The notes under the pieces are model-generated. The model did no database searches. It was not told the origin of the DNA and was given only the letters and a program-made list of their open reading frames with translations. The position numbers and the translations under genes are program-made. From Chryseobacterium gleum (GTDB lineage: Bacteria; Bacteroidota; Bacteroidia; Flavobacteriales; Schleiferiaceae): 56,955 nt of DNA. The DNA lies in contig CAMCXO010000016.1 in assembly GCA_945883565.1 (NCBI GenBank), forward strand, positions 1 through 56,955, written 5' to 3'. Positions 1 through 56,955 of this stretch are shown here, in pieces (within the stretch, counting starts at the first letter, position 1; the number at the start of each line of letters is the position of its first letter).

Positions 1-1
1 G

Positions 2-3000
2 ATAGCCAGTCCAACGGGCATTAGCTACAATTGGACCTGCCCCGACAGCACCCGATTAAGTTGGAGCCCGGTTTCGGGGGCCACAGCTTATGAAATTTAC
101 CGATTGGGCAACCGAAATATGGATTTAATAGGTACCACCACCCAGACCCATTTTGTGGCCCAAGGGGTTGCCCACACACAAACCGAATGGTTTAGTGTAA
201 GAGCCATAACTTCTGCAGGCTTGCCCGGTAAGCGTGCAAATGCCGTTCAACGCCCAAGTGGAGTTTCCAATTGCTCGAATGTTTGTGTTTTAGGTGGAAC
301 CTTAAATGTGGGTCAAATTCAACTGAATTCGGCTCAAATAAGCATAGGCTCTCCCCTTACAGGCGTTCAATCATACGAAGTACAATACGGACCTCCCGGT
401 TTTGTAAGCGGAACCATTGTTAATACATCAACCACCACATTTACCCTAAACAATTTAAGCGCTGCCACTTTATACGAAGTTCGAGTAAGGGCCTTATGTG
501 CCAATGGAAGCTATACCAACAGCATAAGCACCCAATTTTCTACGGCCTTGTGTTCGGCAAGTAACCAATGTAATTTTACCATTGCCATGAGCGATTCTTA
601 TGGCGACGGATGGAATGGAAACGTATTGGCTTTGCGTCAAAATGGACAGGTTGTGGCCAGTTTTGGACAACAATTTACCACCGGAACAAGTTTCACCCCA
701 TTTACCGTACCGCTTTGCGATGCCTTTAACACAGAAGTGGTGGTTCAAACTTTGGGAAGCTATACCAGTGAAGTGGGTTTGGTTATTACAAGTAATACAG
801 GCGCTACCGTATTTAGTCGCAATAGCGGCACCACCTTTGCTGCAGGAGCGGTTTTAGGCAGTTTCACAACAGCCTGTGGTTTTGTAGTAAGCTGTGATAC
901 CGTATCGCAGTTAAGCGCCGTTCCAACCGCTTCTTCTGCAAGCTTAAGCTGGAACGGAACCGCATCGTCTTATCAAGTTAGTTACGGACCGGCCGGAACT
1001 TTGGCTGGAGGCGGAACTTTGGTTAACACCTCTACCAACAGTCTTAATCTAAATAATTTAAGTGCTCAAACCAATTATGTGTTTTATGTAAGGGCAGTTT
1101 GTGGAAGTGTGAACAGCGCTTGGTCAAGGGCTTTCAATTTTACCACTCTTTGTTCTACCGCCAGCATGCCATACAGCCGAACATTTACTAGCTGGCCACC
1201 CACATGTTGGGATTTAAGCGGCCAAACCCGAACTGTGGTTCAATACAATAACCAATTTTTGGAAGCCAGCTTTTGGAGTTGGACAGCAGGTAACAATGCC
1301 CAAATCACCACAGAACCCATTCAATTAAGTGCAGCAGCCCGCTTGCGATTTGGTTGGTCGCATCTCTACAGTTCAACCTATCCAAATGACGCTATTGAAG
1401 TGTACGTAAAACCCATTGGCTCAATTAACTGGACACTTCTTAAAACCCTTTCGGGCCCCACTTTTACCACCACAGGTGCCACAAATACAGCGCCTGCTCC
1501 TGTTTTTAATCAAGAAGTTATTGGCCTTTCGGCCTTTGCCTCGCAAACCGTTCAAGTGCGATTGCTTTTCAAAAGCGGCTACGGCCCCGATGTTTTTGTA
1601 GATGGTTTTTATGTTGAGCAAGCAGTTGGTTGCGACATTCCCAGTCAATTAACGCTGTTAAATGTTGCCTCTGATGGCGCCAACATCCAATGGAGCTCCG
1701 GAGTAAGCAGCGCGGATTCTTATGAAATTCAGGTTGGCCTTCAAAGTGCGCCGGCTTCTACTTACTTTGCTACCTTTAGTGGAACCGGGAACATTGGCTT
1801 AATTAGCGGTTTACAAGCAAATACCGATTATAAAGTAAGGGTTCGTCAACGTTGCGGAGCCAATTGGAGCGCATTTTCGGGTGTTTTTAACTTTACCACA
1901 GGCTGCGCCATTGCTGGCTTGCCTTATTTGCGCGATTTTGATTCTTGGCCTCCAACATGTTGGCAGTTCGATGGAAGCAAAACCCTCACCCAAAGCAATG
2001 GACTTTACCTTTATGCCAATTTCTGGGGCTGGACTGCAGGAAATACAGCAGCATTTAACACAGAACCCATTGTTTTAAACCAAGCCGCTGAACTTAAATT
2101 TTCGTGGTCGCATCTTTACAATGTAAGCTATCCAACCGACAGTTTGTTGGTATTAGTTCGTCCAGCTGGTATTGCCAATACCTGGACCAGAGTGCGCGTT
2201 TTGGCCGGTCCGAACTTTAACACTTCGGGTGCTTTAAGCGATGATCCGGCTCCCAGAGCCAATTTTATTGACGAAACTATTTCGCTTACAGCCTATCAGG
2301 GCGACACCATTGAAATTAGACTGTTGTTCAAATCCGGTTATGGACCATCGGTGTTTATTGACGATTTTAAAGTGGAAGCATTAAGCAATTGTGCTAAGCC
2401 AACTGCGTTGAACGCCTCAAACATCAGTTTTAATTCGGCGAGCATAGATTGGCAAAATGGAATACCCACCGCCGATAAATGGCAAATAGAATATGGTCCG
2501 TTTGGTTATTTGCCCGGCCAAGGTCAGCGGGTAATTGTTCAAAACAAGCCTTTTCAACTTAGCCAACTCACGGCAGGTCAAATTTACAGTTTGCGAATCC
2601 GAGAAATTTGCTCGAGCCAAGACACCAGCGCCTTTTCGCAAGCTATACAGTTTACTACCCCTTGCAGCAGGATAAGCGATTTCCCCGCCTTGTTCACTTT
2701 TGATTCTATTCCCACAAATGCCACCGATATATTAAGCAATTGCTGGACTTTAGGGGGCATTACCGGAAAGTCAGATCCCCGCTGGAGAACTCTAAACACC
2801 TCTACACCCTCTCTTAGCACAGGGCCTTCAGGCGACTACACAGGAAATGGAAACTTTATCTTTATGGAAACCTCGACACCCGCAAGCCCGGGCGATCAGG
2901 CCAGCGTTTTAAGTCCAATTTTTGATTTGCGAGATAAAATTCAACCTGAATTGCACTTTTATTACCATATGTATGGCATCAGTATGGGCAGTTTACAAGT

Positions 3001-4582
3001 AGATGTTTATGATGGCACGAGTTGGACCAATCAAGTATGGAATTTAAGCGGTCAACAACACGCATCAAGTGCTTCGCCATGGAGCTTAGCTACCATTGAT
3101 CTTAGTGCATGGGAAGGTCTTGCCGACGTTCAGGTTCGTTTTGTGGGCACCACCGGAAGCAGTTTCGATTCAGATATGGCCCTTGATCAAATAAGCCTAA
3201 CCGCGTTACCAGCGCCAACTGAACCCATTGTAAACAGTATTTCGGTTCAAAACATCACCCAAAATTCGGCTGTGTTCAATGCCTTAATTAGCAGCACCGG
3301 AGGATTACCCATCTCACAAAGCGGGGTGGTATTTGCTCAAAATGCCAATGTAAACCTCAACAATGGCATTGTTTTGAATTCTAATCCAGATACCGGTTAT
3401 TTTCAATTGCCTATAACCAATTTGCAAACCCAAACCCATTACTATGCACGGGCATTTGCAGTAAATTCTGTTGGTGTAGCCTATGGCAACGAGTTAAATT
3501 TTAGCACTTTGTGTGATAGTATGTCGCTAAATGTTAACGTTTATAACCACTACAGTGCAGGCTTTAAATGGAGGGCTATTGCCGGTGCTTCTTCTTACCG
3601 TTTGCAATGGAAACTACAAGGCAGCCAAAGCTGGAATAACTTGGCAGCAAGCGATACCTTCCGCGATGTTTTGAGCTTAGCTCCAGGCGATTATTGGGTA
3701 AGGGTATATGCCTTTCAACAAGGCGACACTTCTTGTTCTAAAGCATTCAGCATACAATGCGCCAATAATTTAAGCTTTAACCACAACTTGTTTCAAGCCA
3801 CAGAAATGGGTGTTGGAGGCAGATTGTCGGTATTTAGCGTACAAGGTGGTAGAAGAAATTACAACTTTATGGCTATACATAGCTCGGGAGATACTACTGC
3901 TCAGTTTAACCGGCTAAGTGCGAATTTATCTAACCTAAAGTCGGGCCAGTACACTTTTGTTTTAAGCGATCAAATGGGCTGTGAGGCTCCAACTTTCGCG
4001 TTTAACATTGAGCCTTTGGACACTGGCTTTATCCCCTATTTGATTAGCATGCCCAATGCATCCCCTAATGGGTTTAGAGCCATTTGGAATCGTCCTAAAC
4101 ATAATGGAGGGTTTACAAATGGAATTATTAATTATCAACTTAGGCTCAGAAACGAAACCGATAATCAACTGGTTCAGTTGTATACAGGTTTGCTCGACAC
4201 AACACTCACCATCACGAATTTAATTCCGGGCAAGCGTTATAAGGCAAATGTTAGAGCAAGGTATAACAACGGACAAGGGGCACGAAATTCGGCTTATTCA
4301 AATGCCCGTTCTCGTGTAATTCAGGCAAGCTCCAGCAAACAAGCCCTAGATGCTTACTACTTTTCTAAAGTCTATCCTAACCCATTTACACATGAAATTA
4401 TGGTAGAACTAGCCGAAGCGGCAGAGGTGAGCATTTTCGATTTTAGCGGAAGGTTGGTTTACAGCCAATGGCACGACGGAGGATTGAATACCATCCTCTT
4501 AGAAAACCTATCCAAAGGTGCATATATAATTGAATTGCGTGGTCAAAATGCCAAGGAGAGTTTCCGCTTGTTGAAGCAATAA
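2..4582 (+). CDS. Giant secreted Fn3/jelly-roll protein, T9SS type A sorting domain (5'-truncated by window)
   Basis: The reading frame is open from base 2, so the N-terminus lies outside the window; 1,526 codons are visible. It is a mosaic surface or secreted protein. Fibronectin type III units lie near 2-256, 305-550, 893-1147, 1633-1890, 2397-2660 and 4020-4330. A DSYGDGWNG-type domain lies near 550-890. Two similar jelly-roll-like domains lie at about 1147-1625 and 1903-2386, both with a WPPTCW motif, a WTAGN motif and an FKSGYGP motif. A MAM-like domain lies at about 2690-3210. The last 70 residues, starting VYPNPF and ending FRLLKQ, form a type A T9SS C-terminal sorting domain, so export across the outer membrane by T9SS and cell-surface anchoring or release are expected. 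No catalytic domain is visible; one could lie upstream, since such arrays often trail peptidases. Confidence is high for architecture and low for biological role. Confidence 0.9.
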   Translation: MASPTGISYNWTCPDSTRLSWSPVSGATAYEIYRLGNRNMDLIGTTTQTHFVAQGVAHTQTEWFSVRAITSAGLPGKRANAVQRPSGVSNCSNVCVLGGTLNVGQIQLNSAQISIGSPLTGVQSYEVQYGPPGFVSGTIVNTSTTTFTLNNLSAATLYEVRVRALCANGSYTNSISTQFSTALCSASNQCNFTIAMSDSYGDGWNGNVLALRQNGQVVASFGQQFTTGTSFTPFTVPLCDAFNTEVVVQTLGSYTSEVGLVITSNTGATVFSRNSGTTFAAGAVLGSFTTACGFVVSCDTVSQLSAVPTASSASLSWNGTASSYQVSYGPAGTLAGGGTLVNTSTNSLNLNNLSAQTNYVFYVRAVCGSVNSAWSRAFNFTTLCSTASMPYSRTFTSWPPTCWDLSGQTRTVVQYNNQFLEASFWSWTAGNNAQITTEPIQLSAAARLRFGWSHLYSSTYPNDAIEVYVKPIGSINWTLLKTLSGPTFTTTGATNTAPAPVFNQEVIGLSAFASQTVQVRLLFKSGYGPDVFVDGFYVEQAVGCDIPSQLTLLNVASDGANIQWSSGVSSADSYEIQVGLQSAPASTYFATFSGTGNIGLISGLQANTDYKVRVRQRCGANWSAFSGVFNFTTGCAIAGLPYLRDFDSWPPTCWQFDGSKTLTQSNGLYLYANFWGWTAGNTAAFNTEPIVLNQAAELKFSWSHLYNVSYPTDSLLVLVRPAGIANTWTRVRVLAGPNFNTSGALSDDPAPRANFIDETISLTAYQGDTIEIRLLFKSGYGPSVFIDDFKVEALSNCAKPTALNASNISFNSASIDWQNGIPTADKWQIEYGPFGYLPGQGQRVIVQNKPFQLSQLTAGQIYSLRIREICSSQDTSAFSQAIQFTTPCSRISDFPALFTFDSIPTNATDILSNCWTLGGITGKSDPRWRTLNTSTPSLSTGPSGDYTGNGNFIFMETSTPASPGDQASVLSPIFDLRDKIQPELHFYYHMYGISMGSLQVDVYDGTSWTNQVWNLSGQQHASSASPWSLATIDLSAWEGLADVQVRFVGTTGSSFDSDMALDQISLTALPAPTEPIVNSISVQNITQNSAVFNALISSTGGLPISQSGVVFAQNANVNLNNGIVLNSNPDTGYFQLPITNLQTQTHYYARAFAVNSVGVAYGNELNFSTLCDSMSLNVNVYNHYSAGFKWRAIAGASSYRLQWKLQGSQSWNNLAASDTFRDVLSLAPGDYWVRVYAFQQGDTSCSKAFSIQCANNLSFNHNLFQATEMGVGGRLSVFSVQGGRRNYNFMAIHSSGDTTAQFNRLSANLSNLKSGQYTFVLSDQMGCEAPTFAFNIEPLDTGFIPYLISMPNASPNGFRAIWNRPKHNGGFTNGIINYQLRLRNETDNQLVQLYTGLLDTTLTITNLIPGKRYKANVRARYNNGQGARNSAYSNARSRVIQASSSKQALDAYYFSKVYPNPFTHEIMVELAEAAEVSIFDFSGRLVYSQWHDGGLNTILLENLSKGAYIIELRGQNAKESFRLLKQ

Positions 4583-4600
4583 CATTAAATGACAAAATGA

Positions 4601-4641
4601 TTTTTTAAGCCTGCGGATTTTTCTTCCGCAGGCTTAAAAAA
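4601..4641. terminator. Bidirectional intrinsic terminator
   Basis: The 17-nt arms at 4601-4617 and 4625-4641 are perfectly complementary. The core is AAGCCTGCGGA paired with TCCGCAGGCTT, and the arms are flanked by T6 on the left and A6 on the right, so a U-tract follows the hairpin on either strand. It sits between two convergent genes, the giant T9SS protein and the esterase. Confidence 0.9.
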
Positions 4642-4771
4642 CAGAATCGCTTTATTAAGAAATAAAAAGAGGAAGTTAATTTGGAAGTACGACGAAAATT
4701 GACACGCTTAAAATATGTTAGCTTTCAGTTTGGTATTCTTGGCTTTATATTTTCTGAGACCAGGCATGAAC

Positions 4772-5416
4772 TCATAAATGGCCTTTCATCCATTCACTGA
4801 GATCGGTCATAACTTGTGCATTTATACCATGACCGAGGGGGTACTCGCGGTAATGGTGGGCTATTTTCATTTGCTCTAAAGCCTTACTACTTTCACGTGC
4901 CCATTGAATAGGTATTACGTCATCTTGTGTGCCATGGGCCAGAAACAAATGGGTATTGGCAAGGGCATTTTGAGGCATTTGTTGCGGGAGAAGGTCTTTG
5001 TTTAAATATCCACTTAGAGCTATGACGCCTTGAAGCCTTTTTGGGCAACGCAATGCCAATGCCAGTGAAAGAATGCTGCCTTGGCTAAAGCCCATGAGCC
5101 AAATTTCATTGGGGTTGCAGTCTTTCTCTTCTGCCCATTTTGGTAAACTTTCTTCAAGGGAATCGAGGGTTTCTAGGGCCTGAGCAACATTGGTTCGTAT
5201 GCCATTATCGGTAAAATCGAGGCTATACCAGGCAAACCCTCCCCAGGGTAAGCGGTGCGGGGCTCGCAGACTAATCACTTTAAATTGCTGCGGCAGTAGC
5301 GGAGCCAGTCCAATAAGGTCATTCTCATGGCTGCCATAACCATGCATCATAATTAAGAGGCGGTTCGCATTCTGGGCATTGCCAAGAAGCTCTTCAGTGT
5401 AAAAAAGAGGGCTCAT
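4772..5416 (-). CDS. Alpha/beta-hydrolase, phospholipase/carboxylesterase family
   Basis: A 214-residue cytoplasmic serine esterase of the phospholipase/carboxylesterase (YpfH-like) family, of normal length. Visible elements are an oxyanion-type HGYG motif near residue 25, the nucleophile elbow GFSQG with Ser111, the acid in HGTQD (Asp165) and the base in GHG (His196), a complete catalytic triad. The family hydrolyses short-chain acyl esters; the natural substrate cannot be read from sequence. It starts with ATG overlapping the stop of the upstream Nudix gene by 4 bases, so the two are translationally coupled and probably co-transcribed. Confidence 0.88.
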   Translation of the reverse strand: MSPLFYTEELLGNAQNANRLLIMMHGYGSHENDLIGLAPLLPQQFKVISLRAPHRLPWGGFAWYSLDFTDNGIRTNVAQALETLDSLEESLPKWAEEKDCNPNEIWLMGFSQGSILSLALALRCPKRLQGVIALSGYLNKDLLPQQMPQNALANTHLFLAHGTQDDVIPIQWARESSKALEQMKIAHHYREYPLGHGINAQVMTDLSEWMKGHL

Positions 5417-5958
5417 TGGCGCTTCAATCGATCGTAAGTTCCGAAATGTACCGCGGTTTGGCCGGTTTTTCGGTCGCTAAAAAAGCGCTGCAGGGCAAAG
5501 CTTGACGACGTAAAGGCCATTTCGTTCCATGGCACTTCATTCTCGGCAAACAGCTCTATTTGCGTGCTTTCAGGGGTTGTTTCGAAATGAGGTGATTTCA
5601 TTTGAGCCAAGAAAATGAGGTAAACCTGATGTTCGTGCAAAAGGTTGTATACAGTGTGAAGACGTATAAGTTCTACTTGTGCCCCAGTTTCTTCAAATAC
5701 TTCTCGCACAGCACCCGATTCAACACTTTCCTCCGATTCAAGGAATCCACAAGGTAGATTCCAAAGGTCTTTTCGGGGTTCAATACCTCGTCTTGCTACA
5801 AGCACTTTGTTTTCCCAAACCGGTAAACAGCCTACAATCATTCGGGGATTTTCGTAGTGAATGCGGTTGCAATTGGTGCATTGGTAACGGGGCAAATGGT
5901 CGCCGTTTGGAATGGCAAACACCAAGGGGCTATTGCCACAGTGGGAGCAGAAGTTCAA
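5413..5958 (-). CDS. Nudix hydrolase with N-terminal zinc ribbon
   Basis: A 181-residue Nudix hydrolase. The N-terminus has a CxxC pair (Cys4, Cys7) and a second pair (Cys27, Cys30) forming a zinc ribbon like that of NADH pyrophosphatase-type proteins. A full Nudix box spans Gly71 to Ala93 and ends REVFEETGA, so it should cleave a nucleoside diphosphate linked to another moiety with Mg2+. The best start is a TTG at 5958: a stop lies two codons upstream in frame, and the first ATG (residue 40) would remove the zinc ribbon. It is coupled by a 4-base overlap to the downstream esterase. The exact substrate (NADH, ADP-ribose or other) is not determinable here. Confidence 0.88.
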   Translation of the reverse strand: MNFCSHCGNSPLVFAIPNGDHLPRYQCTNCNRIHYENPRMIVGCLPVWENKVLVARRGIEPRKDLWNLPCGFLESEESVESGAVREVFEETGAQVELIRLHTVYNLLHEHQVYLIFLAQMKSPHFETTPESTQIELFAENEVPWNEMAFTSSSFALQRFFSDRKTGQTAVHFGTYDRLKRQ

Positions 5959-6026
5959 GATTTATGGCATTAAAGGGTTAGGTAATCAGATGCTTTTTTG
6001 CGAATGCGAAAATCGCCATAAAGTAA

Positions 6027-7364
6027 CTAAGCCAAAACCGCTTCTTCTTCTTTTTGTGCCATTCCGAATCGCTGTTTAATGTTTACTTCGGCCCCCAGCT
6101 TACTCAACAAAGTGTAGAGTCCAAAATAGGTTCGGTTAATATATAGGGCATCTTTAGGTCCTCGGGCACCGTTGGCCTTTCGCAACCGTTTGTCTTGGGC
6201 TAGGTCTTCGCTTAAAGCGTAAATGCTTTTAAAATAGGCCTCATCGCCAAAATTAAAACGCTTTGATCTGAAAGGACGGCTTAACAAGACGTTAAGCATC
6301 AGAAGTTTTTCTTTAAAGTAAACAGCATCGTCGGCACTGTCGTCGGGCAACAAATAGCGCAATTCGCGCAGCAATTGGTCATAACCTTCCGGTTCGCTGT
6401 TTTCGTCGGTTATATTCAAAAGCTTGAAGTACGAATGGTAAAAAGATTCGGAAAGCTCCTTAACACAGCCAAAGTCAATAATACCTAATTCTCCTTGGGG
6501 TTTCAACAGAAAGTTGCCTGGGTGTGGGTCGGCATGAACTTGCTTGAGTTCGTGAATCTGAAAGTCATAAAAATCCCAAAGGGCTTGACCAATTTGATTT
6601 CGAATGGCCTGAGTGGGTTTTTCTGTCAAAAACGCATCGAGGTGTTTACCATCAAGCCATTGCATACATAAGATTCGTCGGCTACTCAGTTCGGGCACAT
6701 ATTCCGGAAAAACAAGATTAGGGATGTGGGCACAGGCTTGTGCAATTTCTTTAGACCTAGTAAGTTCAAGTTGGTAATTGCATTCCTCATTAAGGCGTTC
6801 TTCAACTTCTTGTAAGTAATGGGAAATATCGGCTTCGCTAAGGTTGAACATCCGCATGGCGATGGGTTTTACCAACCTCAAATCGCTGGCTATGCTTTCG
6901 GCAACCCCTGGATATTGAACTTTTACAGCAAAGGTCTGATTTAGTCTTTGGCCTTTATGCACTTGACCAATTGAAGCAGCAGCAGCGGCGCTCTTAGAAA
7001 ATGTTTCGAAAAAATGCTCTGGACCATTCCCAAGTTCACTTCTAAAAGTTTTTACAACTAGCGGGTACGATAGAGGCGGCGCATTGTATTGTGCCATAGC
7101 AAATCGCTCGGTATAAGCCCCTGGTAAGAGACCTTGATCCATGCTCAGCATTTGGGCCACTTTTAACGCACTGCCTTTTAATTCAGAAAGGCTGTTGTAA
7201 ATATCTCGTGCATTGTCTTCGTTAAGTTCTTCGCGGCCTAAATCAGGGTTAACCAATTTTTTGGTGTAGTACTTAAGGTAGTTTCCACCCACTTTGGCAC
7301 CTGTGGCAACGAACTTTGTGGCGCGCTGAACCTTGCCAACCGGAATGCTATTTTGTTCTTTCAT
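6027..7364 (-). CDS. AarF/ABC1/UbiB-family atypical kinase-like protein
   Basis: A 445-residue member of the ABC1/UbiB/COQ8 family, which are atypical protein-kinase-like ATPases usually linked to isoprenoid lipid or quinone metabolism. Visible features are an alanine-rich nucleotide loop followed by SIGQVHKG, the VKVQYPG segment with the ATP-binding lysine, the catalytic HADPHPGNF motif and the metal-binding IDFG motif. The family signature KxGQ appears as KVAQ (in LKVAQMLSMD), a Gly-to-Ala change. The ATG at 7364 overlaps the stop of the upstream TetR gene by 4 bases, so the pair forms one operon. The native substrate is unknown. Confidence 0.88.
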   Translation of the reverse strand: MKEQNSIPVGKVQRATKFVATGAKVGGNYLKYYTKKLVNPDLGREELNEDNARDIYNSLSELKGSALKVAQMLSMDQGLLPGAYTERFAMAQYNAPPLSYPLVVKTFRSELGNGPEHFFETFSKSAAAAASIGQVHKGQRLNQTFAVKVQYPGVAESIASDLRLVKPIAMRMFNLSEADISHYLQEVEERLNEECNYQLELTRSKEIAQACAHIPNLVFPEYVPELSSRRILCMQWLDGKHLDAFLTEKPTQAIRNQIGQALWDFYDFQIHELKQVHADPHPGNFLLKPQGELGIIDFGCVKELSESFYHSYFKLLNITDENSEPEGYDQLLRELRYLLPDDSADDAVYFKEKLLMLNVLLSRPFRSKRFNFGDEAYFKSIYALSEDLAQDKRLRKANGARGPKDALYINRTYFGLYTLLSKLGAEVNIKQRFGMAQKEEEAVLA

Positions 7365-8038
7365 GCTTGACTTTTCAGAAAGAAGCGTGCAAAATCGGTA
7401 AAAGACTCTATTACGCCTTTGCCCATTAAGTCGAAACTTAAGTTAACGCTTTTTTCTATGGCGGCATCTGTGTTTTCAAATCCTTTGCTGCGGTCGCGTT
7501 TCCAATATTGGAATAAAAAGACCAACTGAAGCCATAATAAATCGGGATACCTACCAGAAACCAATTTACGAGGCGCCACTTCTCCCTGGCTTTCGCCTTC
7601 AAGCAAGATTTCTTTCACCCAATTTTCGAATTCACGTTTTAAGGATTTGAGCGGATCTGATTTTAAAGGCATTGACATCCCATCGCCAAAAGTGGCAATA
7701 GCGAAGCTTCGGTTTTCGAGAAGTTGTTCAAACCAGCTGAAATAGAACGCTAACATTTTTTCACGGGCACTGAATGAGGACCATTCTTCAGAATCGCGCA
7801 GCCTAGTGGTTACCATGTGTATTTGGTTTTTCCAAAAGGTTTCTTCTATTTGTTCGAAGGCATTAAAAGCAGAATAGAAATCTGATTCTTTTATTTCTAT
7901 GGCTTTGCAAAAAGCAAAAACCGATTCCGGTGTACTCGCATGGTTCAATCGGTAATCGACATAAGCCTGTACGATTCTCTCTTCAAGGGTTAATTCGTCT
8001 TTGGCCTTTTTTTTCTTAGTGGTTTGAGCTTCGGTCAT
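7361..8038 (-). CDS. TetR-family-like transcriptional regulator paired with AarF
   Basis: A 225-residue, mostly helical protein. After a basic, low-complexity start (a KKKKAK run) comes a short helix-turn-helix-like region (about residues 20-65) and a ligand-binding-like helical C-terminal domain, matching TetR-like proteins that accompany AarF genes in Bacteroidota. The DNA-binding half is divergent, so assignment rests mainly on size, fold pattern and neighbour. A 23-bp inverted repeat begins two bases upstream of its ATG, which fits autoregulation of this regulator-kinase operon. Confidence 0.65.
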   Translation of the reverse strand: MTEAQTTKKKKAKDELTLEERIVQAYVDYRLNHASTPESVFAFCKAIEIKESDFYSAFNAFEQIEETFWKNQIHMVTTRLRDSEEWSSFSAREKMLAFYFSWFEQLLENRSFAIATFGDGMSMPLKSDPLKSLKREFENWVKEILLEGESQGEVAPRKLVSGRYPDLLWLQLVFLFQYWKRDRSKGFENTDAAIEKSVNLSFDLMGKGVIESFTDFARFFLKSQA

Positions 8039-8039
8039 T

Positions 8040-8062
8040 TTTAGTAAATCTTATATACTAAA
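8040..8062 (-). promoter_or_regulatory. Candidate operator upstream of TetR-like gene
   Basis: A perfect 7-bp inverted repeat, TTTAGTA and TACTAAA with a 9-nt spacer, ends two bases before the TetR-like start codon, where it would cover the ribosome-binding site. TetR proteins commonly bind such dyads and repress themselves. This is inference from position and symmetry only. Confidence 0.4.
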
Positions 8063-8157
8063 GAACGAAGGTAAAGCCGATTTGGTTCGCCTATATAAAC
8101 TAAAATTTTACCTGAAACTACGCTTTTAGGATGGTAGAAAGTGGACTTTCTTTTCTT

Positions 8158-9441
8158 TTATTGTTGATTTTGGAAAGGCGGCAAAATGCGGCTTCGAACT
8201 TCACCGAAGCCAATGCGCAGACTTCCAAAATTGGCGTATGCTTTCATAACAATGGCATCGCCATTGGCCAGAAAGCTTCTGGTTTCGCCATTGTTAAGCG
8301 TTAAAGGTTTTGTGCCTTTCCAAGCCAATTCCAACATAGAGCCATAACTACTAGCTTCTGGGCCCGAAATAGTTCCACTGGCCATAAGGTCTCCACAATT
8401 AATGTTGCAGCCGTTAACGGTGTGATGTGCCAACTGTTGGGCGACGCTCCAATATAAATATTTGGTGTTGGAGTGGCTTATTTTGGTTTGAACCCCATCT
8501 TCTGTTTCAAGCCATACTTCCAAATCGATGTTAAAGTTACGATTGCCGTCTTGTTGAAGGTATGCAAGCGGTTTAGGCTGTTGTTCCGGTCCCGGTATTC
8601 GGGTAGGTTCCAAAGCATCAAGGGTTACAATCCAAGGAGAAATAGAAGAGCCAAAATTTTTACCCAAGAAAGGGCCAAGTGGAACATATTCCCATTTTTG
8701 AAGATCGCGTGCCGACCAATCATTGAAAATGACCATTCCAAAAATAAAATCTTCGGCCTCGTTAACGCCGATGCTTTGCCCGAGTGGTTTTCCTTCGGTG
8801 GTAATAAATGCCATTTCAAGCTCAAAATCCATTTGTTGCGAAGGGCCAAAAACAGGAAATTCGACGTTATTGGGAAGGCTTTGACCCATAGGCCTATGTA
8901 TATCAATACCGCTTACCACAATGCTGGAGCTTCTTCCATGATATCCCACAGGTAGGTGCAACCAATTGGGCATAAGAGCATTTTCGGGACCTCTGAACAT
9001 GATGCCCACATTGGTAGCATGTTCTCGAGAAGAATAAAAATCGGTATAATCTTGAATAAAAACCGGCATCAGCATTTGGACATTCTCGATGGAATAGAGA
9101 ATTTTTTCTACATGATCAGGGTTTTGGCGAAGTTCAGGGTTTTCAAGGTCAAAAATCCAAGCCAATCTATCGCGAACGGCTCGCCATTTGGCTTTACCCA
9201 AGCTTATAAAGTCGTTTAAATTGTCTTGAAAAAACACATCTTCTGGTACTTCCAATCCTTCGAAGTACCCCAATTGATGGAGAGCACTGAGGTCAATAGC
9301 GGTATCGCCAATACGGGTTCCAATGGTAACCACATCATCTTCTGGCAGAAAAACGCCGAAGGGAAGATTTTGTATGGGGAAATCTGATTGATGCGGAACA
9401 TCAATCCAGGATCTTCTAAGGGGGTTGTTGGCGAAGCGCAT
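8158..9441 (-). CDS. fahA: Fumarylacetoacetase
   Basis: A 427-residue fumarylacetoacetate hydrolase, the last enzyme of tyrosine/homogentisate degradation, splitting 4-fumarylacetoacetate into fumarate and acetoacetate. The N-terminal FAH domain (about residues 15-115) is followed by the catalytic domain with HATN, PVGYHGRSSS, an acidic metal site in DFELEMAF and DWSARDLQKWEY, and the GTISGPE motif. Length fits the family (about 415-435). No other tyrosine-degradation gene is adjacent. It is transcribed divergently from glyA across a 52-bp gap holding opposed promoter-like elements. Confidence 0.96.
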   Translation of the reverse strand: MRFANNPLRRSWIDVPHQSDFPIQNLPFGVFLPEDDVVTIGTRIGDTAIDLSALHQLGYFEGLEVPEDVFFQDNLNDFISLGKAKWRAVRDRLAWIFDLENPELRQNPDHVEKILYSIENVQMLMPVFIQDYTDFYSSREHATNVGIMFRGPENALMPNWLHLPVGYHGRSSSIVVSGIDIHRPMGQSLPNNVEFPVFGPSQQMDFELEMAFITTEGKPLGQSIGVNEAEDFIFGMVIFNDWSARDLQKWEYVPLGPFLGKNFGSSISPWIVTLDALEPTRIPGPEQQPKPLAYLQQDGNRNFNIDLEVWLETEDGVQTKISHSNTKYLYWSVAQQLAHHTVNGCNINCGDLMASGTISGPEASSYGSMLELAWKGTKPLTLNNGETRSFLANGDAIVMKAYANFGSLRIGFGEVRSRILPPFQNQQ

Positions 9442-9450
9442 GAATACGAT

Positions 9451-9458
9451 TAGTTTTG
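9451..9458 (+). promoter_or_regulatory. Candidate Bacteroidota promoter (-7 element) for glyA
   Basis: TAGTTTTG matches the Bacteroidota -7 consensus TANNTTTG and lies 36 nt upstream of the glyA ATG. A TTGTTG sequence at 9425-9430 lies 20 nt upstream of it, in the place of the -33 element. This is a pattern match only. Confidence 0.45.
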
Positions 9459-9460
9459 GC

Positions 9461-9468
9461 CAAATATA
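9461..9468 (-). promoter_or_regulatory. Candidate -7 element for fumarylacetoacetase
   Basis: Read on the minus strand this is TATATTTG, matching TANNTTTG, 19 nt upstream of the fumarylacetoacetase ATG. No convincing -33 TTG is seen, so the call is weak. It lies two bases from the opposed glyA element, so polymerases on the two promoters would compete. Confidence 0.3.
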
Positions 9469-9493
9469 TAAATCCCCTTAAGCCTGCATCATT

Positions 9494-10768
9494 ATGGAAA
9501 GAGATTTGCAAATTTTTGAACTCATAGAGGCCGAACGCGCGCGTCAAACTGAAGGTCTCGAACTCATTGCGTCAGAAAACTTTACAAGCCCACAGGTTAT
9601 GGAGGCTATGGGCTCGGTTTTGACCAATAAATATGCGGAGGGATTTCCGGGCAAAAGGTATTACGGGGGGTGTGAAGTAGTAGATGAAGTTGAAAACATA
9701 GCCATCGAAAGGGCCAAAACCTTGTTTAATGCCGAATATGCCAATGTTCAACCCCATTCAGGCAGCCAAGCCAATGCGGCAGTTTATTTGGCTTGTTTGC
9801 AGGCAGGCGACAAAATTATGGGCTTCGATTTAAGTCATGGCGGTCACCTAACGCATGGCAGTCCAGTTAACTTTAGTGGGAAGTTATACCAAACCAGTTT
9901 CTATGGAGTAGAAGCCGAAAGTGGTTTATTGAATTACGATAAAATTGCCGTTCGTGCCGAAGAGGAAAAGCCCAAGCTCATTATTTGTGGGGCATCGGCT
10001 TATTCGCGCGACATTGACTTTAAAAGATTTAGAGAAATTGCCGATTCGGTTGGTGCTTTATTGCTGGCCGATATCTCGCATCCAAGTGGCTTAGTTGCCA
10101 AAGGATTGTTAAATGACCCCCTTCCCCATTGTCACCTAATCACAACTACCACCCATAAAACTTTAAGAGGTCCAAGAGGCGGTATGATTATGATGGGTAA
10201 AGATTTTGAAAATCCATTTGGGCTGAAAACCCCAAAAGGCGAGCTTCGTATGATGTCGAGTCTTATTGATTCAGCAGTTTTTCCTGGTACCCAAGGAGGC
10301 CCACTGGAGCATGTTATTGCGGCCAAAGCCGTGGCTTATGGTGAAGCTTTGGAAGACAGTTATCTCGCATATATTTTACAAGTTCAAAGGAATGCCCGAG
10401 CCATGGCCTCTGCCTTTATGGATTTGGGGTACAATTTAATTTCCGGAGGTACCGATAACCACCTAATGCTTATCGATTTGCGCAACAAGGGTATAAGCGG
10501 AAAGCTAGCGGAAAATACACTGGGTAAGGCCGATATTACCATAAACAAAAACATGGTACCATTTGATAATCAATCACCTTTTATTACTTCTGGTATGCGT
10601 ATTGGCACTCCAGCCATTACCACCCGAGGATTAAAAGAAGCCGACATGGCTTTGGTAGTAGAATTGATAGACGAAGCATTGATGCATCACGATAACGATG
10701 CCAAATTGGAAATCATAGCCGACAAGGTGTACAACTTAATGTCTGAGAGACCTTTATTCGCTTGGTAA
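9494..10768 (+). CDS. glyA: Serine hydroxymethyltransferase
   Basis: A 424-residue PLP enzyme that interconverts serine and glycine with tetrahydrofolate, the main one-carbon source. The substrate-binding start ELIASENF, the [12 protein letters not shown] segment, HSGSQAN, the PLP aspartate in ADISHPSG and the Schiff-base lysine Lys222 in [14 protein letters not shown] are all present, as is the FPGTQGGP loop. Length is normal for bacteria. It is a single-gene unit that converges on the RsmI-like gene 18 bp downstream. Confidence 0.98.
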
Positions 10769-10786
10769 TTGAATGTTTAAATGGCC

Positions 10787-11500
10787 TTAAAGCCGGGCAT
10801 CGATTAAAAAGATGGCCGGCTCCTTGCCCAAATCAGGCAATGTATTTCGCCACTTAGCCACCGTTTGGGTTAAAATAAATTCATTATCACCGGTAATATT
10901 GGAGGCGACGCATATTTTGGTTGCTGGCGCCAAAACCGAGAGAAGTTCTTGAAAAAGTTTGTGATTTCGGTAAGGGGTTTCTATGAAGATTTGGGTTTGC
11001 CCATTTTGTTGAGACAGGCGCTCTAAATCTTTTAACCTTTTCTTTTTTTCACCTTTATCGATTGGCAAATACCCCACAAAGGCAAAGTTTTGGCCATTCA
11101 TTCCACTTGCCATTAAAGCCAATAGAATAGCGGATGGCCCAACCAAAGGCACCACTTGAATACCTTGTTGGTGAGCCAAAGCCACCAATTCGGCACCTGG
11201 ATCGGCAACACCTGGACAGCCTGCTTCTGAAATAAGTCCAACATTTTGTCCTTGAAGACATGGCTGAAGCATAGGCATTAATTCGTTTGAGTTGGTAAAC
11301 TTATTTAAAAGCGAAATATGTAATGTGCCTTGGTTAATGGCTGGATGTGCTTTTTTCACAAAATGGCGGGCCGATTTCTCATTCTCAACCACATAAAAAG
11401 AGGTAGACTCAATAATTTTTCGGATACTTAATGGTAACACTTCAAGTGGCTCACATTCAGCAATAAGGCTTGGAATTAGGTAAAGCTTTGCCTGATTCAT
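10787..11500 (-). CDS. RsmI-like SAM-dependent methyltransferase (tetrapyrrole-methylase fold)
   Basis: A 237-residue tetrapyrrole-methylase-fold methyltransferase of the RsmI (16S rRNA cytidine-1402 2'-O-methyltransferase) group. The SAM-binding LISEAGCPGVADPGAELV segment and the PLVGPSAILLALMASG segment are typical. The N-terminus lacks the usual glycine-rich GTPIGN segment and reads LYLIPSLIAE, as in a shorter Bacteroidota paralogue group, so true RsmI function is not certain. Start: the ATG at 11500 overlaps the phosphatase stop as ATGA; an in-frame extension of 11 codons upstream would run inside the phosphatase gene and is not needed. Confidence 0.8.
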   Translation of the reverse strand: MNQAKLYLIPSLIAECEPLEVLPLSIRKIIESTSFYVVENEKSARHFVKKAHPAINQGTLHISLLNKFTNSNELMPMLQPCLQGQNVGLISEAGCPGVADPGAELVALAHQQGIQVVPLVGPSAILLALMASGMNGQNFAFVGYLPIDKGEKKKRLKDLERLSQQNGQTQIFIETPYRNHKLFQELLSVLAPATKICVASNITGDNEFILTQTVAKWRNTLPDLGKEPAIFLIDARL

Positions 11501-11952
11501 GGCTTTAGAAGGTTTTTGGCAATGGCTGTGCAAGCTCTATCTAACATGTCGTAAACTTCGTCAAAGCCTTGATCACCCCCAAAATAAGGGTCTGGTACTT
11601 CTGCGTTTTGGCCAGGGTAAAGGTGATCTAAAATAAGTGATACTTTATTTTTTTGATTTTCTGATACGGCCATTTCCAACAATTTTGACAAGTTGGAAAC
11701 ATCCATAGCAAAAATGTGGTCATAAAGTTCAAAATCTTCCTTAACAAAGGGCCTTGAACGTTGATGGCTAATATCGAGCCCATTTTTTCGAGCGGTTTTT
11801 ATGCTTCTGATGTCGGGACGCTCTCCAAGATGAAAGGCAGATGTGCCAGCCGATTCCACAGAAAAAACATCGGCAGGAAGTTTACTTTGCAGAATGCCTT
11901 CGGCCAAAGGCGACCGGCAAATATTTCCGAGACAAACCATTAAAATGCGCAT
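11497..11952 (-). CDS. Low-molecular-weight protein-tyrosine phosphatase
   Basis: A 151-residue cytoplasmic phosphatase. The signature CX5R loop CLGNICRSP is at the N-terminus (Cys7 nucleophile, Arg13), and the general acid is Asp121 in PDPYFGG. The size is exactly that of the family. Substrates may be phosphotyrosine on kinases or phosphoarginine-type targets; sequence alone does not decide. Its stop overlaps the start of the RsmI-like methyltransferase by 4 bases, so the two are translationally coupled. smpB lies 43 bp upstream on the same strand. Confidence 0.93.
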   Translation of the reverse strand: MRILMVCLGNICRSPLAEGILQSKLPADVFSVESAGTSAFHLGERPDIRSIKTARKNGLDISHQRSRPFVKEDFELYDHIFAMDVSNLSKLLEMAVSENQKNKVSLILDHLYPGQNAEVPDPYFGGDQGFDEVYDMLDRACTAIAKNLLKP

Positions 11953-11995
11953 TGTGCAAATAATATTATCAGAACCAAATATAGTTTCTGCAATA

Positions 11996-12451
11996 CTAGG
12001 CTCGGTTTTGACTTCGATCTAGTTCTCGTTTCACTTCGCGGTCTTTTAGAGTATGCCGCTTGTCGTGTAATTTTTTGCCTTTGGCCAGTGCGATTTCCAA
12101 TTTGGCAATACCTTGCTCGTTTATAAACAATAGAGTTGGAATGAGGGTAAGCCCCACATTTTTTAGTTTACCTTCTATTTTTGCTATTTCGCGTTTGTGC
12201 AACAGCAATTTGCGTTGACGCAAAGGTTGGTGGTTGTTTATATTGCCGAAAGCGTACTCTTGAATATTCATATTTCGCACAAACAACTCATCATTTTCCA
12301 AAAGACAGAAGCTGTCAGCAATAGAAGCTTTTCCTTCTCTAAGGCTTTTTATTTCGGTACCCAGCAATTGAATTCCGGCTATAAATCTTTCCAAAAGTTC
12401 GAATTCGAAACTCGCTCTTTTGTTTCGAATGCGGATATCGTTTTTAGACAT
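11996..12451 (-). CDS. smpB: SsrA-binding protein SmpB
   Basis: A 151-residue SmpB, the partner of tmRNA in rescuing stalled ribosomes. The N-terminal segment IRNKRASFEFELLERF, the LLGTEIKSLREGKASIADSF core, the FVRNMNI and RKLLLHKREI strands and the basic tail ending KHTLKDREVKRELDRS-like residues are characteristic. No tmRNA gene is in the window. It is likely co-oriented with the phosphatase-methyltransferase pair downstream. Confidence 0.97.
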   Translation of the reverse strand: MSKNDIRIRNKRASFEFELLERFIAGIQLLGTEIKSLREGKASIADSFCLLENDELFVRNMNIQEYAFGNINNHQPLRQRKLLLHKREIAKIEGKLKNVGLTLIPTLLFINEQGIAKLEIALAKGKKLHDKRHTLKDREVKRELDRSQNRA

Positions 12452-12508
12452 AAGCCGACAAAATTACTCCAATTAAACCCATGGTTTACTTGGCTAATGC
12501 CAAAGAAA

Positions 12509-12793
12509 CTACACCAAGTGAACCGAGTGCACTCTTTGGATGGGAATGGTTCGGCCAGCTTTTAGAATAATATTTTGCTCAGTAATTGCCCAAATGGTGG
12601 TATTTACTTTTTTAATACCCAAACTGTCTTCGAAAACAATTACTACCTTTTGTTTTTCAAGATTGCCTAAGGCTGTGGCTTTGTGCAGAGCCCATGACCT
12701 TTCGAGCTTGGCTTGGGCATCCATGAGTACGTCTGAATTTGGGAATACCAAATTGTGGACTTTTTCTTTTTCAATTTCGACAATGTTATGCAT
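12509..12793 (-). CDS. Small conserved protein of unknown function
   Basis: A 94-residue soluble protein without signal peptide or membrane segment. It has a helical N-terminal half and a C-terminal half of beta strands (KVVIVFEDSLGIKKVNTTIWAI, then a GRTIPIQRVHSVHL end). The pattern resembles a small conserved Bacteroidota protein whose genes often sit alone; I know no function for it. It starts with ATG at 12793 and lies 57 bp upstream of smpB on the same strand, so it may be in the same transcript. Confidence 0.7.
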   Translation of the reverse strand: MHNIVEIEKEKVHNLVFPNSDVLMDAQAKLERSWALHKATALGNLEKQKVVIVFEDSLGIKKVNTTIWAITEQNIILKAGRTIPIQRVHSVHLV

Positions 12794-13107
12794 ACTCTAG
12801 TGTTTTTTATGGACTCTAAGATAATTTTTTATTTACCATCAATTAATATTGGCCTTTTGTATTAACAGTAAATTAAGTGTTAAATTAATTGAAGAACACG
12901 TAACTAATTGTTCTTGTGCATAAAAAATGAGCATATATAATTTTCGAACATTTATTTCTAAAAGCTAGAACTAATTCCAACTTTGGGAATATTAGTATGA
13001 CGGAAATATTGTGTTTTCAATTTGTCAATCAGTATATTAGCGGCCGATTAGTGGGAGGGTTCAATAATTGACAAATTACACTAAACGAAACACAAGGTCT
13101 GTTGATT
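12794..13107. other. 314-bp divergent intergenic region with inverted repeats
   Basis: AT-rich gap between two divergent genes. It holds a 10-bp perfect inverted repeat (AATTTGTCAA at 13019-13028, TTGACAAATT at 13068-13077, 39-nt spacer) ending 30 nt before the giant adhesin start. It also holds a 6-bp dyad AAGAAC/GTTCTT near 12892-12915. No TANNTTTG element with a good -33 was found, and no RNA gene. Confidence 0.4.
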
Positions 13108-16100
13108 ATGAAGAAAATCGCTATTTATTTATTTGCACTTATGGCGGCTCATTTGCAGGTTTTTGCAGAAGGAACGCGTGAAACCCAACCTGCACTGCCC
13201 CCTGGAGCAGGATTTACAAATGCTGGTCAAATTAGCGTATACGATTGGGGCGGTGAATTTGCCACATACGATGCACCAGCAGACCGTCAGCTTAAAGTAG
13301 CGATTAGAAACCACGTAGTAGAGCAAGTTTACCTTGGATTTAATATGGTAAACTTTTCAGGTGGCTCGGGATACATACGCATCAAGGATCCAAATGGCAA
13401 TATTGTATGGGGACCTCACGAACTAAAAAAGTTTAACCCCAATCCGGGTTGGATTAATGGCTATGCGCAGGCCGTTGCAGGCCCGAAAAAAATAAATCCA
13501 GCAGGTTACAATCCATTCATTTTTAATCCAACCATGAATGGTGATTATACGATAGAATTAAATCCGAACGACCCAGTAATTAAAGCCAGCGCGAGCTTGT
13601 ACCGTTTCGATTTATTCGATGTAACCGTTGTGGATACTGTAAGCATGATTGAAAAACGCGGACGTTTGTGGTCGAAGCTTTGGGCTTTAACTACCAATCA
13701 GCAGGGTGTATTGTTTACCGGTAAAATTTGGGTTTTGCGTGAAGACAGCACCCGGTATATGGTAGATTACAACGGCATGGATGCTTATGGATTTGGTATC
13801 ATTTCGAACGATAATGGGGTTACAAATACTGGCGATGCCATTGCTGACCGAAGAAGTCAGGCTTTTAATCCACCACCACCACAAGGTCAAGTAGTTTATT
13901 ACCCTCAGCATAAGCTATTTCTCAATCCTCCGGATGTAGATTTATATCCATTCCCTAATGTAGTGCCCGCATTCAATTTTCCAGCAGATACCAGTAATTT
14001 GATAACAGGATGCGTTAACACAGGGTATTGTTTGAACATCAACCCAACTTCATCCGGTTTTGCTACAGTAACATTAGATTTAGATGGTGTGTTAGGTTAT
14101 CAGTCAGGTGGGCAGGATAGGATTATTACCGATTTGGTTCAGCCAGGACAAAATTGCATACCATGGGATGGACTAGACGGTTTGGGCAATGCTGCCACCG
14201 CCGGACAAATCAATATCTCAATTGAATATGCGGCTTCGGTGATTAACATCCCGATTTGGGATGCTGAAACTTACACCCGAGGCATTTTGTTTTATCACGT
14301 GCCTGCACCGGGGCAATTGGTACAATTGCCGCTATTTTGGGACGATTCGCAAGTGGGCTTGCCTAGCAATTTGCTTGGATGTTTAAATACAAATGGAGCT
14401 TTATGTAGATCTTGGGGTAATTTCCAGGGCAACGAACGCTTCATGAACACATGGTCTTCGGCTTATATTTCTACTACCAACCTTACCAATTTCTTTTTCA
14501 GGGGTTGTGTACCAACCGCCACCAACGATTTCCTTCAAATAAACCAAGGCAGCAGTGGTGTTTTATCGCCTTTGGTTAACGATAATTTCCAGCCTGGAGA
14601 AATGGACCCAAGTACTTTCTCCTTAATCGGAAATCCATTTAATGGCACCGCCGTTTACTTGCCCGCAACCCAACAAGTACAGTATACTCCCAATCCAAGC
14701 TTTAATGGACGCGACTCGGTTCGTTACAGCATATGCGATACAAGTGCCATTCCCATTTGTGCCAATGCATGGATAGTGTTTGATGTTCTGTACCAAAACT
14801 TCCCACCGGTAGTAGATTCCATTAACGGGGTAGGAACTGTACCTCCACCAGGAAGCAACTTCCCAGTTATAACGCCACAGAACACGCCTATTGATATTTG
14901 TTTATCACTATCTGATATTAATGGCGATAATCTCAGTCTTTCCCTCTTCACTCCTCCAGCAAACGGAAGTATTAGTAACTTGAGCAATGGCGACAGTTGC
15001 TTCACTTATACGCCTAATCCCAATTTTGTAGGTAATAATCAAGTTACTATACGAGTATGCGATAATGGAACACCCCCTTTGTGTACCAATGTGAATATAC
15101 CTATAACCGTAACCCCGGTTAACTATCCCCCGAACATCATAGTGGTGGGTGGCCAACCCGTGGTAAACGATACCGTAACGGTACCCATTTTTGAAGACCA
15201 AATTTCCACATTGTGTTTTACAGTTATTGATCAGAACGTAGGGCAGTCCGGTAACGTTTCATTTCTTCAAACCGCTTCCGCAACAAGTTCGGTTACGCTT
15301 AATGCGCAAGGATGTATGGTATACACACCCGAGCCAAATTATTTTGGAACCGATACCATTACCTTAGTTTGGTGCGACAATGGAGCCCCTACTCTGTGCG
15401 ATACGGCTCATGTTATTTTAAACATCCAACCTGTTAACGATAAACCGGTTGCAGTTACTGATATTGTAGCCGTTGACCCGGGACAAACCATTTGTTTTAA
15501 GCCCACCGATAACGATACCGATGTGGACAATTCAGTTTTGAATTTATCAACCATATTAAACCCCGGCGCTTTTGGAACTTACATACTTAATGGCGACAGC
15601 TTATGTTATACACCCAATCCAGGTGTAACCATTGGACGCGACACCTTGTATTATTTGGTTTGCGACAATGGTAGTCCATCAGCTTGCGATACCGGTACCA
15701 TAGTGGTGTTCATTCCTGCCAGTCCGATGCCCCCATTAGCCAATGACGATTTCTATACTTTAAACGAAGATAGTTTTATACAATTTAACCCATTGGCCAA
15801 TGACTTAGATCCCAATGGAGATCCTATTTTCTTGGTTTTTCCACCGGCAACTTTGCCTCAACATGGGGTCATATCGCAATTAGGCGGACAATGGGTGTAT
15901 GTGCCCACGGCCAATTATTGTGGGTTAGATAGTGCGCGCTATCAGGTGGTTGATGGAACCGGACTGGGTTCGTTTGCCTGGTTGCATTTCACCATAACTT
16001 GTATAGCCGATCGCCCTCAGGTTTTAAATCCACAGGGCATTCCAACCAATACACTCACCTTTAATGTTTGGGAGGACAGCGTTTCAACTATTTGCTTGAA

Positions 16101-18225
16101 TTTCTTAGATGGCGATAACGATGCAGTAGACGCTGTAGGAGCCATTCCGCTAAATATAAATGGGGCCATAAGTGGACTAGGGAACCAAGACAGCTGTTTT
16201 ACCTATACACCGCAGCCTAATTTCTTTGGGTTGGAGACAGTTTACATTGTGTATTGTGACGATGCTATTCCTTCCCTATGCGATACCGTTCTGGTGAATA
16301 TCAACGTATTGCCGGTAAACGATCCGCCCGTTGCCAATCCAGATACAGTAACAACCAGCACAGAAACTTCTGTAGTAATAAATCCTCTTAACAATGATTT
16401 TGACATAGATGGCAATATTCCACTCTCCACAGTTACCATAATTGGAGCCCCTTTAAATGGCATGGCAACGGTGAACCCTCTAAACGGTCAGGTTACTTAC
16501 ACATCTGACCCTGGTTTTACAGGAAATGACACCATCTTCTATAGAATTTGCGACGATGGCACACCATTACCATCAGCATGCAGCAACTCTTATATTTGGA
16601 TTACCGTGGAAGCTAGAGCATTTAATGTGGCTCAGGCAGAATCGTTCTGTCAGAACGATGTTGCCAATTTGCGCTGGAACATTAACAATCTAAATTTCCC
16701 AGCCGGCTCTAATCCTCTTACCATAATTTGGCTAGACAACAGTGGCGACACCGTTCAAGTAAATAGCAATTTACCTTTACAAGGTCAACTAATCTGGCCT
16801 GGCATGGTTCTCGACATTCAAGGGAACCCCATTGATTGGCCAGGATGGATATTTACCGGAGGGTCATGGATACAAGCGGCTGATGGATTTGAAGAACTTA
16901 GACCTGCTGCCAATGTTCGTTTCGTTATCAACCCCAGTGTAGATGTTGTGGTGAACTACCCCCCAGCAACACCATTCTGTAACGCTCAGCCACCTCTTCC
17001 ACCAATAGCCGTAAACGATACGTTCTCAGTTTCAAATGGCGTTGTAAGCAGCTTACCAGTTTTAATAAACGATTCTCACCCTAGCAACGTTCCTTTCGGT
17101 TTAACAGCCATTGTTACTATACCATTTATTGGAACAGCCAATATTTCGGCCAGCAATATCAATTACACTCCGGCTTCAGGGAGTTGCGGACCTGATAGCT
17201 TACAGTATGAGATCTGTGATGGCTCACAGAACTGTTCGACCGCTTGGGTTTATTTGAATATTTTCAAAAAAGATACCGACAACGACGGACTTGATGATCT
17301 TTTTGAATCGCTCACCATTAACTCTGACAATGATTCTAAAAGAGATTTTGAAGACCCGGATTCAGATAATGATGGTATTGGTGACCAGGTAGAATCTAGA
17401 AAGTTTGGAACCGATTGTTTCTATTCCACCCAAGATTTCGACAACGATGGAGTGTCAGACTGGAGAGATTTGGACTCGGATAATGACGGTATAATGGATT
17501 ACATTGAACGCTCGCAGGTTATTACCCTTCCGTTAAACCGCGATGTTAACAATAATGGTATTGATGATGCTTATGATCCGGATTTTAATGGCCGTTTAGA
17601 AAATAATCCGGTTGATACTGACGGAGACGGTTTTCCTGATTATTTAGATATAGACACCGACGGAGATGGCATTTTAGATTGGCAGGAAGCTTGGCCAACC
17701 CCTCAGCCGAATTCTGGAAACGATGCCGATGGTGATGGTGTAGACAATGCCTACGAACCTGCATTGGGAGGCTTTTTAGGCTCGGCACCTGTTGATACGG
17801 ATGGTGATGGGATTCCAGATTGGAGAGATATCGACTCAGACAATGATGGTCTTTTAGATGGTTCAGAAGACTCATTTGATCAAGATTGCAATCAAAATGG
17901 CATTCCAGACTTCCGCGACCCATTGCCTTGTAACGTAATTGTTCCACAAGGATTCTCGCCCAGCACAAACGGAACCAATGACGTCTTCTTTATTGCCAAT
18001 CTTGAAAACTTCCCCAATAATTATCTCCAAATTTTTAACCGTTGGGGCATAAAAGTGTACGAAAGTGAAACCCCTTACGACAACGCTTGGGGTGGTATAA
18101 TAAATCTTGGATCTGCAAAAGGCAATCGCCTACCGAGTGGTGTGTACTATTACGTATTAACCCTCGACAGATTCGACAGCAATTTGCCTCCTTTAACTGG
18201 TAGTGTAACCATCATCAACGACTAA
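13108..18225 (+). CDS. Giant Ig-repeat adhesin with TSP3 calcium repeats and T9SS type B sorting domain
   Basis: A 1,705-residue secreted protein. Start: the ATG at 13108 begins MKKIAIYLF followed by a signal peptide to about FAEG; an upstream TTG two codons away is unlikely. A unique N-terminal domain (about 20-460) is followed by at least six tandem Ig/cadherin-like repeats ending in YTPNPNF-, CDNGxP- and PVNDxPV-type motifs (about 465-1385). About ten thrombospondin-type-3 calcium loops (DxDxDG patterns) cover about 1389-1608. The last 95 residues (GFSPSTNGTNDVF, then IFNRWGIKVYES and GVYYYVLTLD) are the gliding-motility-associated type B sorting domain. It is followed 7 bp later by a PorP/SprF gene and then an OmpA gene, the typical partners for type B cargo. 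Likely a calcium-stiffened surface adhesin. Confidence 0.93.
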   Translation: MKKIAIYLFALMAAHLQVFAEGTRETQPALPPGAGFTNAGQISVYDWGGEFATYDAPADRQLKVAIRNHVVEQVYLGFNMVNFSGGSGYIRIKDPNGNIVWGPHELKKFNPNPGWINGYAQAVAGPKKINPAGYNPFIFNPTMNGDYTIELNPNDPVIKASASLYRFDLFDVTVVDTVSMIEKRGRLWSKLWALTTNQQGVLFTGKIWVLREDSTRYMVDYNGMDAYGFGIISNDNGVTNTGDAIADRRSQAFNPPPPQGQVVYYPQHKLFLNPPDVDLYPFPNVVPAFNFPADTSNLITGCVNTGYCLNINPTSSGFATVTLDLDGVLGYQSGGQDRIITDLVQPGQNCIPWDGLDGLGNAATAGQINISIEYAASVINIPIWDAETYTRGILFYHVPAPGQLVQLPLFWDDSQVGLPSNLLGCLNTNGALCRSWGNFQGNERFMNTWSSAYISTTNLTNFFFRGCVPTATNDFLQINQGSSGVLSPLVNDNFQPGEMDPSTFSLIGNPFNGTAVYLPATQQVQYTPNPSFNGRDSVRYSICDTSAIPICANAWIVFDVLYQNFPPVVDSINGVGTVPPPGSNFPVITPQNTPIDICLSLSDINGDNLSLSLFTPPANGSISNLSNGDSCFTYTPNPNFVGNNQVTIRVCDNGTPPLCTNVNIPITVTPVNYPPNIIVVGGQPVVNDTVTVPIFEDQISTLCFTVIDQNVGQSGNVSFLQTASATSSVTLNAQGCMVYTPEPNYFGTDTITLVWCDNGAPTLCDTAHVILNIQPVNDKPVAVTDIVAVDPGQTICFKPTDNDTDVDNSVLNLSTILNPGAFGTYILNGDSLCYTPNPGVTIGRDTLYYLVCDNGSPSACDTGTIVVFIPASPMPPLANDDFYTLNEDSFIQFNPLANDLDPNGDPIFLVFPPATLPQHGVISQLGGQWVYVPTANYCGLDSARYQVVDGTGLGSFAWLHFTITCIADRPQVLNPQGIPTNTLTFNVWEDSVSTICLNFLDGDNDAVDAVGAIPLNINGAISGLGNQDSCFTYTPQPNFFGLETVYIVYCDDAIPSLCDTVLVNINVLPVNDPPVANPDTVTTSTETSVVINPLNNDFDIDGNIPLSTVTIIGAPLNGMATVNPLNGQVTYTSDPGFTGNDTIFYRICDDGTPLPSACSNSYIWITVEARAFNVAQAESFCQNDVANLRWNINNLNFPAGSNPLTIIWLDNSGDTVQVNSNLPLQGQLIWPGMVLDIQGNPIDWPGWIFTGGSWIQAADGFEELRPAANVRFVINPSVDVVVNYPPATPFCNAQPPLPPIAVNDTFSVSNGVVSSLPVLINDSHPSNVPFGLTAIVTIPFIGTANISASNINYTPASGSCGPDSLQYEICDGSQNCSTAWVYLNIFKKDTDNDGLDDLFESLTINSDNDSKRDFEDPDSDNDGIGDQVESRKFGTDCFYSTQDFDNDGVSDWRDLDSDNDGIMDYIERSQVITLPLNRDVNNNGIDDAYDPDFNGRLENNPVDTDGDGFPDYLDIDTDGDGILDWQEAWPTPQPNSGNDADGDGVDNAYEPALGGFLGSAPVDTDGDGIPDWRDIDSDNDGLLDGSEDSFDQDCNQNGIPDFRDPLPCNVIVPQGFSPSTNGTNDVFFIANLENFPNNYLQIFNRWGIKVYESETPYDNAWGGIINLGSAKGNRLPSGVYYYVLTLDRFDSNLPPLTGSVTIIND

Positions 18226-18232
18226 GCGCAGT

Positions 18233-19147
18233 ATGAAGAAAATCTGCCTAGCTGTATTAACCACCATTTCCTGTTTGGGCCTAAAGGCCCAGCAGGAGTC
18301 GGTTTTTACGCAGTATGTAACCAATATGCAAGGCATTAACCCAGCTTACGTTGGAAGCCGAGGAACTTTAACCGCCAATTTGCTTCACCGGAGCCAATGG
18401 ACGGGCATAGATGATGCTCCTCGAACCCAAACCTTCACTTTGAACAGCCCTGTATACAACGAGAACTTCGGGGTTGGTTTCGCTATTCTAAATGACCGTA
18501 TTGGACCTATCAACACAACCCTAATGAACGTGGATTTAGCAGGTCGTATAAAGGTGCACGAAGGTGGAGGATATCTTTCGGCTGGAATTAAACTTGGTCT
18601 TAACTTCTTTCGAGCCAATATTACTGGTTTGAATATTAATGATCCCGATCCGAATTTCACACAAAACGTTAGCAGCACCTTGCCAAATGTTGGTGTTGGA
18701 ATGTATTACCATACACCTAAATTTTATTTAGGGGTTTCGGCACCAAGACTTATAGACAATCTTTTGGCTCGTGGCGAACAGGTAGCCGGTCAGGCGCGCG
18801 AACGACGTCACTTTTACTTGGCAACCGGTACAATTTTCAATTTAAATGCCGATTGGAAAATTCAACCGGCGTTTCTGTTTTATGTGCCAGAACGAGCTCC
18901 TACCACATTTAACCTAAGCTCACAGTTTATTTTTCAAGACCGTATTTGGTTAGGTGCAGGATGGCGTTGGGACGAATCTGTGAATGCATTGGTAGGTTAC
19001 AACTTTAACAAAACCATCCGAATGATGTATTCTTACGACTTTCTCATTGGCGAATTAAGACCATTTAGTGGTGGATCTCACGAAATTTCTCTTCTTTACG
19101 ATTTGCCCCTCAAATCACAACGCATTCAAAACCCACGTTATTTTTAA
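18233..19147 (+). CDS. PorP/SprF-family T9SS outer-membrane protein
   Basis: A 304-residue beta-barrel protein with a cleavable signal peptide (MKKICLAVLTTISCLGLKAQ). It begins the mature part with QESVFTQYVTNMQGINPAYVGSR-type sequence, the family hallmark, and ends as a barrel. Members assist secretion or attachment of type B T9SS cargo, and SprF is needed for SprB in Flavobacterium. It starts 7 bp after the adhesin stop and its TAA overlaps the next ATG by one base, so the three genes form one operon and this protein probably serves the adhesin. Confidence 0.94.
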   Translation: MKKICLAVLTTISCLGLKAQQESVFTQYVTNMQGINPAYVGSRGTLTANLLHRSQWTGIDDAPRTQTFTLNSPVYNENFGVGFAILNDRIGPINTTLMNVDLAGRIKVHEGGGYLSAGIKLGLNFFRANITGLNINDPDPNFTQNVSSTLPNVGVGMYYHTPKFYLGVSAPRLIDNLLARGEQVAGQARERRHFYLATGTIFNLNADWKIQPAFLFYVPERAPTTFNLSSQFIFQDRIWLGAGWRWDESVNALVGYNFNKTIRMMYSYDFLIGELRPFSGGSHEISLLYDLPLKSQRIQNPRYF

Positions 19148-21156
19148 TGAAGATGGAAAGACTGATACGCCTTTGTACCTTAACTCTTCTATTCTCCATC
19201 TTTGGTGAAGGTATTTATGCCCAAGACCATTTTTTTGCCGGTGGCAATAAAACAGGAGACGATTTATATGCCAATTACCAATTTCCCGACGCAATCGATT
19301 ACTATAAAAAGCAATTGGGCAATAGGAAATCTGATCAAAAATTGGCTATTCAGCGAATAGCCGATTCTTATCGAAAAACCGGAAAATACAGCGAAAGTGA
19401 GGAATGGTATGCACAACTTGTTCTTTTTCAAGACATAGAACCAGAATATTATTATTATTACGCTAAAGCCTTAACCTCCAATCGCAAATACGAACAGGCA
19501 GCGGAATGGTTTAAACGTTATGAGCAAATAAATCGAAATAATTCAGGGAAAGCCAAGTTAGCTAGAGATTACAGTCTAGAAGAAATTTCAGTTCTTCTAG
19601 AAGATCGTCGTGAGTTTGCTATTTATCCAGTTTCAGAAAATACGGAACACAGCGAGTTTTCACCTTTCGTTCTAGGCGATAAAGTCATATTCTTGTCAGA
19701 CCGACCTGAAGGCAATTCATCTAGAACAACTTATGGATGGACAGAGCAGAAGTATCTGGATATTTATGAAGCCAAGGCATTTGCAGGCCGTTTTTCAGAA
19801 GTTTCTGCTGTGTCGTCTCTTAATACGCCTTACCATGAAGGACCGGTTACTTTAACAAAAGACCAAAAACGCATTTATTTAACCACCAATACTCAAAACG
19901 ATAGAAACAAGTTGATTCGAGATGGTGCCAATACAACCCATTTGCAAATTTCTGCGGCCAATCTTATTACTGTAGAAGGCAAAACCACATGGAGTACCCC
20001 TATTCCACTTTCATTTAACAGCCCAAACTACTCTTGTATGCACCCCACTTTAAGTGCGGATGGCAAGTATTTGTACTTTGCTTCAGATATGCCAGGTGGT
20101 CAGGGGGGACTTGATATTTGGGTATGCGAAAATCTTTTGCTTTCGTGGAGCAAGCCAAGAAACTTGGGGCCTGAAATAAACACTGCAACCGACGAGGCTT
20201 TCCCATTTATTGCAGCAGATGGTAGCTTGTACTTTTCAAGCAACGGCTTATTGGGTTTAGGAGGGTTAGATATTTTCAAAGCTTCACCAAAATCCAATAA
20301 GGCTACATACTTTAATAAACCTACCAATATGGGGGCTCCAATTAATGATGTTAACGACGATTTTGGATTGGTTTACATAACCAAAGAAGAATATGGTTAT
20401 TTCTCCTCAAACCGTCCTGGCGGAAAAGGTCGCGATGATATCTACTATTTCGAAAAAGCTATACCTGAAGAAGAGGAGGCAGAAGAAGCTAAATCCATGA
20501 TTTCAGTAAAATTACTTGAAGTAAGGGTTTTCGAAAAGCAATCAAACGAAGGGCTACCAAGTGCCGTGGTAAATGTCTTCGATGAAAGAGGCAAATTGGT
20601 TACAGCCATTCAAGTGAACGACAGCGGCTATTTTCAAACAGAATTTGATCTAAAGAAATACAAAGGAGATTTGCGTTTCATTGCTTCTTATGGAAACTAT
20701 GCCACTCAACGAGAAATAGTGAATATGCAGAGCTTGTTTAACAAAGACCGTTCTATGATAGAAATTGCTCTTTACCGCGATTTGGGAAAAGAACTGAAGT
20801 TAAATCCCATATACTTCGACTTTAATAAAGATAATATCAGACGAGATGCAGCCATGGAGCTCGACAAAATTGTAAACATCATGCAAAGCAATGTTAGCTT
20901 GGTGATAGAATTGGGCAGCCATACCGACAGCCGCGGAACCAAGGAATACAACCAAGCCTTAAGCGATAGACGTGCACGCTCTTCGGTGGGGTATATCGTA
21001 AACCGTGGAGTTGAAAACATGCGTATATACGGCAAAGGCTTCGGCGAATCTCAATTGGTTAACAACTGTGAAGACGGGGTACCGTGCACTGAAGAGGAAC
21101 ATCAACTTAACAGAAGAACAGAGTTCAAAGTTGTTAAAGGTAGCTTAAGACAATAA
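19147..21156 (+). CDS. OmpA-family protein with TPR, PD40 repeats and C-terminal peptidoglycan-binding domain
   Basis: A 669-residue periplasm-facing outer-membrane-associated protein. After a signal peptide (to about IYAQ) come TPR-like helices (about 30-140), WD40-like PD40 beta-propeller strands with FLSDRPEG, YFASDMPGGQGGLDIW and YFSSNGLLGLGGLDIF motifs (about 165-440), an acidic linker, a carboxypeptidase-regulatory-like beta domain (about 455-540) and an OmpA domain. The OmpA domain carries LGSHTDSRGTKEYN and LSDRRA with the diaminopimelate-binding Asp and Arg. The architecture matches the OmpA proteins that accompany PorP/SprF genes and tie the T9SS apparatus to the wall. Its ATG overlaps the PorP stop. 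Confidence 0.93.
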   Translation: MKMERLIRLCTLTLLFSIFGEGIYAQDHFFAGGNKTGDDLYANYQFPDAIDYYKKQLGNRKSDQKLAIQRIADSYRKTGKYSESEEWYAQLVLFQDIEPEYYYYYAKALTSNRKYEQAAEWFKRYEQINRNNSGKAKLARDYSLEEISVLLEDRREFAIYPVSENTEHSEFSPFVLGDKVIFLSDRPEGNSSRTTYGWTEQKYLDIYEAKAFAGRFSEVSAVSSLNTPYHEGPVTLTKDQKRIYLTTNTQNDRNKLIRDGANTTHLQISAANLITVEGKTTWSTPIPLSFNSPNYSCMHPTLSADGKYLYFASDMPGGQGGLDIWVCENLLLSWSKPRNLGPEINTATDEAFPFIAADGSLYFSSNGLLGLGGLDIFKASPKSNKATYFNKPTNMGAPINDVNDDFGLVYITKEEYGYFSSNRPGGKGRDDIYYFEKAIPEEEEAEEAKSMISVKLLEVRVFEKQSNEGLPSAVVNVFDERGKLVTAIQVNDSGYFQTEFDLKKYKGDLRFIASYGNYATQREIVNMQSLFNKDRSMIEIALYRDLGKELKLNPIYFDFNKDNIRRDAAMELDKIVNIMQSNVSLVIELGSHTDSRGTKEYNQALSDRRARSSVGYIVNRGVENMRIYGKGFGESQLVNNCEDGVPCTEEEHQLNRRTEFKVVKGSLRQ

Positions 21157-21166
21157 TAAGGATTAC

Positions 21167-21198
21167 AATAAAGCCTCGGCTTAGACCGAGGCTTTATT
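21167..21198. terminator. Bidirectional intrinsic terminator
   Basis: A perfect 13-bp stem, AATAAAGCCTCGG with CCGAGGCTTTATT, and a 6-nt loop, lying between the convergent OmpA gene and rsmD. AT-rich flanks on each side give a short U-tract in both directions. Confidence 0.85.
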
Positions 21199-21240
21199 AT
21201 TCACGGTTTATTTTATTGTAAATCTATAAGCCATTTATAT

Positions 21241-21792
21241 TTAGATATCTTCAGTTCTTTCACTTTCAAAAAAGCTAAAGTGAACACTCCCATATCGTCT
21301 TAAAAATACAAAATGGGGATGAATCTCAAAACTCTGTTCGGCGCCGTGCTCCATAATCAACATACCTTGTTTATCAAGTAATTTCCGATCAAAAATTTCT
21401 TCTATAATGTGCTCGTAATATTTGTAATCATATGGTGGATCGGCGAATATGATGTCCCATGTTTTAAAAGCTTTTTGTAAATAAAGCAAAGCATCAGATC
21501 TTACCCATTCAATATGAGAGAACTTTAATTCCTCTGCTATCTTCTTGATGAAATCAATACAAACTTTCTCTGAATCTACAGCTGTTATAGATGCGTCACT
21601 TCTTGAGGCCATTTCGTAACTAATGTTGCCGGTTCCGCTGAATAAGTCAAGAAAACGAATTTCATCGAGATTAAAATGATGCTCCAATATACTAAATAGG
21701 GCCTCCTTAGCCATATCTGTAGTAGGCCTAACCGGCAAATTTTTGGGAGCTAGAATGCGTTTGGCCCTATACTTTCCTCGAATTATCCTCAT
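21241..21792 (-). CDS. rsmD: 16S rRNA (guanine-966 N2)-methyltransferase RsmD
   Basis: A 183-residue Rossmann methyltransferase. It shows the N-terminal RIIRGKYRAKRI motif, VRPTTDMAKEALF, the SAM loop FLDLFSGTGNISYE and the catalytic ADPPYDYKYYE (DPPY) motif. It methylates G966 of 16S rRNA in the assembled 30S subunit. Its ATG overlaps the DUF3822 gene's end by 4 bases, so it is the last gene of a three-gene minus-strand operon. Confidence 0.95.
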   Translation of the reverse strand: MRIIRGKYRAKRILAPKNLPVRPTTDMAKEALFSILEHHFNLDEIRFLDLFSGTGNISYEMASRSDASITAVDSEKVCIDFIKKIAEELKFSHIEWVRSDALLYLQKAFKTWDIIFADPPYDYKYYEHIIEEIFDRKLLDKQGMLIMEHGAEQSFEIHPHFVFLRRYGSVHFSFFESERTEDI

Positions 21793-22544
21793 TTATTAAA
21801 TCCTTGTTTTGCCCATTGTAAGCACGTCTCTGCCTTTTCATTAAGTCTTTCAGCATGCAAAAACTTACTAAAAACGCCAAGTTGTTCCGAAATTTTAATA
21901 GCTTCTTTATGCCAGCCAGCTATATACAAAGGCTCTTTGGCTGCTTTCCAACCAGATTGTATGCCAGTGAACATCAAATAGTATAAAATATCTGAGACCG
22001 AATCCAAAGAAAATCGGTTTAACAAAATCAATCTTCCTGATTCTATGATTGCCACATCTAAACAATTAGGAAATAAAATACTCAGCATGCACTTTCCATA
22101 TTGGCTCTTGAAGCCTTTTAACCAGTCGTGTAGAATTAAACCATAATGTAATTGATAGTTAGCTTTTTCTTGTAAGACATTATGCAAGCCAAAAGGAAAT
22201 GCATGTAACCAAACATCCGGTGATTTCTGATGATTATAAACCGTTGTATAGAGATCCTGATCATCGCAAAGGATCTCCATATACCGATTTAATTGAGACG
22301 GTAATGACTCCTTTCCGACTGAAGTTAAATAACCCAATTGCATGTAAACAATCCAAGAAACAGATATATTTCCAATTCTTTGAGTCGAAGTTGCCAATTC
22401 GGCTAAAGCCTCAGAAGCATTGGAAGTATGCTGAACTTTGAAAACACCATCGGGTCCGCTAATCATAAAAAAACCGCTGCCGAGAATAACAACTCCGACA
22501 GCGGTTCCAATAGATTCTTTTAGATTCGCTTTTGTACTACTCAA
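21789..22544 (-). CDS. DUF3822 family protein
   Basis: A 251-residue protein matching DUF3822, a Bacteroidota family typically next to rsmD. The segment DVAIIESGRLILLNRF, followed by DILYYLMFTGI and EPLYIAGW, is the recognisable core. From memory, a Bacteroides member has an actin-like ATPase fold; no clear nucleotide loop can be confirmed by eye. The start is TTG at 22544, only 3 bp after the upstream stop; the first in-frame ATG would remove 26 residues. Coupled to rsmD by a 4-base overlap. Function unknown. Confidence 0.75.
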   Translation of the reverse strand: MSSTKANLKESIGTAVGVVILGSGFFMISGPDGVFKVQHTSNASEALAELATSTQRIGNISVSWIVYMQLGYLTSVGKESLPSQLNRYMEILCDDQDLYTTVYNHQKSPDVWLHAFPFGLHNVLQEKANYQLHYGLILHDWLKGFKSQYGKCMLSILFPNCLDVAIIESGRLILLNRFSLDSVSDILYYLMFTGIQSGWKAAKEPLYIAGWHKEAIKISEQLGVFSKFLHAERLNEKAETCLQWAKQGFNK

Positions 22545-22547
22545 GAT

Positions 22548-23216
22548 TTATCTCCAATTGCCACTAAGATTGGGTTCTGTAAGCGAGCCCAAAACCAACT
22601 TCTCAGATTTATCGAAAAAACTAGAGTAACTGTCTTCCAAATCTTTAAAAATAACTTCATTCGACACGCTCACCTCGAAAACTGGCAAACGTAAACTATT
22701 GCGTTCAATACTTGCTGCGGCCATTTCAAATGTGGTTGATTCATCACCTCCAACTGGAACAAAACGTAAAGAATTAGCATCGAAATCAGAAGAGAAAACT
22801 GATGTTTTAACTAGCTCTTTACCTATTATACGCACCACCAGGGTGTCTTTATTCATTTCTTGCTGAAACTTCTTGTTGTAATAAGTAAAAGAAGAATCTT
22901 TACGCATTTCAATATTAATGTGTCCTGTATCTATAAAAGCCACCAACTCATCAAAATTTCCAGCGTAATTGCCGTGTTTTTTCAAATAAGCTTGTTGAGC
23001 ATCTCGAACTTGTTCTAAACGAACAATTACTTTTTCGAAACGACGCTTTTTGATTTTCTCAAATTCAATAGGCTGATTAATAATATAAAACAGCCAATAG
23101 CTTAGGCCCAGAGCCACCACAGTTAAAACCAAGGTCAGCACGGTGCGCATAGATTTGTTCATGGTTATATATCGTTTTTTGGGCGCCGACGAAAATACTC
23201 TTTTTTCAATAGCCAT
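22548..23216 (-). CDS. Pseudopilin-like single-pass membrane protein of unknown function
   Basis: A 222-residue protein with one transmembrane helix (TVLTLVLTVVALGLSYWLFY), then an amphipathic helix and the motif RLEQVRDAQQAYLKKHGNYAGNF-like region, which resembles the extended helix of type II/IV pseudopilins, then a beta-rich domain. No prepilin peptidase site is seen. It could start at 23216 or at the ATG at 23162 (MNKSMRTV), which gives a more usual short cytoplasmic tail. It heads the operon with DUF3822 and rsmD and is divergent from the helicase gene 28 bp away. Role unknown; a membrane-anchored partner of DUF3822 is my inference. Confidence 0.72.
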   Translation of the reverse strand: MAIEKRVFSSAPKKRYITMNKSMRTVLTLVLTVVALGLSYWLFYIINQPIEFEKIKKRRFEKVIVRLEQVRDAQQAYLKKHGNYAGNFDELVAFIDTGHINIEMRKDSSFTYYNKKFQQEMNKDTLVVRIIGKELVKTSVFSSDFDANSLRFVPVGGDESTTFEMAAASIERNSLRLPVFEVSVSNEVIFKDLEDSYSSFFDKSEKLVLGSLTEPNLSGNWR

Positions 23217-23244
23217 TGAACAGGTATCACATTAACTTTGAACA

Positions 23245-24627
23245 ATGTCAGGTCGATTTCTTTATGAGCCTTATTTTCCACAAAAACCCACCGCCGACCA
23301 AGCCCAGTTTTGCGAACAATTTGAAGCTTTCTTTTTCGGTTCCAATCGTTTATTTGTGCTCAAAGGATATGCCGGAACAGGGAAAACAACTTCTATGAAG
23401 GCCGTTTCACATTGGCTTGCCCAAATGCGTGTACCAGTTGTTTTAATGGCTCCAACTGGCCGAGCCGCCAAAGTTTTAGCCGAAAATACGGGCAAAAGAG
23501 CCACTACCATTCACCGAACCATTTACCAAGCTAGTAACGGTAAAGATGGGAATCCGGTATTCAAACTTAAAAGCCATAAGTTCAAAAAGGCCCTTTTTGT
23601 TGTAGACGAAGCTTCTATGATTGGCGCCGGTATAACTGATTTTCAGGGTCGAGATTTATTAAATGATTTGTTTGAATTTTGTTTTGGCGATAACAACAAC
23701 TGCCAATTGTTATTTGTAGGCGATACAGCTCAGCTACCCCCTGTAGGAAGTGCATTTAGCCCTGCCCTAAATGCCGATTTTCTTAAAAATCGCTTTTTCG
23801 AAAACTGTGTTCAAATGGAAATGAAAGAAGTGGTTCGTCAGGCCTTACATTCTAATATTTTAAATAATGCCACAAATCTGCGCAATTCATTAAATGCACC
23901 CGAAAACCCTAAATTATTGGCCGGTAAGGACCTTATTAGAATTACCGACTCGAATGATGCTCTTGAGGCGGTAGAAAGCGCTTTTCAAAATAATGGAGAA
24001 GATGCCATTTATTTGGTTCGCTCCAATAAAAGGGCAAACGCCATCAACCAAACCATTAGAGGTCGAATTTTATATAGAGAAAACGAGCTGGAAATGGGCG
24101 ATAGATTGATGGTGATTAAAAATAACTATTTCTGGCTCGATAAAGAACTTGGCGGCTTTATTGCCAATGGTGATATGCTGGAAGTTTTGCGTTTGAGTGA
24201 AGTGCTGGATCGTTACAGCCTTCGCTTTGCTAAAGCCAAACTCAAATTGCAATTGGGTGCTGATACCGTCGATTTTGAAGCCTATATTCATCTAAACACT
24301 TTAACACTTGAAAGCCCTGCTTTTTCCCAAACTCAAATGCAGGCTTTATTTAATTCCGTGTTAGAAGATTACAACCATTTAAATCGTAATGCCAGACTAA
24401 AAGCCATTAAAGAAGACCCGTTTTTTCAGGCGCTTCAAGTAAAATTTGCATATGCCGTAACTTGTCATAAAGCACAAGGCGGACAGTGGAAACATGTTTT
24501 TGTTGAAAGACCTTGGTTACCTAATTCAAACTGGACCGAAGAAGACCGACGATGGTTGTACACAGCCTTTACGAGAGCCACAAAAAACCTATATCTTCTC
24601 GGTTTCGAAAACAGCTTATTTGAATGA
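23245..24627 (+). CDS. RecD-like ATP-dependent DNA helicase (SF1)
   Basis: A 460-residue superfamily 1B helicase. It has Walker A GYAGTGKTTSMKAV near residue 36, GRAAKVLAE, Walker B VVDEASMIG near 121, GDTAQLPPVGSAF (motif III), and C-terminal motifs VTCHKAQGGQW and YTAFTRATKNLYLLG. It is shorter than RecD or RecD2 and lacks their N-terminal domains, as in the stand-alone RecD-like helicases common in Bacteroidota. It acts in DNA repair or recombination in the cytoplasm. Its stop TGA overlaps an ATG in the next frame (ATGA) that is discussed under the acyltransferase. Confidence 0.9.
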   Translation: MSGRFLYEPYFPQKPTADQAQFCEQFEAFFFGSNRLFVLKGYAGTGKTTSMKAVSHWLAQMRVPVVLMAPTGRAAKVLAENTGKRATTIHRTIYQASNGKDGNPVFKLKSHKFKKALFVVDEASMIGAGITDFQGRDLLNDLFEFCFGDNNNCQLLFVGDTAQLPPVGSAFSPALNADFLKNRFFENCVQMEMKEVVRQALHSNILNNATNLRNSLNAPENPKLLAGKDLIRITDSNDALEAVESAFQNNGEDAIYLVRSNKRANAINQTIRGRILYRENELEMGDRLMVIKNNYFWLDKELGGFIANGDMLEVLRLSEVLDRYSLRFAKAKLKLQLGADTVDFEAYIHLNTLTLESPAFSQTQMQALFNSVLEDYNHLNRNARLKAIKEDPFFQALQVKFAYAVTCHKAQGGQWKHVFVERPWLPNSNWTEEDRRWLYTAFTRATKNLYLLGFENSLFE

Positions 24628-24643
24628 AAAAACTATTAGCAAA

Positions 24644-25180
24644 ATGCTTCTTTTCATCTTCGGATGGAAGTTGAATGTTAGCGACACCAAACCACTTGTT
24701 CCATCGGTAATGATTGCCGCGCCGCATACCACCAATTGGGATTTCCCATATGCCTTGGCGGCCTTTTGGTTGATGGGCATTCCTGTAAAATACTTTATTA
24801 AAGATACTTACACTCGAAATCCTCTTGGATTCTTTTTTAAATGGAGCGGTGCCATTGGGGTTAACCGCAAACAAGCTGGGGGCGGACTTACCAAACTCGC
24901 TATCGAATTACTCGAAACTAATAAAAACTTGGTCATTCTGGTACCGGCCGAAGGAACCAGAAAACGAGTAGATAAATGGAAAACCGGCTTTTACCGAATT
25001 GCGTTAGCTACTAAAGTGCCCATTGCTTTAGGTTATCTCGATTACGAAAAAAAGGAGGCCGGTGTAATGGGCGCTTTCATGCCCAGTGGGCATTTTGAAA
25101 ACGATATGACCTACATCCAAAACCGATACTCCCAAATTCAACCTAAATATCCTGATCTTTACAATAAGAAAATTTTCTAA
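24644..25180 (+). CDS. PlsC-like glycerolipid acyltransferase with apparent 5' frameshift
   Basis: A 178-residue acyltransferase of the lysophosphatidate-acyltransferase (PlsC) superfamily. It has the catalytic PHTTNWD motif (HX4D type), a glycerol-phosphate-binding EGTRKR motif and a KTGFYRIA segment. Family members in this phylum usually start with a short MKKxxA-type helix before ILxxLGWK. Here the matching start (ATG at 24624, coupled as ATGA to the helicase stop, reading MKKLLAK) is in another frame and ends after 16 codons. Adding one A to the AAAA run at 24641-24644 would join it to LLFIFGWK. Taken literally, translation must begin at the ATG at 24644 and lose the first helix turn. A sequencing error or a recent frameshift are both possible. 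Confidence 0.8.
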   Translation: MLLFIFGWKLNVSDTKPLVPSVMIAAPHTTNWDFPYALAAFWLMGIPVKYFIKDTYTRNPLGFFFKWSGAIGVNRKQAGGGLTKLAIELLETNKNLVILVPAEGTRKRVDKWKTGFYRIALATKVPIALGYLDYEKKEAGVMGAFMPSGHFENDMTYIQNRYSQIQPKYPDLYNKKIF

Positions 25181-25261
25181 TTATTTCTTCCTTTTTAATT
25201 TCATCCACAATGACATATAAAATTATTAAAACCGAAAACATCTTCATTTTTTAGTAAACTC

Positions 25262-26041
25262 ATGTCTAAAATCTACAATAACATAAAATCAAATAAGAAA
25301 CGAAAAAGGACAACACTAAAATTTTTGCTTTACGTATTAATATTTATTACGTTAATCGGAGTGGGTTTTTGGATTCAATTACAAATAAATAACATGAAAT
25401 CTCAAAAAGAATTAATTTGGCCTAATTCGAAAAATACGACTTTTGGGATAGATGTTTCGCAATATCAGGGCAATATAAACTGGGCCCAAGTTAAAACACA
25501 TCCTGAGCCTATTTCGTTTGTTTTCATAAGAGCTAGTATGGGAAAAGATGGAATTGATGCCACATTTGCCAAGAATTGGGCAGAAGCCAAATCTTCGGGC
25601 ATCATTAGAGGTGCGTACCACTACTATAGACCTAATGAAAACTCTAGTCTTCAGTTCGATAATTTTGCTCAAAGAGTAACAATTCAAAGTGGCGATTTGC
25701 CTCCGGTACTCGATATTGAAAGGGAAAGCCAATTTGGTATAGAAAATTTAAGACATGGATTAAAGAATTGGTTAAATTTAGCTGAATCCCACTTTGGGGT
25801 AAAGCCAATAATATACAGTGGAAGAGCCTTTTATCTTCATCACTTAAAAGGCCATTTTGATGAGTATACATTTTGGATAGCCGATTATTCAAATACCAAT
25901 TCTATGCAAAAGCTACCTCTAATCATTCATCAATTTAGCCAACAACATAAAGTAAATGGCATAAACCACCCTGTAGACGGTAACTATTTTAAGGGTGGCA
26001 AGGAAGAACTTATGGCCCTATGTATTCCTCAAAATTTTTAA
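25262..26041 (+). CDS. Membrane-anchored GH25 lysozyme
   Basis: A 259-residue glycoside hydrolase family 25 muramidase that cleaves the N-acetylmuramic acid to N-acetylglucosamine bond in peptidoglycan. A basic N-terminus (KKRKR) and one transmembrane helix (about 20-40) anchor it, with the catalytic domain in the periplasm. The GH25 start FGIDVSQYQG (Asp64) and the catalytic pair in VLDIE (Asp151, Glu153) are intact, as are FVFIRAS and GAYHYYRP. A weak hairpin follows the gene. No phage genes are nearby, so a housekeeping wall-remodelling role is more likely than phage lysis. Confidence 0.92.
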   Translation: MSKIYNNIKSNKKRKRTTLKFLLYVLIFITLIGVGFWIQLQINNMKSQKELIWPNSKNTTFGIDVSQYQGNINWAQVKTHPEPISFVFIRASMGKDGIDATFAKNWAEAKSSGIIRGAYHYYRPNENSSLQFDNFAQRVTIQSGDLPPVLDIERESQFGIENLRHGLKNWLNLAESHFGVKPIIYSGRAFYLHHLKGHFDEYTFWIADYSNTNSMQKLPLIIHQFSQQHKVNGINHPVDGNYFKGGKEELMALCIPQNF

Positions 26042-26044
26042 GAC

Positions 26045-26066
26045 TTAAGAGAATATCATCTCTTAA
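26045..26066 (+). terminator. Weak hairpin after the lysozyme gene
   Basis: 8-bp perfect stem TTAAGAGA / TCTCTTAA with a 6-nt loop, four bases after the stop. The following sequence is only moderately T-rich and the stem is AT-rich, so termination would be partial. Confidence 0.4.
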
Positions 26067-26131
26067 CTTCCTTTAACCCCTCAAGCTATTTGCATGCATT
26101 ACCTTAGCGGCCATTAAACGCCATTTCTGCC

Positions 26132-29100
26132 ATGCTGGCCAATATACTAGGTAAAATTTTCGGTAACAAAAGCGAACGCGATATTAAACAGTTGCGTCCA
26201 TTTATCGACCAAGTTCTTAAGGTTTATCCTGAAATCCAAGCTCTAAGCGATGAAGAGCTTAGAGGTAAAACCTTAGAATTCAGAAATCTCATTAAAACTT
26301 CAATCTCTGAGTATCAAATTGAAATAGATCGGATTCAAGCCCAACTAGAAATTGAAACGGAACTGGATCTTCGTGAAGGGCTTTATGCCGAACAAGAAAA
26401 GCTCGAGAAACTGATTTACGAACGCACCGAAAACGAGCTCGAATCCCTGCGTCCAGCTGCATTTTCGGTAATCAAAGAAACAGCCAGAAGGCTTAAAGAA
26501 AATGGTCATCTGGTGGTAACTGCCAGCGAAATAGATTCTCAATATTCGGGTAAAGATTTTGTAGAATTTCAAGATGGAAAGGCCATTTGGAAGAACAAAT
26601 GGAAAGCAGCAGGCAACGAAATTAGCTGGGATATGGTGCATTACGATGTTCAGCTAATCGGGGGAACGGTATTGCATCAAGGTAAAATTGCGGAAATGGC
26701 CACTGGCGAAGGCAAAACCTTGGTAGCCACATTGCCCGTTTATCTAAATGCCTTGCCAGGAAAAGGGGTTCATTTGGTTACTGTTAACGACTACTTGGCC
26801 CGTCGCGATAGCGAATGGATGGGGCCAATTTTTCAATTTCACGGCTTAACGGTGGATTGTATAGACAGACATCAACCCAACTCGCCTGAAAGAAGAAATG
26901 CCTATTTGGCCGATATAACCTATGGCACTAACAACGAATTTGGGTTCGATTATTTGCGCGATAATATGGCGCGTAGCCCCGAAGATTTGGTTCAACGAAA
27001 ACACAATTATGCTATTGTGGATGAGGTTGACTCTGTTTTAGTTGATGATGCACGAACGCCTCTTATTATTAGTGGCCCCACACCAAAAGGAGATATACAA
27101 GAGTTTGATGCACTCAAACCCCATGTAATTAAATTGGTAAACGCTCAAAGAGCGATTGTTCAACAAGAACTAACAGATGCGAAAAAACTTGTAGAATCAG
27201 GAGAAGACAAAGAAGGAGGCTTCAAGTTGTTGCGGGCGCATAGAGGTTTACCGAAAAATAAAGCGCTCATAAAATTTCTTTCTCAAGATGGCATGAAGAC
27301 CTTGCTGCAGAAAACGGAAAACTTCTACATGCAAGATCAGAACAAAGAGATGCACAAAGTAGATGAAGCCCTATTTTTTGTTATAGATGAAAAGAACAAT
27401 CAGGTAGAACTTACCGAACGTGGTTTAAATTTATTGGCCGGCGATACCTCTCCCGACTTTTTCATTTTACCGGATATTGCAATTGGTTTGGCCCAAATCG
27501 AGAAACAAGAGGCCAATATCGAACACAGAAGCCAGAAAAAAGAGCTGCTTTTGCGCGATTTCAGTGTTAAAAGTGAACGCATTCATACCATGAACCAATT
27601 ACTACGTGCATATGCCCTTTTTGAAAAGGATGTTGAGTATGTGGTAATGGACAACAAAGTAAAAATTGTAGATGAGCAAACCGGACGTATTATGGAAGGT
27701 CGTCGATATTCAGATGGATTACATCAAGCCATAGAAGCAAAAGAAAGTGTAAAAATTGAGGCAGCCACCCAAACCTATGCCACCATTACACTTCAAAATT
27801 ATTTTCGAATGTATGCGAAGCTGGCTGGTATGACAGGAACTGCCGAAACCGAAGCCGGTGAACTTTGGGACATCTACAAGTTAGAAGTTGTGGTTATACC
27901 CACCAACAAACCTATTCAACGAAAAGACCATGAAGATTTGGTCTATAAAACGAAACGCGAGAAATACAATGCTGTTATCGACGAGATTGTGAAACTTACA
28001 GAAGCAGGTCGTCCAGTTTTGGTTGGTACTACCAGTGTAGAAATTTCAGAGCTTTTAAGTAGGTCGTTAAAGTTGCGTAAAATCAATCACAATGTATTGA
28101 ATGCAAAGCTTCACCAAAAAGAAGCGGAAATTGTTGCCGAAGCAGGAAAACCAGGTACGGTAACCATTGCGACCAACATGGCCGGACGTGGAACCGATAT
28201 TAAACTCACTCCGGATTCCAAAAATTCTGGTGGCTTGGCTATAATTGGAACAGAAAGGCATGATTCAAGGCGTGTTGACAGGCAGCTGAGAGGTCGTTCA
28301 GGACGACAGGGTGACCCCGGAAGCTCTCAGTTTTTTGTGTCATTGGAAGATAATCTGATGCGATTATTTGGTTCTGAACGTATAGCCGGCCTCATGGACA
28401 AAATGGGGCATACCGAAGGAGAAGTAATTCAGCATAGCATGGTAACTAAGTCAATTGAACGCGCCCAACGTAAGGTTGAAGAAAACAATTTTGGCATTAG
28501 AAAAAGATTGTTGGAATACGACGACGTTATGAACAGCCAGAGAGAGGTCGTTTACAGAAGAAGAAAAAATGCGCTGTTTGGTGATAAACTGGCAAGCGAT
28601 ATTGCAAATATGATATTCGATACATCAGCAGAATTAGCTCAATCTTTTTCGGAGAATAAAAAAGTAGAAGACTTTCAACTTGAAGTGTTTAAAGTTTTTG
28701 GAATTGATTTAAGCTCCAATTCAAACTTAAAAGGTCAAACCACCGAAGCCTTAACCAATTTGCTTTACAACTCGGCAATGGAAGCTTATCAACTTCGTAT
28801 GAAACGCTTGGCCGAGATGGCTTTTCCGGTTCTTAAAAATGTTTATGAAAGCCAAGGTAAAGGCTATCAAAATATCTTGGTGCCTTTTACCGATGGCTTA
28901 CGAAGCCTTCAAGTAGTTACCCAATTAGAAAAGGCCTATCATACGAAAGGTCAGGAGCTTTTACGAGATTTTGAAAAGGGGATTACTCTGGCTTTAATTG
29001 ATGATGAATGGAAAGAACATCTTCGAAAACTCGACGACCTGCGACAATATGTTCAGGGGGCTGTATACGAACAAAAAGACCCCCTTCTGATCTATAAATT

Positions 29101-29470
29101 CGAGTCTTTTGAGCTTTTTAAAGTAATGATAGGAAAACTCAATAGAGAAATACTTTCATTCTTGTTCAAAGGAGGAATTCCTTTGCAAGAAGGACAACCT
29201 CAATCTGTGAAACAAGCTATTACTTCTTCGGCTAAAAAACCTGCACTGCAAACCAGTGGTCCAGGTGCCAATACCTCAGAAAATAAGCCGGGAAACGATA
29301 CTTCATCAACAAAGAAACAGGTTATTCAACCGGTTGTTCGACATGAAAAAAAATACGGTAGAAATGATATTGTGAATGTGAGAAATCTTGCTTCAGGTGA
29401 AATCAAGTCTATGAAATACAAAATTGCCGAAAACCTTTTGGAATCAGGTCAATGGATCATTGAAGAATAA
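26132..29470 (+). CDS. secA: Preprotein translocase ATPase SecA
   Basis: A 1,112-residue SecA, the motor that drives preproteins through SecYEG. It shows [14 protein letters not shown] (Walker A), [21 protein letters not shown] (DEAD and nucleotide site), [12 protein letters not shown], and the [19 protein letters not shown] arginine-finger region. Long helical insertions near residues 60-105 and 320-390 make it longer than the roughly 900-residue SecA of E. coli. The C-terminus lacks the usual zinc-binding CxCxSGxxxxxCH tail. After GRND it carries an alternative domain ([17 protein letters not shown] to the end) of about 40 residues. It is essential upstream of both Sec and T9SS export in this window. 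Confidence 0.98.
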   Translation: [1112 protein letters not shown]

Positions 29471-29486
29471 TGATAATTAAACTAAG

Positions 29487-30731
29487 ATGCATTTGGAAGC
29501 TAGTATTGAAACGACAGATGTGGTAATAGTAGGCGCTGGACCTGGTGGCTCGGCCTGTGCTCTGTTACTTGCCGATGCCGGACAAAAAGTAATTGTTCTC
29601 GATAAATCGGCTTTTCCGAGGGATAAAATCTGTGGCGATGCGTTAAGCCCTGATGTTATCAACCAATTGGTTAAGATTAGGCCAAGTTTGCGCAATCGCT
29701 TTAACCAACAAAATAACAGACAAAGAATAAGAGGCTTGCGCATGGTATCGCCCGAAGGCAAGTCTTTTGAGCTCTATATCGACAAAAGTCAAGATAAAAA
29801 ACTGGAAGGGTATGTTATGCCCCGACAAGAATTTGACCGAACTCTTAACGAAGAGGTAAAGCAACACCCAAACATCGATTTACGCGAAAATCTTGCGGTT
29901 AAAGATTTAACAGTCAACAACCAAGGAGTGGTGATTTCCACTATATCAGGCTCTATTCGTTGCAAAATGGTTGTAGGTGCAGATGGTGCACACTCCATTG
30001 TTGCCAAACAGCTTGCTGGTTTTGAAATGGATCGCAAACACTATTGCGCCGCCCTTCGTGTGTATTACGAAAATGTAGAGTGGGATCAACCAAAAGATCT
30101 TATTGAACTTCACTTTTTACCGGAGGTTTCTCCCGGCTATCTATGGATATTCCCTATGGAAAACAACAAAGCCAATGTTGGCATTGGAATGTTGAGTGAA
30201 TATGTGGCATTAAAAAATGTTAATCTGAAGCAGGAATTAGAAAGAGCTATAAACCATCATCCCAAAATTTCGCCTAGGTTTAAAAATGCCAAACCTTTGG
30301 AAAAAGTGAAAGGCTTTGGAATTCCATTAGGTTCAAAGAAATTTGCCCTTTCTGGAAATAGATTTTTATTAGTTGGAGATGCAGCCAGTTTGGTAGATCC
30401 AATGACCGGTGAGGGTGTAGGCAATGCCTTAAGAAGCGGACGATTTGCCGCTGAACATATTTTGAATGCTTTAACCCTAAATAAATTCGATGCCAAATTC
30501 AATAAGGCCTACGACCGTAGAATTTACAAAGCCCTTTGGTCAGAATTGAGAATTAGCCGCGCTTTTCAAAAGTTTTTCACTAACCCGAAACGAGTTAATT
30601 GGCTCACCAATTTCCTTATTAAGAATACTAAAATTCATAATAAGCTTAACAAATGGTTTTTAGATGACCACTTCATGACTTACTGGAACAAACCCTCTTT
30701 TTATTTAAAAAAACTTTTTAGCTCAAATTAA
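29487..30731 (+). CDS. Geranylgeranyl-reductase-family FAD oxidoreductase
   Basis: A 414-residue flavoprotein. The dinucleotide motif VVIVGAGPGGSACA is at the N-terminus, then the FPRDKICGDALSP motif of geranylgeranyl/digeranylgeranylglycerophospholipid reductases, the VGADGAHS motif near 165, and the second FAD motif LLVGDAASLVDPMTGEGVGNA near 295. The family reduces double bonds of isoprenoid chains or hydroxylates aromatics; the substrate is unknown here, with menaquinone side chain or a lipid pigment as possibilities. It starts 16 bp after secA on the same strand. Confidence 0.88.
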   Translation: MHLEASIETTDVVIVGAGPGGSACALLLADAGQKVIVLDKSAFPRDKICGDALSPDVINQLVKIRPSLRNRFNQQNNRQRIRGLRMVSPEGKSFELYIDKSQDKKLEGYVMPRQEFDRTLNEEVKQHPNIDLRENLAVKDLTVNNQGVVISTISGSIRCKMVVGADGAHSIVAKQLAGFEMDRKHYCAALRVYYENVEWDQPKDLIELHFLPEVSPGYLWIFPMENNKANVGIGMLSEYVALKNVNLKQELERAINHHPKISPRFKNAKPLEKVKGFGIPLGSKKFALSGNRFLLVGDAASLVDPMTGEGVGNALRSGRFAAEHILNALTLNKFDAKFNKAYDRRIYKALWSELRISRAFQKFFTNPKRVNWLTNFLIKNTKIHNKLNKWFLDDHFMTYWNKPSFYLKKLFSSN

Positions 30732-30734
30732 AAA

Positions 30735-30753
30735 AGCACCCAAAGTAGGTGCT
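30735..30753 (-). terminator. Intrinsic terminator of the biotin-carrier/DUF4399 unit
   Basis: 6-bp stem AGCACC / GGTGCT with a 7-nt loop. On the minus strand it is followed by a run of T (A tract at 30730-30735 on the plus strand), so it ends transcription arriving from the DUF4399 gene. It may also slow transcription from the opposite side. Confidence 0.7.
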
Positions 30754-30781
30754 CTAAATAATCTTTTAAAGGTCGTACTTA

Positions 30782-31282
30782 TTAATTCTTTACTTCAATC
30801 TTAATGGTCTTGCTTAAAACTTTACCAAAGCTCATATGGGCGCCATTAGCAAATTGAAGGGTAAGTTCGTAAACGCCTGGTTTCAAATTTAATTCGGTTT
30901 CGGTTTCGCCTCCTCCAAAATGAATATTTAGGGAATCTTTTGGAATTATTTGTCCGGGTTCGTAAAAAGGTCCATTTACTATTATGTGATGATGACCCGT
31001 TCCGTAAAGCACTTCTCCGGCCGGACGAACCTCCATACCTTTTATTCCCATTTCCACTTTAAAGTTTGGCTTTACCACTTGGCCATCTTGAAGGTTAACA
31101 AAAAATACTTCAGCACCTTCAGGAAATGCCACCAAGCTATCTTTAGAAGAAGTTTGATCATGTTGATGGCCTAAAACAACTTCGGAATTATCAATTCTTG
31201 TAACCGAATCATCGGTAATGGCAGAGTTGCAACTCACCAAAATGGTGGCCATAAACCAAAAAATTAGGGATAAATACTTCAT
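30782..31282 (-). CDS. DUF4399 lipoprotein
   Basis: A 166-residue lipoprotein: signal peptide with lipobox LVSC (Cys18), a short spacer with HQHDQ, then a DUF4399 domain (about 48-165) with VFFVNLQDGQVVKP, a histidine-rich GTGHHHIIVNG motif and a FANGAHMSFG motif. The domain is found in periplasmic or outer-membrane proteins; the histidines suggest metal binding, but no function is established to my knowledge. It starts 4 bp after the biotin-carrier gene and shares its transcript. Confidence 0.86.
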   Translation of the reverse strand: MKYLSLIFWFMATILVSCNSAITDDSVTRIDNSEVVLGHQHDQTSSKDSLVAFPEGAEVFFVNLQDGQVVKPNFKVEMGIKGMEVRPAGEVLYGTGHHHIIVNGPFYEPGQIIPKDSLNIHFGGGETETELNLKPGVYELTLQFANGAHMSFGKVLSKTIKIEVKN

Positions 31283-31286
31283 TTGA

Positions 31287-31787
31287 CTAGGATTGAAAGC
31301 TTATTAGCACTTGATTTTTCTCAACAGCATCTCCTTGATTCACGCGAATTTCTTTCACAATAGCGTCTCCAGGTGACTTTAAAATGTTCTCCATTTTCAT
31401 AGCTTCTAACACCAAAAGTGGGGTTCCTGTTCTAACTTCATCACCAATATTTACTTCAATGCGGACAACCAAACCCGGCATAGGCGCTTTAATTTCTGAA
31501 AGTTTTTTAACATTCATGCCACTTAAACCCATTTTTTCCAAAAGTAGTTGCTGGTCGGTTTTAATCTCTAAATCAACCACTTTTCCGTTAATCTTTAAAC
31601 TAACACGTTGATTATCGGAATCTACTTTAAGTAAACTTATATTATAAGATTCACCATGTAGTATAGAATGCCAAACACCGTCGGCTACTCTTATCAAATC
31701 AGGATTTAGGTCTCCAAATGACAGTTTGCCATCTGAGTTTTTGGCTATGTTAAAAACCTTGCCGGAAGGGAGAGTAATTTGGTACAT
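31287..31787 (-). CDS. Biotin carboxyl carrier protein-like subunit
   Basis: A 166-residue biotin carrier of the acyl-CoA carboxylase type. The C-terminal biotinyl domain (about 95-166) has the canonical EAMKMEN motif with the biotinylated Lys132 and the preceding APMPG turn. The N-terminal half matches the linker portion seen in carrier subunits of propionyl- or methylcrotonyl-CoA carboxylases. The biotin carboxylase and carboxyltransferase genes are not in the window, so the partner must be elsewhere. Downstream is the unrelated DUF4399 lipoprotein, 4 bp away. Confidence 0.9.
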   Translation of the reverse strand: MYQITLPSGKVFNIAKNSDGKLSFGDLNPDLIRVADGVWHSILHGESYNISLLKVDSDNQRVSLKINGKVVDLEIKTDQQLLLEKMGLSGMNVKKLSEIKAPMPGLVVRIEVNIGDEVRTGTPLLVLEAMKMENILKSPGDAIVKEIRVNQGDAVEKNQVLISFQS

Positions 31788-31837
31788 GCTCCAAAGTTAA
31801 AGTCGATAACACATAAATTTTATGACTTTTTTAAGTA

Positions 31838-31859
31838 AAGGCCAACTTTTAATGGCCTT
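31838..31859 (+). promoter_or_regulatory. Inverted repeat upstream of the sortilin-like gene
   Basis: 7-bp perfect arms AAGGCCA and TGGCCTT around an 8-nt spacer, 35 bp before the ATG. Could be an operator or a 5'-UTR hairpin. No protein can be named. Confidence 0.3.
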
Positions 31860-31894
31860 GAAGCGTTTACATTGCAATTCACCTAACCGAATTT

Positions 31895-34800
31895 ATGAAA
31901 AGAATAATACTCCTTTCTCTAACCTTGTGTTTAAGCACTTTAAATGCCCAAGACTGGGTTGAAGGCATGCAAGACCCAAGCATAAACTTCTATCAAGTTC
32001 AATCGGCATTTAATGCGTTTTGGCAAGGAAAAGAAATCGAAAAAGGCAAAGGCTGGAAGCAATTTAAACGTTGGGAGCACTTTACGAATGAAAGGGTTTA
32101 TCCAGAAGGTAATAGGCCAACACCATCCATTCTCTATAGCGCTCAAATGCAGCAAGCTGAACAAATGCAAACCTCAACGCCTTTGGGCAATTGGCGTCCC
32201 GTTGGCCCATTTGATGGCAACGCTATAGGAGGCATTGGTCGTTTGAATTGTGTAGCTTTTCATCCAACAAATACACAAATCATATATGTAGGAGCACCAG
32301 CGGGAGGGCTTTGGAAAAGTACAAATGGTGGACAAACATGGTCAACATCCACCGATCAGCTCACCAATTTAGGCGTTTCGGCCATTGTAATCGACCCAAC
32401 AAATCCAAATATTATGTTCATCTCCACAGGCGACAGGGATGCGGCCGATACTTATTCGCATGGAGTGATGAAATCAACAGACGGAGGGGATACTTGGCTG
32501 CCCACAGGTATGACCCACAATTTGGTTCAAAATGTTAGAGCCACAGGCCTACATATGAATCCCTTAAATGCACAAGAATTAGTACTTACCACTAGATCGG
32601 GAATCTTCAAAACAATGGATGGCGGTGGCTCATGGATTAATGTACAAGGTGGTGCATTTCAAAGCATTATACAGAAAATAAACGACCCCAATATATTATT
32701 TGCAACAACTTTTGGGTCAGCTCGAATTTGGCAATCCATTAATGCTGGAGATTCTTGGGTTCAGTTGCCCACCAGCACTGGTGGACTTCCTAGCAATGCT
32801 CGGAGAATTGAACTTGCCGTTACTCCCGCTAACGTAAATATAATTTATGCCCTTGCCGCTGGTAATGATAATGGATTTAGAGGTCTCTATCGATCAATCG
32901 ATGGCGGAAACACTTGGGTTGAGCAATCTTCAACGCCCAACCTTTTGGGATGGTCAACCAATGGTTCTGATAGTGGCGGTCAAGGTTGGTATGATTTGGC
33001 TATTGCTTGCTCGCCAACTAACGCAGATGAGATATATTGTGGAGGTGTAAATATTTGGAAATCTACCAATGGCGGCAGCACTTGGAACCTAAATGCCCAT
33101 TGGTTTGGTGGCGGCGGTAGGCCTTATGTCCATGCAGATATTCATGCCTTGGCTTTTCAGCCAGGAACGAATCGTTTATTTTCTTGCAGCGATGGCGGAT
33201 TGGATATTACCGAAAATGGCGGAAACACTTGGAATAGCTTTCAAGATGGCATGAACATCACCCAATACTATCGCATTGGAACTTCCCCAGTAGATACACT
33301 TCGAATTATTGCCGGAGCTCAAGATAATGGAACCCATCTCCGAGCTAATTTTTGGGACCGAGTTGGCGGTGGAGACGGAATGGATTGCGCCATTGACCCC
33401 CAAAATCCTCAAATAATGTATTCCTCTATCTATTATGGTGACTTTTATAAGTCTACTAATGGAGGTAATACCTTTACTGCAAGTTTCAATTTACCTCCTT
33501 CCGGAACCGGAAATTGGGTTACTCCATTAACCTTAGATCCAAATAATGGCTCTGTTGTATATGCAGGCTTCACCGGCCTTTGGAAATCAACTAACGCTGG
33601 CGTGTCTTTTACCAATGTTTCGGGAAGCATAAACGGAACAAACATAGATCGAATTTATGTTCCTAAAGTGAACTCAAATCATGTGTATGTGGGCATTACC
33701 AATGAGTTGTATCGTTCAACAAATGGCGGAAGTAGCTTTAGTTTATTTAGCAATCTGCCAGGGAGCGGTACGGTCACTGGTATAGCGGTTTCCGACAATG
33801 ATCAAAATAAAATCTGGGTGAGCCGCTCCGGTTATGCACAAGGACAAAAACTCTATTTCTCCAATAATGGTGGTTCTACTTGGACCAACATCAGCGATAA
33901 TTTACCCAATGTTCCTGCCAACTGCGTAACATTTGGAGATACTAACTTGAACGGAATTTATGTGGGAACCGATATAGGGGTGTACTACCGTGATGATTTA
34001 TTATCAGAATGGAAACCTTTTATGTCAGGACTTCCAAATGTTATTGTAAATGAATTGGAAATTCAACCAATTGCCAATAAAATAAGGGCATGCACTTACG
34101 GAAGAGGCGTTTGGGAAAGTCCTTTGTATGATGGTCAATTCCAAAAACCAATAGCCGACTTCACCTCCCCAAAAGCCGTTTGCGGAATTGGTGATACCAT
34201 TCGCTTAAGCAATGCAACTATAAATTTCCCCGAAGATTTTCGTTGGTACTTTATACCAAATACCGTTACATATGTTAACGGAACTTCCGACACAAGTGAG
34301 AATCCTGTGCTGGTATTGAACTCTAATGGATGGTACAATGTTGCGCTTTTTGCATCAAACAGTAATGGTTCAGACAGTTTATATCGTCAGGCTGTTTTTA
34401 GGGTTGGTGGATTAATTGCACCGTTTTTCGAAAACTTTGAGCCCAAAGATGCCTTCGAAAGCTGGGAAATAGTTAACCCTGACATTATTCCTGAATTAGG
34501 TTGGCAAGGAGCTAATCGAATTGGAATAAATGGTCAAGGCACTAAAACGGCCATGATGGATTTATTCGCTTATAGCCAAAACGGTTTACAAGGCAGACGT
34601 GATCATCTAATTTCTCCACCCTTAGATTTAAGCACCTTGCAAAATGCCTTCATTAGTTTCGATCATGCTTATGCCAGACGAACCGGTTCGTCAAACGACA
34701 CCTTAATTTTGTCCATTTCAACAAATTGTGGAAATACTTGGACCACTTTACGCAAGTGGACAGGTTTGGGCGGACCTAATGGTTTAGCCACCCGAGCTAA

Positions 34801-36412
34801 CCAAAGTGGTGTTTTTAATCCAACTGCAGCCACCGATTGGTGCGGACAAGCAGGATTCGCGCCATGTAACAATATTGATTTGAGTGTTTATGACGGCTTA
34901 TCCAATGTTAAAATCCGATTTACCACTGTAAGCCGTTTTGGAAATAGATTATACCTAGACAACATCGTTGTTGGCGGACAAGCTGGCAGTGCACCAATAG
35001 CCGATTTCGTAATCGATCCTCAGTCTTGTGCAAATTATGCTCTAGTGCCACAAAATCTAAGTGGTGGCATTGTCGATTCTGTTTATTGGATTTTTACAGG
35101 TGGAGTGCCTTTAAATTCTTCACAATATTCGCCTCAAGTTACTTACCCAAATGCAGGCAGCTACAATATAGAACTTCGGGTATTTAACAATTTAGGAAAT
35201 AATGCTATAATTAAAAATCAAATTGTCCAGGTACAACAAAATACACCAGTTCAAATAAATATAAATAGTGGGGCAGTTTGCCAAGGTACACCTGTAAACC
35301 TATCACTTACTACACAAAATGAAGGTGTAAATCCACAATTTGAATGGTTTATAAATGGTCAGGCGGCCGGACAAAATGTAAATCAATTATCTTTAAACAA
35401 CCTTCAAAATGGTGATTTTATTTACGCTAAAGTGCGTTCATCTGAAATTTGCGCTTGGCCTTTAGATGCTTACTCGGATACGCTAAGCATTTCCTTTTTG
35501 CCGGCGCCAACTGTAAGTGCTGCGCCTATGGCAGCAGTATGTGTATCAGACAGTCCAATATTATTAACTTTTGGCTCACCAATCGGTGGTAGCTATTCTG
35601 GTCCGGGCATAGTTAACGATACGCTTTTCCCCAACTTAGCCGGTAGCGGAGTTAAAATATTGCGTTATACTTTCACCGACACCAACGGCTGCAGCGCTTC
35701 TGCTACTCGCTCGGTTCAAGTGGCCTCAAAACCTGTTTTAAGCTTAGGGAATACCTTGGTTTGTAGAAGTTCAGGAATAGTTCCAGCAAATTGGGTGGTG
35801 AATCCGGTTGGAGGAAACTACTACTTTAACGGGCTATCTATATCAAACTTAAATGCCGCCTCATTAAATCCAGGTACCTACACTATTGAGTACAGCTTTA
35901 CCCAAAGTGCTTGCGACAGTCTGTTTTCGTTTGATATTACTGTGGTAGATGGGCCCGCACAGCCTTCTTTGGTTTATAGCAACGACAGCTTGGAAACAGC
36001 AAATTCCTCATCTGATTATCGATGGTTCTACAACGGATTTAGAATAACCGGTGCCCAAAACAATTTTTATATCCCAACCCAAAACGGCTATTATCAAGTA
36101 GAAATCCGCGACTCTTCGGGATGCGGCAATCGTTCAGACTCTGTATTGGTAGAGAATATTGGCTTAAACGAAAGCCATGCAAACAGCGAGTGGTCGTTTT
36201 TCCCTAACCCAAACAAAGGCCATTTTAATATTGATCTAAGGCCGGGCTCAAGAGCCAAACTCTTGGTGCAAAACATACTCGGTCAAACCCTGACCTCTTT
36301 TGACATTGAAAGAGGATTAACAGAAATCCAAATCAATTTGCCCAAGGGTGTTTACTTCTTAGTTTTAGAAAGAGAAAACACCCTGAGCAAAAAAAGACTG
36401 TTGATTCAATAG
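31895..36412 (+). CDS. Giant secreted sortilin-like beta-propeller protein with T9SS type A sorting domain
   Basis: A 1,505-residue secreted protein. The signal peptide (MKRIILLSLTLCLSTLNAQ) is followed by a propeller of VPS10/sortilin- or BNR-type repeats (about 100-745), seen as recurrent STNGGxTW, SxDGGxTW and GLWKSTN motifs. Then come a PKD-like domain (about 755-850), a MAM-like jelly-roll region (about 850-1020), another PKD-like domain and Ig-like segments, and a type A sorting domain beginning FFPNPNKGHF and ending SKKRLLIQ. BNR repeats suggest glycan or protein binding. Some BNR proteins are glycosidases, but no sialidase FRIP-type active site is visible. Single gene; T9SS cargo. Confidence 0.92.
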   Translation: MKRIILLSLTLCLSTLNAQDWVEGMQDPSINFYQVQSAFNAFWQGKEIEKGKGWKQFKRWEHFTNERVYPEGNRPTPSILYSAQMQQAEQMQTSTPLGNWRPVGPFDGNAIGGIGRLNCVAFHPTNTQIIYVGAPAGGLWKSTNGGQTWSTSTDQLTNLGVSAIVIDPTNPNIMFISTGDRDAADTYSHGVMKSTDGGDTWLPTGMTHNLVQNVRATGLHMNPLNAQELVLTTRSGIFKTMDGGGSWINVQGGAFQSIIQKINDPNILFATTFGSARIWQSINAGDSWVQLPTSTGGLPSNARRIELAVTPANVNIIYALAAGNDNGFRGLYRSIDGGNTWVEQSSTPNLLGWSTNGSDSGGQGWYDLAIACSPTNADEIYCGGVNIWKSTNGGSTWNLNAHWFGGGGRPYVHADIHALAFQPGTNRLFSCSDGGLDITENGGNTWNSFQDGMNITQYYRIGTSPVDTLRIIAGAQDNGTHLRANFWDRVGGGDGMDCAIDPQNPQIMYSSIYYGDFYKSTNGGNTFTASFNLPPSGTGNWVTPLTLDPNNGSVVYAGFTGLWKSTNAGVSFTNVSGSINGTNIDRIYVPKVNSNHVYVGITNELYRSTNGGSSFSLFSNLPGSGTVTGIAVSDNDQNKIWVSRSGYAQGQKLYFSNNGGSTWTNISDNLPNVPANCVTFGDTNLNGIYVGTDIGVYYRDDLLSEWKPFMSGLPNVIVNELEIQPIANKIRACTYGRGVWESPLYDGQFQKPIADFTSPKAVCGIGDTIRLSNATINFPEDFRWYFIPNTVTYVNGTSDTSENPVLVLNSNGWYNVALFASNSNGSDSLYRQAVFRVGGLIAPFFENFEPKDAFESWEIVNPDIIPELGWQGANRIGINGQGTKTAMMDLFAYSQNGLQGRRDHLISPPLDLSTLQNAFISFDHAYARRTGSSNDTLILSISTNCGNTWTTLRKWTGLGGPNGLATRANQSGVFNPTAATDWCGQAGFAPCNNIDLSVYDGLSNVKIRFTTVSRFGNRLYLDNIVVGGQAGSAPIADFVIDPQSCANYALVPQNLSGGIVDSVYWIFTGGVPLNSSQYSPQVTYPNAGSYNIELRVFNNLGNNAIIKNQIVQVQQNTPVQININSGAVCQGTPVNLSLTTQNEGVNPQFEWFINGQAAGQNVNQLSLNNLQNGDFIYAKVRSSEICAWPLDAYSDTLSISFLPAPTVSAAPMAAVCVSDSPILLTFGSPIGGSYSGPGIVNDTLFPNLAGSGVKILRYTFTDTNGCSASATRSVQVASKPVLSLGNTLVCRSSGIVPANWVVNPVGGNYYFNGLSISNLNAASLNPGTYTIEYSFTQSACDSLFSFDITVVDGPAQPSLVYSNDSLETANSSSDYRWFYNGFRITGAQNNFYIPTQNGYYQVEIRDSSGCGNRSDSVLVENIGLNESHANSEWSFFPNPNKGHFNIDLRPGSRAKLLVQNILGQTLTSFDIERGLTEIQINLPKGVYFLVLERENTLSKKRLLIQ

Positions 36413-36421
36413 GTATAAACT

Positions 36422-37147
36422 TTATTCTTGTTCCAATTGAACATTTGCTAGATAGGCTCCTTCAAAAAAGGGGCCTGTCATTTTTATAGCCGTTTCACCT
36501 ACTCCTGTATAACCATTTAAAACCGATAAGGAAGCCTGATTGTGCCAAAAACGTGCCGGATTTATAGCGAAAAGCAAGCTTAACTTGGAGCCGTTCATTA
36601 AATTCTGAGGTTCACCAAAGAAATTGGTTTGCAAAGTTTTGCTTAAAACACTTAAATTTTCGGCTTCTCCGAAGTCAAAAGCAAAACTGCCTGTTTGACT
36701 TTGAGGAGAATTGCCTTTAATCCGAACACTCAAATCACCTAGTGCCCCGTTTCGAGGGAATTGTTGGCTAAGGGAGTCTATTCCTAATGTAAAATGCATT
36801 CTTATATACTGCCCTTCAGGTATATCGTTTATTACAATCGATGTCAACCCTTTATCTTCGGCGTCCATTAACCAAATCCCTCCAGGAACCGTATAAAAAG
36901 ATCCATTTGTGGATTCTAATTGAATGTTTGAAATATAAAATTGCAGCATGCTGAAGTACAAACTGTCACCTGTTTTAGGGTGTACATAAAATTCCTCAAT
37001 CCGCCAATCCTCCATTGACGCTCCAAAAACATAATCGAAACCAATTTCCAATCTTGGCTTAACTACAACTTCTTCTTTGTCTTTGTCGCAGCTTAAAAAA
37101 ATCGAAAAGCTAAGAATTACCGCTAAAAATGCCTTTAAGTTTTTCAT
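36422..37147 (-). CDS. MbnP-family lipoprotein
   Basis: A 241-residue lipoprotein with signal peptide and lipobox FLSC (Cys20). The MbnP-like domain fills the rest, with FDYVFGA, YFSMLQFYISNIQLE, the LMDAEDKG stretch, IPEGQYIRMHFTLGIDS, and LLFAINPARFWHN near the C-terminus. MbnP proteins bind copper, with oxidised tryptophan in methanotroph members, and often pair with the MbnH cytochrome peroxidase, which is absent here. A copper role is therefore only a family-level inference. It converges on the sortilin-like gene with a 9-bp gap. Confidence 0.83.
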   Translation of the reverse strand: MKNLKAFLAVILSFSIFLSCDKDKEEVVVKPRLEIGFDYVFGASMEDWRIEEFYVHPKTGDSLYFSMLQFYISNIQLESTNGSFYTVPGGIWLMDAEDKGLTSIVINDIPEGQYIRMHFTLGIDSLSQQFPRNGALGDLSVRIKGNSPQSQTGSFAFDFGEAENLSVLSKTLQTNFFGEPQNLMNGSKLSLLFAINPARFWHNQASLSVLNGYTGVGETAIKMTGPFFEGAYLANVQLEQE

Positions 37148-37196
37148 TGTTCTCTCATTTATTCAATGAAGTTATAACCAAAGCCGCTTAATCTTA

Positions 37197-37210
37197 ATGA
37201 CCTAAATCAC
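37197..37210. promoter_or_regulatory. Imperfect TGAC-N4-TCA dyad upstream of MbnP
   Basis: ATGACCTAAATCAC keeps the TGA/TCA halves of a Crp/Fnr-like dyad and shares the GGTCAT half (minus strand) with the perfect site upstream of the V-ATPase operon. It lies 50 bp before the MbnP start and 115 bp before the divergent monooxygenase. Weak evidence. Confidence 0.25.
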
Positions 37211-37325
37211 TTAGTTGTAAAAAAGCAAATAATTAAGGCCTTTAAATAAACCTATTGAATTTCGCTTACAATTCTATGAGTTAGGAGTGGAAACGCTTAT
37301 TTTGCAATCCATTTTAAATTCATTT

Positions 37326-37631
37326 ATGAATCAGACTTATGTATTACAAGGCAGGCTTCATGCAATCTCTGGAAAAGGTGGTCAATTGACAACACTGCTT
37401 CAAAGAGCTGCAAAAATTTTAAAAAATGTTAAAGGTTGCAAATTGTACTTAATTAGCCGTGTGCCATTAGAATTCGATACCATTTTTGTCACTGAAGTTT
37501 GGGACTCCAAGTTCGATCACGACCAGTCTCTTTCTCAACCCGAATTGCGGGAAATCATAGAACAAGCGATGCCCTTGTTAAAAGGATCGCCAGAACTTAA
37601 CGTAGAATTGGAATATTTGGGTGGTTTATAA
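37326..37631 (+). CDS. ABM-domain protein, putative quinol monooxygenase
   Basis: A 101-residue dimeric alpha/beta-barrel (antibiotic biosynthesis monooxygenase, YgiN-like) protein. It shows a start MNQTYVLQGRLHAISGKG, a middle helix, a strand with KLYLISRVP, and IFVTEVWDSKFDHDQSL, the ABM EVW motif. The ATG at 37326 gives the usual length; a GTG at 37287 would add 13 residues and is less likely. The family oxidises quinols or removes reactive aromatics without cofactors; some members only bind. Single gene. Confidence 0.82.
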   Translation: MNQTYVLQGRLHAISGKGGQLTTLLQRAAKILKNVKGCKLYLISRVPLEFDTIFVTEVWDSKFDHDQSLSQPELREIIEQAMPLLKGSPELNVELEYLGGL

Positions 37632-37748
37632 AGTAATTCAGAAAATTGACTGAATTTCTTTTCTGAAAACTTAATAACAGATATATAAATTATGCGCAAA
37701 TAATTGCATTTTTGACTCGCTCACCTGAAAGGACGAATAACAACAAAA

Positions 37749-38603
37749 ATGACCAAAAACCAATCGATGAACCCATATCTAAACTCCGAATTTCAAGATT
37801 TGGCTGCAGTTGCCGAGCAATTTAAAGCACAGTATACCAGCGCACAGCCTTTCCCCAGCATCTCATTCAAGAATTTCTTTAATCCGGATTTTCTTAGTAG
37901 TGTATTAGAAGAGTTTCCTGACCTTAGTAAAGCCGCAGCAAGTCAGTACAATGATACCAAGCAGATAAAATTTGAAGGAAAAGGTGAAAGGCCTTTTGGC
38001 ATAAATACCAAACAGCTTATGCACTTCCTAAACTCTGAACCTTTCTTAGAATTTCTGCAATCTTTAACCAGTATAAAAGAAACTCTTCTAGGCGACCCTT
38101 ATTTTGTGGGTGGGGGTATGCATGAAATCAAGCCTGGTGGACTCCTAAAAGTTCATGCCGATTTTAATAAGCACCCAAAAACAAACCTCGATCGTCGTAT
38201 TAATGTGCTGGTTTACCTAAACAAAGATTGGCAAGAATCTTATGGCGGGCATTTCGAATTGTGGGATAAAGACATGAAAGCTTGCGTTCATAAAATTCTA
38301 CCGGAATTCAACACCCTGGCCATGTTCTCTACTACAGATTTTTCTTACCACGGGCACCCTAACCCGTTAAGCTGCCCTCCAGACAGAAGTAGAAAATCAT
38401 TGGCCTTATATTACTATTCCAACGGACGTCCTGCAGAGGAAATAAATCCGGAATTAACCAAACATTCAACATTGTGGAAAGCCAGAGAAGGTGACCAAGC
38501 CGATGCTGTAGCATTAAAACTTAACTCTAAACAAAAAATTAAAAAATTGGTTGAAGGCATCACACCTCCTGTTATTTATAAAGCCCTTAACAAAAAGAAA
38601 TAA
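37749..38603 (+). CDS. 2-oxoglutarate/Fe(II)-dependent oxygenase
   Basis: A 284-residue dioxygenase of the prolyl-4-hydroxylase-like type. The iron triad HAD (His136, Asp138) and His201 in SYHGHP, plus the 2-oxoglutarate-binding arginine (Arg215 in SRKSLALYYYS), are present, with VLVYLNKDW in the core. Substrate (protein, lipid or small molecule) unknown. It could also start at the ATG six codons on. A clear AAGGA ribosome-binding site precedes it, and its TAA overlaps the ATG of a CDGSH gene by one base, so both are made together. Confidence 0.85.
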   Translation: MTKNQSMNPYLNSEFQDLAAVAEQFKAQYTSAQPFPSISFKNFFNPDFLSSVLEEFPDLSKAAASQYNDTKQIKFEGKGERPFGINTKQLMHFLNSEPFLEFLQSLTSIKETLLGDPYFVGGGMHEIKPGGLLKVHADFNKHPKTNLDRRINVLVYLNKDWQESYGGHFELWDKDMKACVHKILPEFNTLAMFSTTDFSYHGHPNPLSCPPDRSRKSLALYYYSNGRPAEEINPELTKHSTLWKAREGDQADAVALKLNSKQKIKKLVEGITPPVIYKALNKKK

Positions 38604-38806
38604 TGAGCTCAGAGACTTCTTCCGAAACCGTACGCATTTATAGAAAACCCGCAGGTCCCATTCGGGTTGAAGGACTTGTTAATTTAACAGATGCAGATGG
38701 CAATGCTTTACCCCACCCGCCTGCCTTTTCCCTATGTGGATGTGGACAATCACAAAAAATGCCTTTTTGCGATGCTTCCCACAAAACTTTAACAGAAAAC
38801 ATCTAA
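38603..38806 (+). CDS. CDGSH-type iron-sulfur protein
   Basis: A 67-residue 2Fe-2S protein. The ligands are Cys45, Cys47, Cys56 and His60 in CGCGQSQKMPFCDASH. This fits the CDGSH consensus except that the glycine before Ser is alanine, which leaves all four ligands intact. The cluster has the redox-labile 3Cys-1His coordination of the mitoNEET family. It is translationally coupled to the upstream Fe(II) oxygenase, suggesting an electron or iron-sulfur link between them. That link is inference. Confidence 0.88.
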   Translation: MSSETSSETVRIYRKPAGPIRVEGLVNLTDADGNALPHPPAFSLCGCGQSQKMPFCDASHKTLTENI

Positions 38807-38817
38807 GAATTATCGCC

Positions 38818-39729
38818 TTAAAAAAGGCTTGTGAGTTGGTCTATCAAACCCAATTGTTCACCTTTTCGCTTTACAATTAAAAGTGGGAATCCAATGTTGA
38901 ACATAGCCACTGCTTCGGCAATCGAACCTAAAAGTACGGTTGCCGAAGCGGTTTGACCTTTCGAAGCCATAACAATCAAAGGTCCATTCATTTTATTCGC
39001 GAATTCACGAATTTCCTCTTCCATTGATTTTTGATCAAGAGGAAGGGCATGAAAAGTTACTCGATTTGTTAGAGATTTTTTGATTTTTAGTTCTTCAAAT
39101 CTTTCATACGATCGGCTTTTTAAGGCTAATTGCATTTCCCTCAGAGATTCAGATGCCCTCAAATAACTGAAATGGGCTTGGTACAGGTGCAGAACCTGAA
39201 TCTCGACACCCAATTCCTCAGATAATCCTAAAGCGAATTTAAATGCCTCATGCGAACGCTCACTAAAATCAGTTAAGTTCAAAACACTTTGAATTTTTTG
39301 GCAACTTTCAGGGAGAATAAGCAGTGAGCATTTTGATTCTCTTAAAAGTTTTCGGAGCGTAATTCCTGAAGATTCTGTTTTTGACTTTTGACCAACAACT
39401 ACCAAATCAATACCTTTCTCATCCACTACTTCAAGCAAACAATCAGTTATATTACCTTCTTTTATAATAATTTCCAAAGGAATCTTTGTTTCATCAATAT
39501 ATCCCACTACAAGATTCTGAATATGATCTTGAGCTTCTTCAACACTTGGAAGTATATCAAACAAATGGGAAGGAAAATCATTAGGTAATTGATGACTGAG
39601 GACATGTACTGCGAAGAGTTTATCCATGGCTTTTAATGTTGAATTATTCTCTAAAAAATTCAACATGGCTTTATCATGCACACTTAGGTCAAGTGCTAAA
39701 AGCACAGATATGGTAGGCGTTGTGGCCAT
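38818..39729 (-). CDS. Tandem universal stress protein, last gene of the V-ATPase operon
   Basis: A 303-residue protein of two UspA domains (about 1-145 and 150-300). The first lacks the nucleotide motif (VVVGQKSK only). The second keeps an A-x2-G-x9-GS version (ASKGQTASATVLLGS), near the ATP-binding GX2GX9GS. Its ATG shares one base with the TAA of V-ATPase subunit K, so it is translationally coupled to the proton/sodium pump subunit. Usp proteins respond to starvation, hypoxia and low ATP. Coupling suggests that it tunes or reports on ATPase activity, which is inference. Confidence 0.9.
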   Translation of the reverse strand: MATTPTISVLLALDLSVHDKAMLNFLENNSTLKAMDKLFAVHVLSHQLPNDFPSHLFDILPSVEEAQDHIQNLVVGYIDETKIPLEIIIKEGNITDCLLEVVDEKGIDLVVVGQKSKTESSGITLRKLLRESKCSLLILPESCQKIQSVLNLTDFSERSHEAFKFALGLSEELGVEIQVLHLYQAHFSYLRASESLREMQLALKSRSYERFEELKIKKSLTNRVTFHALPLDQKSMEEEIREFANKMNGPLIVMASKGQTASATVLLGSIAEAVAMFNIGFPLLIVKRKGEQLGLIDQLTSLF

Positions 39730-40196
39730 TATGAAACCAATGCGCTTATTAAAAACAGAGCAGCAAAGGCTATAATGGCATACAATTCAGGGAACACAGC
39801 TAAAATGAGGGTTCTACCAAATACATCGTTACCTGAACCTATGCTATCTATTCCACTTGCGCAAACCCTTCCTTGGAAAATACCCGAAAACAAACCAGCT
39901 AAACCTAATGCCAATCCGCTACCTAAAATCGCGGCACCTTTTAGCATGCTCATATCCGCAGATATTAAATCCTGCAGAAAGTAAAAACCGGCAAATCCAT
40001 ACAAACCTTGAGTACCCGGAAGAGCAGAAAGCACCACAAAACTTCCAAATTGTTCAGGTCGTTTTCGTACAGCTCCAACTGTGGCCATAGCACCCGTTGC
40101 AGTGCCTATTGCACTTCCTGCCCCCGAAAGCCCGATTAGCAATCCTATGCCTATAAAAGCCAGTGTTAAGGCCATAGAATCATTTAAAGTTTCCAT
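39729..40196 (-). CDS. atpK: V-type ATPase subunit K (rotor ring), predicted Na+-type
   Basis: A 155-residue double hairpin (four transmembrane helices), the membrane rotor subunit of the V/A-type ATPase. Leu59, Thr62 and Gln63 in LPGTQGLYGF, Gln108 in FQGR, and the ion-carrying Glu137 in FPELYA match the Na+ ligands Leu61, Thr64, Gln65, Gln110 and Glu139 of the Enterococcus hirae NtpK rotor with a constant offset of two. One glutamate per two hairpins is the V-type pattern. The gene lies 17 bp after subunit I and overlaps the universal stress gene by one base. Confidence 0.94.
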   Translation of the reverse strand: METLNDSMALTLAFIGIGLLIGLSGAGSAIGTATGAMATVGAVRKRPEQFGSFVVLSALPGTQGLYGFAGFYFLQDLISADMSMLKGAAILGSGLALGLAGLFSGIFQGRVCASGIDSIGSGNDVFGRTLILAVFPELYAIIAFAALFLISALVS

Positions 40197-40213
40197 ATTT
40201 AAGTTTTACGCAT

Positions 40214-42019
40214 TTACTTACCAAAGGGTTTATAATCTAAACCGTTGCCTTCAAATCCTGCATTGTTGTAAAATTCAACAAAAGTTAGTCTTAGCGGATG
40301 CACAAACGAGCCCAAAACGGCTAGACCAAAGTTTAACCCATGACCCAATAGAAAAAAAACAACTGCCGCAACCACATACCACCCGCCCTTCTCCCATATT
40401 TGTCCTCCAATTTGATTCACAACCAAACCTAATACCGATGACGCTACACCCAATGCAAACAGCCTTACATAAGAAAGAATATCACCCAATAAACCAGTGA
40501 AAATAAAAAATATAGGTAGAACACCTGTAGCAATTCTTTGAAGAGGTTTTTGTGCTAAATCGTGAAAAAACAAAACCATCAAAATACCACCAACAAGACC
40601 AAACTGTAATGCCATATTCATTAACCAAAAGATTTCCGTTTTACGAAGTAGAAAAAGGGCTATTACACTGCAAATAATCAGGAATTTCCCGATTTCGGGG
40701 ATTGCAAATCTCAAAGCAAAATAGCGAATTCGCTTTGCAATTGCAATTATTACAGCCGTAATTATTTGAACAATCCCGATAACTAAAGCCACATTAAAAG
40801 CGTTAATAGCTACTGAAGTATCATCAGGGATTAAAACTATGTTCTGTAAATTTCTGGCCCATTCAAATGGACTGTTATTGGAAAGCGCTATTCCAAATAC
40901 ACTTCCCGATTTAATTAATCCGGTTATGAAAGTCATAACACCTAAAACAAAAATTAACCAAGCAGTATTAGGTTGATTTTTTAGAAATGATTTTATACCA
41001 AAAATTGGAATCAAGGTTAACAAAAAACCGTAACCAGCATCTCCTAAGCAATATGCAAATAAAATAGGATAAAATACCGCAATAAACGGAGTTAAATCGA
41101 ACTCGAAATAAGAGGGCAATTGAAAAATTCGTGTAATAGGCTCAAAAAGTTGTAAATACTTTTTGTTTTGTAGTACCACCGGTACTTCATCGCCTTTTTC
41201 TGGAATCTCTATGCTGTAAGCTAATTGTAGCGAATCTAGTAAACTTTTAACTTTTGCTTCCTCTAGAGCCGGAAACCAGGCATTGAGTAAAACAAATTCT
41301 TTCTGGTCTAACCTTTCTATTGCTTGATTAGCTTCTTTAAGTATTAACTGCGTGTTTAACTCATTGGAAGTTGACTTTAAATATTCTGTTTCTTTCGACA
41401 AACTCGCTAACTCTGCCTCTAAAATGTGTAAGGCATCACTTTCTATTTGAAACGCACTACGCGCTTCATCAGCAAAAAGCATAGGCAGCTCGTAAACTTC
41501 AAATGGCAAGTCAGGTGGAATTCCTTGACCAATTAAGAGCAAATATGAAAAACCGTTATTTCGATATGTTTCGAAAACAGAAAACCCACCATAGAATTGT
41601 TTTTGCCAAAGTTGTTGCTTGGCTTTATAGAAATAAAAACATATACCTGCGCTTTCTAAAGTTTCATATTTATTTCTCGAACACTCTCCCCAGTACTCCC
41701 AAAATTTAATCTCTTTCTTTAAGGCTCTTATCTTATCCAAATGCCCTGAACGCCTTTCCAGCATCTCTTCCAAAACACGACTGATATCTTTACGATGAAA
41801 AGCAAATTTTTTATCGACAATAAAACGGCCAGATAATTGTTCCAACAGTTTGCAAGATTCGGCGAATCGATTCAACTGTGCTCTTATAAATAACGAATCA
41901 TTATCAACTCGCCCTTTGTTAATTAAATGAAAAAGCCCTAAGCTCTTAAATTCTGAAAGAATGATATTAACTTCAGACTCCAAGGTTAAAATGGCCAATT
42001 TGCGCATCTCAAGTATCAT
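40214..42019 (-). CDS. atpI: V-type ATPase subunit I (membrane stator)
   Basis: A 601-residue subunit a/I. A cytoplasmic coiled-coil half (about 1-300) is followed by a membrane half with about eight helices. The conserved LGDAGYGFLLTL, SYVRLFALGVASSVLGLVVN with the essential arginine, GHGLNFGLAVLGSFVHPLRLTFVEFYNNAGF and the final KPF match the family. The start is the ATG at 42019, which overlaps the subunit D stop as ATGA. A TTG two codons upstream lies inside subunit D; another ATG lies at 42007. It forms the ion path with ring subunit K. Confidence 0.94.
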   Translation of the reverse strand: MILEMRKLAILTLESEVNIILSEFKSLGLFHLINKGRVDNDSLFIRAQLNRFAESCKLLEQLSGRFIVDKKFAFHRKDISRVLEEMLERRSGHLDKIRALKKEIKFWEYWGECSRNKYETLESAGICFYFYKAKQQLWQKQFYGGFSVFETYRNNGFSYLLLIGQGIPPDLPFEVYELPMLFADEARSAFQIESDALHILEAELASLSKETEYLKSTSNELNTQLILKEANQAIERLDQKEFVLLNAWFPALEEAKVKSLLDSLQLAYSIEIPEKGDEVPVVLQNKKYLQLFEPITRIFQLPSYFEFDLTPFIAVFYPILFAYCLGDAGYGFLLTLIPIFGIKSFLKNQPNTAWLIFVLGVMTFITGLIKSGSVFGIALSNNSPFEWARNLQNIVLIPDDTSVAINAFNVALVIGIVQIITAVIIAIAKRIRYFALRFAIPEIGKFLIICSVIALFLLRKTEIFWLMNMALQFGLVGGILMVLFFHDLAQKPLQRIATGVLPIFFIFTGLLGDILSYVRLFALGVASSVLGLVVNQIGGQIWEKGGWYVVAAVVFFLLGHGLNFGLAVLGSFVHPLRLTFVEFYNNAGFEGNGLDYKPFGK

Positions 42020-42603
42020 GACCAATCCAGATTTTGGCGCATTTTGGCAATCTTCTTTGCCGCTTTGGCAATATTCTCTTTATCTTCCAAAAATCTCTTT
42101 ATTTTCCGCACAGAAATTTTATAAAAAGGAATTTGAACCTTTTCATAAAGATTAACTTTTTGGGTTGTTTTCTTTCTTGCAAATTCTAAGCTCAACAGTT
42201 GCTCATGAGCCAACCGAACCTTTAAACTCAATTCCACCAAGTCTTTTAAACGTTTTATACCTTGAAACAACCATATTGGGCCGTAAATCCAATCCGCTTC
42301 AAACTCCTCAAATTCCACTTCTTCTAAGGTTTTCAGTTTTACTCCAGCCGTTATTTTAGTTCCAAAATGAATATGTTTAATACGTAAAATAGATGGCCAT
42401 TCTAACCAAATTCCAGCCTGCTTCAAAAGAGTAAATCTCAATTCATGAAGCTCCTTCTCCAGTGTTTCCAATAATGTTTGTTGTTGAAAAATAGCTTTTC
42501 TAAGAGCAGCCTCTTTACCTTGTAACACCGGAAGTGCCTTTTGGCGAATTTTCATTTGCCTTTCAAACATTTGGATGGTGCTCTTGTCGTAACTGAATTG
42601 CAT
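42016..42603 (-). CDS. atpD: V-type ATPase subunit D (central stalk)
   Basis: A 195-residue mostly helical protein forming the central rotor shaft. N-terminal long helix (QMKIRQKALPVLQGKEAALR) and C-terminal helix (RALRR-type replaced by VRKIKRFLEDKENI) pair as a coiled coil, with a small beta region between. The sequence is diverged, but size, helices and position between B and I identify it. It begins one base after the subunit B stop and ends with a 4-base overlap into subunit I. No subunit F gene, the usual partner on the shaft, is in the operon. Confidence 0.87.
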   Translation of the reverse strand: MQFSYDKSTIQMFERQMKIRQKALPVLQGKEAALRKAIFQQQTLLETLEKELHELRFTLLKQAGIWLEWPSILRIKHIHFGTKITAGVKLKTLEEVEFEEFEADWIYGPIWLFQGIKRLKDLVELSLKVRLAHEQLLSLEFARKKTTQKVNLYEKVQIPFYKISVRKIKRFLEDKENIAKAAKKIAKMRQNLDWS

Positions 42604-42604
42604 T

Positions 42605-43930
42605 TTATGGTATTTTTACCCAGTATTTATCAATTAGGGCAGATTTTATCCCTGTTTCCCAAGGTTCAAAATATCGGCTTAATAACACCCATCCTAAATT
42701 TAATATTTCATCGATTGGCAAATTGACTTTGATCGACAGAACTTCCTTGGCGTAATCGATAGCAAATTTTAAACAACGATTATCAAAATCGCTTAGTTCG
42801 AAACCATTTTCTTGTTTAAGCCTAGCTTCACTCGCGTCGGCATACAAACGCACCAAAGCATTCATTAATTGAGGGTGGTCTTCTCTTGTTGTCTTGCCAA
42901 TAACATTTTGTTTAAGTCTCGACAAACTCCTAAAAGGATCTATTATGGTTTCACCTGAATAACTATCCCACTTTAAATAAAGCTGACCTTCTGTAATGTA
43001 CCCCGTATTATCAGGAATGGCATGGGTTATATCGCCATCATTTAAAGTGGTTACCGCCACTAAGGTAATAGAACCACCATGAGGAAACTGAACTGCTTTT
43101 TCGTAAATTCCTGCCAAATCGCTATAAAGCGAGCCTGGCATGGCATCTTTAGATGGAATTTGATCCATTTTATTTGAAACAATCGCCAAAGCATCGGCAT
43201 ACAAAGTCATATCAGACAATAAAACCAAAACATTTAATTTCAAATCGTTTGCAAAATATTCGGCTGCAACCAAACTCATATCAGGAATAAGCAAGCGCTC
43301 CATGGTTGGCGACTCGGCTGTATTTACGAATGCTAATAACTTACTTTCAGCACCAGAAGCTTTAAACTTACTTTGAAACATTAGCCAATCGTCTTGCGAA
43401 ATACCCATAGCCCCCAAAATGATTCGATCGGCCTTTGACCTTAAAGCAACATCGGCCAAAACTGAATTATATGGCTGGTCGGGATCGGCAAAAAACGGGA
43501 TTTTCTGACCAGTAACTAGACTATTATTCAAATCAATACCACCAATTCCGGTAGCTAAAAACTTAGATGGCATGCTTCTGCGGACCGGGTTCACCGCAGG
43601 CCCCTTTAAATAACGCTTTTCTCCCGACGGTTTTAAACCGCCATCAATTGGGCGACCTAAGGCATCAAAATAGCGACCAATCAACCATTCGCTAACCTCC
43701 AAAAATGGCAAATCACCTGTAAATACTACCTCTGAATTAGTTGAAATACCTTCGGTTCCTGCAAACACCTGCAAGCTCACTTCATTGCCTTTTAATCTTA
43801 TAACCTGAGCCGCTCGTCCATCAACCCAAGCCAATTCGCCATACTGAACGCCACTGGCTTCCAACGTTATTGTGGCTTTAGACAGAGCGAAGATGCTTTT
43901 AAATACTTTTTGAAGAGCCCTCCGGTTCAC
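42605..43930 (-). CDS. atpB: V-type ATPase subunit B (non-catalytic)
   Basis: A 441-residue non-catalytic subunit. It lacks a Walker A loop (GQKIPFFADPDQ in its place), has LADVALRS, the LLSDMTLYADALA segment, PGSLYSDLAGIYEKA, the nucleotide-contact SLSRLKQNVIGKTTREDH stretch and the C-terminal helix ILNLGWVLL. Slightly shorter than the usual 460. The start is a GTG at 43930 that overlaps the subunit A stop as GTGA, so the two hexamer subunits are made in a coupled way. Confidence 0.95.
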   Translation of the reverse strand: MNRRALQKVFKSIFALSKATITLEASGVQYGELAWVDGRAAQVIRLKGNEVSLQVFAGTEGISTNSEVVFTGDLPFLEVSEWLIGRYFDALGRPIDGGLKPSGEKRYLKGPAVNPVRRSMPSKFLATGIGGIDLNNSLVTGQKIPFFADPDQPYNSVLADVALRSKADRIILGAMGISQDDWLMFQSKFKASGAESKLLAFVNTAESPTMERLLIPDMSLVAAEYFANDLKLNVLVLLSDMTLYADALAIVSNKMDQIPSKDAMPGSLYSDLAGIYEKAVQFPHGGSITLVAVTTLNDGDITHAIPDNTGYITEGQLYLKWDSYSGETIIDPFRSLSRLKQNVIGKTTREDHPQLMNALVRLYADASEARLKQENGFELSDFDNRCLKFAIDYAKEVLSIKVNLPIDEILNLGWVLLSRYFEPWETGIKSALIDKYWVKIP

Positions 43931-45693
43931 GGCAAAATGGTATTGGTTGAAACAGTACTCAAAAGCTCTTCTGCCAGGTTCTGATAGCTGTAAAATCCAT
44001 CAGACTTAAACTTATGAAAATTCATTTGTCTGCAAAAATCAATCAATTTCTTAAAGAAAAATGAAACCTTTTCATAGTCCTCAAAATCAAAATTAATTCG
44101 ACAAATTCTTAATATAAACTCAAGCATATATACCTGTCTTTCCATAGGACAATTCATATCATTTTCATCAAAAGAGTCTTGCTGCACAAAGACAAAATCA
44201 ATTAATTCACTTTTCCAAAATCCAATATGATACTCTATAGGTACTCCATCGTCACCTAAAATAGAAATCTGCTCGCGATATTCTAAACCTTTTTGAAGAT
44301 AAATACGCGCAGATGCCACAACATCCGGCCAATTGTCCGCTAGCTTAATACGACTTTCTTCAATAAAATCAGGATAATCGAGATATCGTGAATAAGATAA
44401 TAAAGGATCTATAGCTGGGTAGCGCTTGGCGTCTGCCCTTTTTTGGCTTAAAGCATAAAAGCAACGTGCTACTTTTCCGGTTGATTCAGTTACAGGTTCT
44501 TTAAAATTCCCTCCGGCAGGCGATACGGTTCCTAGGAAGGTTATGGAACCTATTTCGCCATTGTCCAATTCAACCTCACCAGCTCGGCTGTAAAATTGGG
44601 AAATGGTGGCAGGTAACTCAACCGGGAAAGCATCAGTTCCGGGCATTTCCTCTAGTCTATTCGACATTTCTCTGAGTGCCTGAGCCCAACGCGAAGTACT
44701 ATCGGCCAACAACAGAACTTTAAGACCCATATTTCTGTAATATTCTGCCAACGTCATGCCCAAATAAACAGATGTTTCACGAGCGGCCACAGGCATATTG
44801 GAGGTATTACATACTATGGTTGTTTTATCTTTAAGCTTTCGACCAGTACGTAAATCCTCAAGCTCAGGAAAATGGGTAAATATATCTACCACTTCATTGG
44901 CCCTTTCGCCGCAAGCGACTAAAATGACTAAATCAGAATCGTTGTTTTTGGCTATAGCCTGTTGAAGTACCGTTTTTCCTGTACCAAAAGCGCCAGGAAT
45001 AAAACCCGTTCCACCCTCGGCGATGGGGTTTAAACTGTCTATAACCCGTATACCTGTATGAAATATTTTCGTTGGACTGCGCTTAATTTTATACGATTGT
45101 AGACTCTTTTTTACAGGCCATTTTTGGAGCATATTGACATCCAATAGATTCCCTTTCTCACTTTTTACTTTAAACAAAGTTTCATCAGGTCTATAACCTC
45201 CTTCAGGTGCCGCTTCCATTACCTCATAGACTCCTTCCAATGCAAACGGCAACATTATTTTATGAGGAATCCAAAGTTCTTTAACTTCACCAAGCCATTG
45301 ACCAGCCACAACCTTAGCGCCAACTTTAACGAATGGCGTAAATTCAAATATTTCACTTTTATTTACTGAAGCCGTAATTTCACCAGGTTTTATAAAAAGT
45401 CCTGGAATTAAGTCTAAATCATTCTGTAAACCATCATAGTTTCTACTAATAATGCCAGGTCCCAATTCGGCTTCCAATAAATGTCCTGTAAACTCAACTG
45501 TATCTCCTATTCTTAAAAACAAACTATTCTCAAATAACTGCGCAAATATTAAATGGCGGCTAACTTTAATCACTTCTGCCATTAATTTGAGCCCCCGCGT
45601 TTCCACAAAACAGATCTCATTCTGCATAACTGGACCAAGCGGTTTTATGCTTAATAAGTTAGAGCTAATACCCGAAATTGTACCGGTGGTCAT
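43927..45693 (-). CDS. atpA: V-type ATPase subunit A (catalytic)
   Basis: A 588-residue catalytic subunit. The barrel (about 1-75) is followed by the A-type nonhomologous insert (about 110-190), Walker A GAFGTGKT at 234-241, CGERANEV with catalytic Glu263, ADSTSRWAQALREMS near 330, the EMPGTDAFPVELP arm, and the C-terminal helical domain. Slightly longer than many bacterial forms. It is coupled at both ends by 4-base overlaps (DUF2764 upstream, subunit B downstream). Confidence 0.97.
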   Translation of the reverse strand: MTTGTISGISSNLLSIKPLGPVMQNEICFVETRGLKLMAEVIKVSRHLIFAQLFENSLFLRIGDTVEFTGHLLEAELGPGIISRNYDGLQNDLDLIPGLFIKPGEITASVNKSEIFEFTPFVKVGAKVVAGQWLGEVKELWIPHKIMLPFALEGVYEVMEAAPEGGYRPDETLFKVKSEKGNLLDVNMLQKWPVKKSLQSYKIKRSPTKIFHTGIRVIDSLNPIAEGGTGFIPGAFGTGKTVLQQAIAKNNDSDLVILVACGERANEVVDIFTHFPELEDLRTGRKLKDKTTIVCNTSNMPVAARETSVYLGMTLAEYYRNMGLKVLLLADSTSRWAQALREMSNRLEEMPGTDAFPVELPATISQFYSRAGEVELDNGEIGSITFLGTVSPAGGNFKEPVTESTGKVARCFYALSQKRADAKRYPAIDPLLSYSRYLDYPDFIEESRIKLADNWPDVVASARIYLQKGLEYREQISILGDDGVPIEYHIGFWKSELIDFVFVQQDSFDENDMNCPMERQVYMLEFILRICRINFDFEDYEKVSFFFKKLIDFCRQMNFHKFKSDGFYSYQNLAEELLSTVSTNTILP

Positions 45694-46493
45694 GTCTTAA
45701 ACTGGTTAGAGTCTATGATTTGATTTAAATATAAATCTAATTCCTGAGAAAAGTTGTTTTCATTAATAAAAGCTTCTCGATACCTGTTTAAAATTGATAA
45801 AAGAATACTAAAAACATGCTCCCTCTGATATAACCTGGGCTTTGACATTTCAATGGCTCTGTTCTCAAGCATTTGGCCTACACATTGGTCCATACCCATT
45901 AAATCAGTCATCTCTAATGCCTCCCATAACGAAGTAACGCCCGGGAAATTCAATTCCTGTTGTAAATCTGGCTTTTGCTGAACGCTTAATTTAAACGGCG
46001 TCGCCACTAACATGGTTGTTTGAATATTCAAGTAATCTAGAATAGCTTGTCGAATTCCAAAAGAATATTCTACCAAATTCAAAGCGAAATAACATTTACT
46101 ATTTTTAAGATAATCTAAATGAAAAACAGCCAAACTATAAGTCAACTCAGGCCATTTAAACTGAGGCATTTTCGATCGATTTTCTTGATAAAACCACTGC
46201 ATAAAATGTGGCAATTCAGATCCAGGGCTTTTAATAGCATGCAATTCTGCGGCTGCTATTCTATAAAGCTTTTTGTGCCTGGGTGTTTTTATTCCAAGAA
46301 ATTTATAGGCCAAATAGTTACTTAAATTTAAATTATCGTGAAAATGACAAATCTGGCTCAACTCCTCGGCATCTTCGGCTTCTATTTGATCAAAAATACT
46401 TAAAAAATAACTCTGCAATTGGTCAGTGCTGTATTTTGTATCTTCTCTAAATACCGGAAGCGAACTAATTAAATAAAAATAATTTGCCCTCAT
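45690..46493 (-). CDS. DUF2764 protein, V-ATPase operon
   Basis: A 267-residue, mostly helical protein starting NYFYLISSLPVF, a DUF2764 hallmark. DUF2764 occurs inside V-ATPase operons of Bacteroidota, Chlamydiae and spirochaetes, where canonical subunit C is missing; it may fill the C (rotor-top socket) position, but I know of no proof. It overlaps subunit E and subunit A by 4 bases each. Confidence 0.82.
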   Translation of the reverse strand: MRANYFYLISSLPVFREDTKYSTDQLQSYFLSIFDQIEAEDAEELSQICHFHDNLNLSNYLAYKFLGIKTPRHKKLYRIAAAELHAIKSPGSELPHFMQWFYQENRSKMPQFKWPELTYSLAVFHLDYLKNSKCYFALNLVEYSFGIRQAILDYLNIQTTMLVATPFKLSVQQKPDLQQELNFPGVTSLWEALEMTDLMGMDQCVGQMLENRAIEMSKPRLYQREHVFSILLSILNRYREAFINENNFSQELDLYLNQIIDSNQFKT

Positions 46494-47095
46494 TCTTTAA
46501 AAAGTAATTTTTGACTTTCTTCTCTCAAAAAATCGGCAAACCATTGGTTAAAATCTTCTTCTTCCATGGCTATATAATATCCACCATCCTCGGGAACGAC
46601 TCTAAAACCAGCGCTTAAATCATGGCTAAAAGAGATTTTTAAACCATTTAGTGCTTCGGGTAAATCATTGGATATAGCTTTTCTTAAGCTTTCTTCAAAT
46701 TGAGCAGGCAATTCCAAACTATTTGGAGATTGCCACTTCTCTTTAATTAATGAAACTATAAAATCCGAATACCAATCTTTTGAATTTAATACCTGTTGAA
46801 CAGGTTCTTTAATAATAATTTTAAATAGCCCCCTAGTGATTAAATTTTTTGCCTCTTCCCTTGCTTTGTAATAAGCAACCTTCAAGTCGTCATTCGTCCG
46901 GTTTCGAATGTTTTCTGCTTGGTCTTTTGCCTTTACCAACAAACCTTCAGCTTCCTTTATTGCACCTTGTTTTATTAAATTTGCCTCTTCACGAGCTATT
47001 TCCAGCAATTTCTCTGCCTCTATCCTAGCCTTTTCCACACCTTCGTGGTAAAGCTTTTCACTTAGCTTGTTAAGATTTTCGAAACTCTGTGGCAT
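46490..47095 (-). CDS. atpE: V-type ATPase subunit E (peripheral stalk)
   Basis: A 201-residue stalk protein. It has a long alanine/glutamate-rich coiled coil (KARIEAEKLLEIAREEANLI, repeated EA and AE hydrophobic-heptad patterns, about 15-90), then a globular domain that caps A3B3 (about 100-201). Start chosen at the ATG at 47095 (MPQSFENL); an upstream TTG would add 13 unsupported residues. It is the first gene of the operon and has no subunit G partner here. A Crp/Fnr-like dyad lies about 90 bp upstream. Confidence 0.88.
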   Translation of the reverse strand: MPQSFENLNKLSEKLYHEGVEKARIEAEKLLEIAREEANLIKQGAIKEAEGLLVKAKDQAENIRNRTNDDLKVAYYKAREEAKNLITRGLFKIIIKEPVQQVLNSKDWYSDFIVSLIKEKWQSPNSLELPAQFEESLRKAISNDLPEALNGLKISFSHDLSAGFRVVPEDGGYYIAMEEEDFNQWFADFLREESQKLLFKE

Positions 47096-47185
47096 GTCTG
47101 CTTTACTTGATTTTACTTGACTTGTTAATCGCAAGGCTAACTCAATTCGACTATGCTATTTTAAGGCTTAAATCACAGGCCACAC

Positions 47186-47199
47186 ATGACGAAGGTCAT
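47186..47199. promoter_or_regulatory. Perfect palindrome ATGAC-N4-GTCAT upstream of the V-ATPase operon
   Basis: ATGACGAAGGTCAT is a perfect 5-bp dyad with a 4-nt centre, the shape of a Crp/Fnr-family site. It is nested in an outer dyad ACACAT (47182-47187) and ATGTGT (47204-47209). It lies about 90 bp before subunit E and inside the last codons of the upstream GluQ-RS-like gene. Regulation of the pump by a redox or cAMP-type regulator is inference. Confidence 0.35.
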
Positions 47200-47208
47200 T
47201 TTAATGTG

Positions 47209-48051
47209 TTAAGAAATATCAAGGTTAGGGAGGGTTTCCATTTTCCAAATAGAATACTGTTTGATGAAATCTTGCAACCCATCGTCACTTTTTATTGATT
47301 CCCAAACCGATGGGGCATTTCGACTTTTAGAAAGTTTATTACCCCTTTGATCCAAAACCAATGGATGATGGAAGAATTCAATGCTACGGTAATGTGTTAG
47401 TTCAAGCGCTTGCGCCAACTGCATTTGTAATATGCTCATTTCCCACAAATCCACTCCCCTCACGATAGCTGTTACCCCCATAAATTCATCCCATAAAACA
47501 GACTGAAGCGCGTATGAAGCAAATCCTTCCCTCCTCCATAAAATAAAATCTTTCCTATTAAAGCTATCCCTATTCAATTCTTCAAACTCAAACATTCTTT
47601 TATATGGAAAAATAAATGGCTTACTTCTAAAACGTATTGGTAAATTAAAAAGTAATTCGGTATTGGCTGAAGATGAACATGGGCAAGGATGGCCTTGCAA
47701 ATTGTCAATGATTTTTCTAGTACATTTACATGAATAAACCAAATCTTTTGAGTACAAAAACTTCAATTTTTCCTGAATTTTTTCAGTTGTTAAACAATGG
47801 GGTTTTGATAAACTTTGATATTCAATAAACGACTTCGGACCCATACCAATTTGAATGCCTAGCCTGTCTAGTACCCTAAAAATATCTTGTAAAAATGGTT
47901 CTCGTATTCTGGTACAGTCAAAATCATCGATTCTCAACCAAATATGGTAGTTGAATGCTCTTGATAACTCATTAACCAAAAGAAAAGCAAAGGCGTTGCC
48001 TTTATGCAAATACCCACTTGGAGTTGGGGCTATTCTGATTGAACGCGACAA
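47209..48051 (-). CDS. GluQ-RS-like class I aminoacyl-tRNA synthetase fragment enzyme
   Basis: A 280-residue protein made only of the GluRS catalytic domain, as in glutamyl-Q tRNA(Asp) synthetase, which places glutamate on queuosine of tRNA-Asp. The ATP-binding HIGH motif is HKGN (PTPSGYLHKGNAFAF), the acidic stretch is LRIDDFD, KMSKS is KLSKSR, and a Cys-rich insert (YSCKCTRK to HPCPC) forms a zinc site. There is no anticodon-binding domain. It starts at TTG 48051; no ATG lies upstream of the HIGH motif and a stop lies 7 codons upstream. Function as GluQ-RS is probable, not proven. Confidence 0.78.
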   Translation of the reverse strand: MSRSIRIAPTPSGYLHKGNAFAFLLVNELSRAFNYHIWLRIDDFDCTRIREPFLQDIFRVLDRLGIQIGMGPKSFIEYQSLSKPHCLTTEKIQEKLKFLYSKDLVYSCKCTRKIIDNLQGHPCPCSSSANTELLFNLPIRFRSKPFIFPYKRMFEFEELNRDSFNRKDFILWRREGFASYALQSVLWDEFMGVTAIVRGVDLWEMSILQMQLAQALELTHYRSIEFFHHPLVLDQRGNKLSKSRNAPSVWESIKSDDGLQDFIKQYSIWKMETLPNLDIS

Positions 48052-48135
48052 AAATGAAGATTCCAGGTTTTAAAGACACCAATGAAACATTAAAAACATA
48101 ATGAAATCAATTACTGGTTTGATCGGATAACAGGT

Positions 48136-48795
48136 TTATGGATTAATCTCACGCACACACCTAATAGAAAAACCACTATTCTTAAATCCATCTACCATAT
48201 ACATGCCTGCTTCACCATTTTGGATAAATCTTCCCCAAAGGCCCTGAGTATGACTTACCGTCGAACTCCACCAATAACCCGATTGACCAAACCCTCCCAG
48301 AAAACCATCGCTTCCTATAAAACCAGATAACTGCACATTAAAATATGAAGGCAGCGAGTTATCCGTATTTTTATTCATTAAATTCATACCGGCTTCTTTC
48401 TCTCCGCCAAAACTTAAAATGAGTGCGGACCACTCTGAGTGACTGGGTAGCCTCCAATTAGTCGGACAAATTCCTTTAATTTCTAAAGCCGCATAACCAT
48501 TGTACAAAAAGCCATTTTGATTTCGGCTTTCATTAGTTGAATTTGGTAATGTATAAGCTGCTGAATTCAATTCAGACCAAATTCCTGGGTTTTTAACCAA
48601 AATAATTGAATCCCCGCTCGAGAATTTCTTCGAGCGAAGGTTTTCAACCATCCACTCTAAATCACCAAAAACATGGGTTTTATATATGTTACCTTCAAAA
48701 TCTTTGACCTGACCAAATGCATAATGGCAAAAAAGCAAGCTTACCCAAAGTAGTAAAAAAAGTAGCTTGTTACCAGTTTTGAAATAGCGATTCAT
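48136..48795 (-). CDS. FISUMP-domain secreted protein
   Basis: A 219-residue protein with a signal peptide (to about CHYAFGQ) and one Fibrobacter succinogenes major paralogous (FISUMP) domain. The marks are VKDFEGNIYKTHVFGDLEWMVENLRS, ICPTNWRLPSHSEW, the GSDGFLGGFG stretch, YWWSST and the end SIRCVRE. Such proteins are exported and their role is unknown. No T9SS sorting domain or lipobox is seen. Its first 26 bases overlap the end of the universal stress gene in another frame. Confidence 0.86.
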   Translation of the reverse strand: MNRYFKTGNKLLFLLLWVSLLFCHYAFGQVKDFEGNIYKTHVFGDLEWMVENLRSKKFSSGDSIILVKNPGIWSELNSAAYTLPNSTNESRNQNGFLYNGYAALEIKGICPTNWRLPSHSEWSALILSFGGEKEAGMNLMNKNTDNSLPSYFNVQLSGFIGSDGFLGGFGQSGYWWSSTVSHTQGLWGRFIQNGEAGMYMVDGFKNSGFSIRCVREINP

Positions 48796-49654
48796 ACCGC
48801 TGATGTTTAGGTGTAAGCGACATAACGGGTACCTCAGAATGATAAATAACCTCTTGCATATCGCTCCCCAATAAGTTCGAAGCTATATCTACAGACTCGT
48901 TTTCTTCCATTTGCATGATTAAGTCACCATCTTGATTATAGGCAAAATCCAGAAATTCCTCTATACTCTTACCTGCTTTGGGTTCAAGGATATGACCTTC
49001 AACCAAAACACCCCTCTCATTTATGAAATTGACCACTTGATTCAAGTGCTTTTGCAAGATCAAAACATCATCGGCCTTTTTTGGCACGGCAACCACGGTA
49101 ATTTTTGAATTAAACAATCGACTGAAATAAAGTGCCATACCAACTTTTTCTTTAGAACGTCTATCCAGAACCAACGGGAAAATGATATTCTTTAAGCCTC
49201 TTAACCTACGAATTCCTCGGGTAGTTATCACAGGTATTTTAGTGTTCCCTACCGTTCTGTAAGCATTTGAGCCAATCAAACGTTTTTTAAAGTTAGAAGG
49301 TCGGCCATTGGTACCCATCACTACCAAACTGGCATCAATGAGTTCGGCCACCCTTGCTATCTCTTCATAAATGGTTCCATGTGCCAACATGGTTGATATT
49401 TTAATGCCTGTTTCTCTAAATTTCTCTTCAGCCAATAACAGCAAGCGGCTTTGAATCTGTTCCTTAACTTTTTCTGAATTTCTAGACTCATCCGAACCAA
49501 AAACTCGGGTAATTAAATCATTATCTTCGATTACCGATAGTAAAACGATTTCAGAACCCATTGCAGAAGCCAATATGCAAGCCTCATCAAGTGCAATCAG
49601 CGACTGTTCACTGAATCCTACAGGCACCAAAATTTTTTTCGTTTCAACGCTCAT
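48770..49654 (-). CDS. Tandem universal stress protein
   Basis: A 294-residue protein with two UspA domains. The first keeps a glycine motif (VVMGTNGRP then LIGSNAYR; GX2GX10GS, one residue longer than the usual spacing). The second is degenerate. The start is ATG 49654 (MSVETKKILVPVGFSEQS). It overlaps the FISUMP gene by 26 bases, implying co-transcription, and is divergent from the nucleoside phosphorylase 46 bp away. This is the second tandem Usp of the window; it is not adjacent to the V-ATPase genes. Confidence 0.88.
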   Translation of the reverse strand: MSVETKKILVPVGFSEQSLIALDEACILASAMGSEIVLLSVIEDNDLITRVFGSDESRNSEKVKEQIQSRLLLLAEEKFRETGIKISTMLAHGTIYEEIARVAELIDASLVVMGTNGRPSNFKKRLIGSNAYRTVGNTKIPVITTRGIRRLRGLKNIIFPLVLDRRSKEKVGMALYFSRLFNSKITVVAVPKKADDVLILQKHLNQVVNFINERGVLVEGHILEPKAGKSIEEFLDFAYNQDGDLIMQMEENESVDIASNLLGSDMQEVIYHSEVPVMSLTPKHQRYESLFQNW

Positions 49655-49699
49655 AAAAGCTGGGGGTTAGTTTTGCGGCGCGCAAGATAATTCAATCCA

Positions 49700-50572
49700 A
49701 TGCAACAAAAACCAATAGATCCAACACGCATCATTCTTGGAAAAGAAAATCGGGTATACCATTTAGGCTTGAGATCTGAAGAAATCGCCCCGCTCATCTT
49801 TACAGTGGGCGACCCAGAACGCGTTGCACTTTTTAAAAAATGGTTTACATCCATAGAACTAGAGAGGGTTCAAAGAGAATTTAAAACCATTACGGGCATG
49901 CGAAATGGCAAGCGATTTAGTGTAATGAGCACTGGGATGGGAGCCGATAATATTGAAATTGTGATGAATGAATTGGATTTACTTTTTAACTGGAATCTTG
50001 ATAAACTCGAAAGAAGAATTGGCTCTCTTAAACCAAAAATCGTTAGAATAGGTACCTCAGGCAGTATCCAAAGCAGCTTACCGGTTGACGCGATTTTATG
50101 CAGTACTTCAGCATTCTCTTTTGATGCTGTGCATTACTTCTACCCAACTAATCTAAGTAACTCAGAGTTGTCAAAAGCACTTAGCAAGCACCTCGATGCC
50201 TGGCCTTTACCTTCTGTTTTTGCCTTCGACAACCCGGAAGCCAAAAAATTTATGCAGAAAGCAACCCATTTCTACGAAGGTATAACATATTCAGCTTCTG
50301 GTTTTTATTCGCCTCAAGGGCGGTTTTGGTTAAAAGATAAAATGCCTTGGGAGAATCTGCCGTTGCACTTAAGCCAATTTGAATGGCAACACAAGAAAAT
50401 TACCAATATCGAAATGGAAACTTGCGCTATTTACCATTTAGGAGGCATCTTTGGTTTTGAAACTTTGTCGCTATCGGCCATTCTGGCCAATCGGCTTGAA
50501 GGAATTTTTTCGACTCAACCAGAAAAAACCATTAATAAACTAATTGAAAATGCTTTTGATTTGTGCCTTTAG
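49700..50572 (+). CDS. Nucleoside phosphorylase (uridine-phosphorylase-like)
   Basis: A 290-residue phosphorylase of the PNP/UDP family. The phosphate-binding VGDPERV motif, STGMGADNIEIVMNEL, RIGTSGS and the ribose-binding NIEMETCAIYHLGG motif near the C-terminus are present. Members split ribonucleosides by phosphate into base plus ribose-1-phosphate; a uridine or purine preference is not clear by eye. Single gene; a cysteine-rich small gene follows at 44 bp. Confidence 0.88.
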   Translation: MQQKPIDPTRIILGKENRVYHLGLRSEEIAPLIFTVGDPERVALFKKWFTSIELERVQREFKTITGMRNGKRFSVMSTGMGADNIEIVMNELDLLFNWNLDKLERRIGSLKPKIVRIGTSGSIQSSLPVDAILCSTSAFSFDAVHYFYPTNLSNSELSKALSKHLDAWPLPSVFAFDNPEAKKFMQKATHFYEGITYSASGFYSPQGRFWLKDKMPWENLPLHLSQFEWQHKKITNIEMETCAIYHLGGIFGFETLSLSAILANRLEGIFSTQPEKTINKLIENAFDLCL

Positions 50573-50616
50573 CATTATGTCACTAAACAATTAGTCTTTT
50601 TTTGCATTTGTTCAAA

Positions 50617-50796
50617 ATGGAATATTTTTTTCAATGCCCTTATTGTTGGCAAACCATTTCTATGGTACTCGAGCCCAAAAATAAAATCCAGACCTACATC
50701 GAAGATTGCGAAGTTTGCTGCAATCCAATTGAAATATCTTTTTCAGGGAATTCAAACGGGTTGAGCTCATTTGAAGCCCATTCTATAGAACAATAA
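50617..50796 (+). CDS. CPXCG-motif cysteine-rich protein
   Basis: A 59-residue zinc-ribbon-like protein, MEYFFQCPYCWQTISM, then CEVCCNPIEI. The CPYC and CxxCC pairs form the metal site of the CPXCG family. The ATG at 50617 is preferred; a TTG at 50602 would add five residues. Function unknown. It lies between the phosphorylase and the OsmC gene on the same strand. Confidence 0.82.
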   Translation: MEYFFQCPYCWQTISMVLEPKNKIQTYIEDCEVCCNPIEISFSGNSNGLSSFEAHSIEQ

Positions 50797-50850
50797 TGAC
50801 ATTAACATTCAATTGCTTTAATCGCTTTGTCAAATGCATATATTTCGGCC

Positions 50851-51282
50851 ATGGAAACAAACTTTCATGAAGTAAATCTATCTTCTTTGGGTAACATGCA
50901 CTTTGATACCCAAATTATGAATCATCACATTCAATTAGCTGCTTCTCCAGCCCATGGTGGCAACAACCAAGGGCCCTCACCCAAACCTCTCCTTTTGGCT
51001 TCACTGGGCGGATGTACTGGCTTGGATGTGGTCTCTCTTTTAAGAAAAATGCGTGTACACTTCGAAAAGTTAAACATTTCTGTGAAAGGTGAACTAAGTT
51101 CCGCTCATCCACAAACCTATACCCACATTTATGTTCACTACCACCTGTTTTCTAACGAGCTTGATGCTTTAGACAAATTGCAAAAAGCCGTAAACCTGTC
51201 GTTAGAACAATATTGTGGAGTGAGCGCTATGTTGCGAAAATCTTCTGAAATAATCCCCGAATTAACCATACACAAACCCTAG
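50851..51282 (+). CDS. OsmC-family peroxide-resistance protein
   Basis: A 143-residue OsmC/Ohr-type protein. The reactive cysteine in SLGGCTGLDVV and the resolving cysteine in QYCGVSAM are both present, with the family's SPKPLLLASLGGC. It reduces organic hydroperoxides with thiol help, usually in the cytoplasm. The ATG at 50851 is preferred; an upstream TTG would add eight residues. Followed 8 bp later by the M61 peptidase. Confidence 0.9.
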   Translation: METNFHEVNLSSLGNMHFDTQIMNHHIQLAASPAHGGNNQGPSPKPLLLASLGGCTGLDVVSLLRKMRVHFEKLNISVKGELSSAHPQTYTHIYVHYHLFSNELDALDKLQKAVNLSLEQYCGVSAMLRKSSEIIPELTIHKP

Positions 51283-51290
51283 TCTATCCC

Positions 51291-53150
51291 ATGAAAAAGA
51301 TCCTCTTTTCTGCCTTGGTTTTTTGTTTAAACCTCGAACTATCTTCTCAAAATGTTCAGGCTGTAAGTACTCCGACCGAAACCAAAGTCTTAATTGACTT
51401 AAACACCTATTCTACAAATACTTTAGAAGTACAAGTCGAATTCCCAAAGAATAATCTGGAAAAAGTGCATTATTTCATGCCGAAGGTTATCCCGGGTACA
51501 TACAGCAGTAATAATTATGGCAGGTTAATCGAAAGCATTACTGCACTCGATCAAAACGGAAAATTGCTAAGCGTTAACCGAATTGATGAAAACAAATGGG
51601 AAATAAACGATGCTAAAAACCTGAAATTCTTAAAGTATCGAGTTAAAGACAGCTTCGATGACCTTGCTGATAAAGAGATTTTCAGGCCTTCAGGAAGTCA
51701 ATTCGAAACAGACTATTTCGTTTTAAATCTGTTTGCCCTGGTTGGATATATTGAGGAATACAAAAATCAACCGTACCAATTAGAAATCAGAAAGCCTCAA
51801 AACCTTTATGGATCTACAGTATTAACACGTACAAAAAGTAACACTGAATCCGACGTTTTTAAAGCCAATAGTTATTTTGAACTTCACGACAGTCCAATTA
51901 TGTATGCTAAAGCCGATACGGCTTCCGCTATGGTATTTAATTGCAAAGTTAAAGTTGCTGTGCATTCTCAAACAGGCACTTTAAATGCTCAATCTGTTTT
52001 AAAAGAATCGCGAGATGTTTTAGATGCCATTGGTGTTTATTTAGGTAGAAAACTCCCGGTAAACGAATATGTTATTTTATTGCTGGCCGAAGAACTCAAA
52101 GAGGATATTAAAGGTTACGGTGCCTTAGAACACAATAAAAGCACTTTTATTTATATGCCTGAATATGACGCAGAGGAACTTTTAGTTGAAGTTAGAAATA
52201 TAGTAGCTCATGAATTTTTACACATCGTAACCCCTTTAAACTTTCATTGCGAAAATGTACACAAATTCAATTTTTACAATCCTAAAATGTCTAGCCATTT
52301 ATGGCTGTACGAAGGAATAACAGAATATACCTCTATGTTGGTACAAGTTCGGGCAGGATTGATTAGCCCGGAGGCCTTTATGAAAGACATGGAAGAGAAA
52401 ATGGACAACAGCGACAGCTTTAATTCATTTTTACCCATGACAGTTATGAGCCGAAATGTTATTTCTTTATTCAATGACCAATACTTAAACGTATATCAAA
52501 AAGGAGCTATTTCGGGTCTTGCCTTAGATTTGAAACTGCGAATTCTTAGCAAGGGTCAATCGGGCCTGGGAGATTTAATCAATAAACTAAGCAGTGTTTA
52601 CGGACCAGATACATTTTTTGTCGATAATGAACTATTCGACATAATGGTTAATCATAGTTACCCCGAACTAAAAGAGTTCTTCGCTCGTCATTACGAAGGA
52701 GCTGAACCTTTTCCCCTAGAAGAATTATTAGCAGAAGTGGGAATTCTATATAGAGAAAGCATTATGAGCTCAATAATCGATTTTGGCGACATAGGAGCCG
52801 ATTTTGACGAAACCCAACAGCGATTATTCATCACAACTATGGATGCGCCAAGTCCCTTATCCCAAGCTCTTGGACTAAAAGCAGGAGATCGATTAGAAAG
52901 TTTGAATAAAGTTCCTTTGCGCATGGAAACGAGCAGAGAAGTTTTTAAGAATTTTTTCGATAACATTGAAGAAGGTGAGAAGGTGGAAATGGAGGTTCTG
53001 CGTTTCGATAATAAAGGGAAATGGACTAAAATTAAATTAAAAGCAATTGCGCAATCTCGTCCCAGAGAAGTTCGAAATTATATCCAATGGGATGAAAATC
53101 TTACAACCGAACAAAGTGCACTTCGCAGTGCTTGGCTTAATTTGAACTAA
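51291..53150 (+). CDS. M61-family metallopeptidase with PDZ domain
   Basis: A 619-residue secreted peptidase with a signal peptide (to about LSSQ). An N-terminal beta domain is followed by the thermolysin-fold catalytic domain with HEFLH (His307, Glu308, His311) and the third ligand Glu341 in LYEGITEY, then a PDZ domain (about 515-600) with LGLKAGDRLESLN. M61 enzymes remove N-terminal glycine or small residues from peptides. No T9SS sorting domain, so periplasmic. Forms an operon with the M13 gene 9 bp downstream. Confidence 0.93.
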   Translation: MKKILFSALVFCLNLELSSQNVQAVSTPTETKVLIDLNTYSTNTLEVQVEFPKNNLEKVHYFMPKVIPGTYSSNNYGRLIESITALDQNGKLLSVNRIDENKWEINDAKNLKFLKYRVKDSFDDLADKEIFRPSGSQFETDYFVLNLFALVGYIEEYKNQPYQLEIRKPQNLYGSTVLTRTKSNTESDVFKANSYFELHDSPIMYAKADTASAMVFNCKVKVAVHSQTGTLNAQSVLKESRDVLDAIGVYLGRKLPVNEYVILLLAEELKEDIKGYGALEHNKSTFIYMPEYDAEELLVEVRNIVAHEFLHIVTPLNFHCENVHKFNFYNPKMSSHLWLYEGITEYTSMLVQVRAGLISPEAFMKDMEEKMDNSDSFNSFLPMTVMSRNVISLFNDQYLNVYQKGAISGLALDLKLRILSKGQSGLGDLINKLSSVYGPDTFFVDNELFDIMVNHSYPELKEFFARHYEGAEPFPLEELLAEVGILYRESIMSSIIDFGDIGADFDETQQRLFITTMDAPSPLSQALGLKAGDRLESLNKVPLRMETSREVFKNFFDNIEEGEKVEMEVLRFDNKGKWTKIKLKAIAQSRPREVRNYIQWDENLTTEQSALRSAWLNLN

Positions 53151-53159
53151 AAGAATACC

Positions 53160-55190
53160 ATGAAAATTCTCCTCCGCACAATCATACTTTCAACTTTTGT
53201 CTGGTCCTGTTCACCAAAAACAATCAACAGCGACCAGTATTCATCTTCGGGATTCAACCCTGAATACTTAGACAGCAACGTTCTTCCTTGTGAAGACTTT
53301 GCTGCTTTTACGTCTAATGGTTGGAAATCATTGAATCCAATACCGGAAAGTGAGGGGCGATGGGGGAGTTTTAATGTCTTGATTGAACAAAATAATGAGA
53401 AATTAAAAAATCTATTAAATGCTTTAGAGAACAACAAATTCGAAAAAGGCAGTTATCAGCAGCTAGTTAGAGATTTTTACATTTCAGCTATGGATACAAA
53501 TTCCATAGAAATCCTTAAATTACTCCCTTTACAGCCCTTACTTAACAATGTTAAATCTGTAAAAAATTTAAAAGACTTAAATCAAATACTTGTAGATTTT
53601 AAATTGAAAAGTATAGTTACGCCTATTTCAGTATATGTCTCTCCAGATAAAAAGAAAAGCGACTTAAACGTTCTGCATATTGGCCAAAGTGGCTTGGGCT
53701 TGCCTGATAGAGATTATTATTTGCAAAATGACCCAAAAAGCTTGAATATTTTAATTAAGTATGAAGAGCATATCGCTAAAATGTTAACCCTTGCCGGAGA
53801 GCAGAATGCCAATTTAAAAGCAAAAGAAATTTTAGCACTTGAGGCGAAATTAGCCGAATTACAAATGAGCCGCACTGACAGAAGAAATCCTGAACTAACC
53901 TATAATAAATTGAATACCCATGAATTAAATCTTATTCTTTCCAATATTAATGCTGAAACCTATTTAAAACAACTCGGTTACAGTGGCGACTATATTATTT
54001 GCACCCAGCCTGATTTTTTCAAAGGGTTAAACGCTTTGCTCCAAAATACTTCATTAGAAACTTGGAAGGCTTACCTTTCTTGGCATGCTATTAATTCCTA
54101 TGCCATTGCCTTGCCGAAATCTTTTAGACAGGAGCATTTTAACTTTTTTGGAAAGTTTCTAAAGGGGTTGGAATCTGAAAAACCGAGATGGAAATTGTCA
54201 ATTAATTTGGTGGAAAATGGCTTAAGTGAACAACTTGGAAGATTATTTGTAGACGCTTATTTCTCTCAAAACTCCAAAGAGAAAATTTCGGAAATGGTAG
54301 AAAATATCAGAGCTGCTTATGGAGAGCGAATAAAAAGTTTAAGCTGGATGGGTGATGACACCAAAGCAAAAGCATTGGAAAAATTAAAAGCCTTTACCTA
54401 TAAAATTGGATTTCCTGAAAAATGGAAAGATTACAACAGCTTAATAATGGATCGAGATAAATTAATCGAAAATATGATGGCGCTTTCAAGTTATACTTTT
54501 AAGGAAAATTTAGACAAAGCCGATAAACCCGTTGATAAATCAGAATGGTATATGGGTGCCCATGTGGTTAATGCCTACTACAATCCTAGTTTCAATGAAA
54601 TCGTTTTTCCTGCAGGTATTTTACAACCGCCTTTTTTTGACTCAGAAGCCGACGATGCCTATAATTATGGCGCAATTGGTGGGGTTATTGGACATGAATT
54701 TACCCATGGTTTTGACGATCAAGGTGCTAAATACGATAAAAATGGAAATCTATCTAATTGGTGGACAACAGAAGACAGTATAAGATTTGTTGAGTTAACC
54801 AGTAGGCTTTCCGACCAATACAGCGCCTATGAAGCTTTACCGGGTGAGTTTATAAATGGCAAAATGACATTGGGTGAAAACATCGCAGACTTGGGTGGCT
54901 TAACCATTGCCTACTATGCCTATAAAAGAAAAATTAAAAACTCAGATAAATTGCCTCTTATTGATGGCTTTACCAATTACCAAAGGTTCTTTCTAGGTTG
55001 GGCCGGAGTATGGCAAGTGCATTTTAAAGAAGAAACGCTTAGAGATCGTTTGCTAACCGATTATCACTCTCCTGGAAACTTCCGGGTAATTGGACCACTG
55101 AGCAATATGGAAGAATTTGTAAATGCTTGGGGATGCAAAGCTGGAGTAGGCATGACAAAGGCCGAGAAAGACAGAATTGTTATTTGGTAA
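53160..55190 (+). CDS. M13-family metallopeptidase lipoprotein (neprilysin/PepO-like)
   Basis: A 676-residue zinc endopeptidase. Signal peptide and lipobox near Cys17 (FVWSCS), then the M13 N-terminal domain (with FAAFTSNGWKS) and the catalytic domain with NAYYNPSFNEIVFPAGILQPPFF, HEFTHGFDD (His512, Glu513, His516), the third ligand Glu573 in GENIADLGG, and the typical end terminating in Trp. The C-terminal cysteine usual before that Trp is replaced, so the family disulfide is missing. Degrades small peptides in the periplasm. Operon with the M61 peptidase. Confidence 0.94.
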   Translation: MKILLRTIILSTFVWSCSPKTINSDQYSSSGFNPEYLDSNVLPCEDFAAFTSNGWKSLNPIPESEGRWGSFNVLIEQNNEKLKNLLNALENNKFEKGSYQQLVRDFYISAMDTNSIEILKLLPLQPLLNNVKSVKNLKDLNQILVDFKLKSIVTPISVYVSPDKKKSDLNVLHIGQSGLGLPDRDYYLQNDPKSLNILIKYEEHIAKMLTLAGEQNANLKAKEILALEAKLAELQMSRTDRRNPELTYNKLNTHELNLILSNINAETYLKQLGYSGDYIICTQPDFFKGLNALLQNTSLETWKAYLSWHAINSYAIALPKSFRQEHFNFFGKFLKGLESEKPRWKLSINLVENGLSEQLGRLFVDAYFSQNSKEKISEMVENIRAAYGERIKSLSWMGDDTKAKALEKLKAFTYKIGFPEKWKDYNSLIMDRDKLIENMMALSSYTFKENLDKADKPVDKSEWYMGAHVVNAYYNPSFNEIVFPAGILQPPFFDSEADDAYNYGAIGGVIGHEFTHGFDDQGAKYDKNGNLSNWWTTEDSIRFVELTSRLSDQYSAYEALPGEFINGKMTLGENIADLGGLTIAYYAYKRKIKNSDKLPLIDGFTNYQRFFLGWAGVWQVHFKEETLRDRLLTDYHSPGNFRVIGPLSNMEEFVNAWGCKAGVGMTKAEKDRIVIW

Positions 55191-55286
55191 GCCAACTTCG
55201 AGTGTGTTTTATTCGTTGAAAATCTCACGAGTAAATCAACCAACAATTTTTTTATTCTCCTTAACCATCTGCTAGAGCGTTATCGT

Positions 55287-55991
55287 ATGAAAACATTTAT
55301 ATTTTTCCATATTCCTAAAACAGCCGGAAGCAGTTTTAGGCACAGTTTAAAATCTCTATACGGTCAAGAAAATGTGGCATTTGTATACGATAAGCAAAAC
55401 CGCATTGAAGCCCTAAGTCAAGCTGTTGAAGCAAAGGTAGATGCCATTTGTGGCCATATAAGTTGGGATGTTTTTAGAGCTTCTGGCCTGCATTTAAGCG
55501 ATTTCGAAACATTCACTTTTCTTAGGCAACCTGATGATCAAGTAGTTTCTCATTTTTTGCACAAAATGCGAGAAAAAAAATGGAAACACAGCAAAGAAAT
55601 ATTTCCGGATTTTGAAGAATTTCTGAAAAGCCCTTGGGGCCAAAATTGGCAAACACGATTTCTTAGTGGTTTCACTAAAGAAGAGTGGGCACAAACTGAT
55701 GATAAGGAATTGTTCCATCAAGCACGGAAGCATTTGTTGGCCATAAATACAGTAGGGCTCACAGAAGCCTACAGCAAAACAATGAAATTATTGGGGTTCA
55801 AACTGGGTTGGAGAAAGCTACAAGAGGAAAAACGAAACATAACCAATGATTCACACACAGCCCACGTAATTAAGAAAACGTTTGCAGATGAAATCAAACG
55901 CATGAATTTATTGGATTTAGAACTCTATCAACTGGCCCAAAAACGATTTAACGACGATTACAATCAGTTGCCTTTTTGGAAAAAATTCTAA
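55287..55991 (+). CDS. Sulfotransferase-family protein
   Basis: A 234-residue P-loop-like sulfotransferase. The 5'-phosphosulfate-binding motif FFHIPKTAGSSFRHSL is at the N-terminus and a 3'-phosphate-binding FLRQPDDQVVSHF near 78 (Arg and Ser present). It would move sulfate from PAPS to a sugar or other hydroxyl; acceptor unknown. Single gene, with a 96-bp upstream gap in which I see no clear promoter. Confidence 0.85.
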   Translation: MKTFIFFHIPKTAGSSFRHSLKSLYGQENVAFVYDKQNRIEALSQAVEAKVDAICGHISWDVFRASGLHLSDFETFTFLRQPDDQVVSHFLHKMREKKWKHSKEIFPDFEEFLKSPWGQNWQTRFLSGFTKEEWAQTDDKELFHQARKHLLAINTVGLTEAYSKTMKLLGFKLGWRKLQEEKRNITNDSHTAHVIKKTFADEIKRMNLLDLELYQLAQKRFNDDYNQLPFWKKF

Positions 55992-56125
55992 TAGCGGCCG
56001 TTTTCATTTAGATGACATCTTTTTGTGCCAAACATCTTCTACCGCCAAGACTTTGAATCATCCACATTATTCAAATAAAATGTAAAAGCATTAATCACTC
56101 TAGGGCTCCTATTAAACCATCATTA

Positions 56126-56566
56126 ATTGACTTTAAACGTTTATCTGCCCACTTCAAACTTTCAACCACCCACTTCGTGCATTAATCTGTCGGCTTCTTC
56201 ATTTTTTTTGCCGACGTTTTCAATTCTACCGCAGACTTCAAACGCTCACGCACCGGCATCGAACAGTCATTAGTTGGCTTCAAGCTTTCATTAATAGGCA
56301 TTTTCAAATTTCTTACCGACGTTTTCAATTCTACCGCAGACTTCAAACGCTCCCGCGCCGGCATCGAACAGCCATTAGTTGGCTTCAAGTTTTCATTAAC
56401 AGGCATTTTCAATTTTCTTACCGGCGTTTTCAAATTATCACCAGACTTCAAACGCTCCCGTGCCGGCATCAAACACCCATTATTTGGCTTCGTGCATTCA
56501 TTAATAGGCATTTTCAATTTTTTTACCGCCGTTTTCAAATTATCTACAGCCTTCGAATGTTCAACG
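56126..56566. repeat. Tandem array of 21-bp units in a 105-bp higher-order repeat
   Basis: Twenty-one registers of 21 bp, consensus roughly three variable bases, then GRC or GGC, then TTCAA or TTTTCAA and a variable AT-rich tail. Units recur every fifth position: CAGACTTC-type starts lie at 56232, 56337 and 56442, with CAGCCTTC at 56547, exactly 105 bp apart. The first two complete 105-bp copies differ at 12 positions. Degraded units run upstream to about 56105. On the minus strand the array stays open as heptads of the LKxP type, but most changes between copies alter the amino acid, so coding is doubtful. Confidence 0.88.
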
Positions 56567-56581
56567 GCCCACACCGATAAC

Positions 56582-56609
56582 GTAGAGACAGGGCATGCCC
56601 TGTCTCTAC
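56582..56609. repeat. Perfect 28-bp palindrome (REP/MITE-like)
   Basis: Both strands read the same; each 14-nt arm is GTAGAGACAGGGCA. It sits directly at the end of the 21-bp array, where a further unit begins GCCCAC and is cut off. Palindromes starting GTAGAGAC are, from memory, scattered interspersed repeats in many bacterial genomes, moved by REP-associated transposases; not checked here. Confidence 0.8.
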
Positions 56610-56712
56610 AATCGCCCATACAATCGCCCAAAAGACCAACCAATTGAAAAAATTCAATAGCCGAAGGCTTAGAAAAAATCAATCCTAACACCCAAAACAA
56701 CATAAAAAAGAA

Positions 56713-56740
56713 AAACCCCGACCCTTTCAGCATGGCGACT
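56713..56740. repeat. 28-bp direct repeat, copy 1
   Basis: Contains CCCTTTCAGCATGGCGACT and matches copy 2 at 56881-56908 in 27 of 28 bases, 168 bp apart. The segment between looks like an interspersed intergenic element (it reads CCAGGGATTGCC on the minus strand, a phrase I recall from Bacteroidota intergenic repeats). Confidence 0.8.
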
Positions 56741-56880
56741 GGTATACAGCCGAAGAGGCTTAGTAAGACCACACGAAGGAGCTCGCCCAGCCGCAATTCT
56801 TCAATGGCAATCCCTGGCGCAAATCCCAAACAGCAACAATTAAGTCCCTAAAGTCCCATTTGTCCCAACAAACACCATTC

Positions 56881-56908
56881 AAACCCCGGCCCTTTCAGCA
56901 TGGCGACT
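56881..56908. repeat. 28-bp direct repeat, copy 2
   Basis: Second copy of the unit at 56713-56740, with one difference (A to G). The element presumably continues past the window end. Confidence 0.8.
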
Positions 56909-56955
56909 CAAAAAAAAGCAGAAAAAACAATTTAGACTAAAAACAAAGCCCCGAA

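Follow-up and report, generated by a model that had tools for sequence, protein, structure and literature searches.

In eukaryotic satellite DNA (e.g. alpha satellite), monomers are grouped in a higher-order unit, the sequence is specific to the species, and the period recurs between species. Satellite DNA with higher-order repeats is rarely kept in bacterial genomes. Direct repeats of about 21 bp, corresponding to two helical turns, are found in plasmid iterons and partition-site arrays, where they allow repeated protein binding. Another class of dispersed bacterial repeats, the REPs, is not known to be associated with the carriage of arrays. REPs are elements of 20-40 bp, and the hosts of GTAG repeats listed in the survey of this class do not include Bacteroidetes (PMC3733652). 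A literature search returned no description of arrays of the kind reported here.

In the window, by which we mean the whole stretch of 56,955 nucleotides that was analysed, positions 56126-56566 form a tandem array of 21-bp units grouped in 105-bp blocks. Both levels of order had been claimed in an earlier note on this DNA, and both are real and were correctly placed. Tandem Repeats Finder (TRF) reported a period of 105 with 3.2 copies, 88% matches and 0% indels at 56198-56538, together with an additional, weaker 21-bp row; at a score of 50 or more, no second tandem array was found anywhere in the window. The top lags in the autocorrelation of 56126-56575 are 105 (0.78) and 210 (0.68), followed by 231, 21, 126, 189 and 84; each of these is a multiple of 21. 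The regular 105-bp order holds from about 56198 and not before, where it had also been assumed. The 5' end of the array (56126-56197, plus strand) consists of diverged 21-bp units in the same register as the remainder, and the segment 56198-56566 (plus strand) comprises about 3.5 copies of a higher-order repeat of five diverged 21-mers, closing with a fixed 3' end, TACAGCCTTCGAATGTTCAACG. Alignment of the first two full 105-bp copies gives 12 differing positions, the very figure put forward earlier. The units adjoin head to tail and are non-coding, as at an intergenic bacterial tandem-repeat locus.

A perfect 28-bp palindrome, GTAGAGACAGGGCATGCCCTGTCTCTAC (56582-56609), follows 15 bp beyond the end of the array and, as the earlier note stated, starts inside the position that a further 21-bp unit would occupy. 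It is intergenic, carries GTAG at both ends and belongs to a set of 11 copies, and therefore resembles the GTAG-tagged REP class (PMC3733652); part of the structure thus has a named counterpart, which the earlier note had denied for the whole. From 56610 to the contig end at 56955 (plus strand) extends a mosaic of further dispersed intergenic repeats, the segment 56567-56955 having 94 matches in its own genome. Upstream of the array lies a sulfotransferase-like gene (55287-55991, plus strand; Sulfotransfer_2, Pfam PF03567), and no replication or partition gene was recognised beside the array.

The array is real but not single, as its first description implied: with high confidence, it belongs to a dispersed family of satellite-like, non-coding arrays that is specific to the species, has higher-order repeats and recurring ends, and lies amid further dispersed repeats. 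In its own genome (2.86 Mb, 64 contigs), the array sequence has 41 matches, which fall into 17 loci on 16 contigs, and an eighteenth locus (L219, contig C3, near 101 kb) was met in sampled stretches; because it was reached through searches and sampling, the total of at least 18 intergenic loci is a minimum. Of the 17 first-found loci, 12 are no more than about 3 kb from a contig end, so that copies are undercounted and the arrays may break short-read assemblies. A full array runs from a 5' leader of two recurring types through plain units, GCCGGCTTCAAACRTTCAACY, and 105-bp blocks to the fixed 3' end, which is identical at seven loci, and on to the palindrome and dispersed repeats. The block of plain units is optional, with up to about 30 copies, and is absent from the window array. 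Other parts also vary by locus: several arrays have no palindrome, some 5' borders are unique, and the arrays L029, L030, L033, L035 and L219 run on into a long diverged tail with lag-21 periodicity (lag-21 identity about 0.39-0.45). Array lengths range from 0.25 to 1.2 kb, and no gene context is conserved across loci. Copy number differs between loci by whole units, which supports the earlier suggestion of evolution by unit shuffling, and small indels are almost absent. Unit spacings across arrays are nearly all multiples of 21, with register shifts in a few arrays (spacings of 43, 62, 85 and 104).

Several other repeats were noted in the same genome. One leader, CGGGCTTTCCGCTCCAAGTCCTCGCCGCC...CCATGATTTTCTGGATTTAAGGATGGGCATGATTAATTC...GCAATCCCTGGCGCG, is a dispersed intergenic repeat that recurs 5' of arrays L021, L029, L033, L034 and L215. 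At L215 (16864-17226, contig C2), the same GC-rich leader precedes a 42-bp array of two alternating 21-mers, whose unit is a significant relative of that of the window array. A separate array at L228 (8699-9345, contig C34) passes from 21-bp units, CGAAGGTGAGTTACGAGTCTG, to 22-bp units, GTGAGTTCGAGGTATGTTGTAA, with about 25 copies. Additionally, a 36-bp tandem repeat, TACCCGAAGGGGGAGGTGGTTA..., is present at both L223 (203-285) and L230 (4897-4980).

Outside its own genome, the sequence of the family was not encountered. A dimer pattern of 36 bases, with up to 3 mismatches allowed, gave 163 matches in the own genome and none in four congeners, and the reversed pattern used as a control gave none. 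Searching 87 other genomes of the taxonomic family with a 735-bp array query gave nothing at E<=0.001, and neither GTDB r220 nor IMG/VR yielded the 21-base monomer pattern. A phage or plasmid origin was rejected, as the array is without match in either. Two congeners, the Cryomorphaceae MAGs CPBay_Spr15G08_3 and ERR2206770_bin.9, contain intergenic 21-bp or 21/22-bp arrays of different sequence (L064, L111 and L179 in G002; L094 and L051/L068 in G004). A core motif common to these species was suggestive by eye (CCGNGGTC, CCGGCTTC), but PWM similarity between the window family and the main congener arrays was not significant (p=0.13-0.27), and a shared core is therefore not claimed. Conservation of array position was rejected: the htpG locus carries no array in relatives, and at the sulfotransferase site G004 alone has one, a weak 21-bp array (L051) directly downstream of the ortholog of the window's sulfotransferase-like gene. 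Sampling of about 630 kb from other genera in the family brought no array of this kind to light, a short 21/54-bp repeat in G007 aside. A motif like GGAGTGTTCAATAAAGTGTGTCTA, with a possible resemblance to a transposon end, borders the congener arrays L064, L094, L051 and L111.

Base changes are frequent in the arrays and gaps are not. Over 640 aligned columns, the tails of L029, L030, L033 and L035 vary at 136 and show no gap, and with the L219 tail, a fifth copy found later, the variable columns rise to 154 and the alignment is still gap-free. Seven array ends, aligned over their final 336 bp, are similarly gap-free with 133 variable columns, whereas the flanks that array loci share contain 11 gaps, against 168 columns that vary. 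The comparison of 0 indels at 287 variable columns in arrays with 11 at 168 in flanks (Fisher p=2.2e-5) concerns stretches picked because they aligned from end to end, a few register shifts occurring elsewhere, and its p-value, like those that follow, is optimistic because related copies are not independent. Among the 105-bp copies, variability follows a 21-bp period (p=0.009) but shows no 3-bp period (p=0.53), and in the tails the corresponding values are p=0.03 and p=0.41. Scarcity of indels together with this period of variability argues for a constraint that follows the 21-bp phase rather than codons. Furthermore, the sequence drifts while the spacing stays almost indel-free, a hint that what matters is the distance between units, about two helix turns. 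The proposal that two-turn spacing serves binding or bending finds partial support as regards spacing, but none as regards intrinsic bending, since predicted curvature (a wedge-model estimate) was not exceptional relative to unit-permuted arrays, save for one exception in a congener.

We propose that a 21-bp unit was amplified first and that five diverged units then became the 105-bp higher-order unit. Inter-copy recombination, or mobilisation with the REP-like palindrome, may have brought the arrays to the intergenic sites that they now occupy, often in a composite ending with the GTAG palindrome. Selection for helical phase would be the reason for the scarcity of indels: the degenerate motif GRCNTY within GCCGGCTTCAAACRTTCAACY would recur on one helix face every two turns, and the arrays may be multivalent scaffolds to which a putative nucleoid-type or partition-type protein binds. 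Taken as a whole, this statement is tentative, and we give it a little less than an even chance. The 17 loci found by homology and the one found by sampling, with their spacings in multiples of 21, are consistent with it, as are the gap-free tails and array ends next to gapped flanks (p=2e-5), the variability periodic at 21 bp and not at 3, the interrupted reading frames discussed below, and the congener arrays of like period and other sequence. It fits less well with the unexceptional curvature, the lack of significance of a cross-species core for the main congener arrays, the mixture of 21- and 22-bp units at L228, the register shifts in a few arrays and the missing array at the htpG locus in relatives; in addition, the cognate DNA-binding protein is putative. 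A broader version, in which the two-turn (21-bp) helical phase of dispersed arrays, rather than their exact sequence, would carry the meaning in a Cryomorphaceae-type flavobacterial genus, seems to us doubtful; the arrays would then be a satellite-like chromosomal scaffold in bacteria, selected for phase, with a sequence that turns over between species.

A strong rival to phase selection, nearly as likely and itself somewhat below even, is that the arrays are a functionless neutral or selfish satellite. Slippage and unequal exchange would generate them, and recombination among dispersed intergenic repeats would carry them to new sites. The clean register would then be a by-product of whole-unit exchange. 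The species-specific sequence, the htpG site devoid of an array in relatives, the composite with many other dispersed repeats and the unconserved gene context all agree with such an origin. However, indels are missing in the diverged tails too, where units are too unlike for ready exchange, and neither the 21-bp-periodic variability nor the recurrence of the period with another sequence in congener arrays is readily accommodated.

The palindrome raises the question of how the family spread. Eleven GTAGAGAC palindromes are present in the genome, seven of them with an AGGG core, and all seven exact AGGG-core copies abut array ends, bearing out the expectation that similar arrays would lie beside such palindromes elsewhere; an imperfect eighth copy comes after a further array. 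Four palindromes of the GTAGAGAC frame, on contigs C14, C22 and C47, have a different core (GCAATGCATTGC, GCGATGCATCGC). A 150-aa Y1_Tnp (HuH) transposase, at most a candidate RAYT, is encoded at L030 (2557-3009, contig C23), about 1 kb past the array palindrome; its gene sits between short repeated ORFs (SPEGATYTNDGHRPS). Array and palindrome might form a non-autonomous mobile element that owes its movement to this or a similar Y1 (HuH) transposase, a reading compatible with either phase selection or a neutral satellite. The constant place of the GTAG-tagged palindrome 3' of the array, the nearby transposase gene and the two recurring 5' leaders point in this direction. We nevertheless consider it improbable, as several arrays are without palindrome, some 5' borders are unique, and REPs are short elements not known to carry arrays.

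Still less probable, and largely refuted, is a living or relict protein-coding repeat of 7-aa units with a frame under selection. It would account for a period of 21 bp, or 7 codons, for a 215-aa minus-strand ORF that spans the array (56182-56829), and for the rarity of stops when the 105-bp copies are read in minus frame 1 (4 versus 24 expected). However, the ORF has no Pfam match, is not preserved in other arrays and is regarded as spurious, and the same frame is rich in stops in the plain units (21 versus 14.8 expected). Plain units show some synonymous excess in plus frame 0 and minus frame 1, with stops above the expected rate, and the 105-bp copies show clear purifying selection in no frame. 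Among the four tail copies tested, stops interrupt five of the six frames in 4/4 copies and the sixth in 3/4, and omega-like (dN/dS-like) ratios lie between 0.88 and 1.21 for each of the six. From array to array, there is no one frame that stays open, and the changes lack 3-bp periodicity, so that the non-coding nature claimed at the outset is supported.

A structured non-coding RNA or folded single-strand DNA element is hardly credible, for although the arrays are intergenic and often 3' of a co-oriented gene (12/16, not significant) and the palindrome folds as single-strand DNA (z = -4.1), the array RNA fold is ordinary (z = 0.25 and 0.73) and tail windows are mostly near z = 0 with 2-3 compensated against 24-39 broken pairs in consensus folding. 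Rfam has no match in 45000-56955. A CRISPR array was rejected because the units adjoin without spacers, and a diversity-generating retroelement template/variable repeat because all change types occur, with no adenine restriction.

A non-coding family that tolerates base changes and hardly any small indels would lend itself naturally to testing selection on DNA helical phase, and the recurrence of the period with a different sequence in sister species adds to this value. Among known systems, REP/GTAG palindromes with RAYT-type Y1 transposases (PMC3733652, PMC3116915) share with this family a 28-bp GTAG palindrome, intergenic dispersed copies and a Y1_Tnp gene; unlike them, the palindrome here has only 11 copies, and its AGGG type does not stand without a satellite array but occurs exclusively at 21-bp array ends. 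Plasmid iterons and partition-site arrays resemble the family in their direct repeats of about two helical turns and differ from its many chromosomal copies and degenerate units. Bacterial intergenic VNTRs or minisatellites have the same tandem intergenic units with copy number varying between loci, whereas here a single related family, with fixed ends and higher-order repetition, occupies at least 18 loci and is nearly free of small indels. Eukaryotic satellites are alike in their higher-order unit of monomers, their species-specific sequence and their recurring period; in contrast, the arrays described here are bacterial, short, built on a 21-bp monomer and scattered over many intergenic sites.
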